Part shown: positions 1-64,000 of the stretch, one piece after another
Layout: each line of letters starts with the position of its first letter
Numbering within the stretch: the first letter of the stretch is position 1
Origin: Pithys albifrons albifrons
Lineage: Eukaryota; Chordata; Aves; Passeriformes; Thamnophilidae
DNA length: 64,000 nt
NCBI RefSeq assembly: GCF_047495875.1
Contig: NC_092462.1
Span: forward strand, 26,800,523-26,864,522
Reading direction: 5' to 3'
Notes under the pieces: generated by a model
What the model saw: the letters and a program-made list of their open reading frames with translations, nothing else
Databases searched by the model: none
What the model was told of the DNA's origin: nothing
Position numbers and translations under genes: made by a program

Positions 1-966
1 TGAACAGTCATCACCAGCCTCCACCTTGACACAGAAATTTCTCCACAATCTCAAGCTTTTACTGCAATATGACTTCTACAGGAGGAGCCATTCCTGCAGA
101 GTCTGGCAGAAGCACGTGGCAAGCCTTGAGTTCTCAAGTACTTTCCCAAAAGCAAGTCCTCCTTTCAAGCACTGTCTGCACTCAGGATTTACTTCTATAA
201 TTTCTCTAAAGACAGTTCACTTTAAATCTGCAAGTTTAACTCTGCTTTGTCCATCCCCCTAATACCACACTGGCTCACACTGAAATCAAGGGCAAAAGTT
301 TCTTATACAAAACTTAGTATCTTCAACTATAAGGCAGAAGACAAGCCTTGATAATAAATATGTACATAAAATTCAGTCCTTGGCTCTGGGTAACCACTCG
401 GCCACTGGATCCCTTTCTTGTTTTCCATCTACCATAGAAGTCCAAAGACACTCTTCTTCTTTAACAGTTGCACTAGAGGGTTCACAGTAACCTTGGGGTT
501 TGACAACTCCCTAAACAATGCATAACTTCCACTTTTCTCTCCCTCCAGCTGCATTCCTCAAAGATAAGTCTTCTGCCACAAACATATTTCACCTGTTTGG
601 TCCTATTCAGATCCAGGCAAATGTTGCTGGTGCTGTTCCCTGGGGCCAGATGCATGAGTTCTTATGGGATATTCTCCCATTAGGTGCTCTACTGGCTACC
701 AGTTCCCATCCCAGTCTGAAGACTAGGGTCATTAAACACTACATAGAATTATCAGATACATGTGTCTTCTCTCAATGCCAAAATATAAGGTGGGTTAACT
801 CCTTTTCACAGATACCTCACATTAACACAGGTAATATGTGTGAGAGCAAGTTTTCTGACTGTAAATCCTCCTCCCACCAGTTTTTTCTCTGTGTTTTTAC
901 GCTATTTTTGTTTTCATGTTCTATGAGTGACCAGCAAAAGTGGAACCACTGGAATACCTAATAGAG
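1..966. other. Unannotated AT-rich sequence left of the solo LTR
   Basis: I see no gene or recognisable repeat here. A 147-codon open frame at 518-961 has no motif, signal peptide or domain I recognise, and its composition looks like translated non-coding DNA. Its last bases run up to the target-site duplication of the adjacent LTR (962-966). Confidence 0.6.
962..966. repeat. Left target-site duplication of solo LTR (TAGAG)
   Basis: TAGAG directly precedes the LTR's TG and is repeated exactly after its CA at 1595-1599. Confidence 0.85.
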
Positions 967-1594
967 TGTCCTAGTTCAGCAGGAGGGACCAGCTAACCCT
1001 GTGTGTGGGTGATCAAAGCTGTGTATTCTACCCCCTCTATTCATTCCCCAAGGTCAATGGGCCATTAGCAGCAGCTGCCCAGGGAGTCATTATCACCTTC
1101 ACACCCAGCCTGAGGGGGGCGGAGCTGCTAATGGGCCATCAACAGTTCAACACCCCCTGGCTCCCAGAGTTAATCACCCATTGTGTGAGTCCCCGCCCAG
1201 GGGGAGGGACTGGGTGCTCCCTGAGGGTACCTAAGTGGTGGCTAAGAAGACTTTGGTAACTTCTCGTTGGATCCAGAGGAGCAGCAGGACCTCGACAGCA
1301 GGAGATCACCGCTCTTGCCCAGACCACAGCCCTCGCCTGCACCAACAGGTTTTTCTTTTCCTTTTGCTCTGGACTTGGGGGAACCACAGGGGTCTCAGCA
1401 CAAGGGCAAACAAACCCCCTTGGGTTTGTGCCCCAGGACACTGGGTTATACTGCTGGGGTTTTGTGAGTTGAAAGCAATTTCCCTTGTGTGTCAGTGTTG
1501 TTATTGTAATATTATTATTAAATTTTAGCTCTGATTTATAATCTCTCTCATGGTGAGTTCATTTCCCCTGCTGGTTCACCTTTAAACCAGCACA
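967..1594 (+). mobile_element. Solo LTR of an endogenous retrovirus, ERVL-like
   Basis: This 628-bp block begins TGTCCTAGTTC and ends TTTAAACCAGCACA, the TG...CA termini of a retroviral LTR. It is flanked by identical 5-bp direct repeats, TAGAG at 962-966 and at 1595-1599. An ATTAAA polyadenylation signal at 1517-1522 lies about 70 bases before the right end, which fits a plus-strand orientation. The block is richer in GC and CpG than its surroundings. No internal retroviral sequence adjoins it, so it is a solo LTR left by LTR-LTR recombination. A 5-bp duplication is usual for ERVL/ERV3 elements; the class assignment is inferred from that and from the TGTCCT...ACA ends. Short open frames inside it are not genes. 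Confidence 0.88.
1517..1522 (+). promoter_or_regulatory. ATTAAA polyadenylation signal in the solo LTR
   Basis: ATTAAA lies in a T/A-rich stretch about 70 bases before the LTR's 3' end, where the R region of a plus-strand LTR would sit. It is a common variant of AATAAA. Function is inferred from position only. Confidence 0.5.
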
Positions 1595-1599
1595 TAGAG
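1595..1599. repeat. Right target-site duplication of solo LTR (TAGAG)
   Basis: Exact copy of 962-966, immediately after the terminal CA of the LTR. Confidence 0.85.
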
Positions 1600-4500
1600 C
1601 CACAGAATATTTTGTGTTATTCTTCATCTTTATGTACTCTAACACTTTGACCGTGTCCTTGGCCACAGCTGTAGTTTTAGGAGGGCCTTCACTGACCTAT
1701 TCATACATATATCATAACTTTACTGAATCACAGGAGCCTTGCAATGTGTTACAGTCCCAAAATTTTATCACGCTGATATTTTCTCTCCTTTTTCTGTTCA
1801 GTAGGAGGAGAACTGGGATAGAAAAGAGTGCTGCTTGTGTGAGCTCAGACTGAACAGCACAGAAGGAATAGGTTCTTGAACTCCGGATTTTTCAAAGTAC
1901 TGCATCACCACAGTGATGTGGCAGAAATGTGTAATGATGATATTTAAACTACTGTCAGAGGCAAAGATTCACATTTATATGGCAACCAATGAAATTATGC
2001 GTGTCAGATCCCAGCATATGTGTCCAGATATAATTATTATCTATTTTGCTAAAGCAGTCTGAAATAGATACCAGTACCCTGGGCTGAAACAGTTTGCTGA
2101 TTCTTACAGACTAACTTTTATTGGTAAGGGTGCTAAACTATTTTAATGAACATGCAACACTCTATGCACACATGGTCCTCTTTGGAAACAGAAATAGCTG
2201 CTATCACCTGGCTGACAAATATTGCTGAGGGACAGCTGAAGCATGTAGGGATAGCTATTCTATACTAGTATGGCATGAAAGTATTATCATTTCAACTGGC
2301 CATTCCATTGTATTATTATCATGCCATATCAATATTTGGCTCTATGATGCAAAAAGCATATATCATACTGAGAAAAACTATTTTAGCTTCATTTAACTTT
2401 TTTCAGATACAAACACAGATGAAATAAGAAATAACGTATCACAATTATTCTTCAGCCTCAACACAATCTAAATTATTTCAGACACTGTTTGAGGACACAC
2501 AGCCATACCAGATGTTTAAGCAACTACACAGTACAACTGTAGTCATAAAAAAGCAAAATCTTCAGAATTAGAGTCCTTAAAACCTAATCCTGCATCTACC
2601 TTTAGGAAGTCCTATTATATCTCAGCAACAAAGTTCTGCTATCAGGAAAATGACAAATGACAAAAACATAACAGCAACATAAAGCATATTATCTTTCTCA
2701 AATTCAGAGCATTGAACACACTAGATCTCAAGTACAGTTGGTCACAATTTCCAAGAATGAGTCAGTCTTTCTCTGATATTTAACAATAACACCAGCTATA
2801 GATCAGGACAGAATCTCAAATAGTCTAGCTGAGACCCTCACCCCAGTAAATGGCAGGTACCCTTCCATGCAGTAAGTACTGTGTAGTCGTCCATCCTGGC
2901 TGGGGATTTCATGTTACTTGTGTCAGTTACACTGTCTGAGTGATTTTTCATCTAAACACGTGGCCTTGCATGTCCATGGGAAACTTTGGTCATTCCTTTC
3001 TCTGAGAGTTCATTCTGACCTGAGGAAACCTATGACCTCAAACCTTCCTCAAGCAACCACAGATGCACAACTCTTCTCAAGGAAAAGGGACACCTCTCCT
3101 ATGCCACAGTGGTATGAACAAAGGTTTAGGAGTGTGGGCCACATCAGGGCTGAAATCCCTGCAGCATGTTAGAATCTAAGTGGTGTTTTCTATTTCCTCA
3201 CGAGTACTACATCAATTTATTCCTTCTGCTATAACTTCCCACCAGATTCATCGTGTTCTTTTCCCTTCACATTTCATCAATCTGATTTACTTTGCACGTT
3301 TTGCTTTTCAAAATGCATCTTTTCACCTTGTTGGCCATATGGCTCTCAGCTGCCAGGCCCAGTACAGCAGCAGTGTGGCGCAACAGTCAGAGAAAGACCT
3401 GCTCAAGCATCCACATCAGGATTAGACACACTCTCAGTACTCTTGGGAGATGAAACACAGACTGTTAGTTTTGCTTTGGAGTTTTTGCACTGGGACAGCT
3501 CACCTCAGTGCAAACATGGGCTGTGTTAAGCATATGAAAAGGATGATTTTTCCAAGGCTTATAACTTCATGAAATTTGAGTGTCATGTTTTCCCCACACA
3601 TGACAATAGCAGAGGGTCACATAGACTTGATATCAGCCAAGGTTAAAACTTAATCTTTCACTCCAAATTATTGATATTTGAGATTTAATTCACAAAGAAA
3701 AGGTAAAGGCAGAATATGTTTCCTTTAACTTTCATTCTTAAACATCTGGTCCTGTTTACAAAGAAAAAACAACAGACTGCAGTTACTTTTTGGCAAGAAG
3801 GTAAGCCATTGAAAATTGAGTCTCACAATGACAAGGGAGAGGCAGTGCTAACAACAATATGTCAGCTACTCGCAACCCTTATCACAGTCAATCATGTTAT
3901 TTTCACTGGCAGTAACGACAGTAAAATTAGCTACGGATCATTCATTTAGATTACTCTGAATGCTCATCATAGGATAGAAGTTTTGCTATGATTTTCGACA
4001 AGTATCGATTTAAATTAATAGAAGTGCTTTTAAGTGACTACAGTCTCTTTCAGTGTTAGTACCTTTTGTAAACCTGAGGTAATCTACCCTAAAATATTTT
4101 CAAAATGTTTATAAGCCTTTCCACATAATCTGTTTTTTCTCCTCAGCTCAAGAAAAAAATCTAAAGTATTGACATAAACAAGTAAAATTCCCAAGACATA
4201 ATTTGCCATACCAGTTTCATTTTATTCTAAAAATTTTCTCTTGAAAAGTCAGATAATAACCTTTCCAGATTTTTAAAGATGTGGGACAGCATCACCAGTG
4301 TATTCAGTTAAAACTGTACAACACAAATTAAACAAATATTTAGCGTCTTAGACTATCTTCATTTACACTGTGGAGTCCAGGTGTCTCTTCTTACTACAGA
4401 TTTGATCTGCATGCTTAACTTTCAAGCCATGATTGACAAGAGTTCGTGATTATGATGACAGATTAAAGTGTTCATTGAATTTAGAGGGGTTTTATTTCAG

Positions 4501-7500
4501 TTGTGACAGTAGTGTACTGGGAGACAATGAAATACAATATCACAGGATTAAAGGCAGCACATAACTAGTCAGGCACTGGTACTGCAATCATCTTGGCCTT
4601 ACACACATGCTGATCACCCATTTAAACCTAAAACCCTATCCTGAGCAGTGCATATTCCTTTCAAAGTCTTACTCACATGCCTGCTCTCATTTCTACCATA
4701 ATAAATATATCATCTGACGAGGAGCTTAGTGACAGCTGCACAAGTTAGTTCTAATTACAAAAAATAATAAGTGGCTTTAAAGGGTTCAATAAGTCTCTAT
4801 TGCATAACAGCAGCAAAGCAGCACAATTTCTGCTTACAAGCAAAAGTAAATACATAAATAAAAATAGCACTATGATTGCCTTACTCCCAAAATCCAAATG
4901 TCTGTTTCTTCCTGATAGTCTACAAAAACATTCCCTCTATTGATGCACCATTCACCTATAGAAAGGGGAAAATAAACAGCACACCAATTCTTCAAAATAT
5001 TTTGTCTGAATTAAGACAGGAGGTACACAACTGCAGAAGAGCAGAAATAATAAAGGGGAAGTAATACATCCTTTGGTTTACATCTTACAGCTGCCTGAGA
5101 ACTTTAGGAGTGATACAAGCTCTGGTTCTTAAGGAGAAACATACTCAATCTGACAGACACCAATAAAATATTTTTTGTTATCTGAGCTACATCCTGCTCT
5201 TTAGTCTCAATTATTTCAAGTAGGAAACTTTTCCCCCCTAAAAAAAATTTTCAAAGAAAGTGCAATCTCCCGTGCTTTAAACACTCTCATGAGACTATGC
5301 TCATGAAATATAGCAGCTTGTCTTTGATCCACTGGACATTACTTCAGGTTGAGATGGGACTGCAGTGCATAATGACAAGAAAAGAAGACTCTAGCAAATG
5401 CCAAAACAACAAGAAGTTGGATTATTCTTTCTGTACAGGTATCTTTCGTAACTTAAGAGAATAACCAAGGAAAGTTTTACTAGGTCAGGCTCAGAGTAAG
5501 ATTAAAGAATTAATGGATAAAAGTCTCTTACATTGCTATAGTGACTTGTTTCATTGTATTTTTTCAATTATTTTAAGTGTCAAAAATTTTCTAACACAAA
5601 TGCAAATCTTAGTACATGTACCACATACAGAGAAACTGGCAATAATGAGCACAAGAGAATGGATGCTCCAGCTGCTTCTCTGTGACCAGCTGTATCTACG
5701 GTAGCTTGGAAACCATCCAATGCTGTAACTGTGTCAGCCAACTGTAACCCCATGTTGAACTTACAGAACTTAATCCACTCTATTATTGCCTGTTCACAGG
5801 TGGAACCTGTGCCCTTTTCTTTTATCAAGATCTTTGTCATGACATAATAAAGACTCCAAAAATCTAATGACTTTTCACATTAATTTATATGGATCATCCT
5901 TTATCTGTACAAAGAAAATGGACTAGCAGTATAAACAAGTAAAAAAAAATCCATCTCAAGCACAGCACATGGAGTTGATCTATCATTTTAGACTGCCAGA
6001 CACACAAATACACACTCAGAGTCAGGTACACATAGAAAAGAGCTTTCTACTTTAAGGCAACTCCAGAGGGCCTTACCAGCTTTGACTGAGGCAAATCTTC
6101 CCCTGAAGCTGTGGCGCTTTTACGTGGACAAGTGCTGAATTTAGAAGCACCATCTTGAGATTTGGCACAGTTTCAAAGAAAAAAATCCAATGTAATAGAT
6201 ATTCTTCATAATATATTACAGAACTAGCTGTCCTCTAACATACTACAGTTTAACATGCTCCTGTGTAAATGAGACAGCAAGTAACACACACATTATACAT
6301 AACCTGTTAGAATTTATGCAGAAAGATTAGATGCAAACTTTATTCACAGTATTTTCAGAGAGTGAAATAAAGACATTAGCAAATTTTTTTACATACCTAC
6401 TACTAGCACAGAGTCAAAGATGGTACTTAAGTCAATCAAGTTATTCCAATTCATAGCTAGCAGCATACTTTCCTAATTGTATCCATGCGTGAATGGATAT
6501 GAGAATAAGCCAGGTAGAAAGAAAACACCCCTCACTGTCAACAGGGCAATCCGCTTTTGGTCTTCCGTCTACAAAACACAATGTTCTGCAATTATTAAGA
6601 AGCCATAACATTTTGAGTGAAATGACAGTAATTCATAACAAGCTTGGAAACAGCAGTCTCTTGGTTTTTTACTAAGTCAAGCTGCAAGGACCCTGACATG
6701 TTCTGTGTGCAGAATTATTGAAAATCTGGCTCTGAGCATCACAACAGCACCTTCAGGGAGCTGACCGTAATGGAAGGCTGTTCCTTGTACAGATGTTTGA
6801 GCAAGAGTTACATTCTTAACCTGCCCAGATGTGATACATGTAATGTGTCACAAATGGAATAAGCCACTTTTTACAAACATCTTCCTTAGCAAAACCGGAC
6901 ACCTCAAAAGAATGGGATGATGAAAAGCACTAGGCTCTGTATTACATCTGAAATGCTGTCTAGAGCTAATGAATTTATATGGTGCTGTACTTAAATATCC
7001 TGAGAGTAGAATTTACAAGAAGTTAAATATTAGCACTTTGCTATGACTAAGTGTTGCATTTTACTAGAGGCAGGGAAAAGCTATATTCATCATATAATGG
7101 GAAGTTATATTTGTAACCCCTGTCAAGGCTAAGCATTGTTCAAAGAACCTTCTTTTAAAGTTTAAACTTCAAGGACTGTCTGAATCAGGAAGTGAGTCAT
7201 CCTCATACCCCTTACAGTTACAACTATATCCTAGCAAGGGTCGCAAGACCTGCTAAAAGTGTCCAGTGTTCTTCTTGTGAAAACATCTGCGCAAATCTCT
7301 CAGGCAAAAAAAAGTCTACAGCTTTACTTAGATCCCAAAATCAGTGATATGAACTCATATGTTCCTGAAAAAAATACTAACTTGGCAGTGATGTTTGGAA
7401 CAAGTTACAGTTTGCGTATAAACCTACTTGGCAAGACAGACAGCAGGGTATTGGAATAATTTCTCCTGGATAAAGGCACAGACTAACTCCTGAATGTCAC

Positions 7501-9410
7501 TCATGAGCAAGCATGCTAAGGGTCTGGCAATATTTCTCAAATGTTAGTACGGGGTCATGACTATCTGCTGAATATCAAAGCCCAAACATCACTGCCAAAT
7601 TAAGACTACAATATCAACCCTTGTTAAAGTGATAGTGAATGCAATCAGCAAAAGCCTATCCAAATTGAAAAGACATTGGAAAGCCACCTGTTAACTGTGG
7701 CCTTTCAAACACAGCCATAAAGCAGACAGTGCTAGACTGCATAAACACACACAGCGAAGGAAGCATGGTTTAGCAGACCTAAGGGAGGGCCCCTTGCTGT
7801 GGTCCACAAAATGCCAAATCCGAAAGCCCACCAGGTCTTCAGGTAAGTCACACACAAATAAAAGACCACAGAGCCAATACTAACCATATTACTACAAAGT
7901 TAAGGAATTTCACTATAACACAGAAAGAAATTCTGAGAAACAATGGATTTTTACTGTTGTTATTTGCAACTCCTCACTTACACAACCTATTGGTGAGAGC
8001 AAACAACTCATGTTGCCCAAGCTAACAATTAAAAGCAATCAGGAAAAAAACCCCCACAAATGTCATTATTAGTGAATATGAGTCTTCAGGCCCAAACAAT
8101 CTTAATTGAATTAGATGACGGATTCAGAGACTGTCATGAGAAAACTGAAAGATAACAAACATAGGAACAATTTAAAATTAGGGCAACATTCATTTATGAG
8201 ATAAAAGCAGACCTCTAGCTACCAATCTATCCTTCTAAAAGATTTTATTAACTCCTGTGCAAAAGAACATCCACTCAGATACTTGTGTGATGTCAGATAT
8301 GTTTCATTAAAGTTGCTCTTCAGATGAAGAGAGATGGGAAGAGTTACTTCTCAAAACTAACTACTTCTACTAAGGGATAATTTAGCAAGTACTGCAAGAG
8401 CTTTAAAAGGCCACATGTAAGCATCACCTGCACCTACTCCAGAGCAATAGTTTGTATCAGCTCAGATAGCTATGCATGTTTTCACATCAGTGACCTACCA
8501 TTATCACTACAGGAGGTGTAACTGTTTTAATAGTCAGCTATCTTCTTTAGGAGTTCATGCCAACTCTACAACAGCCACGTGCAAACTTGCAGACTAGGAT
8601 TTTATTTCTGTCTAAAGCAATGAACTCTAAAGACACCTCCAGCTGGGCATAATGCCCACAGTGGTACAATTACAATGCTATGTCAGCTTCTCATTGTTTA
8701 AGGTGATGGATTTCATATCTGGGCACATTATCTTGCCAGAGTCAATGGTATTTTTTTCTTGGATGTAAGCTGGAATGGCTTAGGACTGTGCCAGTTTCAA
8801 AGCACTGTAATGTGTTTCTACAGCCTTTTTCATAGGTCACATTATAAAGCAATTTCTAGTGTATACCCTGCCAGCACTTTATCCTGAACAGGTGCTTAAC
8901 AAACTTACAGGCTACTACAGTGCAAGGCATTTGAGAAAATCAAGATATGAACATGCAACCTCCTTGACAAAAAAGCAACAGTAGCATGCAAGTAGAATAG
9001 CACATTAAGTTTAACAGGTCCCTCAATAGGATTCTACCTCATTTATTAGATCAAGGATCACACATTACAATGACAAGGGCAAAAGTCCTTTAAACTCTGA
9101 AACAATAGCCAAAAGTAATTCTCAGCAATAGTTCCCAGTTGTATTCACAACTGGAAAGAAGCCTTTTGGCTTCCAAGTATCTTCTTATTACTCAGCCACC
9201 ACAGAATGCAGAGTGATCCAAGATGTTTTCCCAAGGCTTACTCTTATTAATGGCACACTAATAAAATACATTTGGTATCACAAATAAAATATAACTTCCC
9301 ATTTACATACTTGAACTTACAGACGCTGAATAAAGTTTGTAATACTCCATACAACAGACAAAGGGACTATGAACATTAAGTAGTTGGTTGTAATGTCTTC
9401 ATCAATAACA
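1600..9410. other. Long stretch with no recognised gene or repeat
   Basis: AT-rich sequence without a long open frame, a splice-bounded exon I can defend, or a mobile element I recognise. The longest frames (for example 5580-5840 on the minus strand, 86 codons, and 3180-3425) have no recognisable domain. It is probably intergenic or intronic, possibly containing repeats too old to recognise by eye. Confidence 0.55.
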
Positions 9411-9630
9411 GAGACAGGGAATTGAGCGCACTCTCAGCAAGTCTGCAGGTGACACCAAGCTCAGTGGTGCAACTGAGATGTCTGAGGGAGGGACGCCATT
9501 CAGAGGAACCTGGATGGACCTGAGAATTGGAACCATGGGAACCTCATGAGGTTCAACAAAGCCAAGTGCAAGATTTCTTCCTCTCACAAAAGGTTCCCTT
9601 CAACCAAAATGATCCTATGATTATATGAAA
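9411..9630 (+). mobile_element. CR1 LINE fragment, internally deleted
   Basis: The block from GAGACAGGGAATTGAGCGCA through 'AACCTCATGAGGTTCAACAAAGCCAAGTGCAA' (about 9411-9572) matches, from general knowledge, the 3' part of the avian CR1 reverse-transcriptase frame in sense orientation. It then jumps to 'TTCCCTTCAACC...GATCCTATGATTATATGA' (about 9593-9628), a degenerate version of the CR1 3' end. The expected stretch between these parts is missing, so the copy is 5'-truncated and has an internal deletion. An apparent minus-strand open frame across it is incidental. Confidence 0.8.
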
Positions 9631-12600
9631 CGTACAGCATCTTGTCTGGTTCACAAAATGGGGAAAACAACCAATACAGAATATCTAGAAAACAGTTATT
9701 GATAAAGAGCAAGAAAGAATCCACTCTGTGTGCTTCCCACCCCAACTGAAATCTATCATTCAAATATGACTCGCTATGGAACTTTTCATAAGCATTGAGA
9801 CCGTACCAGATGCACATTGTACATTAGATACTTCACATGCAAATTTGCCCTGATGAAGAAACACCAATTCTTGTAGAAAAAAAAATATGTGCAGTCATAT
9901 TAAAAAAAATCTACCAAAATTACTTGATATGGTTTTTGAAATATACACATTTCTACAAATATAACTACCTACAAACAGCTTTGAAACAGTTATTCCAAAG
10001 GTAAGCGCATAAGAAGCTGCCAATATTTTGAAAAGCCATAAAGGCTTTCCAAAACTTTCTGCTACAGACTGTGCTCACAGGAATACAGTTTCAGGCATTA
10101 AAACCACCTGAGAAAGATTCACAAGGAGAAAAGAGGCTGCTTCCTCTTCTTTTGCAAAGGTCTAGAGAGTGCAACACCAACAAATCCTAGCCCGCTGCTA
10201 AGTGGGCTACCTTTACAGTCTTCATTGCTGATGATCCATGTAATGTGCTATTAGTACACAGTGAGGCCAGAATATCGCAGAAGGAGAAAATTCCACATTC
10301 ATATTGGATTTGTACTTTGTGATTCTAGGCTGCTGTAAAGCCTTTCCAGGCCTCAGGTACAACCATCCCACACTCTGGGTAATGTTGGTAAGTATGATGT
10401 GTACAAAGCAGCTTGAGATATTTGATCAACGTACTGTAAAAGAGCAAACTATTAGTAGTCCATCATTCTCTGCTGCTCCATGCTTGAGAATCCAGTTTTA
10501 GCAAAACAGTACAGAAAATCACAGTCTCTTCATGGATCTTTTAAGGAGCTAATAAAAAGCCCCATCAAAATCTTTCAGGCACCTACACAGCACTATATGA
10601 GTGCCACAAGCAGATTCAATCACAGGTCCATTGGAACAGTATGTTGCATTGTGTTGGTCAGCAGGGGTTGAGGCAAGAAAAGGGTTATCAGACAGTGAGT
10701 AATGGGACACCTGCTGTCACCTATAGTCAGCTTTGAGTCCATGCTATACAGTTTCATCACTGACAGAATCAGAGTGTAAGTAATGCTGCAGGCCAAACAC
10801 AGACCTGTCTGTCAACCTCCTGGTGTTTGGACAAAATGTCCTGAGAAGCTGATGTAGTATAACATTCAAGAAATGCAGGAATCATGGCTAGATCCCAGCA
10901 ATGGCATTAGTGATTCATGCTGTGGGTATTATTCTTAAATTCTATGAAACCTTTCAGTGTATGAGTCACATACATGGAGTCAATATGGTCCCTCAGGACT
11001 ACTCAAAACCTTCCTCACTTTTAAAGCTTTTCAACACTGAAAAGAATTTGAACTGATACCTCTAAATTGAACCATCAGTTCAGACAAAAGTGTTGTGAAA
11101 TATCCAGACATACTGTCTGACTAATACCAGCCTGAGTCACTGCCACGTGCTGACCCAGTGCCTTACTCCAAATCCAGCTTCCAAATTATCATTTGCACAG
11201 GTGCAGGACAGAACTCCAGACTAAATGGAACAACCTAAGTGCTGCTCGTTTGTCATGTACAGGATGTGTGGTTAAGACCTAGAGGGCCTGTTCTCTGCTT
11301 TTTCTCCTCAGCATCTTGAAGGAAGTAAAGGAAAACATTTATACAGGCCTACAGGCCAGGATTACAACAGCTGGATACAGAGCCCCACTAAAATCAAAAA
11401 GTTGAATTTTCTCTCTTCCCTTAGTATGTTACCGTAGAGGAGGGAAATAAATTCTAGTCATGACTTTGAGAGCTCCCCTCTGAATCTGAATAAGCATTTC
11501 TGGCTCTTTCTAAAGCCAGCTTTATTCTAGGATAGTTTCCACCAATTTTAAAGGTATTTTTTCTTGAATATATCTGCAAGATTTCAGGTACCTGCTGCAC
11601 TAGTACATTCTGCAGAAAAGGACAAACAACTCTACAGCTGTTTCCTAAATCATTTTAAGTCTCAAAAACCTGAGAATCAGTAGATGTATGTAAAAATGCT
11701 TCTTTATCATAGAATCATATAGTTCAATATTATACACTAAATGTTTATATTGGTTTAGGAAAAAGATATCTGGTGTTCAGGTCACTTAGAACAAATGAAC
11801 GAAGTCTCTGCCATTAAGCAAGAAGGAACCTGAGTTTATAGGCTGGCAGTACAGTGTTAGCACCAAAGGATACCATTAGTTTGCTTTCTGGAAAGGATTT
11901 CAGCCAAGAGCCACTGAATCAGTATCTACTGCTCTTCTCTGATGTTCTGCAGTTTCTTTAGCCAATTTACAGCTACTGTCTACCTAAAAAGCATAAACTT
12001 AAAATCACTAAAAACCCCTCCAAATTTATCCAAGTCACTGAAAAACACAAAACTAACTTTCAGTGTCAGCCTTGAAGTAAAAGAACAGCTTTTTAGGCAC
12101 CATTTCGCCTTTCCAGAACTCAGGCACTAGGGAAGAGCTAGACATTTGGGAAGAATAAAGCTTCTAGAAAACACCTCTGAAAATCCAATTTTTAACCACT
12201 CAATGACTTGAGCTCTGTGGCTGCTTTGCATATGAGGACAGATATGTTGGCATAGATGGGATGGAGAGATGAGAACCACCAATGGGTAGTGCAGAATACT
12301 CCCTTTATTACCATATTCATTAACTCCAGAGCAGCTGTACCACTAAATAGGTGGCTGCAAACACCTTACTGTGGGGCCATCATTAGGCTCTCTAGTTAAT
12401 ATTCTGCCCAGAAGTCTCATTCACATAATACACAACACCTGGTGTAATGTACCCAAGGCACTGCATAAATAAATGAGACTTGACTAAGCCTGTCCAGCTC
12501 AAACTGACTAGATTAATCCAGCATGTGCTGGATAACGAAGGTAACATTTCTTAATTCACAGACAGGTGGATGGCCAGAGGGAGATAAAGATCACAGTAGT

Positions 12601-12759
12601 AACCACTAATTAGCCACAAGGAAGGAGGAAGTCAAGAGAGATTGGCCTGGGGCTGTATGACTGTGCCAGTGATCTAATCTAGAGAGCAATGAAAAGTTAA
12701 GACAATGGTCCCTGAGCAGGCAGAGTGGTCAGAGGGGAGAAATGCAATACAAGGATTTC
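9631..12759. other. No recognised gene; a possible CR1 tail remnant near 11706
   Basis: AT-rich, with no supported coding region. At about 11706-11728 the text 'ATCATAGAATCATATAG' resembles the terminal bases of a minus-strand CR1, but it is too short to call securely. Confidence 0.5.
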
Positions 12760-12932
12760 AGGTACATCACAGAAGCTGCAGTCTGAAAAGAACAACTGCT
12801 GCATGTAGTAGCTGAGCTGTGATCCACAGACCTCGCATGTCACCTTGGTTGCGTGAGTATCCTATTTCCTCACCACTGGACAGGTCCGAAAAGTAGGACT
12901 GAGGCTATTTTTTGTGCTACATGACTGCCTGT
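12760..12932. repeat. Left copy of a 173-bp direct repeat flanking the damaged provirus
   Basis: This segment, from AGGTAC at 12760 to GCCTGT at 12932, recurs at 14608-14780 with the same length and six substitutions (at 12766, 12793, 12834 and three more) and no gaps. Its last three bases overlap the first three of the LTR that starts at 12930. It is ordinary flanking sequence, not an LTR: it has no TG...CA ends and no promoter or poly(A) motifs. The most economical reading is that it is the host DNA next to the provirus, present a second time because of a recombination event. Confidence 0.9.
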
Positions 12933-13529
12933 CCTGGGTTGGCAAAACGCCAAATGTCCAGGACAGGGTGAAAACGGTTCTTCCTCCCCCCAACCAGCTA
13001 AGGGAAGAGAAGAGGGAGAGGGAAAAAAAAACTTCAAAACCAGGTTTATGCTGAAACTAACTACATGTATTTATACAGAAAAGAGAAAATTAAGAGGAAA
13101 CTACAATATAACACACACTTACACAAGTTATTTATAACAAGGAATAACTTCCCACTCCCCAATTAATACAAAGCAAAGTCTATTACACTAGATCTGTAAG
13201 TACTCTAAGAGACACTTAGCAAGAAATAGAAAGAGTAACAACAAAAATGTTTCTACTTCCCTGAATGCAAACAAAATGCAAGGCCTGCTCCAAGACAAAA
13301 GTTGGATCACGTCCGGCTTGTACCTCGGCCATGGCAGAACTAACTAAGCCACTCCCACACACTGGATTTTATACCCTTTGAGATGATGTAGTATGGTATG
13401 GAATACAATATTATTGGCTGGAAGAAGTCAGCTGTTAGATAGCTCAGCCCAGCTCAAATCAGCAGACAATCCTAGGCCTAGCTGAACTTTAAAACCTAAG
13501 TTTAGGCCCATCTGGCTAAACCCATAACA
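12930..13529 (-). mobile_element. Proviral 3' LTR, ERVL-like, minus strand
   Basis: The 600-bp block starts TGTCCTGGGTTGGC on the plus strand and ends CCCATAACA, so read on the minus strand it runs TGTTATGGG...CCAGGACA with canonical TG...CA ends. A minus-strand promoter is visible: CCAAT in 'CCAGCCAATAATATTG' (about 13407-13422), followed about 45 bases later by a TATAAAA box near 13371. This fixes transcription from right to left. Just upstream of the LTR on the minus strand is a purine-rich tract (13530-13550), the expected primer site for plus-strand DNA synthesis. It is therefore the 3' LTR. The matching 5' LTR is absent from the window. Family assignment to ERVL rests on the integrase remnant upstream. 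Confidence 0.82.
13371..13378 (-). promoter_or_regulatory. TATA box of the minus-strand LTR
   Basis: The minus strand reads GGGTATAAAATCC, with a CCAAT box some 35-45 bases upstream, a standard LTR promoter arrangement. Activity cannot be judged from sequence. Confidence 0.6.
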
Positions 13530-13550
13530 TATTCCACCCCTTATTCCATA
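13530..13550 (-). other. Polypurine tract next to the 3' LTR
   Basis: On the minus strand the bases just before the LTR's TG read GGAATAAGGGGTGGAATA, nearly all purine. Retroviruses prime plus-strand synthesis from such a tract directly beside the 3' LTR. Its presence shows that 13530 onward is proviral internal sequence and that the LTR is the downstream one. Confidence 0.7.
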
Positions 13551-14607
13551 CCATATTACATTATTTATATCTTAAATCTATCTATTTCTGCGCTTAAACA
13601 GTCTTTGTTCTTTTCGGGGCTGTCTTCTGCTCCTCCATATTGTAGGCAATAGTTCATTAGGATGGGGTAGGTACTTAAGGCAGGAAAAAACAGTTCACCA
13701 TTGGACACCAACACCAGTTCAGCTCAGGTCTTCTTCATCTTATGGTATGTCTTGCAACACAGAACTCGAAATGCAAGTTACCTTTTTTTTTCAAGGTTAA
13801 ATGTCCTTGAGGCACACATTGGGATCATCCCATCCCCTTTCCAGGGGTCACTATACCCTCATTAGGGGCACTATCCCCTTTTCAGGGGTCACTATCCTCA
13901 CACTGGGGTCTCCCTCCCCTTTACAGGGGTCACTATCCCCACACTGGGGTCTCCATCCCCTTCTCAGGGGTTTCACAATAGCGGATAACCTGGGAAATAA
14001 TGTCCATGGTTAAATCCACCCCTCGGCCTCGTCCACCTGCAGGTGGCCTGAGGCATCCTGGGTCCATTGAGCCAGGAACAACTCTCCCTTATGCTAGTCC
14101 AGGTGTGATGTTCCTTCATTAGCTCAGCCTTCGGGCACATGAACCTCCACATGATCTATCTACAGATTCTACTCAAGCAGCAGTGTCCTGTCACACACCA
14201 ACAGCCCACATGGGCCTCTCTATGCTTCAATTAATCTTCTTTTATCGGTTAAGCTACCCTCAGAGAGGGAACTGGCTGTCATCTACAAGTCAGTGTAGAG
14301 GTACAGTCTTGGCTAGTTTTCTGGTTCAGCAATGTCCAGTAGACTTGGTTGTTCTCCTCTTCCTCTTGGCTGGAGGCACGGCGGCTTAATTGCTGTTCTT
14401 GGCTCTGTTCTGAGATCTCTGCTTCAACATGTGGACAGCCTCTTTTACCAGCTTTCTTACGTTTTGATTTCCATACCTGGACTTCGAGCACAGAAGTAGA
14501 TGCACTATCCCACCTACTCATGCCTTTCCCTTGGTCGCACAGGCAGGACGACAGTTCACCATGTGACTCACGCTTGGGGTTTGCCCTCTGTTGAGGTGAG
14601 GCAGGCG
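13551..14607 (-). pseudogene. Decayed ERVL-like internal region with integrase remnants
   Basis: This is the surviving internal part of the provirus, read from right to left. Around 13970-14020 the minus strand reads VDLTMDIISQVIRYCET, and around 14024-14083, in another frame, LFLAQWTQDASGHL. From general knowledge these resemble the zinc-binding N-terminal part of integrase of bird ERVL-class elements, now out of frame with each other. The catalytic core of integrase, which should follow, is not visible. Instead a 41-bp tandem repeat and then the polypurine tract follow. Upstream, an 80-codon minus-strand frame (14279-14521), basic near its start (KSKRKKAGKR) and acidic later, may be a fragment of pol or of an unrelated insert; I do not recognise it. 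No functional protein is encoded. Confidence 0.6.
13834..13971. repeat. 41-bp minisatellite, about 3.4 copies, inside the provirus
   Basis: Three consecutive 41-bp units lie at 13834-13874, 13875-13915 and 13916-13956, followed by a partial unit to 13971. Each begins with a small inverted repeat of the form CCCCTTTNCAGGGG, followed by TCACTAT and an A/C-rich stretch to GGGG. Units two and three differ at only a few positions; unit one is more diverged. The frame on the plus strand across it (13801-14013) is a product of the repeat, not a gene. Confidence 0.9.
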
Positions 14608-14780
14608 AGGTACCTCACAGAAGCTGCAGTCTGAAAAGAATAACTGCTGCATGTAGTAGCTGAGCTGTGATCCACAGACCTTGCATGTCACCTTGATTGC
14701 GTGAGTATCCTATTTCCCCACCACTGGACAGGTCCGAAAAGTAGGACTGAGGCTCTTTTTTGTGCTACATGACTGCCTGT
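14608..14780. repeat. Right copy of the 173-bp direct repeat, retaining the apparent empty site
   Basis: This copy begins at AGGTAC (14608-14613), where the proviral sequence stops, and is collinear with 12760-12932 to GACTGCCTGT at 14780. It then continues without interruption into AGAATAGG. In the left copy the same GACTGCC is followed at once by the LTR. The right copy therefore looks like the site before insertion. Confidence 0.88.
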
Positions 14781-17700
14781 AGAATAGGTATCACTTCTGA
14801 GCCATTGTATCTGTCTTGATAAATGAATACATTGCATGGGGTGTAATTCTCTTCCAGTGGCCACCTCACTGATCTCCCATGACTACTTCAACATGTACCA
14901 AATCAGTGCGTTACTAACTATAGTAATATGAAGTCTCAGAACTGCTTTAGAACAGTTCATAGAAACCAGAAGGAAAAAAAAAAAGGAAGGAAAAAATTAG
15001 TATTTAAATTGCCTCCTAAAATACCAAACTGATGAAGTTTGCAATGGATCACACAAACATCATGTTTTCTATTGGAAAGGTTAATAACAAAAAATCTTAC
15101 AAGAAAATGCAAAGCCCTGTACCTCACATCTGAAAACATGCCAGGTGTATGCTCTTAAAAACAAAAAATTCCTTTAAATGACAGAAATCACTTTTGGAGA
15201 AAGTCAGAATGTTTTTAAACAGAATGATTTCTCTTGAACAAGAAAGTCTTTTTGCAGTTATATAAAGCAAGCATTCTAGGCTGACAAGGAGAACAGACAT
15301 AGGAGTGTTGTCAAGCTTTTTCCAAGGTTTAGTCATTTGATAAAGCCTTTGATAATTTATTCATGAATGTTTAATCTGCAGCTTTAATCTTCAAACGGCT
15401 TCCTAACTAACAGATTTACTTTATTTCCCTTCCGTATTCTTCCCCCACATAATTACTTTTTAGTTTTCCAAGTGATTTCTGTATTGATTAGTTCAGCAAG
15501 GAACTTGTCCATCATCCAAACTTAACTATGCTCATCAGAAATTACAGAAAACTAGAGGTGGAGAAAACTCCCAATCATCTTTGTTTACTTAAGAGTAAAT
15601 TAAACAGCATGTTTCTGGCATATGTGGCAACCACTAAAATATAGACCTTCCAAGTACCGAAATGTCAATGAACATTTTCCTTCATCTCTAGTTCGCTGTG
15701 TTACCACAGGGGTAATTTATTTTTAAGTGTTATAAAGAAATATTTTCCTTGTCACTTTCAATTAAAATACTAACACTTTAGTTTGAATGTCCAGAATAGT
15801 ATGTTAGATCAAAATTCTGCTTGAAAGTTTATTTTCTCAATCAACATCATCTGAGTTTATAAAACAAACAGCACTCAAATGAGTGGTTATTTTGGGTTGA
15901 ATCTGAGATACTGGGTGATGAAGGCAAAAAGATGCAGACAGACACAGACCAGGACCTCCCAGACTCAGGAAATGCTTATGGTGTTCCTGAAGAATGCTTC
16001 CGGAATACTAGCCGAAAAAACCCCCAACAACAACAACAAAAAAACAAACCCACAACACAGAAAAACACCTAGCAATATAAATATCTTATGTAACTGCACT
16101 GCCCAGTGTGTAGAATCTTTTCCTAATTTCTTAATGTTGTGGGGGAAAAAAGAATTCATCAGTTCTGGAGTGTATTTCTAAGAGCCTTAAAAGGACATGA
16201 AGAGCTCTCATGTCCTTTCTGAGGTCAACAAAATACCGTAGGGTCAACTTTTCACAGCCAAAGTATAATTTAGTATAAAATACTCCATCTTTTGTAACAG
16301 ATGGCAATTCTTTAGCTAAAACAATCATTTAGCCAATTTCATTATTCAGAAATCAATGAAGTTGGATTAGGTACAATCTCTAACAGGCTGACACATTTCA
16401 ACACTTACCTGGAATGGTCAGTCACTTGTATGTAGCAAGCAGAGCAAAAAATTTTCCAAGGACAATGCCCTGCTGTTGAACATCCTAGATCAGAAATAAG
16501 CCCCAAATCTGAACACTTGCTAACAGAAACACTGCAAGCTAATGAACCCCTGATGCTGAGGACAGACATGTTATTTATTTAGGTGCCCAAATATAGACCA
16601 AAGTACATAATGTCTCAGATTATTACTTATTGACATAGACCCTTCACCTGGATGTCAACAGCATATAAAGAGGAAATTTGGATATCAGTTACATTCCTGT
16701 ACTTCAAAGACACCTCTTGATGTCAATCTCTGTAAAAATCAAGAGTCAAATGTGAAGAAGAGATTAGGCACACATCCAGACAGTTATGGAAACATAACTA
16801 TATTTGGCAAACTACTTGGTTAGAAGGTGATTTATACTAAGATAAAAGCACAAACCCCAAAAATTTCATTCCTAGAGATCTTTTTAAAAACAGAGAAGAA
16901 AGTGTTACATTTTATGAAAACAGACTTTTTTCATTTTATGATTCTGCTACTACATATTAATATATCCCAGTTTCTAAGTATTTTTTAATAATAAGATAAT
17001 CCAGATATCCAAATTGTTCTCAGATATTTTCATGTTATATATAACATTCTTTTAGAAAATTTACAGTGCAGATTTCCATAGTCTAGACCTCAATTCCTTC
17101 CCATTCCAGACAAGGAAAAAAAAAGAAAAAACAAAAAGTGAAGGCAACAAAAAGCTTTTAATACTAAGGATACTGATATATTCCATTTTCCTGAGTGTAA
17201 GGGGTTCCCTGAATTTGCTGCAATGAAAGGATTTGATGACTGTATGGATAAGGTCAATTATATAGTTCATTATAATTCAACACAAAACACTTATGGAGAG
17301 GTGAACTTGGTCATCTAGGGAAACTAGCCAAACTTTTAAAACCAGGATTGGCCTTTCCCAATTTAGGTGGTCAACTGTCACTGCATTCCCTTCATCATAT
17401 CTTCACAGCTCACTGTTTCTTTCACTGCTGTAAAGAAAACACCTATTCTGATGTCATCCCATCCATCCTTTGACTAATTTCTTCTTTCACAATATCATTA
17501 CAGAAAACTTTTTACAGACAAAACTGATATATCTCCCAGAAACTAATTATATAAAATATGCAAAAGCATCAGCCTGCTCAACGGGTAAAAGCAAAGTTAC
17601 AAGGTACTGAGGTACTAGCGCAAAACTTAAGTCTTCACATGAAGCAATAAAATAGCACATGGTGGATTTTTGATAAAAAATTCGCCATTCACTTGGAAGA

Positions 17701-20700
17701 TATATTCTCAACAACTCCTGATACATTATTCACTGCCTGAGTCACAGCTGAAGCAGGGTCTGCTAACCCCAGGTGGAACATTTTGAGCTTTGATGGCTAC
17801 AACTATATGAACCTTTCTTCATCTGCACTCAGTGCCAGTCACTACTGTATACACAGCATGGACAAAGGACACTGCACAAAAGGTACTTGTTGCAAATGTG
17901 AAGGTGTAGGGACCTTGTAAAGTACCAAATCTCCTCCTTATTTGCTTTAGAACAATGAAACACCATTTAATCCTCCACCATTGCTGCCTTCAAACTTTGA
18001 GAGGTTTCCCATGCAATGCTTTGCTACATCTGACTGTCAGTCCCCAGAAGGAGGGAAGGTCTCAGAAATGGTTCCACAGTCAGCAAAGGATCCAAAAAAG
18101 CAGTGGTTTTCTGATGATAAAGGCTGTGCTCTCCTGAGAAACAAATTTCCACACTCATTTCAGATTTTTTCTATTTATTACAAACATTTCTTTAGTATTA
18201 ACAAGATTTTCCCCCATCTGATTTAAAAAAAAAAGACTGACAGAGTGCACTGCTACCACTAATTCTGAAAAAAACATTTTTAGAATAGGCAATGTTATCT
18301 CTCTTGTGAGATAATTTGTACTAAAAAAGGACCAATCTCCAAAAATGTGTCTGAGATGACTAGCACTGAAAAATGCAAAATACTGAAATCAGCACTATGT
18401 TACAGTCTAATTCAAAACCTGCATAATACATAGCTTTCCATTTCCCACTCAGAAATATCTTCTCAAAATTACACCTAAAGCCAACCTTGGCAAGTTTTTT
18501 TTCCCCATTAAAACCTAAGTGCCATCCAGGTCTTTGCTGGTGAGTGACATCCATCCTTCCCTGATGCCTGGACAGTCCAACAGAACACGGCCAAACAGCC
18601 CAACTAAAAATGTGATCTTGGTTTTACACAGCTTGCAGATAACTCAGCAGACAGGCTACCCTACAATCTCCCAGCCAAACAGCCAAACCAAAGATTCAAC
18701 AAGGTGCAGTCAAGTATCTGTACAACAATGTATTAACAAGTCTCTGCAGCACAAAGTGGACAGAACTCCTCAAGTGACATTATTGGGAAAAAGACGGCAA
18801 TCCCAATTGTGGAAAGTGATAGCTCTCCCTATAGCTGGACAGACTTGTCCTTTGAGAAATACGTGATCAATTCTTTTTATGAAAAGTAAATTATTTCCGC
18901 TAAATTCAGTGAATAATTTCACTGTCAATCAAAAGCATTTTGAACAAACATGGAGAGAAAGCAGACTTATTACACAGAATGTCCTGTGAGGGCTAAGAAA
19001 GTCTGTGAAGTTATCCTTCAAATGTGTTTCTATGCAGAAATAACCTGGCATCTAGCCCACAAAACAAACAGATACCTTGGAGTCTCACACTAGAGCTATT
19101 TTGGGAACCTAGAGCTATTAGAGCTATTTTATGAGTTCTAGAAACTTCACAGTAACCTAAGAAATTTCTCCAGAGAATCTACTTTATACAACATTTCAAG
19201 AGAAACTGATTCTGGCCTTAATCAGCATGCTTTCTCTCTCTTCCTCTGTTAAGGAATGATTTACTTATAGTGATCCAGCAGTAGAAGTTAAAGAGAAAAA
19301 AAACACAAAAAAATTCTTGAAAAGAAGGCGATGAATGTTAACCAATCAAATGCACTCTAGTTTTGGGTCATTTTTTTGTTCAGGGTCAACAGATCTCCCT
19401 AGCTGTCCTCTGACACCATTCAATTGTAGCCAAGCATATGTGCTTAGCTTGGAGACTTACTAAGGCATCAGACTCATTTCTCCACAAAACTGAGTTCAGC
19501 TTCAGTACTGTATAGGTCAGATTCTCCCAGGTGCTGATTCTGGAAATGTATTCACCATTTCTTGGAAATAATGTTACGGAGAAGCACCAAGTAATTAAAA
19601 ATAGTTTTAAAAAAATTAAGTATTTGCCTTTTAATGCTTAAATCTTAGAAACTCTTAACATGCTTATTGACCCACTGGCTAAAGAGTAGTTTCCATAAAA
19701 AGTCAAAGGAGCATATACATATTTTATGTTTGGAAATATCAAACACTACTCTGACAGAACAAAGCTGCATAGTCAAAAAGTCTGGTAGAACCTAAATTTT
19801 ATCCTCTTTCACCCTACAGCATAAGAATATATTAAAGGTGGATTTAAAAAACTCTTTTCTTGCATTTGATTTATTTTTAAATACTTTGTGACATAGAAAT
19901 ATCCTTCAGTCAAGGACAACAGAAGAAAAGATAAGTTAATTCCCACCTTAAAGAAAAATTCATATTGCATTAGATATAGCTTCACTTGTATCTGAGGGAT
20001 TCTGGCAAGTTTTTTTTTGAGCCTGTATTTTATTCTTTTATTTTTATTTCATAAACTATTTATGTTTCCAGATTCATTTCCTCCATAATGGCATTTTAAG
20101 CATTCATAAAATCCTCGTGAATATGGCTGGAAGCAAGTACTCATCTCTCCAAGTAGTTTTAGGAGAAATAGTCTCAGGGTAACTCTGCAAACTGGATGTC
20201 CCACTGTTTTCTAATCCTCTTGCTATTACTTGACTCCATTTTCTAGAAAACTGTGCCCTTCATTTATTTTGTGTCAACGCTGTGATTGCTATTACATTTC
20301 TCCTCCTTTATCAGCTGCAACTTTCTAGCTACCTGCTAGCATAGCTGAAGTCGGGTATTGAGCTGAAAATGTTATAAGGTTGCATTGTTGGAAGAAAAGA
20401 AGGCAGACCAGCACGTCTAGGAGTGAAGCACTGTAGCTATAAAAAGAGAAGAATTTTCAGAACAAATTACAGCTCTGTGTAAAGGCAGTCCACAGTACCC
20501 AACACCATACTCTGACACAGGACAGATATTTGTGACATTAGTTTTTACCGAGTAATATGAAGTAAAAGCTTTTCTGGTTTTGAAAGCAGTTATCCAAAGG
20601 TTATAAAAAGTCCAGCTCCAATTCTCCTTTTATTTATACTTCATAGCAGGATTCATGTATCATGTTCTCAGATTTTATTACCTTACCTGTCAAGAAGTAA

Positions 20701-21045
20701 AGAAACAGCTATTTCAACAAAACTGTTCAGTGAACAAGCTTGAGACTGTATGTTCAGCAACTATTCACTTAATGCATGAAAACTGTATCTTGCCATACAC
20801 ACACAGGCACCCCATAACTTATATTCACTACTTCTTCTGAATTGTTCATTGTAGTTACTGCAGGGTCAGTTATGTAACAAGTCAACACAGCTATCTCCCA
20901 CTTTACAAGAATATATTCTTATAGTACTGTTAACTGTCTACATAAATACAAACCAAGAAGATTACTTAAGGGACAGACAATACCATACCTCATTTAAAGA
21001 CCCTTAGGGAAAAAAAGGGGGTCCTTATTGAGGTAATGCCAACTT
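14781..21045. other. No recognised gene or mobile element
   Basis: AT-rich sequence. Visible details are an A/C-rich CAA tract near 16015-16060, a near-perfect inverted repeat at 16190-16218, and a short local repeat of AGAGCTATT at about 19092-19130. Open frames here (up to 115 codons at 18519-18866) show no recognisable domain. Confidence 0.55.
16190..16218. repeat. Inverted repeat with 11-bp perfect arms
   Basis: AAAGGACATGA at 16190-16200 is the exact reverse complement of 16208-16218, with a 7-base spacer. It could form a short hairpin or cruciform. It is too short for a microRNA precursor on its own, and no function is implied. Confidence 0.8.
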
Positions 21046-21306
21046 AGAATAATAGAGTCATTTAGGTTGGAAAAGACCTTTGAGTTCAAGACAAACCAAG
21101 CACTGGGGAGGACACCACTAAACCATGTCCCTAAGTGCCGCATCTATACCTCCAATAGTGGAAGCTCAACTGCGTCCCTGGGCAGCCTGTTCCAATGCCT
21201 GACAACCTTTTTGGGGAAGAAACTTTTTCTAATAGACAATCTAAACCTCGCCTGGTGCAACTTGAGGTCACTTCCTCTCATCCTGTCTCTTGTTTCTTGG
21301 GAAAAG
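21046..21306 (-). mobile_element. CR1 LINE, 3' part, minus strand (outer copy, first piece)
   Basis: The plus strand reads AGAATAATAGAGTCATTTAGG then TTGGAAAAGACCTTTGAG, the reverse complement of an avian CR1 3' end. It continues through 'ACCACTAAACCATGTCCCTAAG' and 'GGGCAGCCTGTTCCAATGCC' in the order expected for a minus-strand CR1. The element is interrupted at about 21306 by a younger CR1 in the opposite orientation and resumes at about 21482. Open frames here are incidental. Confidence 0.92.
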
Positions 21307-21481
21307 TAGAGGATGAATGGTAAAAGCTGTGGAGTTGTGGAGTCTCCTTGTCTGTAAACATTCAAAACCCACTTGAACACGACCCTTTGCAACCTGTTCT
21401 AGGTGAACCTGCTTTAGCAGGAGGGTTGGACTAGATGATCTCCAGAAGTCCCTTCCAACTCCAACCATTCTGTGATTCTGT
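21307..21481 (+). mobile_element. CR1 LINE 3' end, plus strand, nested in the minus-strand CR1
   Basis: The block ends with GGTTGGACTAGATGATCTCC and then CCTTCCAACTCCAACCATTC, TGTGATTCTG: the sense-strand 3' end of an avian CR1. It sits between the two halves of an opposite-strand CR1, and both junctions show GAAAAG (21301-21306 and 21482-21487), which may be a short target-site duplication. It is 5'-truncated to about 175 bp, as most CR1 copies are. Confidence 0.9.
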
Positions 21482-21851
21482 GAAAAGAGACCAAACCCCC
21501 ACCTCGCTACAGCCTCCTTTCAGATAGTCCTCTGCAGTCCTCTGCAAACTGACTGAGGGTGCACTCAGTTCTCTTTTCCAAATCATTAAAGGTATTAAAC
21601 AGGATTGGCCTAAACACTGAGCCCTGGGGAACCCCACTATTGACCAGTCACCAGGATGTAATTCCATTCACCACCACTCTCTGGACATGGCCATTCAGCC
21701 AGGTTTTTAACCCAATGAAGAGTGCATCTGTCCAAGCTGTGGGGCTGCCAACTCCTTCAGGAGAATGCAGTGGGAAATGGTGCCACAGGCTTTACTGAAA
21801 TCTGGATAGACACACCCACAGCCTTTCACTCATCCACTAAGCAGGTCACCT
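21482..21851 (-). mobile_element. CR1 LINE, minus strand (outer copy, second piece, with internal deletion)
   Basis: After the nested insert the minus-strand CR1 resumes with AGAGACCAAACCCCCACCTC and CTACAGCCTCCTTTCAG. At about 21540 it jumps to 'GGGTGCACTCAGTTC...CCTGGGGAACCCCACTATTG', which in CR1 lies several hundred bases further into the reverse-transcriptase frame, so a segment is missing. A small local duplication, GTCCTCTGCA, marks the deletion point. The remainder to about 21851 reads as the complement of the CR1 reverse-transcriptase region. Confidence 0.88.
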
Positions 21852-24800
21852 GAGGCTGGACCATTTATATTCAGTCTGGTACACTAATAGCAATTGATTT
21901 TCTGGTTTCTGTATTACATTAGAAGTGTATTATTACAATTTTCCTTTCTACATATATGGGAATTCTTTTTCATTTATTACTACTTACAGAAGAGTTTATT
22001 TTAATCCATATACATATCCGGTTCGTGATGCAAAGTTTATGGTTTGCTTAGTAGGTTGTCAGAGTTCAGTTAAATAATTTACATCACGCAGCAGTAATGC
22101 ATGGGCTTTGACAATATACTTCATGCCATCTGTTTGAAAAGCTTTGAAAGTTCAGAGATTCGTCAGACAAAATTATTAATTCTTACTCTGAATGCATATT
22201 ATGATACTTAATTTGCCAGTAAATCACAAGGGAAAGTAAGATTTGAAGTATTAATTCAATTCACAGGAAAAAAATAAAAAAATAATTTGGTAGATCATCT
22301 ATAAGGTCAGGTGAACAAACTAGACAAAACCAAGAACTAACTCAAAACTGGGAAGAGACCTCTTACAATCCAATGCCTCTGAGGGAAGAGATAAAAAAAT
22401 GCTACTCAGCTTAGTTTTACATTGGCTATATGCAGAGAATTAGGTAAAATGGTAAAAAAAACCCCTCATAATATCTTAATTCTAGGTTCTGCAGATTTTG
22501 TCTATTCATAACTTTGAGAACTTCTTAAACACTTTTGTTTTAGGTAAAGACTCTGGAAAAAAACCCAGGTTGCATCCAGCATATAAAGCTAAAAAAGATA
22601 AATCCCACAAAATAATCTCTAGAAAGAAAATTCTTGAAGTTAATAATACTAAAATCCTTTGACCTGGTTAAGAACAGAGCCTGGACTCAAGAAAAGAACC
22701 ACATGAAACAGAGGATTTGGGGCATGACAAAGCACAGAGCAGACAAAGGTGGAAGGGTAGGACTCACACTCTTCATACAGCTGAAGCCTGAGAAAAGGTA
22801 TCCAGCAACATAATGGTGGATGACTCTCTGCAGCACAAAGCCAAAGTATTGCCTAAGAAGAGGAAAACTCTTGCCTCATAAGAGCTCAACACCTAAAAGG
22901 AAAATATTGAAAATTATATCAAATTTTGATGACAAAAAGGTTAGAGTAGCTGATGGGTAAATATGATGGACACAGGTTGTTGTGCAGTAAGGCAAGAGGC
23001 CAAGATAAAAACAAGGTTTACATTTCTCCCCAGAAGTGTCCTAGTTAGTATGTTTTCTGAGGACAAGCACTTGTTTTCCTGATCTGCTAACTCTAAACAG
23101 AAATTCTCATTTTATTTTAAACAATATGCAAGGAGAATAACTTACTGGTGAGTTATGGCATCACCTCCTTTCTAGATGTTCTTAGGCTTTACATAAGACA
23201 TAAATTACTATTCATATTATTGGCAGTTTTGCACAGGAATTTACCACTACAGCAGCAATGTTCCACAGTATGGAGCTATTCTGATCACAGGGCTGCTGCT
23301 GGCATGCAAACTTCCTAAATAAGTGCTGTATTACCCTAAGTAAATAAGAAAGGCCATTCTTAAAGCAATATATGAAATTCATGTGAAAAAATGAGAAAAC
23401 AACATCCGCAGTGGGACAGATGATCTGTTCTAAAGACCTCCTCCATGCAGTCCTACTGCATCAACACTATGGCAGACTTTACACCAAAGCCTTCATTGCC
23501 TCAGACAGCAGATTATAGTCCTTCATGAGAATCATGTGGTTCTCAAAAAAGTTCCTAGACTTACAGCATGCTGCTTTTATTAAAGGAGATGCACTGCTGC
23601 TTCATTTCTTACAGCTGAGTGGTACTTGGTAGCTGAAATGGAAAGTGATGGTTTAACACAGGGGAAGACCACAAGAAATAAAAGGAACACTGGGATGCCC
23701 ACGGTTTTCAGAGACCAAGCTGCTGCTGAAACCTATCACCTTTTCCTAGTGCTTGCCCTCAAAATATACTGTCAAAACCCACACATCCAAAGGTAATGAC
23801 TTAGAAGACATGGGGAACCACCTGCTGTGCTCTAACCTAGTGAAATATTTCCTAATGTGCAAGCAAGTATGCTTGAATCCAACTTAATTACCTTGGGCAT
23901 GCCAGTATAGATATTCTTTTCCATTTCTCTTTCTTCCAGAATAATAATTAAACATTTTTCTAGCATGAGACTAGCTTTGATTCCAAATTTACACCAGCCG
24001 TCATCATGATCACTTGAAAGCACTCCTGTTGTTTCCAGTTCTTTGTTTAGCAAACTTGGAACACAGGCTAATCTCACTCAGATCACTTCACCTGTTTGTA
24101 AGAAATTTAATACATGCTGGGAGGGAAAGACAGGGATAAAGTGACATGATGCATCAAATTCCTTATGCCAACAAGTTTTTTCATGGAAATCACTGTTTGG
24201 CAAAGGAACATGCCAGATTACTGAACAATGTGCCGCCTCCAGTATTTTGTCTACAGGGTATTATGTAACGGCTGCTCTACTGACAATACTTTCCCTTTCT
24301 GGGGGAAGGCAGGCAGGCAGTAGGAAAACACTTTCACTTTGAGCTCAAATATCTTACTCCCTGGTTGGAAAAAGTAAACCTAACTGAAAAAGAGATTACC
24401 AGCTTATTGGATAGGCAATGTTGAGCTCATTCGAGAAATTCAGTGACAGCTTGAGGTGTCCAAATCCAATATTTTGATGTCCAGACATAGAGATGCAATA
24501 TTTTAATGCTGCATATATACCCATTAAATAAAGGAAAAAGAACAAGCTTTTCATGCAAAGCTGGTGTATTTTGATAATTTCATGAAGACAGTCATGCTAG
24601 TCTTCAGTAAAGATATTACTCCAGCCACATTTCAATACCACACGTATATATTACTTTATATATATAGTGAGAGAGAAATTCAGGAAGTTCCATGTGAAAC
24701 CAGCAAAAGTACAAAGTACAGCAGGAGTGCTTTTGAAAGCAAAACCTGTGCTCAATGCCATTCACTGCTGTGAAGGAGAAATGTATTTTTTCCCTCTTTT

Positions 24801-25448
24801 TAAAATAAGCTGTGTTTTAGTCCACAGTTTAACAGAGACTTTAAGAAAACACACAGCTCCATTGATCCACTTGGCTTGCCTATCATAGGGTACTCAGACT
24901 TCTATGTCAGAAAAGCATACAGTTTAATGATCAAAGCCAAATGACTGGGAATCAAGCCACTCGGTTTATTTTCCAGGAAAAATGTCAAATGGATTAATTG
25001 ATTATGGGTAAGTTGGTACTGTTGCTTGCTCAGGTGCTTAACTGAAGAGGCGTTTCACTTCTGCAGGTACAGTCTCAATCTCTGCCTTCTCCCAAGGCCA
25101 AGGTTGTATAAGACTGATATTTTGTACTTAAACCATTACAAAAATAATAGGAAGGATGAGGAAAGAAGTTCCTCTGGAGAGTGAGCTAACTTGTCTTTAT
25201 CTCTGAGAGAAGCAGAATTGCTAATGGAGATTTACATCTTCTTTTGGGGTCTCACTGCCATTTCTTAGGTGTGATACTCTCCTGCATGTATAGCACCTCA
25301 GCACACACATATAAACCTTTGTCTCCTGAATGGCCTGTATTTTACATTTTCAGCTTTCACAAAATGCTTTAAGTTCCTTGCATGTGCACATTAGTCTTGT
25401 AACTAGGAATAATAAGCACCAAGCGTAGGTTTGTTAAGGCAACTTCCC
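21852..25448. other. No recognised gene or mobile element
   Basis: AT-rich sequence with short simple tracts such as the AT-rich run at about 24645-24670. Open frames do not exceed about 80 codons and show no recognisable domain. Confidence 0.55.
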
Positions 25449-25916
25449 TGTCCAGCCATCCAGGAGCCACTCTGGTAGTCACACTTGCACCATCCAAGCT
25501 GTGATCAAGGTCCTTTTGCAGTTATACACCCCACACTCACACAACCAAACCAGGTTTCCTTACCAGCTTGACCCCAGGTTTTCCCACAGCAGAGTTCTGA
25601 GATATCCAGATCATTGAACAGTTTAATCTTGGTGCAATAACTAACAAAACAGCAGCTTGAGCTGGGTGCCTCAGAGGAGGGACCCCAAACAAAGGAACCC
25701 CTGGGCTTTTACATCCTCACAATCTAAGTGCATGAAAGTTTGGGGTACTGGTTCCTGCTGTGTCTCTGAGTGTTGAGTCTCCTGGCTGAGCCACTTTGTT
25801 ACACAAAGAGTAGGCAGTTCATGGCCTCTTGCCTGGGGCTCTCCACCCAGAGCTCAACCTGCAGCTGGCACTACAGCTGCATGCTGAGCTACCTGCACTG
25901 AACGTATTTCTCAACA
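25449..25916 (-). mobile_element. Possible LTR, minus strand, boundaries approximate
   Basis: Read on the minus strand, this GC-richer block has features of an LTR. A TATA-like TGTAAAAG near 25710 is followed by 'GGGGTCCCTCCTCTGAGGCACC' (about 25665-25690), typical in style of retroviral R/U5, and by GATTAAAC near 25622 as a possible polyadenylation signal. Possible TG...CA ends are at 25449 and 25916. The flanking bases do not form a target-site duplication, so the ends or the whole call may be wrong. Confidence 0.35.
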
Positions 25917-26395
25917 GGTTTAGATGACGATACAAGCACAGACGTCCCAGATACCGTATCACAAGTCAGGAGCAAGGTTTCTGCAGCAGAGAGAACAGTC
26001 AGAGACTGTTCAGATATGTCTGCTGTGGCAAAATCTGACCCATTCCCTGGGCTCTGATGCATCATTGTGGGAAATAAAACATAAATAAAATTTGTTTTAA
26101 ACCACCAATGAACAAATTAGATACTGAAAAATCATGACTGATATGAGAAATCTCCTTAGAACAGAATACTAATTTCCAGAATTTGCCAACTCTGTTCTGA
26201 TTTGCCACACCATTAGGATAAAAGTCTGTATTGGTAATCTGGTGTTTGTCCATCCACAAAAATTTGTTAATATGCACAACACTGACATTGAGATTCACAA
26301 GGTCTTCATGTTTTGGAGATGCCACAGTGGACCTGCTTCCAACCTTTCTGCTGGGCAGAGCCATAGCACACTGCCCACTGTCAGTGCTGCCATGC

Positions 26396-26560
26396 CTGTA
26401 CTCACCTCAGCAGTTGCCTGATGAGTGCACTACAAAGCCACGCAGCGCTGGAGCAGCGGACCCGAGCGCCACGGCCTGAGCTGGCACAGCTCTTGCCCTC
26501 CACCTACTCTCTCCTACAGACTCACCTTCCCACAGGCACCTCAGGCTTATATTCCAGTGG
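26396..26560 (-). promoter_or_regulatory. CpG-rich patch with a TATA-like box and splice-donor matches, candidate transcription start
   Basis: Six CpG dinucleotides fall within about 35 bases (26440-26475) in a window otherwise poor in CpG. On the minus strand a GGAATATAAGCC motif lies near 26547-26558. Two good splice-donor matches follow: AAGGTGAGTC (about 26518-26528) and GAGGTGAGTAC (about 26398-26409). This could be a first exon of a minus-strand transcript, or a decayed LTR. A 97-codon minus-strand frame across it (26407-26700) has no recognisable domain. The call is inference from short motifs. Confidence 0.25.
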
Positions 26561-26700
26561 GCTAAGACACAAATCAACTGGGCCTTTGGCAACCTTCTCC
26601 CAGCTGCCACCTCCTCTAGGGAAAAGAGAGAGAATCTGACCCTTCCACTGCCCATTATCAGATTAAGTGCCTCCAAATATGATGCCAGCATGGGCTGCAT

Positions 26701-29700
26701 ACACGACCTCAGCAGCCTCCAGGCAGCCTATAAGCACCTTCAGTAAATTACTGGTATCACCAGGAGGTTTGGAGTGCTTTAACAATGATGGAAAGGTAAT
26801 AATGGCTTAAAATGCTGATTCAGATCTGGCATGAACAGCATTCAAACAATTAACAAAGCTTTCCTGAACTTCTTTTCCAAGGAGCCACCTAATCAGTGTC
26901 TCCTTCTAGGGAGATATCTTTGTTCCAATCCTATTTTCTTTAGTCAACAAACACCAAAGATCACTCCTGATTCTCCTATCAACATGTGAGACAGTATCTT
27001 TCATGGCTGCCTTAGCACCAACAAAAAGAAATATTAAACACATTCTGACACCTAACTTACTTTCCCCCTCTAGTTACAATTAGATGCTTCAGCTCACAAT
27101 GCAGGGAGATGCTGGCTTTGTTCCACTACCACCATGCTCTATTTCCAGATCTTGCACAACCACCTTTGAATTGTAGGAAGTTTTTTCTATCTCTCATTCT
27201 TGATCTAAAACAGCTGGAAGTGGAATTCCAGATTTTGACTTGTGTAAGTGAAGAATAATTTAAAATAATAAAGCTCAAGGGCCACATTACATGCAGGGAA
27301 ATCAACTGTGTGAGGCCCTTGGAGGGTATGAGACTGAAGGAAGGAAGAACAGACAAGAGAAGAGGCCAGATACAGTAGTCCACAAGAACATAATGTTTTC
27401 GTCACTCTGTTTGAAAGCAATTATACAGTGAGATCTTTTAGTACTTAACCATAAAAATAAATTCCTGATTTTACAATGCATACTAAATGTATTTATTTTT
27501 ACTAAGGCTTCTGTTTCATACTCTCCAGTGTAAAAGCAGGGTCAGACAAGTATATCATCGCCTACTAAGAGTCTTAATTTTTGAGCAAAGGTTCTGAATG
27601 TCAATACTGTAATTCAAGAGGGGCTTCTGACAGAAACCAAAATAAAAGCAGAGACATTGGAGCAATAATGAACTGTTAAGATTTTAATTACCCTTTTGCT
27701 AGTTCAAGAGAGCATTGTTTTTCTACAGTTTTTATCTGAGACGTACAGTACAGAATGCCATATAGTTGTAACACTTAAGGAAGTTTTTTCTCTTAGCTAC
27801 AACTAAATCAATTCTTTGATTCTGCAGTGAACATAGGACTTGGAAGGCCTGATTCCAAACTAAGCCCCCTACAATTTTATTGAAAGTTAAGTCAGGAAAC
27901 ATACAGCACCATGGCGAGATGGTCCCTAGGCAGGAAAGGAGAATATTTCATTTTGTCTCAATTGTATCGCATCACATTCATAACAATGTACAATTAAGAC
28001 ACAACTTTTGGATGATCTCAGACAGGAGTAAATTACATTTATAGGATAGTTTATTTTTAATTACATTCAGCAGAGTAGGGTCACACCAAAATAGCTTTCT
28101 ATGTAAAGATGTCAAAGGTATAGAATATGTAAATAGGTAACCTCTGAAATCGATCAAAGTAACACTGAGCAGAACTTTTTAAAATGTTACTCTACTGTCT
28201 CCTTGAGTGACAAATTAATCACCATAGTGAGCATTTTAGTTAGCCACTCCATACAGCACAATCTTCCCCATCGCTCTGACTAATGTGGAATGGTATTCTA
28301 TTTGCGAAGGGCAATGCCTTTCAGTTGCCTAAGGACAATAACCTTAGCCTCAGTTAACTTGGCAGTTTTGTCATATTTTGAAACTAGTACCACAGCTCAT
28401 GACATCTCAACAGACCATAAAAATGTGATCTAGTAGCGAAAACTTCTCTACTCTCTTGTCCATAACAATACAGCTGTTACCTAACCAGCAAAACCAGCGA
28501 CACTACAAATACCTATCTTTTAGCTTCATCTCCTTAGAACCAGGTTGGAGATGGATACTTCAGAACACAAGTATTCAAGAAAAAAAAGAAGACACAGAAA
28601 CATTAGGATTAAAAGGCCACCTGGCCCTCAGTATCTCCTTACTTTAGGATGGCGTTAACACAGCCATCCTGTTTTCTCACAATATCCCTCAATACTGCCT
28701 TTCTCTAGAATGAAATCTAGGTGTCTTCTGAATTCACTTATGCCTTTAGCTTCAAAATAACTTCCCCGTAATTTATTCCATGTGTTTATCATTCTCTCAT
28801 GAAACAGCCCATAACCTGAACAGAAATGGATAAAAATTTCCCCAGCAAGCTGACGTCTGTCTTTTCCTGCTTCTCTTGGGCCTTCCCTGCATACACACTA
28901 GGCAGACTGAGCTACCAATAGAGTTTTCTTTTCTCTCCCTAGTGAAAAAATTATAATCAGCAGCTCTTTGTGTCTCACTTTATTGAAAATGTGTGCCTGA
29001 AGTTGTTACAATTTTTAAAAATAAATGACATGAAACCTATCCCTTTTGTACTATTAAAGTATGTATTGTTTCCTTCAACAAACTCCTTAGAAGAACTATA
29101 TCAAAGACCAATAAAGACCAACAATAGTCTCAGAAGCTCCAGTCTCACTTACATTGAAGAAGAATATTATCAGAGCACATAAGGCCCTTGTAATAAAGTT
29201 TGAGAGATATGCAGTTTCACATGGTTCCCCTTAATATACCAGCATAAGGAAATTAAATTAAAAAAATACATTTAATGTTCATAGCATTAAACTCTATCGC
29301 AAGAAAAATTAGTTCAGTCTTGAATCATAGAAGTTGTACATTAATCTCTTACCCACTGTACCTATAAGGTGTTCTATATGGAATAAGGTGCTCTGTCACT
29401 CAGTGAAATCCTAGAGCTGAATCCACAGAGATCCACAATACCTCAAGGGGCCATTCTTTCTTTGGATTTTCTGATATAAGCTAATTTGGCTACCTAATTT
29501 TCACTGAAAACTCAAAAGAAATTGGACAATATTAATAGCAGAAAACTGGTAGAGAATTGTAGAATTACATGTTGGAACATGACTGCAAATTTTGTGACAC
29601 TGTAGAACATCAGCCTTCCCTGGCAGATCCATCAATGTGCAGAGACTCATGAAAAACAAGCTATTGCTTTTCTCTATGAAGAGCTATTATACCAAGAGAG

Positions 29701-32700
29701 TATCTGGCCACTCCAGATGGATGTAATGTAAATTATCTTTGCAGCCTATCCATCCATTCAGGAGCTCTTCCACCTACAAGGAAATAAAAATACTAAATTA
29801 AAGCAGAACCTGACCTCTTTATTTTACACACATACTTCAGAACAAAAATGGAAGGAACCTACAGTAGTATTTAATCACTCTTACACTGTCTCATAGTGGA
29901 AGTTAACTTTCCACTTGACCTAAGTGTCACAGATTAACTTACATTAGACAAATGAAGAGAATTTGGAGTTCAGAAATTATTTAATCTTAGGTTTTTGGAA
30001 AAGAAAAAGAGAGAGAAAAAAGAAAAAAAGATCAAGCAACTGTGCTTATATCTTTCTAAAGGAAAACTGCAGATAAAATCACAAGTGATTTTACTGAGAA
30101 AGCAAGCATGAAATGTTCCTGTAGCTGATGACTGAGAAACAATTTCCCTTCTGTTTTGCCACAATACATGACGTTTTCTTTAAACATAACCCATTAAATA
30201 CTGCTCTGAAAAGTCCTTTAGTTACTGAAAGGGTTTCTAAGGAGCTCAGAACACTGGAATTTTAAACCCCATAGGAGAATTTGGTTAGAAAGGCAGATGT
30301 GATCATATTCATGAGAGCTTGTTTCCATACTCTTAATCACCTCCAGACACTGCAGAAGTCATGTTGTGCAAGAAAGGTACAGGAACATATGCTTTGCTTG
30401 CTGCCTGTAGCGTGTTACATTCCAACTAACTATTAAGTATCTGGAAATCAAACACAAACCTCACACTTTATCAAAAGATAGAGAGTTCCAAGACTGATAA
30501 CATTATGGAACATGCTTGAGAACTAATTGTTTTTCTACAAACTAATTGTTTTTTACAGAGTAAAAAAATTACTAATGTAATTTAGAAATCATAAATACTA
30601 TTTTACTTTTGATTACACCACCCATTTAAAATAAAAACAAAACCAACCTCAAAAACTCCCAACAAACTAAAAACAAAACAAAACCAAAAAACCAAAACAA
30701 ACACCAAAATACTTGAATCCAGGTTTAATATCAACACATGTTTGCCTCAAAGGTAATAAAAGTCAGGAAATAATTCCTCTTACAAACTTCATGAGAAGCA
30801 CACCAAAAATGCTTGTCTTTCTGATGCTCAAACTCTTGTTAGTGAAGAGCTTAAAGAAAAAAAAAAGCAAAGCCTTCTGCTAAGTATTTTTCCTAGAAAA
30901 CATTCTTAGTATATAGCATAAATAATACCTAATTCTTTCTTTTCTCTGAAATTTTAAAGCAATTATTACAAACCGAATAAACACATGAAGAAAGCTTGCT
31001 GTCAAAGAGTGAATGAAGTCTGAGACTTCTCGATGTTTTTATAGGGAAGGAAATGATTAGCAGGTGAAGTTAAGTAGATACTGCCTCATTAAGCTGTCAC
31101 ATTACATTTCATTATTGTCTCTCAGTTTCTAATGGGATGAGAACCCCAAATGTTTACTAAATTACCAGGAAATAATATGCTCAAAATGTTTCCATTACCT
31201 AATGAAAATTTGCTCCTGTGACAGAGTAAAAAAGGCAAAACCAATCTGCGTATCTTTCTTTGCTTATTTTTTGAAAAACTTTAGGAATAATCACAAATAC
31301 CACACCACACTCAGATGGTACAGTTTTTGACAACTTAAGTAAAAAAAAATTAACTAGGAAATGTACATTATATCAACAAGTTGCTTCTCTACAAAATAAA
31401 GACAACCATCAAAGAAACAACTGTATTTCTAAAAAATATAATTTCCAATTGGAAATCTGCTTTTAGTCATTTTCCCTATTCACAAACATAGCCACAACTC
31501 ATCCTTACTAGAATGCCAGTCAAGTGTTTCTGCAAAATTTTAAGTCAGTACCTTTCAGCATCCTGATAATATTTCTAAGGAGAAGGTGTGATAAATACAG
31601 TCTTACTGCTTGACAAGGCAATATCGTTACTGAAAAGAGATTTTCAACTTGCATTTATAATCCTCTTCCTTTCTTAGGTCATTCAATTAAACAACAAATT
31701 ATAGCTCAGTCATTGAAACGGCAATCAAATTAGGCAGAAGAAAACATTAAAGTTTTTGCAACTTTTTGACACTTAACTCTTGATTTGTTTTCCCACAGTA
31801 TTATTCTATAAATCCTTTCTTTAACACCTCATGATGAATTCAGGTAGTTTTTCTGTTATGCATTCTTTGGTTCATCTGCGCTGGAAATTCTGTATAGCTT
31901 TGATTTATACTCTGTTCCACATACAAATTTGAGGGAACAGGTCATTCCAGATGCAGTGCATGAAAGTTTTCTGCTGTTTTCCAGATGGGTGTTATCTAAA
32001 AGATTTAAGTTTATTTCATGTTTTCCTGTACATTACAGTAACCAGGCACTGAAAGGTTCATGTATCCAGTTAAAGACTAACTGGAACACCAAATTATAGG
32101 TCAAAAGAGATTAATTCAAAAATAAGATTTTAAAGAGGCTAAATTGGCATAGATTAAGAAAATGCAGTGAACACACTATGAATGCAATTTTTAAAGATGC
32201 ACAGAATACTTCTCTGGCAAGACGAGATCTCTTTTATTCCAGTCCTTATTTACATTCATATCTGATCATTGAGGACTGTTATTCAATACCAGTCTTTTGT
32301 CCGATGTGCTACTTCACTATCGAAGTTGTCACAATAGTGGGTATGACTGTTTACTGCACCTTCAAAACTAATACAAGAAACTAGCTGCAGATTACCAATT
32401 ATTTTCCACCAGCTTTGTCACAAGGTAAATTGCAGGGAAGTACCACTGCCTTCCACCACACCAAAAAGTCCAGACAGATATTCATAAATAGAACTTTGTT
32501 ACACGTTTCTTCTTTGTAACCTCCCATCATCTTTTACTTCCTTGTACTATTCCAAATTCTCTTTAGAGAGAAAGGGTGGTTTACCAGTTGTTGCACTTTC
32601 TTTTTGTACTGTTTATCCACTGCAAAGAGAATGCAGTCAAAAGGAGTCTACAGCAGGGATCATTTGTCATCTGGGTTCTGGAAATAATTAACCTGCTGCT

Positions 32701-33372
32701 TCAATAGCTAGAAGTTTCGTTATACAAATTCTTTGACAATATGCAAATGTGAATGACTGCAGCAAAGCACAGACCTTCGGATGCAATTGCCATTGAGCAG
32801 TGATGTGTTGATCATGTTTTTCTTTAAACAAGGTGTTAACTTCCCAGAATTTTTCCATGGTCAAAATAAAGAAATACTAGACAGTCAGGGAGTGGATCGC
32901 CATGAGGCTCCAGGACAAGCTGGCATCAGCAGTTGCCTGTTGGTACCTGCTGAGCTAAGGACTTTGTCAGAGGAGATCATTTCCCAGGTAAACACCTCAA
33001 AGAGATGCAAAAAGGAAAGGAAAAAGCCAGACTAAGAAGCTCCATCCCATTACAGCTCATTAAATACTGGATTGGGTCTAGGCAGCTTGGCAAACAGAGA
33101 GCAAAAGAGAGAAACGAGAAAAATGAGATTCATGATCAGCAGAGCATGGATTGTACTGCTTGTGGACAGCAAAAACTACCAGCACAGGGTAGGGACTTCA
33201 AGGACAAACCCTCCTATCACCTGTGAAGGCAGATCCAGGAAGGATGATTCTGCTGCCACTGTCACATGAGCCCGGCAGCCAGCAGAAAGGCAGGCAACAT
33301 ATCCATCCCCCAGGAGACCTGTCCAGTGGTGGAGAGTATAGCTTAAAGCCTAGGCACAGTCCAGAAAGCTTT
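26701..33372. other. No recognised gene; A/C-rich tracts
   Basis: AT-rich sequence. A CAAA-type A/C-rich tract lies at about 30630-30710. No coding region or secure mobile element was identified. Confidence 0.55.
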
Positions 33373-33560
33373 CACGGAATCAACTAGGTTGGAAAAGACC
33401 TCTGAGATCATTGAGTCCAACCTTTGAACCAACATCACCTTGTCAACTAGACCATGCCACATTCAGTCTCTGCTTAAATACCTCCTGTGTTACTCTTTCA
33501 GTGGTCAAGCCATCCTGTTCATCAGTATCCCATATCTTACACCCCAAAACACAAATTGCA
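33373..33560 (-). mobile_element. CR1 LINE 3' fragment, minus strand
   Basis: The plus strand reads CACGGAATCAACTAGG then TTGGAAAAGACCTCTGAG and ATCATTGAGTCCAACC, the reverse complement of an avian CR1 3' end. It continues through a degenerate 'ACCATGCCACATTCAGTC...AAATACCTCC'. Similarity fades before the G/T-rich tract that follows. Confidence 0.9.
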
Positions 33561-33574
33561 ACAGTGAGGGCTAC

Positions 33575-33745
33575 TGAAGGGTTGTTTGGTTTTTGTTCTT
33601 TTTTTTTCTGGTGCTTGTTGTGTTGTGGAGCTTTTGTTTGTTTGATTGATTTGTTGGTTTGGGTTGTTGTTGGGTTTTTGGTGGGTTTTTTTTTTGGGGG
33701 GGGGCTGGGGTGTTTGGTTCTTTGTTGGGGGGGGGTTGTAGGGGG
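33575..33745 (+). repeat. G/T-rich low-complexity tract with long G runs
   Basis: The plus strand is almost entirely G and T. Runs of G9 (33696-33704), G4 (33707-33710), G9 (33727-33735) and G5 (33741-33745) follow several GGG triplets from 33661. The arrangement could form a G-quadruplex on the plus strand. The 121-codon frame across it is an artefact of composition. Confidence 0.85.
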
Positions 33746-36700
33746 ACCAGTATCACTGTTGCCTTTCCATCAGTAAAACCATAGTCAAGCTATCAAAACA
33801 AGAAAAGTTAACTTCAATCCACATATCATGCCAGTTTAGTCAGTGCAAGAAACAAAACAAAGAAGAATACAGAATTATGTACGGTTTCAAATAAAACTCC
33901 AAGCCTTTCATTAATTTATTTTTCTAGTTGCTTTATTGTTGTGTCTAATATTTCTAAATAAAAATAGAAGGGTGGTGAAATCCAATCTCATCTATTACAA
34001 TATACTTAAGTTCACTTCAGGTCTTATGAGAAGAAACAGACAGTAATAAAAATTCTTGCCAGAGACAATCTTTTAAATAACAGTTATTCACAGTGATTAT
34101 AAAATCTCTCCTAAAGTATGAGTGCTCATTTTCTCAATTCCATCAAAGGCTATGTGTACACAAAGCTGTACAGCTCGCATGGCAACACCTAGGCAGAAAC
34201 ATTTTTCTAAAATAAAATATTGGTGGCAAAAAGAATTCCTTCTTAGTTCCATTTAAACAAGTCCAGTAGCTGCTAGCCCTGTTCTGCTACCAGTATCTGC
34301 TCTCTCACCTTTACCATATCCCTTGTCTCAGCTGATTCTAGTCTCAAAGTAATAACAGTAGTTTTTAACAAAAAATAAGTACTTGGAACTAGTTAATTTC
34401 TCAGCTCATTACAACATTGTAATCAGTTTCTCTGACTCATTAGGTAGGTATAATTGCACTGGATCTTGACTTCTGTAAGGAATTACTCCTGCTTCCTGTA
34501 AGAAATTAATCCTAAGAGTCTGGAGCCCCTTAACTGAAAAAAAAAAAATCATAATTTTCCATTTCCCCCCCCTTTTTTAAAGGAAGTGTCAACCAATGTA
34601 GTAAAGGACATCTGTAAATTACCAAAAATTTCTTATCCTAAAGGTCTGCTTTATCAACTGTCAAATCTTGTTGCAAAGAATAGTCTTCTCTATGGTGACT
34701 CATTATATCTCAGTTGCTGGGGCTGAAGGCATATCCAAAATGCCAGACAGAAGTCTTCACAAATATCCTTTACTTAGGCTATGCATTAAGATAAACATCT
34801 AAAGTCAAAAGTCTGGAGACTACAGCATTTAGTCAAGACATGTGATGAACTATGTCTCACAGTTGATGACCACATTAATCTAAAATTGCCCCATTTCTTT
34901 CAGTCAAATGCTTTTACAAGTTTACCAATGAATAAAAAATGGCTCAGCAAGACAGGAGAAATAAATGAGTTGAAAAGATGACATTTGAAGTTCCATATTT
35001 CTTAACACTGGATGAACAGAGAAAACAAAAAGACAAATTTTTAAAAGGAAATGTAACAGCAGTATTGGACAACTGTGAATAATCTCTTTCCTATGATGTA
35101 TTTCCCTGAACAGCTAAGGGTGGATAAAACTTCTCTCAACAGAACAGGAAGACAACTGCTTTTTTAACCCCCTGATGAAAGAACCAAGTTTTTTCATAGG
35201 TATTGGGGGAGATCTGCCATGAATGTGCAAAACAGATCTCTCCCGCTCGATATTACCCAGAGCTACAGCACTGCAGTTTCTGTGATCACAGCTGTTTTTC
35301 TCCTTGGCATGCTCCTTGGTGATATGAAGGGTTTTCACTTTATGGAAAATACCTATACAATGAAGGGTCCTTTTCTGTTGGTAAAATAACCCACACAACC
35401 TCTAAACATTATCTATTTGTTTTTCAGTTTAATTCTTCAGTCATAAAAAAATAAAAAGAAATTTAAAAACCCAACTAAACCCCATTTTTTAAAAAATATG
35501 TTCCATTTTTAAACAAACTTCTTTGAAAATTATAAATATCACACAACAAAGATGATTGTTCATGTCTGTTACTATTTTCTCAAGTCTGTTTCCAAGTTTA
35601 CTTCTCAAAAGGGCATTCAATGAAATCGCTTAACTGAGTGATTTCCTATTCAACACTATAGAATAAAGGGTCTATAACTTGGGTTTAAAACATTTAAGTC
35701 TAAAAAGCATTTCAAGTTAATGATAAATCTTATGTATGTATAGCAACAACAGTAAAAGACTTGCTGCAGCTGTAACTGCTATGTCACCAAAACCTCCCCA
35801 AATCACTTCTTACATTTACTTACATTATGTATTTTTTAAATCTGTGTTCTGTATGCATCTGTATAGGCTTTTGGGGGTTGAGCTTTTACTTCCCATTCAG
35901 TAAGCATGTTTCAAGACAGAAGTGAGAGTGAGAATAAGAACAACTTTACTGTTCAGCAGAATGCCAATTACAGCTGAAAGTCCTGAAGGCTGCACTTATC
36001 CCAGTGACCAGCAAAACACAGAAAGTGGAAAGATAACAAGTCCCTTCATGGCTTTTGCTCTATGGCCTTTTCCTTGTAATCACCAAAATACAATTCTGTT
36101 TGGGACAGCAACTCTGTCACAGAGATCATTGTCCAGGCCTTAAAACAGTTTATCGATTCACACAGAAGTACAAAAGTATCAGTGCATTAGTTACACTCTT
36201 CTGTGGACTTGATAGATGTTAGTTTTTTAAATGAAAAAACTGGAATGAAAACATAGAAACCCAGGAAGCCTCTTCTTTAATGTAAAGTTTGTAATTGCGA
36301 TGACCACTCTGGCTTTGGCCCTATCTTTAACTTTCTTACATGTGAAATATGGGCAGATGAGACTGCCTAAGTACCTACATATGTGGTACCTCAGCTTACA
36401 CTTTCCTCAGAAAAAATACAATATGCTTCCTATGATGTTAATGATGATTTAAACTCTAACAAGCTAAGGATATCTTAAAAAGTCTCTGATGGATCTATCT
36501 TCACACGCATTGTAAAACATTTTTCATTAGCATATAAAGCAGTGTTTTTCACTGATTTGTTCTGCTAGAAGTTGAGCTTCAAAGACAATGAGTCTGAGCC
36601 ACAGGTGGCTTCAGGCTCTGCTCAACTCCTGCATATGGTTTTCCACACAGATTGCAATTCATCCCGATGCACAGAACTGGAAGAACATAATTTAGTCCTA

Positions 36701-39700
36701 ACAGGAGTAATTTGAGTAACGTTTTCTTTTTAATGACACTTCTTGTTCTTTGCTCTTATACATATTCATTGAGAACCATGGTATTTTAATTATGGTGATT
36801 TGTATGTGGTGTATTAACACCTCACAGTAGACTCTGAAATGTGAATGAAAAATGTCTCTTCTTACAGCTCCAAAACAGAAATTTGACACAAAGTCATGAC
36901 AGACATAAGAGCATAAGAAAAATCAGTGTGTGAATATTTTCTTTTCTCTGACAGAGCATCAGATCAACTAACATAATGTTTGACGATATGGTCAAGTAGG
37001 ATAAAAATCCACATGATACATGGGAGGGGCTAGAAAATAGTCATCACTGATAGAGAAGAGTCTCTAGATTACCAGTACAAATGTAGTATCTATACGCGTC
37101 TGAAACATACCTTGACACCTACAAGACCACCAGTCATGATTAGCTGGCATAGAAGTCAGCAGAGACAAAATAATAAAGCCATTTACAAGTGTAGAAAGCT
37201 TTTCTTCACCCTTTTTTAGGCTAAAATAAAGCTTGAACAAGTGTCCTTGGATACAGTGTTACAGAATGGGGTCTGCAACTTCCTGCATTTTACAAACACA
37301 GTAAGAGAGTAACACACTTCAGAAATCATCACTAAAATGTTTCATTACTAGTTTTACTTTCTCCATACTCCCTTTGATAATCTGATGAAATAATTTACAG
37401 TGCAGCAAGGACAGGAAGAAGCTATATGCTAAGGAATGTCCATTCTAAAGAGCACTCTATGTTAATGATATGCCTTCCTTAGTATAGTACAGGATATACA
37501 GACAGAAAGAAAGGAAACTATGACTAATACTTTCCACTCAATTCATACAAAGGTTTCATTAACATAAAAAATGTGTGCAGCAAGGAGAGTATATTCTCTT
37601 CAACAGTAAATGTAAATTATATATCCACATGCACACACATCAAGAGGATCTGATTGCACACAGTGTAATTAGACACTCAAATAGGTTGTGATTTCTAAAT
37701 CTAAGATGTATACATAGTCCTAGGATCAAATTCCATCCTTGGAAGGATACTCACAGGTTGCATGGATTTCCATGTTTCATTGAACCACTGCAGTAAAACA
37801 TATTTTGATAATGACTTTAATACTTCAGTGGCATTTTGCTCTGGAAAACGATAATGAAAATATAATTCATATTAAGCCTCATTGTGGAGCCCTGGATATT
37901 GACCAATTCAAATTCAAACCTACCCTTTTATACCTGCTCTTCGAGGGTTCATGTAACTAACAGCTGGTCTTCTGATTAATAAAGAAATGGATGATCAGCC
38001 ACTCATTTCTGTCAATTTATGAAGTGGTATTTTATCTATCTTTCAGGAAGCTATGATTTCTCAGCACTTCTCAACTTTCACCAAGTCATAACAGCACCTC
38101 TCTCTAACAAACCCTACTGTGTACCTGGGAAGATGTTTATCATCATCCTTCCCACCATACAACTACAGACAGCAGAGTGTATGAAAACAGAACTCTCAAT
38201 TCCAATAAAGATGTGCTGGTATAATAGCAAAGAAAATTAGTGGTATCTAACTCTTCAGCTTTACTGCTAGACTTACTTAGGAATAATTAAAATTACACCA
38301 CAAAAAAAGATCGGGGAGAAGAGAAGGGGAAAAGGATGAGGGAAGACCACAACTCTAACTGAAGGTGCCATGTAATGGCTCTGACCTGGCTATTTGCAGG
38401 ACAAGAAGCAAGCAGGTGAGCATGACTGGGTCCTACCTGCCCTGCATGCCAGTGGGTGTGGCCAGTCAGACCATGGTAGCTCCATTCTTTCCATGAAGAC
38501 TGGACAGCATTAAGTAAACATGACAGGAGGTCTCCACTGCAGATTTCTACAATGTGTCCAGTGCCTTCTCTGCATTCAGTGATAGAAGCAGAATAGTATT
38601 TGTAGTTTGCATAGGGATTAATCACAGGGCAAGACTACCTAGCTCCCTGATTTTTGGAGAGAGTGTGTGGAAAAGCCCTAAGTAATTCTACAGAGAATAA
38701 AGTTCTGAACTAAGACCTACTTGATCATACACCATGTACTCTGGAGTCCCTTGAGTGATGCAAAGTATTTTAGATTAAATTAGGAGCACATAAGAACAAC
38801 TTCCATATCAAAACATGTAGACTCTGCCTTGTGCCAACTGTCACTTAAAATCCGAATAAAAATTTCCAAATATTATTACTACTAAGTGCTACTACACTTA
38901 CTTGGTTCTACAGATCTTACAATCTTATAAGAATAAAAACATCATTTAGGAACAGTGTGGCAAAAGTTGTCAATAACATGTCAAAAGTACAAAGGAAAAG
39001 AAATGGTTCACTTCTTCTCTATATTAGTGAAGTATCAAACCTTATTGCAACCTTTAGAGTTACCATAATCACAAGTACCACCACTACTATTTTGTCATGT
39101 GCAAGACATTAGCCTTGGGTTCTACATTAAATAAAAAAATAAATGGGGGGGGGGGGGGGGAAGTGCTGTATCCCTTGCATCTGTATAGTCAGAAGCTACC
39201 ATGATGAGCATGACTACCAAAGGGGTAGTTCCTAGCAGAGAAACCTATATAAGCCAAGCAACACTTAACCAAAAGCTAGTAGAGTTAGTGAATTATTCTT
39301 TTAATTACATATTTATTTCAACATGCCTCTTTTCTCTAGAAAATATAGTTATGTAAGGGATTATTGTTTACCATTTGTATTAACATTATTCATGTGTTTC
39401 ACATACACTTGTTTGTCACAGAGCAAAAGACAATTTTCTGTGGAGGAGGAGTAGGTTTTTTTTTAGCAAATACAGAGGTTCAGGTGGTTCATAAATGACC
39501 CTATAAAAACTTACATTTCAAATGCAGTCCATGTAGTAAACTGTCAGAACTATAGAAAAAGAGTAAGAAATTCATGTGCAAATCAGTTGTATTATTGTCT
39601 CCACTACTGCTGCTCAGAACAAATAGTTCAATGATTACAGTTCAGACTATATTTAGGATAAAGCAAGCAAAAGGTATCCTGTTGAGAACAAGAAAGGATG

Positions 39701-42700
39701 AAAAAAAACCTGTTCATACTTTCTGAGAAGAACTTAAGTACAGTTGATGGAAATAGTCTTTCTTTTCCATAAGGTATATCCAAGGGGTTTGTAAACTTAA
39801 GTTTTCCTTGCTTAGTCCTAAGCGGTGAGAAGGAAGAGAAACCAGACACCTGTCCACGAGGGTAAAGACTTTGATGTGTCTACATGACTAATGAGCACAC
39901 CAAAAAAAAATCTATTCCTGTAAACTTTATAATCTATTTAACATATACCTTACCCTCAGTGGAAGAAAGCACATTCCTTCAGAATGTAACACTATAATGG
40001 AATCCTCTGTCAAAAAAAAAAAAAGTGGTACATAGTTCAGGATCAGAATAAAGAGTTCATACCTGGCACATGTTTTACTGAATATGTGCTCCTATGTTGC
40101 CATGGAAAAGGCAGTTTGCAGGACTTTTAAAATAATTTGGAAAGCATGTTTTACTCAGATATATTATAGCAGCTGTTCACTTATATACAGTTTCATAGTA
40201 ATTAATTTGACAAGAAAAACATTTTTGGGTTTTATTTTCTGTTTCTGCAAATTTTGCTGTGTTTGAAAGGTACTATTGTCTTTCACTCACATACACCTAA
40301 TTTTGTGGGAGAGCGATGAGGACAGAGAGTCTTTGATAATCTTAGTCTTTTACTACAAAAAGACTAAGCCAGCAAATCTTCTTGAGAAGACTCAGTTCAC
40401 CAGTCAAAACTCAAATACAAATAAAAACAAGCCAACAGCTTCAGCCACTACTTATATCTCTGAACTCCTTAGCAGCTCTCCTCTCACCAGTACCACTTCA
40501 AGGGAATAAGACTCAAATCTCAGAAGCTAATGTCATAATAAAGGGGTACTTTTCTCCTGCAGAGACAGACCAACTCCTCCAGATGCAAGATACACATTTT
40601 TAAATCCAAATTCTTACTGGTCTAGAAAAATAGAACTCAAAGTTATTATAGCTCAAAAAATGCATACAAAATACATGCTCTTTTGAAGACTGCAACAAAT
40701 ACTGCTTTCAGATTCATCTTGCCTTTCTCTCTACATATGCAGTTTACTCTGGTTCAAAACATGGCTTTAAAAGCAGTCATCTCCCACTTTCTAAAGCCAC
40801 AAGGAAAGTCACGGCCTGGTACCGAGTACAGGGATGCACCCCCAGTTCCTCACCAAACTGCTTACAGCTAGTCCGCTCACACCCCCAGCAGTACCTGGGC
40901 ACCTCAACCTCTTCAAAACAGGCCACTGACCACATCTGTGGCACCCCTTTTCTCCCAGCACACTCCAAGGAAGGAAAGCACAAATCCCAACACATAATCA
41001 CTAACTTAATTTAGGGCTAAATGGTGTAAATTAGTAAAATTTTATGCTTTCAGCTAATCAACACAGAAAACAGTTCTGCTTCATCAAGATGTCAATGTTC
41101 CACTTAGCCACATCTCACTTGATTCCTTGAGAGAGGACTACAGTTTTCAATAAAAAGAGACTAGAAAAGGCAGTCCTTTTAGAGTTTAGAGACTCAGTTA
41201 TACACACAAGAGATTTAGTACCCTCACAAACAATTTAAAAACCCTAAAAGCCAACAACAACAAAAAAAAAAACCCCACAACTTCCATACAAATTAAGGTA
41301 ATGCATACATCACTGCACCTATATTCAGAAATATGTTAATACTCGATGCTGGTATTTCCCTGCTACTAGCTACATAACTGAAAACATATCCTTCAGTCCA
41401 GTTTTTCAGGGGAAACGAGAGAAATGGCATTACAACACAAACAAATCTTTCAATAGAGATGATGAGAAACTCTTCTGGCTCTGCATTTGACCCTGCAACC
41501 AGAGACAGAGCCTCATGCCTCAATTCTGCGTGATGGTTAAATCTGAACAAATCAATACATTCAGCTTTATCTTTTGCAGTTTTACATTCCAATGGCTTCA
41601 TGTTGGACACTGTTGTGACCTATTAACGTGAATCTACTGTAATTGTTAAACTTTCTCACCCTCCAACAAATTAAAAGGATACAAATATTTCACATACATA
41701 TTCCACTTCTGAGCTGTGAATATGCTTTGTTTACGTATATCTCCTTTTAAAGCCAAGCCATTGGACGTTAGTACCAGCAAGAATGTAAATCTTCAAACAA
41801 TAAGGTATGCTGATACATAACATTTAATACACAGCTGACTGAACACCATAAGTGTTTGCTTCAAAGTCATTACCACCTCTGCCCACACCAAGAATATCAA
41901 ATACAGTATAATCACAGTGCTATGACAATAACAGTTCCACAGACGGCTGCCTGTGAGACTTACTGGTATTAGAATGGCTCAGTGAAATCTGCTGTGCTAC
42001 TGGCTATAAAAAGCGGTGGGTTTTGCAGAAGTATATACCCTGCATCAGTATTAATTCTTAAAAAAAGGTAATTTGAATAAACATTGAACATTTTAAAATA
42101 GATTTTAAAGGACTTAACATTGCCTAAATGCCAGGAGAAACAACTTCTCAAATTACAGGTTGGACCTAAGTGCCTAATGTGCATTGTAGATATAGGGAAG
42201 CTACGTCTAAGTCAGTCCACTATGAGCGTAAGACTCCACAGAGCCCTCATGGCATGGAGCTCTGCGCTTCTCAGCACAGTAAATTATCATGCATGGGTGC
42301 TCCATGTTGAACCTGATAAATTGCCTTTGCCATTGACTGCAATGAGCATCTCTAAGCTGAGCACAAACTCCATATGAGCAGAATCAGGTCAACACTAAAG
42401 CTTCTGAATATCTGGTGTCAGGCATCTGCAAACTTCTTTCACTGTTGAACTTCACTTAGCATTGCTACAAAGCCCTTTCGTTTAGTAATGAGAACTTCTC
42501 ATTGTGGAGGTTAGCCTTATATTTCAGTTTTCTTTAAATATAACAAAAATACAACTCTGGAGTTAACTGAATCAATTCGATACTATTACTCAGCAAGTGA
42601 AGTACCTCAACTGTTATGACATAGTTTTAGCTCCCAGGTACTGACTGAAAATAGATTGAACTAACTACTGTATACAGACAAATTTTTCCTGAGAAAAATC

Positions 42701-42889
42701 TGGAGCACTGCCAAATGCAAAGTCACGTCTTCAAGAGCAAAGCATGAGGGCCAGTGTTATGACAGGGTAACCTTATCATAGGCAGCTATGAATTTGAAGA
42801 GGCTTCCGTGACTGTGGCTACCAACAAAGCCAAGAGGAGCCAAGAGCTCAGATGCTGAAGTTGAAACAATTCTAGCTTATACAAATAGT
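33746..42889. other. No recognised gene; one long homopolymer
   Basis: AT-rich sequence without a supported exon. It contains a G16 run at 39145-39160 and poly(A) runs, for example near 40011. Frames such as 38293-38625 and 41293-41601 on the minus strand have no recognisable domains. Confidence 0.55.
39145..39160 (+). repeat. Homopolymer G16
   Basis: Sixteen consecutive G residues preceded by an A/T-rich stretch. The length is likely to vary between individuals and is prone to sequencing error. Confidence 0.9.
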
Positions 42890-43240
42890 GAGGTAATGCT
42901 TGTACTTCATACAACATTAGTTAGATCCTTACTGAAATTAAGGGGTCAGTACTAGTATAACGTGAATCTGACAATTTGGAAACAGTTCAGAGAACAACTA
43001 AATAGTATTAGTCAGGATTTGGAAATTTGCCTTGGAGTGAAAAGCTTAAGCACTTAATCTATTTATTTTATCAAAGAGAAGGTTAAGATGTGACCTGATT
43101 ATGGTTTATAAGTAGCTACACATGAACAGACTCCTAAGATTAGACAGCCATTTACTCCAGAAGCGAAATGCATGGCTAGAACCAAGAGCTGGGAAAAGCG
43201 CAGAAATAAAAATGTTTAATGAGATTAATTAACCATTATA
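42890..43240 (+). mobile_element. Ancient CR1-like LINE fragment, plus strand
   Basis: The segment 'AGCACTTAATCTATTTA...CAAAGAGAAGGTTAAGATG' (about 43047-43090), followed by TGACCTGATTATGGTTTATA and ending TTAATTAACCATTATAGG, matches in order the 3' region of an old CR1-type LINE shared widely among amniotes. Divergence is clearly higher than for the avian CR1 copies elsewhere in the window. The left boundary is approximate. Confidence 0.65.
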
Positions 43241-45174
43241 GGTAAGACAAATGGATTTTTTTTTCTTTGTGGTACACTGGTACACTTATCCATCAAGTAT
43301 TGTCTAAATATGTATTTACCAGACAAAATTATATGGCCTGTTACCAGAAGAAAAGAACTGCCTTTACCACCTGAGGACTCACACAGCTGTCACATCATAG
43401 TGACATTTTCACTTCAGGCTGCAAATCAATCAACGCAAGGTATTGGGCAATTACACAGCAGTAAGGAGTTGTCAAAAAAGAAGGCAACTCCATTATCTCA
43501 TCTATATTCTGTCTAAAATCAATTCCACTTTGAAGTACTGACACATAGATGCGAATAAGCAAACCTGTTTCTATATGCACAAACAGAGAAAATCTCAACA
43601 GTCTTAAAAAGCTTTTACAAAGTTTGCTCACTATAAAACTCCCAGGTCTAAAGAACAGTGGAACCAAGATGTAAAATTTTAACAGTAAGATCCTTACCAT
43701 TAAAGAGGGGTCCTTTCTTTTAGCAGTACCAGTTTAACATAGTGATCACAAGGTAGCACAAAGCTGTGTGACATTTCAGGATGCTGCATGCTACACATTC
43801 TTTGTATGTCTTCATTAGAGTGGGAAAAAGAAAAACTATTAGTCTTGAACTCTTCTGCATCACTAAGATCTGCTTTGACAAAATACCTCTACCTTCCTTT
43901 GAACTCTCAATCCCTACTACTCAAAAAAACTGCCAAAGAGGACATCAGAAGGCAAAAGCAAGCAAAATACATTTAAAAAATAAAGTCAATGTAATTGCTT
44001 TTGATCTGATTTCTACAGAAAAATGAAGAGACTGAAGAAATGCTGTAGATATGTTCTGAAACATGAGATTCTGCTTGGTTCTTTAAAATAGTCTTTTTTT
44101 TTCTCTTTTTTTTTTTTTTGGTTGTTATTTGAGCAGGACACTGTAAAAATTGTGATGAGATTTTACCGCACAGCACTAATATTCTTAATGTTTGATAAAA
44201 CATCATTTTTTAATTTCTGCATGGCATTCAGTATTTCTTTTACTTTTCTTTTTTCAATGACAACACAATGAAAACTCCAGAGAGTGTTACATTGTGACTG
44301 AAAAATTAAAAGTGAGTTTTCTTGAGAAGTCTGACAAACCTGAAATTGAGGCAGAGAATCAGATGAAAATCTTGAGAGGCAAAAAATGATGGAATAAAAA
44401 TGCATTTTTCAAGAATACAACAATTCAATCCAAGAAACAGCTACAACACAACATGTATCTCTTCAAGAATAAGAATTTTTTAAAGATAGCAGGAAAGCAT
44501 AAGAGAACTAACATAGTACTGTGTCTTTAAATTTACAGATATATACAATACAGGGCTGAGTTGGGACTTTCAGGACTGAGAACAGTCAAAGGACTATCCT
44601 GCTGTATGCCATTTACTCCTTAGCTAGGAGGAGATATTTTGTGCTCCTGCAGCACTAGACAATGTCACTGAGGTAAAGTTCAGCAGAAGCTGATGAAAAC
44701 TCACATGGTGATAACACAAGGAGGCATTCTACATCTGTGACATACTTGTGTCTGCACAGGTGGAATGTGCCTGTAATTAAACTCTTGCACAGGGTATATA
44801 CCATTTTGGTTTGGGGTTTGGTTTTGTACTTGGCTTCTGCATCTTGGGAAAGTACAGCTCTGCTCCAGCTAAATGACTCTCTTTATTGCCACATGCCTCC
44901 AGGAAATATAGGTAAGCCTGTACCAGTGAGGGGACAGGCTTTTCTCCTCCTCTTTTACATACACACATAATAATCTTCCAAAAAGTTACAGAGGAGGTGA
45001 TTCAGTAAGATTTTCCAAGTTTATAGGATAAAAATGCCCTTTTCATTCCATCTACCAAGCCGTGTAACCAAGCCACACAACTTTTTAGGATTTTTGACAG
45101 AAAAGCTGAGTCAAACTTTATTCCTGATACTGATTTTTTGGAATGTGGTTTGTATATCTTTTCACATAATATGT
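43241..45174. other. No recognised gene; T-rich tract
   Basis: AT-rich sequence with a T-rich run near 44092-44120. No feature could be supported before the target-site duplication of the RTE element. Confidence 0.55.
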
Positions 45175-45185
45175 ACATCCAGAGT
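45175..45185. repeat. Left target-site duplication of the RTE element
   Basis: ACATCCAGAGT here matches ACATTCAGAGT at 49130-49140 in ten of eleven positions. It lies directly before the GC-rich start of the element. Confidence 0.82.
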
Positions 45186-45748
45186 CTTCTCCGGGGACAC
45201 CCCCTTGTCGCGGGGGAGAAGCTTGCGTGCCCTCATGAGGTTGAGAGCTATGCTGGAGGTGGTTTGTGCCACCGGTAGGGTCTCCCATGCCAGACAGATC
45301 TCAGCTGAAGGGTCAGACAAAGTGTGTCCACGGACAGGATGGGCTCGCTAGCCGTCTGGCAATCATCCTAGGAGAAGGACAACTCCAACCCCAAACACGG
45401 GCAGATGGAGCTCGTTTAGCCCTGTAAGGCCATCCATCTAAGAGAAGGATACTCTAACCAAACCTACGTCCTGTGTTATTCGCTGTCACCGTCCAACCTC
45501 GCTAGGCCGTGGCAGATGAACCTTAGGAGTAAAGGGTGGGGCCAGTTCTGCACACGCTGTGCCTCACCTAAAAAATCCATTGCGCAGGCTTGAAGGGTTC
45601 TCCCACATTGCAAAGCCCTGTAGCGACAGGTGAGGGTCGAAAACGGCAGCTGGAAGCCGCAGACCCAACCCTGCATGCAGGCGGTTCAGGATATGGGTCA
45701 TTAGAGACTTGACCCCGGAGATGACAGTCTCTTGCGGCAGCATCCTGA
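45186..45748 (+). other. 5' leader of the RTE element
   Basis: The leader is GC-rich and CpG-rich compared with its surroundings. Near its start, CCCCC (45200-45204) and GGGGG (45212-45216) form a 5-bp hairpin stem with a 7-base loop. An in-frame TGA at 45746-45748 directly precedes the first ATG of the endonuclease frame, so the leader ends there unless an older frameshift hides an upstream start. Such leaders usually carry the internal promoter in LINEs; no specific promoter motif is evident. Confidence 0.75.
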
Positions 45749-47130
45749 ATGACCAAGCAGCCTTTTCTAGGGACAGCACTGCTTGCTCCACACAGAGAGG
45801 GGCCTAGCAAAGGTGGCCTAAACAAAGCTCATCTCCACACCCGGTTGGATAACCACGGCCAACCGGAATCTTCCATGCGGTCAAACAAAAAGAGATTTCA
45901 AAGGCATACACCTGCCTGCAAAGGTGTGCTCAAACTAACACTCGCATGTTGGAACATCAGAACCATGCTTGATACTGGGGATAGTGGACGTCCTGAGCGT
46001 TGTTCTGCTCTAATTGCCCACGAACTGTCACGGCTCAACATTGACATTGCTGCTCTCAGTGAAGTTCCTCTTCATGAGGAAGGCAGCCTTAAAGAACATA
46101 GTGCTGGCTACACACTCTACTGGTCAGGCAAACCCAAAACCGAAAGACACATTTCAGGAGTTGGCTTCATGATTAAAAACTCCATTGCCTCCAAACTTGA
46201 AAATCTGCCGACAGGTCATTCCGATCGCATTATGTCCTTACGCCTCCCTCTACACAACAAGCAACATGTTGTTCTTTTTAGCGTATATGCCCCAACTCTC
46301 CAAGCTGACCCAGTGGAAAAAGACAAATTCTACACAGACCTGTGCCGCCTCACCCAAAATGTTCCTGCAGATGATAAGATCATAATCCTTGATGACTTCA
46401 ACGCCAGAGTAGGTAAGAATTCTGAAGCCTGGAAAGGAGTTCTGGGCAAGCATGGCGTTGGAAACTGCAACAACGGATGCCTCCTGCTAGAGTTTTGCGC
46501 AGAACGGCAGCTCACCATCCCCAACACTGTCTTTCAACAGAAAGACAGCCTGAAGACAACCTGGATGCATCCTCGATCCAAGCACTGGCACCTCATTGAC
46601 TATATCTTAGTGCAACAGAGAAATGTCAGTGATGTCCGTCATACTCGAGTGATGCCAAGTGCAGAATGTCAAACAGACCACCGCCTTGTGCGCTGCAAAC
46701 TTAACCTCCACTTCAAGCCCAAACCTAAGAGAGGCGGCATTCCAAGGAGGAGGCTCCAAGTCAGCAATCTTCAAACAGACACAGTGAGAGACAGCTTCCA
46801 GGGAAACCTTCAAACTAGACTTAAAGATAATCCCATAGATCCCTCTCCTGAAGTGCTTTGGCAACATATTAAAAGTTGCATCCTGCAGTCCTCTGAAGAG
46901 TCCCTAGGGTTCTCCTCCAAGAAAAACAAAGACTGGTTTGATGAAAACAATCAAGAGATCCAGGAATTGCTGATGAAGAAGAGAACTGCTCACCAAGCAC
47001 ACCTTGCTCAGCCATCTTGCCATGTAAAAAAAGCCGCCTTTCGTCTTGCATGCAGCAAGCTCCAACAGAAACTTCGAGACATCCAGAACAAATGGTGGCT
47101 CGACCTAGCAGAAAAGACACAGATTTGGGT
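45749..47130 (+). pseudogene. RTE polyprotein, part 1: APE-type endonuclease (frameshifted at its end)
   Basis: This part nicks target DNA so that reverse transcription can start. The ATG at 45749 follows an in-frame TGA; Met43 is another possible start. The endonuclease fold spans about residues 62-320. Visible motifs are CWNIRT with Asn69, ALSEV with Glu105, GVGFMIKN, VYAPT with Tyr180, ILDDFNARVG with Asp216 and Asn218, LIDYILV with Asp284, and TDHRLV with Asp310-His311. All expected catalytic positions are present; the residue before Asp216 is Asp where many relatives have Gly. A linker follows to about residue 460. The frame then runs into a TGA at 47156-47158 because of a frameshift near 47115-47135. 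Downstream the continuation is in the previous frame (DQRGFYEALKAVYGP). Predicted protein families often label such sequences 'craniofacial development protein 2-like', which is a misannotation of this endonuclease. Confidence 0.9.
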
Positions 47131-48194
47131 GACCAAAGAGGATTCTATGAGGCCCTGAAAGCAGTGTACGGACCCACACACCAGGTTCAAAGCCCCCTAC
47201 TCAGTGCAGATGGTCAACTGCTTCTAACAGATAAAACCTCCATCCTGAACTGATGGTCTGAGCACTTTCAGACTCTCTTCAGTGCCAACCGTGTAGTCCA
47301 AGGCTCAGCAATTCAGCACATTACGCAAGAACCAGTGAAACATGAATTGGATACAGCCCCTACTATGGGAGAGATACTCAAGGCCATACAACAGGTGAAA
47401 ACTGGCAAGGCAGCTGGGGTTGATGGAATTCCACCTGAAATCTGGAAGCTTGTTGTGCGTTGCTGGGAACAAGGGGAACTACCATCAGATCTCCGTGATG
47501 CAGCCATCATCACCCTGTACAAGAAGAAAGGAGAAAAATCAGACTGCTCAAATTACCGAGGTATTACTTTGCTCTCCATTGCTGGTAAAATCCTTGCAAG
47601 AATACTTCTGAACAGACTAGTACCCACTATTGCAGATCTTCTACCTGAAAGCCAGTGTGGTTTCAGAGCCAATAGGAGCACCACAGACATGGTGTTTGTT
47701 CTCAGACAACTGCAAGAGAAGTGTAGGGAACAGAACAAAGGTCTCTATGTAACCTTCGTTGACCTCACCAAAGCTTTCGACACTGTGAGCAGAAAAGACC
47801 TGTGGCAGATCTTGGAACATTTAGGATGTCCCCCCAAGTTCCTCAAAATGATCATCCTGCTACATGAGGATCAGCGTGGACAAGTCAGATATGGCGATGC
47901 ACTCTCTGAGCCCTTTTCAATAACCAATGGTGTGAAACAAGGTTGCGTTCTTGCACCAACTCTATTCACAATCTTCTTCAGCATGATGCTCCAAAGAGCC
48001 ACAGCAGACCTCGATGAAGAAAACGGCATCTACATCCGATATCGTACCGATGGAAGCCTCTTCAACCTAAGGCGACTGAAGGCCCACACCAAGACCCTGA
48101 ATCACCTTGTCCACGAGCTGCTTTTTGCTGATGATGCCGCCCTCGTTGCTCACATAGAAGCAGCTCTGCAGCCCTTAACATCCTGCTTTGCAGA
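47131..48194 (+). pseudogene. RTE polyprotein, part 2: reverse transcriptase (one nonsense codon)
   Basis: This part copies the element's RNA into DNA. It reads GFYEALKAVYGP, then meets a TGA at 47251-47253, where a CGA (Arg) to TGA change at a CpG is the likely cause, and stays open to about 48194. Counting from the Met at 47335, the reverse-transcriptase motifs appear in order: GKAAGVDGIPPEIW (24-37), NYRGITLL (73-80), QCGFRANRST (107-116), FVDLTKAFDTV with the first catalytic Asp at 143, NGVKQGC (198-204), and ELLFADDAAL with the Asp pair at 266-267. The active-site triad is intact. A 2-bp insertion near 48192-48197 (an extra AG in GCAGAGAGG) shifts the frame, and the original frame then stops at 48229-48231. 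Apart from the TGA and the two bounding frameshifts, the domain is whole. Confidence 0.92.
47251..47253 (+). other. In-frame TGA in the reverse-transcriptase part
   Basis: TGA interrupts the open frame between SILN and WSEHFQ. A C-to-T change at a CpG, turning CGA into TGA, is the simplest origin and is the typical mutation of methylated CpG in vertebrate transposons. Confidence 0.75.
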
Positions 48195-49076
48195 GAGGCT
48201 GCTGAGCTTTTTGGCCTGGAAGTCAGCCTGAAGAAGACGGAAGTTCTCTACCAACCTGCACCTCAAGAAGTCTTCCATCATCCTCGCATCACCATAGGCA
48301 ATTCAGAGCTTAAGTCAGTCCAGCAGTTCACCTATCTGGGAAGTATCACTTCCTCAGACGGTAAGATTGACAAAGAGATAGACAACAGGCTGGCAAAGGC
48401 ATACAAAGCCTTCGGAAAACTCCATAAAAGAGTCTGGTCCAATAAACACCTGAAGAAAAGTACAAAGATTAGTGTCTACAGAGCCATTGTACTGTCTACT
48501 CTTTTATATGGGTCTGAATCCTGGGTCATCTACTGCCACCACCTGCGGCTTCTCGAACGCTTCCATCAGCGCTGCCTCCGTTCAATCCTAAACATCCACT
48601 GGTCTGATTACGTGACCAATGTGTCTGTTCTTGAACAGGCAGGGGCCAGCAGTATCGAGGCCATGCTGATGAGAACGCAGCTGCGCTGGGCAGGGCACGT
48701 CTCCAGGATGGAGGATCACCGCCTTCCGAAGATTGTGCTCTATGGTGAACTCGCCACCGGCTGCCGCAAGAGAGGAGCCCCAAAGAAGAGATACAAGGAC
48801 TCCCTGAAACAACACCTCAGCCTTGGCCATATTGACTGCCACCAATGGTCCACTCTGGCCTCCAATCGGGATTCATGGAGACACACCATTCACGACGCTG
48901 CTGCTTCCTTTGAGAATGCACGGAGAGTCAGTCTTGAGGAGAAGAGACAACGCAGAAAGAACCGTTCCTTGCCAATGTCACCTAGGGAGACGTTCCGCTG
49001 TGCCTTTTGTGACCGGATCTGCCTATCCCGTATCGGCCTTTTTAGCCACCAGCACGCTTGCAGCAAGCGTGGGTAG
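48195..49076 (+). pseudogene. RTE polyprotein, part 3: C-terminal region with Cys2-His-Cys finger
   Basis: After the 2-bp insertion, the third frame is open without a stop from 48195 to the TAG at 49074-49076. It begins AAELFGLEVSLKKTEVLY, the thumb side of the reverse transcriptase, and continues with FTYLGSITSSDGKIDKEI, STLLYGSESW and LRWAGHVSRMEDHRLPK, blocks common to the C-terminal half of many LINE proteins. A basic stretch (EKRQRRKNRS) precedes a final finger, FRCAFCDRICLSRIGLFSH and then QHAC. The spacing is C-x2-C-x12-H-x3-C, which probably binds nucleic acid. The last ATG-initiated subframe is at 48612, but this is not a separate gene. Confidence 0.88.
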
Positions 49077-49129
49077 TGCCCTTCTCAAATCTTCATTCGC
49101 GAAGCCTAGCCATGATGATGATGATGATG
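49077..49129 (+). other. 3' leader and (ATG)n tail of the RTE element
   Basis: Only about 37 bases separate the TAG stop from a tail of six ATG repeats, a short 3' leader typical of RTE elements. It includes CTTCATTCGCGAAG (49091-49104), which forms a 4-bp stem and contains the palindrome TTCGCGAA. This may be the structure by which the reverse transcriptase recognises its RNA. Confidence 0.75.
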
Positions 49130-49140
49130 ACATTCAGAGT
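49130..49140. repeat. Right target-site duplication of the RTE element
   Basis: ACATTCAGAGT follows the (ATG)n tail and matches 45175-45185 except at one position. The first base could also belong to the tail. Confidence 0.82.
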
Positions 49141-52100
49141 GTAACAGCAACAGGTAGAAAGACAGACTAAACTTAAGCCACGTTATTATTAAGAAATTTG
49201 ATTTTTCCCATAATCTATGGCTGTGTTCAAATGTTATTATTATTAGATATATAAACTCAATGAAGATATATGATAAAAAGAAAGAAGAATTCACTCTCAG
49301 TGACACAGCAAGTAAAAATACAACAGACAATAAAAAAGAAGTAAAATAAATAATACATAAGAAGAAATATTAAACACAAATAAAATTATGTAATATTCAT
49401 AGCAAAATAAAAATAAACTAACCCACCCATTCCCCCCAAAAAAACAAACAAACCAGCAAACCAAACCAAAAACCTCAACATGAAGTAATTACGTGGACAC
49501 AATCTTTGAAAAAACCCATCTTCAGTACCAGTTTAAGGCAGACAGTTTTGATGCAGAAGTAAACTCATTCACTGACCTCCTGCTGATCCCATGGTGGGAA
49601 CAGTAACCTCCACAGAAGGGAAAAATTAGGTAGCCCAAAATGGTAGTTTTAATTAATGTTTCCAGGTATGCCAGAGACATCCCTTGTTACCATCCCAAGG
49701 AGCATCATTCCCTTATGAAAGCACAAGGGAGAAAATTTTAATCATGAGTTTAAGTAAGAGTTAGCATCAATTTCACAGCAATAATTTAAAGTGCATTTAA
49801 AATGCCTTAAATGCCTGCTATTTTGCTTTCATCTGTGCAATATTTAAAAAAAAAAAAGGAAGAGCTGAGATGTGAGTGGATAGTAAGTACTTCTCAAGCT
49901 CTCTGGAGCACAATTCTTGCTACAGCAACAAAGTTCATAGCATATATTTGCCCCTCTGAGCTAATTCACCCTTAAGAAGGAATTGTCTAACTATATTCCC
50001 CTTATTGCACAATTTCAGTTTCCCTGCTGTTCTCATCTAGCTCTTTATCAGCTTGTGAGTTCACATGTTCTCAGAACAGGAGGCACAAAGTATGTTACAC
50101 TCCTTCCTTCCTTCGCACCTTCTCTCTCTGCCAGAAATATATGAGCACATTGCAGTTCAACTGGTAGAATTTTATGGAGGATGATACAGCATCATTAAAG
50201 GTGTATTAAAAAACTATCCTCTTGAGTCCAAAACCGTGGTGTGCTTCACTCAGTAAATTACAAGTAACAGCTCATTCACTTTAATAACAGGGCTGTTGTA
50301 TGAGACTGAGCTGTTGCTTCACTGCCCCTGTGAAATTCCAATTTATAATTCTGTGGTGCCGTTACTTTTAGAGTTGCAGTAGGATTACTAACAGAAGAAT
50401 TAACCATCTTCATTTATAACAGTCACAGGAGAAAGATATATAAATTAATCAAGTGTACTAACTTTTTCATGAACCTCTCCAAGACAGCATCACAATGACA
50501 GGTGATGATGATTTGCTTGTTGCATTTTGCATTCAGATCTCAGAATTGGGAGAAAGAGACATGAAATCCTCTTCCAGGATGACAATGATCTAACTGCTTC
50601 ACCTTTGCTTCAACAAAAATATGAAATATTCTATCTTCCTTATGCATTATTTCTGAAGAGATACTAAGCACCAAAGTTGCATGAGGCACAAGTGACTACT
50701 AAAGGAGTAAAACATCCATTTTCTATTCTTTCTGTTTTACTGTCAAGACTTATTACAATCATGTCTTGGACTGAAAGGAAGTTACAATGAAAAATAAACA
50801 GCAAAACAAAAATAATTATGGTACTGTTTCAAAAGTGCTAAAGCTAGATAATTATTTCATATTACTCAACTTTGGATAACTTCCTTTGCATGATCTTCCT
50901 CTGCACTGGATAACATGTTCCACTGAAAGACATTTTCCTGACAGGTATCCAGGCATAAAAAGATGACTACTGAAATAGAGATGTACCATTTCTCTTAAAA
51001 GTATTAAGCAAAAATGTTTATGCCCCTTTTTTTTATGCTTTATTTTTAGTTTTCTGTGATATTAACCACCATTGGCTCTTATGTCTACAAAACAAGGCAC
51101 GCAGTACATAATATATTTTCTCAAAAAAAGATTCTAAGAATTTTTGTTACTAACTTACCCTTTTTAAAAAAAAAATAAGCTTAATCTTCTTCTTTTAGCA
51201 AAAGTCACAAGGATAACTGAGAGCACAGGAAAAGGCTTCCATGTGTTTATTGATTGCATGGCATCCCATACACTATCCAAGATGTCTAGACCAGTTATGC
51301 TTAGAAAGCATGATAAAGCATTACTTAAACCCACAAATGTATAGCCCTGTTATTTTTTCTATTGAAAGAGAAACTAACGTATCAATTAAAAAAATACTTA
51401 GAAATGCCATATCACCAAGAATTTGATCCAGTAATGCCTCTGATGCCTCATATTCAAGACTGCACTAAGATTTGATATAGAGAACTGACAAGACAAATTC
51501 AATTGTCACCTACCCACACACTGTCTCTCTATCTTACGTATGTTAAAACAAGGTCTGCTTAGGCCCATCCTTACTTTTATGTGCATTCATCTTAAATGTT
51601 ATAAGACTTTAGCGGGAATCTTCTAAGAAAGACTCAGTATCTAAGACATTTTTATCCTCTGCTTCCTGGAAGGGGAAAAAAGTACCAAAAGCAAACAATG
51701 GCTTATTTGTGAAGGACCCTACTGTAGGGACGCTTGAAGCTTTGATACTTCATGATCTATGACACACTCTGCCTGTCTCTGTCTAGAAAGTGTTAAAAGG
51801 GGAGCAAAAGATTGGCTGTTTTGACCTCCAAATGCTCATAACCCTTTGCAACCCTCAGTGAGGCTGAATCTCATGCTTCAGGGTTTCAGCCAGATGTTGG
51901 TGAGGTCAGTTCACTCTGTTTGGGCAGGCCTTCCCCAGAACGATCACAGACCATCCACAGGTTCAAAGCAAATGGAACATGAAGTGACCCACTGTTCAAA
52001 AACTGCAGTAGGAATTCGCCTTTGAGATACCTGACTGGTATGTGACCAGTTCACACATTTAAGTCACTATTGATTATCAGACCACTCGAACATGAAAAGA

Positions 52101-55100
52101 TTTCCCCTGTTTTGGATGAGCAAGGGCCTTTGGTTTGTTTCCTTATTCCCTCCTCCAATAGAGAATAGAAGCTTTCCATGGAGTCACTGGGATATATTCT
52201 ATATGCCCTGGACAAAACAGAAAGCTCAAATACTTACATCTCATTTATCTCGCATTTGTCTTGTTTGGCTCTCTTACTTACTGCTTATGGCTTGCAGTTT
52301 CCAGAGGAAAAAAAATATTTTCATTATGGTCTCTGGTTAAAATGTATTTTCTTTGATATGCAGGCATAAGTCAGCATAGGTTATCTAGAAGTCCCTTCTT
52401 AGGCTTACTATGAAGCTTTGATATTGAGTAACATATTTTTTAAGGAGCTAATTCCAAAGAATATTTTTGGCTACTACTGAAGAAAATGAAGTACTTTACT
52501 ACTATAATCTGCTGTTTGTTTGATTAGTATCATACATGTGTATATATACATGAAAGTACATATGAATCTGTATATCCATTGATCTAAAGTTGTATTTTCC
52601 CATGAATTAACATAGAAATGTAGCAAAACAGCATACACAACAAATTCTTTTTGTATTTTTTTAAATGAATTGGTTTTCTTGTTCCTGAACCAGCTTAAGA
52701 CAAAGAAAAACCATGGAGTAAATTGCCTGTGGGTTTGCTCTCAAATAACTCTCTGTGCTGGACAGGAGGGTGAAGACTATGAATAATCCACTGGTCATCC
52801 ACTCATACCGAAACAATAATAGACAGTCTGAGAACAGTGTCCAGCATCATTGCTAGAGTTCAGCACTTGTGTTCCTATCACATGCCTCTGTTTTAAGAGG
52901 TTTTAAAAAAAATGGCATTAAGTGCACTTGCTTTAGGCTAAATTTGGGGTTGAAAGGAACCAATTGAGAAGGAAACATGCTGAACAAATTAACTCTCTTC
53001 CAGCATTCTACTTAGCCATTTTAATTAATGTGAACAGTGAAAAGTGAAAAGTCAGCTAGTTAGGATTGTTTATTCTAAGCTTGCAACTTAACAAGAGGGG
53101 TCAATTACAGAACCATAAGCAAGAAAATATGTGCATGTGTGAAATGGTACTTAATAGCATAAAATTATTTACTGATCCATTCAAAGCATCTTCACTAAAG
53201 ACTTTTTGCCTTTAGATTTTGAACAAGACTTGGTAATTGATTTATCTACAACACTGCCTTGCTCAGGAGGTAAAAACCTTTAGATTTTTACCAAATAAGT
53301 CTGTAGTCTGCTCTATAGATGAAAATGCAGACGGGATTGCAAAAATAGTTATTTCAAAGATAAAAAATGGAATGAGTCATTTGCGCTAAGAAAGCAGAAA
53401 AGAGGGAGAATGAAAGCAGGTCATAGAATACAGTCCCAGTCCACTGTCATTGTAACTATAAATGGGATTTTCACTATTCCAAAGAGAGAAACATCTACAA
53501 ACCTATTACTAGCAGCATGCTTAAAAAAAATAAGAATTCTCCGTGTATTTTCTCAGAGGGCTCCTTTCTTTGTTACTTTCAAGATTTTTTTCCTTGTGTT
53601 TATATGTAACACCAAATAGTTCAATTTTTAAGCTTCCATCTGCAAGGTAAAATTCACATGTTAATGGCAATTTAACATATGTATTTCAAGGATCAGATTC
53701 TTCCCAGTGATCTTGACTTCAGTCAATTATAACACTCACTGTTAAGAAATTGAAAAACTAATAAAAATTAGAATTACTGAAAATTACATATAAAATTTAT
53801 GTATTCAACTTGACAGTTACTGAGATTAATGTTCATATGAAGTACTCATATCATTCCATATAACACTGTATTCTTTATTACAACTTGAGAAATGTATGGA
53901 AAGTCACTTTGGTAAATATTACGTAACAAGAAAATCCTTTTAGCCCTTGTTTGCAATCTACACTTCACTTAGACATCTTAAAATCACAAAAGCCATCCAC
54001 ATAGAGGGATTTAAAAATCATTACTTTGGAATACTCGTTTAATAGAAAGTGATGGCTTAAATGCTACAATATGTTCCTTGAATATCTTCACATTAAATGG
54101 TAATTGAACAAAAAGCTGCCTGGTCCGCTTCAAGGGCAAGTCCCCACAAAGCTCCTCATTATCGTAATTTCCAATTTGGAAGCCAAACTAAATAACAAGA
54201 AGTAATTTGCCAATTAGAACTTCCTGCTCTTTTTCCCTTTATTCTTTAAACACCATTCAGAGGCTGAACCAGTCAAACACTTTTAGCTTCAAAACTGCAA
54301 CTGAAAGAATTTAATTTGTGTCTCTCCACGGTGAACCTGTCAAGAGGCAGCAGTGATGCATACCATGACCCGACACAACAGTTGCCCTTAAATACACAAA
54401 GTTCTCCATGTGCTTGCTCTGCCTAGGGTTTCTTCTAATAATTTCCTTCATTTTGCTTCCCTTGAAATATATGCACACTTTTTTATACTAAGATTTCTCA
54501 TCAATGATTTCTGACGTATGGAATAGTCCCACAGACAAAATTCGTCTTTTGTGTTTGAGAAGCTTTCAACAAATAAGTGGCACATAATGATAAAGCCAAC
54601 ACAAAAGCATGCTCAGAAGGAACAAGGTTCCATTCAGCTGGTGAAAGCCACAGAGACCCGATCACTCCAGAGAGATTTACAGCTTCAAAAACAAGACCAT
54701 GTGTGAATTGTACTGTCCTGAGAATTCAAATCCTGATGAAAAATAATGAAACTGGTTTACTCTTCAGGAGTTCATTGGAAATGTGCACATGGAAGGTAAA
54801 GCACAAGTATACAGATGAATGGAAACATACAGAGTGATGCTCAGATCATGGACTACTAGTAAAGTTATTTGAGACAATCAAAAAAGGGCATTTTCTTACA
54901 TAACTTGAAATATTGCATTGTTATTAAAGTCTGTCAAGTATACAGTTTTTAAGAAGATATGTTAAGTCCTAAAAAAAAATAGTAAATTTTGAGTAAGGAT
55001 GTCTCTGCAGTTTTTATATGCTTATGGTAAAATAAATGTTAGATACTGAAAAAATGTTATTTAAAACACTTTTGTCTCTACACACATACTGTCTAAACAA

Positions 55101-58100
55101 GTCAGTGTGAATATTTTGTTAAAGGAAGGGGGGGTTTTCCCTTTTATTTACAGGTTATTTTCCAGTCACCTGTCAGATCTGTAGTTTGATCTAAAAAAGT
55201 CCAATACTTCCTGCAATAGTCTATTATATGTGAAGAAGGCAAAGAAGATTCTAATACTATACAGATCAAACTGTCTTTTTAGGTATCAGGGCTCTGAGTC
55301 AGAACATCACATTGCCACAATGGATCCTAGGAGAAAAAAACTGTGTGTCATTTTGAAAGAAAAAAAAATAGAACTTTGTAAATTGGTGATTTTTAACATA
55401 ATTGTAAGCTCTTAAATCTCTTCTGCAACTGCCACGTCCATTACATTTACTATTTAAACATTTTTTTCTGTTCCTCAGACATTTTTAGGGGGAAATTTTC
55501 AAAATCTATTAAAAAAAACACATAAGGATTTGCTTACCTAATACATACTGTGTGAATAATACAGGATAAGTTGCTTTAAACAGGTCTCCTTTTTGCTTTT
55601 GTGATGCTGTCTGTGCAACTATTTTGTGGCATAAGTGGAAGGAAAATTTGAGGAAGGCTGCAATAGAGAGAAATCAATCAAACCTAGTCTAACTTACACC
55701 AGATGAACTGATTTTGAGAGAGATAGTAAGAAATAGCATTTCTTATTGTAGATTATGCAGAAGAACACTAGGACACCCACATAGGTGGTATGTTTCCTGG
55801 TTGAAAAGATCTATAAGAATAACAGCAAAAATGCAAACCTAGGAGACCCACGCAACTCTGAGTACACAGCAGCAATTGTGACTCATATTGCTGTATCTAA
55901 GGCATGTTTAAATCAGCGAGCATGAAGGTACTAATTACTCAGCCTGAGCACAAAATCTCTATGGGATGTTTGTGCCTGTCTTTGAGTCAAAGACTTGAAC
56001 TTTGACTTAGTAAGCAACTGAGCAAAGTGCATTCTTCCTATGCTGAAGTACCAGCAGATTGCTCTTTGAGAAGCTTTCCTAGTCCACTCACACTACAAAA
56101 GACAAGGAGAAGTGGTGAAAGAGAATAAACATCTCCATATACTGTTAAACTTCACATAGCTAACTAGACTTAAAAACAAAAGAAGTCCCCTAACAGCTCC
56201 ATGCCCCTGATAATTTCACCGCTAAAGCTTCTCCACCCTGGGAACCTGCTGTTTTCTAGCTACATGCAGCTTGCAGATTTTTAACACTGAGCATAAAAAT
56301 GAGCACTCTGTTGCATAGTCCAGTCAAAACATTCCTTCTCTTATTAAACCTCACAGAGTACAGCAGGCATGTGGGTAACAAACTACTGGCTAGCAATCAT
56401 ATCTAACACATAAGTCTGTGCTACATATACAGAAATCTGAAATAAAGATATTGTGAGACACTAGATGAAGTGTTTGTAATAAAGCACTACAACACTTAAA
56501 TTGCATCTCTGCCCATAAATTTCTACATTTTAGAGAGGAAAAAAAAGGCAAAGCATGACCAAGAGCATTTAACTGTTCTACATGATGATAAAATAGCTAT
56601 TATATCACCTCCATTTAACAATATTCGTTATTTGTCAGAATAAAAGTTGCAATCTCATTTACAGATGAATTCTGGTGGGAAAGAGGAAATACAGCCTCTG
56701 CTCATCTCAAACTAGAACCTAATACAAAAAGCTGAGAAAAACAAAGGTTCATTCATAGACCATCAAGATACTGTAACTATATCCCTTCAAGATCAATCTT
56801 GCTCCAAATACTTTGAAAATTGGCTGCCCCAGTACAGTTTTAAAAGTGAAAAAAAGTTTGTAGGCTTCTTGAATTTCAGAAGTCTTTGGCAGTTCTCCTC
56901 AACTCAGTTAATCAAGTAATACCTCCTAAGGGTTCTTCTGAGACATCTAAAAATCCCATTTTCAGTGTACTCAAGGAATTATGACCCAGTACTGATGCGT
57001 GGGGTAAGACCCAGGAGTGAATCTATGAAACAGTACTTTGTTTGGCAAAAAGATAAATATATGTACTTGAGGAAACATCTTTGCAACTTTCTAATTTATT
57101 TTAACAGCATGCATCAGAAATAATTCAGTTCAAGAAGAGAATGAGGAGGGGAAATGTAATTAAATGTTAAAAACGGAAATAACTTCTGTAAGTCTACACT
57201 AAGCCTCCAAGGAGTAACCTTCACAGTACGCTGAAGTTGCAGACAAATACATAAATGATTATATTATTATTCACTAGAAACCATATACCATTATGTAGTA
57301 CATACTACACTCATAGATCTCAAAATACATTATCAACTATGGCAATATCCCAGTTCCATATGACATAAGCGTTACTAGATCGATTTTCAGTGTAGGTAAA
57401 ATGAAGGCAAAACTGATTTTTCTGTTTTCTTACTAAAGAAAAGCAATTGACTATGGTCTAATGTTCTGAAAACAAGTGTTTGCCAAGCGGTATATGGAGG
57501 ACAACAGCAGACAAACTCCCTTGAACCAAATTACTAGATTTGGAAATGCCAAAGAAATAACTCAGTTATGGCTATTTCCTAAGCCACGTGTTGTTCAACT
57601 TCTTAACAGGTATCAATCTCAATTTTAAATTACTTCACTGTCACATACTCCAGCATTATTAGAAATACTTTGTCATTTTCCCATCACACAGCTATGAATT
57701 AATGGGACAGCACTCAAAGCTGTTCATGTCAACTCAGTTGACACCTAACTGCATTTTTGAATTAAATTCTGTCAGTTTGTGAAACCTTTCCTACCCTACA
57801 GTAACACAGGGACAGTTTTAAAAAAGCAAGTATTTTAATCTTCCACTCCTACAACATACTTCATATGGGCAACCATGACTTAGACACAAAATATGCAGAC
57901 GAGGACTCCTCCTGCTCTCTCTACTGTACTGCAAGCGTGACAAGAATACTCAAGGCACTTTTTCTGACTCATGCCTGCAGTTCATTTGGCTGATGTAAAT
58001 ACATAGCATTAACCTGGGTCCACGGGAGGGCTGTGAGAGCAATTAAGAGCACATTCAAAATATCATAGCAATGCAGTGATGAAATTGAACAAACATTAGA

Positions 58101-61100
58101 ACACTATGCTATTAGAGCTTGGTTTATACCACCAAGGGCCAAAGCCATGTAGTCTAAGTTTGTCCTAAACGACAAGACAGTCTGTCCCCTGTCTCATGCT
58201 TGGGCAAAATGGAGGAATCTAAGAAAGAACGAGGCCAGCAATGCACTGCCTCCCTTTGCTGAAAACTCATAGAAACATCTCTCTGGGTGGTCCATATCTA
58301 CTGGTCTTCATTTCCACTGGTAATATGCACCAGAGAAAACCACAAGAAGAAAGGGGTAGATTGCTACAAAATGGCCTTTCATCACTATTATACATTCCTG
58401 GTATCAAACCTACTCCTGCAGTGTGTTACATGGTGAAAATTATTCACAAACAGCAAGTCTCCATCACACAAGTTCAGCCTTAGAGGTTTTACATAGAATA
58501 CATATCCAACTGCAACATTTTACTGTATCAATTAAAAACATTCTCTGGAAAACTCATAATATGATGTATAAACACGAAATATACATAGCAATACATTTAC
58601 ATATAGAATAATATTCACTTTTCTGTTCCTTACTGTGTCAAATAATTTGGTGGTCCAATTCCTCAAGAACACCTGTTGGCCTCACAAAACCCACCATCAT
58701 AATTTGCAGTTTGTTGGCAGCCTGAGCAGGGAGGAATGAATTGCCCTCAGAGTCCTGGAAAGTGTGGTTCTGCAGTGCAGCTGAGGCACATTGGTAGAGG
58801 CTGCTGGCATTAAACCTGTCCTGACACTGAATGCTCCTATTTGGTTAAAGTGATTCAGAAAATACATGAATACAGCTCTGCTCAAGGAATCACACAAGCA
58901 GAAAGTAAACTGACTGCTGACTTCAGCACACATGTCCAGGTTCCATCATCTCTCTTTTTAATTCAATTTCAGTAAAGCCAAAGACATGAACAGACAGAGG
59001 GAGATGTTCTCAGAGCACACCCACTTGTCACTCCTACTCAGAAAAATAAAAACCTGTTAAGTTCCAACGTCTGTGCCATTTTGCACAGCAAGGCTAGAAC
59101 TGCCACTGCCTCCTAATGCTGTGTTCAGGTCTCACATCTTCATCAATTCACTTTGTTTATACAAAGTTTTTAACACAAAGACAGTGACAAGCTGATGGAT
59201 GGGATCTTCAGGATCTTTAGGAGGATGGAAAGCTGAAGATGCCTTGCTGTAACGGAGAGCATTCTAATATAAATATTACCAGGTACAATACTGGAGGATC
59301 TATGACTCAAGACTAGATTCTGCTGGTGAGTAATAATGCATTTGGAGAATAGTCTTCAGTTAGTACTAAGTCATATTCAGTCCACATTTGTTAAGCAATT
59401 AAGTTTTTCAGCATAAAATTAGAAAATATTATACAGAGAAACATACTTTATTCCACATATGATGCTTCTTTACATTTAGCATTTAGAGATGGTCCACACT
59501 TTGAAGGATGTTTGTTCTATAACACATTAAAAGCTCACTACAAAGTATAATTACTATATATGCAAAACTGGCTGCATAATGACTACTTGCAATTAAGAAA
59601 TCATTTTAATAATAAACTTAGGGGAAAATTCATTAGCCTCACTGTTTATTTTAATATCCTAGAGATCATGTTCCACTGGGATAAAAGTTAAATTAGTTGG
59701 AACTCCTTGAACTTCATAGACTTCACATTATGCACTTAAGAGCAGAATAAAGAATTCCACTAGATTAAGTAATACAGGAATTAATAATGATAACAAATAC
59801 ATAGGAGAGCAGATCAAATAACATTTTGAAACAAAGGATATCCCACCAATGCTACTATTAAAATATTGAAACCACCAGTTTTAAACTCGGTAATTCAGCA
59901 AATTATTTAATTTCCATCTCCTGCTGTTCTTCCCAGTATCAGTATTTTAAGTGACACAGATGTAATTCACAATAAAGTGAATTACACAACTGCTTAAAAC
60001 CTCAACACAATTAAAACTGAATCAACTGCACCTGCTACTTCATCTGAAATATTATTTTAATGCCCTAACATATACAAATGTATTGATCTAGGTATTTATC
60101 AACAGCTTCTCTCTGCAGAATCTATGCAGTGAGAATGATGGTGCTTTGGTGTTTACGCGCATCTGGCCTACACAAAATGAAAGGTCACCAAGAAAAATGC
60201 AGTATCTATCAAGTACTTTTTGAAGCAGAAATGCTTGCATTTAAAGAAATAATTGAAATGCCTCATTAGGGTCTGAAAATTGCCCCTGCCACTACTGCCA
60301 GACCAAAATGAGAACAGGCTTAAAATAATCCTTCTGCAGTTTGGTGAAGGTAGGTACCACTGGATATGATACTCTGCAGTGTGCAGATCAGTGTGCTCTT
60401 CCAAGAGCACACAGCCTGCACTAGCTACTTGATATCTAGTTGCATCATGGAAAGCAGGATGTAAGGCTGGCTACCCAGCCTCCACTGCAGGCTAACACAG
60501 TCATCCTCCATCAATACAAGAAACTGCTTCAGTTGTTTGCTGTCTGTGATTCTTCTCTAACACCTATCATTACAGAATGAATCCACAAAGGCTACTGGTT
60601 ACAAACAAACAAGGAAAAAGCCACAGAATGGACTTTCATCACCAAGGAAAATGGAAAAAATCTGGCACTTACATCAATTTGAACAAGCTTGGACAACATG
60701 TACTTAGAGAACCACCCCACCTGATTCAGACAGCACACAGGATGAACTTTGGAAGCTTTTATTGTCTTTTTTTTCCTACAATCCCCAAGTAGAAACTAAT
60801 ATACTATGACAGAATTTAATAAAACATAAGACCACAGTTTGTAGTTTTGATGATGCTATCAGAGGCGACAGGCTGGCAAATTCAGAATAGAAGGCAGTAA
60901 TACCTGTAAAATTAAAATTTACACTAGCAAAAAATAAAAGACTCTTGAAGCAATTTCATAAATTCTTCTGAGACTACTGGCCTGTTTAGTTTTTCAGTTT
61001 GTTTCAAACTAGAAGCACTGAGGCATTCTAAAGAAAACGCAAGGTTCTCTGGACAGCTTGTCTGACCTCCACATCTAACCCTTAGCCTACTAGGGGAAAG

Positions 61101-64000
61101 CAGCAAATTCCAAAACCCCATTTATCATGTATTTTGACTTCCATAAATTACTTTCCATGCTATAAAACAACGGGTTATAATCCAGTAAAAATTTCAGAAC
61201 TCCAGAAAGTTTATTCAAGCTTAGGTATCAATTTTAAACATCCTACCACCCCACCAAATTTGGTACTGTAAGAGCTGGTTTCAACAGCTGAAATTCATAA
61301 GTAAAGTGCCCTTGCTACATAGAAAAGTGAAGCAGTACTTGGTAGAAAATTTTGATCCTACATGAATAGTATCATAAGGACTAACAGGATAGGTCTAAAA
61401 AAAGCATTCCACTGACTTTTGGAACCAGCTATTACATCCTGTTACTCTAGTTTCATTAACATATTTTCAAACATATGCTGAAGCACAAAACTACTATATA
61501 AATGAATTCCAGATTAAAATTCTGCTGTTAGTTCTCCCTTCCTCTACCCAGAGAAACAACTGGTTTTCCACTAAGTGGTCCTAGAACTGCATAATAATTA
61601 GAATGCTAATTCTGGACATGTTCAACTAAGATACACAAGTCTAATGTTTTACAGTATACTATTACTTTTGCTCACAAAATGCATTCATAAATATTCTGAA
61701 GCAATTCTGTTTAGAATGGTGGCATAGTAAAATAGATAAAATAGGAAAAAAGTTAAAGTATTCTTCTTCTGTATGAGGCTAAATGAAAACATCTACACAT
61801 TTCAGGAAACTATTCACTTCCTATCCCTTCCAATCTGTTTCTCTCTCATACACCCACATACACACACATATTCATCCCCTTAATTTTTATTTAAAAATCC
61901 ACTGTATTTTTTATGATCTTACCAAATGGACAAAAAAACCCCTCAAATATAAGGTAACAAAACAGTCCATGGGAAAGTACACAAACATGTCTAGCAGTTG
62001 CACTTCCAGAGTAAGAAATTTTACAGGGGTTACATTTTAAAAGATGCTTTTTTGACTGTCTGCCTGAGAAGCAGAACTGGGCTGGTCCTGTCAGCTGTCA
62101 CTGCCACAGCTCAGAGTGTGCAAGCTCTAATTTGACCCTTCTGGAAAAAAAATTACAATTAGAAACACATAAAAGGAAGCATTTAGACACTACTGTTTAG
62201 TACATTGGCTAACCTAATGCGTAGGTGTCAAGTGAAACAAAAAGATTAAGAAAGTTTCTAAAGGGGTTTGTGTGTTCCAGATAAAAGCAAAGACCTTTTA
62301 AGACCCAGCTTTTGAAGTGAGCTTCCCAGGACTAAAACACAGACAAGATTAAAACATATCTTCATTTCCACTGACCTCTAAGTATTTAAAGATCAAGCAA
62401 CAGAGGAACAATACAGTTAGGCATCTTCATGCATCTGTGATCTCTCTCCAAGTACCTTGAATTTGTACTTGATTACATTCATATTTTAATGTGAAACCCC
62501 AAGTGTCCCGGAAAGCTTTAGACATAAACATCAGTTCAACTCAGTTGCTGAAACAACATCTTGACAGCAATGCCACACCAATAATCAAAGCACACAGATG
62601 CACAAAGTTGGCCTACAAAAAACAAGAAAGGTTTTTGCACAGTATCCATGTAACTGTAGACTCCATATGTAAACAAGTAAAAAACAAAATGAAGTGTATA
62701 AAATTTCAGTTGTACACCTTTTTATCTGAATCCTGACAGACAACACAACACTGTTTCAATGAGAGAAGCTCGATGTGACATTACCAGAATATCAGATGGA
62801 CACAGCTCTTAAGGCAAGAGCTAATACACACTACACTACAGACACACAGTGAGAAGAATGTTTAAGTTGTTAACATACTCATTCCTAGTTCTAATTTTTC
62901 TTTTTTCAAAATATTTTCAGTTTCCCATTTTGAATTATTCCTAGTAATATTTTTATTACTATTAACATGACTACCAGATGAAAGCACTGCATAGATAACA
63001 TTTTTCAAAAACCTACACAGATCACTTGATGCAGTTCAGCAGTCAAAAAATGCTTTCATGACCTTCCAGTCAAATCCCCACTTGAAGCATTCATTCATGT
63101 TTGCTGCAGGGATTTACGTACAGCTTTGTTTACAAAATCCTCTTTGTTAAAGGCAAACACTGATGAATCTAACATCAATAATTCCCAGCTATTCAGATAT
63201 GAGCAAGGTAAGAAGCCTGTGAAAACTACATAGTCATGCAGACTGGAAGTTTTACAAGCTGGGTCACCGATACCAGAACAAAAATGAAATTTCAGTGGCC
63301 TCCTGGGCAGAAGAGGGAGTTAGCAACACATCCAGGTTCTCCCCATTCTAAGTAAAACACAGATCTGTATACAATGGATTAAAAGACAGGTGCATCAGAT
63401 GCAAAGAGTTGTGATGACAACCATCCTGTCTTCTGTTCCTCCACATTGTCATTTTTCCCTCATATGATATTCAATAACCAACTGCACAAGAATTGTGGCG
63501 TTCTTTTCCCTCAGGTTAAAAAACCCCGCGTATTTCCCCAGTATTTTATTTTCCTTTAAAATAACGTGAACTTATTTTCAAAGTTTTTAATGTAAATTTT
63601 TGCCTTCTTTAAAAATACTAAAGTTAACAAACCTTCATAGTATTCTTTTCTGCTAAATGAATTATGGCAATAAGACCTATTTTTTTCTTTGACAGTTGTA
63701 TAGGATGTACTTGCTACCAGTGATTACACATGAAACACTTGCTACAGTAGATTTATGGCAATGTAATCCACTAATGATCCCAACTGAGAACAATCTACAT
63801 GGTTAATACAGTTTGAGACAAAATACTAAGTAAGCCAGTCTACATGAAATGCTGAATTCACAGAAAAGGCAACAATGTGCCCTATATTATTTGGGATTTT
63901 TCAGGCATAGATACCAAACCCAACACATAATACAGATAAAGAAGAGTAAACCCCCTTTCCTACATTCACTAAGGAGATGTGTAAGACGAAAGGACTGTTG
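49141..64000. other. No recognised gene or mobile element
   Basis: AT-rich sequence with simple A-rich and A/C-rich tracts (about 49430-49475 and 49847-49860) and a short CA-rich run near 61850-61872. Open frames stay under 90 codons and show no domain. The whole right quarter may be intergenic or one long intron. Confidence 0.55.

Follow-up and report, generated by a model that had tools for sequence, protein, structure and literature searches.

The window analysed here, a stretch of 64,000 nucleotides (C5:26800523-26864522), almost certainly carries a full-length but inactivated copy of the RTE-clade LINE AviRTE, and the genome is that of an antbird (Thamnophilidae; Pithys or a close relative). 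Both the family and its presence in this host clade are known, and two points go beyond the published AviRTE account (PMC4844689): the whole frame is kept in four of 39 sister copies, and neighbouring copies have rare mutations in common far more often than expected. The full-length LINE that the original prediction had read from the letters was confirmed in its main parts, as both ends, the 11-bp target-site duplication with one mismatch, the endonuclease, the reverse transcriptase and the (ATG)6 tail are all present (Table 1). As expected of an RTE-clade LINE, a single long ORF encoding an AP endonuclease and a reverse transcriptase occurs together with a simple-repeat tail and target-site duplications, and both Pfam domains (Exo_endo_phos and RVT_1) match the frame pieces of the window copy itself. 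The finger that had also been claimed stood less firmly, since a below-cut-off Pfam match (E=0.041) was obtained on one sister copy, but no Pfam match on the window copy's own piece. The frame of the window copy is split into three long pieces, with five indels in the ORF region, two of which are frame-breaking; the copy has both of its ends but is no longer functional. Going by known LINE biology, the AviRTE RNA would have been copied into this site via target-primed reverse transcription, in which the endonuclease of the element would nick the target and the 3' end of the RNA with its ATG-repeat tail would be reverse transcribed there, and a staggered cut would lead to the 11-bp duplication. 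Elsewhere in the window, no further AviRTE fragments were found with three copies as queries, an Rfam search of the window gave nothing useful, and a search for the 5'-truncated CR1 copies that the original prediction had placed around the element, with one CR1 tail motif as the sole query, gave a single match with two mismatches (11706-11723, 0 expected).

Table 1. Features of the element assigned to AviRTE; positions are those of the window.
Feature	Position	Strand	Remarks
Left target-site duplication ACATCCAGAGT	45175..45185	+	11 bp
AviRTE LINE copy, both ends complete	45186..49129	+	3,944 bp
5'UTR	45186..45964	+	779 nt in window copy, ~797 in sister copies
AviRTE diagnostic amplicon, inside 5'UTR	45470-45595	+	126 bp, primer sites
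AP-type endonuclease region	45950..46627	+	Pfam PF03372, E=3.5e-6
Frame-breaking 10-nt deletion	47119..47120	+	elsewhere in genome only in copy 36 kb downstream
Reverse transcriptase region	47524..48171	+	Pfam PF00078, E=7.2e-29
C-terminal Cys/His finger-like protein tail	48993..49073	+	weak match, sister copy only
Stop codon	49074-49076	+	followed by 35-nt 3'UTR
3'UTR	49077..49111	+	35 nt, starts after stop codon
(ATG)6 tail	49112..49129	+	3' end of element
Right target-site duplication ACATTCAGAGT	49130..49140	+	11 bp, one mismatch vs left

According to the AviRTE description, for which ten PCR primers with an int amplicon of 126 bp were printed, the element has a 5'UTR of ~800 bp, an ORF of ~3.2 kb and a 3'UTR of ~40 bp, and the AviRTE consensuses share 83-99% nucleotide identity (Suh et al., 2016; PMC4844689). 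AviRTE is described there from seven clades of birds and two of filarial nematodes, with a patchy distribution via horizontal transfer, and the horizontal origin of AviRTE in suboscines is likewise taken from that account (PMC4844689). Each of the ten published primers fits the window best at a site within the element, with order and orientation kept and with 25 mismatches in 205 nt, i.e. 88% identity over the primer sites alone, whereas each of 100 shuffles of one sister copy gave at least 70 primer mismatches. The int amplicon of the window copy is exactly as long as published, and the same length was found in 29 of 39 sister copies, as was the primer order (29/39); most of the others are truncated or gapped copies. 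The first Met of the sister copies lies at about nt 797, and their unbroken frames comprise 1,052-1,053 codons (ORF ~3.16 kb). The primer sites, the length of the amplicon, the anatomy and the host all agree with AviRTE, to which the element is assigned; this bears out the candidate identity given in the original prediction. The AviRTE of suboscines including Gymnopithys rufigula has, as far as described, the same primer sites, amplicon, 5'UTR, ORF and short 3'UTR, and it shares with the element the host clade and the 5S-headed SINE (PMC4844689).

At the protein level, the assignment is less sharp. The protein search gave 1213 matches, and among the best 120 of these the best by score over near-whole length have 74-77% identity, while one shorter match has 81% identity across 56% of the query. 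The best named ones among these 120 are from Branchiostoma (74%), Diadema (72%), Cirrhinus (70%), Penaeus (66%) and Oratosquilla (63%); the majority of the rows are unnamed, and no bird, reptile or nematode is among the named ones. A vertically inherited RTE of birds or reptiles, which would have spoken against the horizontal reading, did not turn up, as the named rows among the best 120 of 1213 matches are aquatic animals, and these matches agree with the grouping of AviRTE with RTEs of aquatic animals in the published account (PMC4844689). RTEs of aquatic animals such as Branchiostoma, Cirrhinus and Penaeus likewise encode an EN-RT protein, but they belong to other hosts and sit on separate twigs of the reverse transcriptase tree. 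In this tree, which had been proposed as a check (48 rows, midpoint-rooted), the antbird element lies, without finer resolution, in a 39-row group (support 88/83) that is nested in a 41-row group (100/99), which is likewise in agreement with the published grouping (PMC4844689). Relatives were also sought in viral contigs, where none of three stretches was confirmed. That the element belongs to a different RTE family, either vertically inherited or newly acquired, would fit a protein that does not settle among the RTEs of amphioxus, carp, shrimp, sea urchin and unnamed sequences; it is nevertheless very improbable, as the primer sites in the 5'UTR and the 126-bp amplicon, together with the antbird-type SINE, speak for AviRTE. 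The 5'UTR is poorly conserved between LINE families.

The host can be read from the genome itself. A stretch of contig C15 that resembles nuclear mitochondrial DNA contains an open ND2 frame; at the protein level this frame is closest to Pithys albifrons (96%), with the next best match at 92% (among the best 120 of 7998 matches). The named ND2 matches among these 120 of 7998 are from antbird genera. The genus is not certain, because the ND2 frame apparently derives from a nuclear copy of mitochondrial DNA. The second line of evidence are the SINEs. The int-F primer with at most one mismatch has 2751 places in the genome, compared to 0 for the backward control, and in six of these loci (the first six on C1) LINE similarity is restricted to parts of the SINE tail. 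The AviRTE 5'UTR part is present in all six, and their AviRTE tail has 82-86% identity to a young LINE copy. Rfam detected 5S rRNA at E<=0.01 in five of the six loci, in four of them above the gathering score; this match lies directly upstream of the tail in four loci (three above the gathering score) and ~400 nt upstream of it in the locus L060, whereas L062 had no Rfam match. A 5S-derived head and a bipartite AviRTE tail, as in GymnSINE, are thus present. GymnSINE, to which these loci are likened by its published description and not by its letters, has the same 5S-derived head, AviRTE 5'UTR part and 3'UTR and is, unlike the LINE, non-autonomous; in the published account it is described for antbirds, which are a published AviRTE host (PMC4844689). 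ND2 and the antbird-type SINE together therefore point to a host lineage already known to carry AviRTE, namely an antbird and thereby a suboscine, in line with the expectation that the window would come from one of the AviRTE-bearing bird lineages. Since antbirds are already a published host, the element is an ordinary member of the family. A primer-exact AviRTE LINE subfamily beside that of the window was considered and rejected, as the six int-F loci proved to be SINE tails and the ORF primer 3F has no exact place in the genome, but seven with one mismatch.

For the comparison with sister copies, the genome (1.144 Gb in 53 contigs) was searched with the reverse transcriptase stretch of the window as query. 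This yielded 1345 first-look candidates; scoring was carried out for 40, and all 40, including the window copy, matched; the 39 other copies were fetched, and the sample is biased to copies most like that of the window. Both element ends are reached at the same places by 31 of the 39, some of them with internal gaps, and four are unbroken, whereas the published account gives 0-6 full-length AviRTE copies for each genome and no unbroken copy among the assemblies sampled there (PMC4844689). Of the 40 copies, 31 have target-site duplications; under the same scoring, such a duplication was called in 15 of the 1560 mismatched pairs of left and right flanks. Contamination, e.g. by nematode DNA, had been linked in the original prediction to a lack of related copies elsewhere in the genome; such copies are abundant, they lie on many long contigs and mostly have target-site duplications of their own, and the window itself lies inside a 77-Mb contig. 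Nothing was found in favour of contamination, and its probability is negligible.

The genome holds a young subfamily, older AviRTE copies and 5S-headed, AviRTE-tailed SINEs. Among the 39 other copies the median K2P is 0.036 and the relationships are star-like, which corresponds to ~1.8% per copy from the source; with an avian neutral rate of 2-3 per billion years, the young subfamily is roughly 6-9 million years old. It differs at ~10% of the bases at the primer sites by fixed changes. For a host closely related to Gymnopithys, where the primers worked, this is a large difference, and together with the lack of an exact place for primer 3F it counts against the assignment to AviRTE. These fixed changes, together with the more primer-like states of the older copy L065 and of the SINE tails, could be explained by a second, independent horizontal transfer, by which the young subfamily would have entered antbirds later and apart from the ancestral suboscine AviRTE. 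Such a transfer is improbable, since the copy L066 is intermediate, being 0.038-0.053 from eight family copies and having one mismatch to 3F, and since the distance of L065 from the same eight copies (0.110-0.123) is within the suboscine range of the published data, in which Gymnopithys and Manacus AviRTE are 0.133 apart (PMC4844689). Within the AviRTE family as assigned here, the whole frame from the first Met to the stop is kept in four of the 39 copies (L011, L036, L040 and L044). In simulations at 1.8% divergence, 12% of the frames remain free of stops; frame-breaking indels are absent in 15 of the 36 copies covering the ORF, so that, as a rough product, ~2 unbroken frames are expected neutrally. 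With ~2 expected and four seen, the unbroken frames alone do not show activity. Three of the four unbroken copies are near the overall median distance, and L011 is lower (0.0317 vs 0.036).

Neighbouring copies are more closely related than expected from their positions. In a permutation test with 741 pairs and 5000 position shuffles, from which L046 was left out as an outlier, rare derived states (present in 2-4 copies) were shared at 4.31 per pair among pairs less than 3 Mb apart (n=16), compared to 1.26 over all 741 (0/5000), and transversions only gave 1.94 for near pairs and 0.16 for all (0/5000 shuffles). The excess stays after dropping the window pair, the window pair plus L027/L036, or all copies on C26, whereas there is little excess for pairs on the same chromosome more than 3 Mb apart (1.34, n=64, vs 1.18, n=661). 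The four pairs that share most are all local, namely L010/L024 (1.6 Mb), window/L032 (36 kb, with L032 at C5:26.88 Mb), L027/L036 (28 kb) and L021/L028 (1.0 Mb), with split support of 96-100 and branches of 0.0032-0.0061. Four deletions and a 2-nt insertion are common to the window copy and L032; a 30-mer spanning the junction of the 10-nt deletion has, with at most two mismatches, exactly two places in the genome, which are in these two copies. Segmental duplication was rejected as the cause of the local relatedness, as in flanks of 0.25-0.5 kb the single flank-flank match was between unpaired copies. Six of the eight copies of the four local pairs have target-site duplications, all of them different; for L021 and L036 no duplication reached the threshold. 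Shared rare mutations in combination with unrelated flanks suggest that daughter copies landed near their parents. We therefore tentatively propose that AviRTE may have spread locally, with insertions preferentially tens of kb to a few Mb from the parent and, in the case of window/L032, with a frame-broken parent copied in trans; the data from 40 copies suggest this as a lead and are no proof. Against it stand three different-chromosome pairs with support of 91-96, although on shorter branches (0.0007-0.0016), the pair L030/L046, which is on different chromosomes with support of 82 and a branch of 0.0044, and six of the 16 near pairs, whose K2P of at least 0.035 is about the family average.

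A serious rival to local insertion is ectopic gene conversion between linked copies, which has a preference for linked repeats and could possibly have made neighbours similar without any daughter copy landing nearby. However, the drop in divergence seen in the four local pairs is spread uniformly over the element (heterogeneity p 0.32 to 0.71), and in each of them non-majority states that occur in at most six copies are shared over ~3 kb or more of the element; the states held by L021 and L028 alone span only 1086-2778. Furthermore, none of the four local pairs is recent, with K2P of 0.020-0.029 compared to the median of 0.036.

The reading of raw sequence has here picked out a published, horizontally transferred retrotransposon and tied the window to antbirds. 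In a long-contig antbird assembly, AviRTE is present with many complete copies and a few unbroken frames, and its recent history becomes readable copy by copy. If the local insertion of daughter copies is true, a LINE that inserts locally suggests that reverse transcription takes place close to the site of transcription; if upheld in the full copy set, the chromosomal closeness of related copies would be an unexpected feature for a LINE, and one that can be tested.

Rare mutations are shared between neighbouring AviRTE copies far above the level seen between distant ones (0 of 5000 permutations; copies L009-L047 of the same genome together with the copy of the window), and the flanks of neighbouring copies with common rare mutations are unrelated to each other. 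The density of AviRTE is high on C26, a small contig (7.4 Mb) of this genome, G000, which carries 4 of the 40 scored copies and three of the seven near matches (one mismatch) to the published primer 3F (Suh et al., 2016).

At the SINE locus L062, the tail of which is derived from AviRTE, the head is immediately preceded 5' by a stretch that, judged by eye, we take to be tRNA-like, and which is perhaps part of a composite SINE head or an adjoining tRNA-derived repeat. The nuclear locus L049 contains ND2 and COX1 frames that are open under the vertebrate mitochondrial code, and it looks like a recent mitochondrial insertion.

Coordinates of features in the window and on contig C15
Feature	Location	Detail
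AviRTE copy	window 45186-49129	
Region of the LACWNIRT motif and first Met	window 45941-45964; P0001 residues 18-49	
Tandem array	window 13830-13971	41-bp unit, 3.5 copies
L049	C15:842159-846499	

The endonuclease motif LACWNIRT lies directly 5' of the first Met of P0001, an AviRTE protein, in an open frame without AUG, and about 30 residues upstream of this Met are similar to the relatives from amphioxus (P0002) and carp (P0022). Because of both features, the AviRTE protein likely has a non-AUG start.
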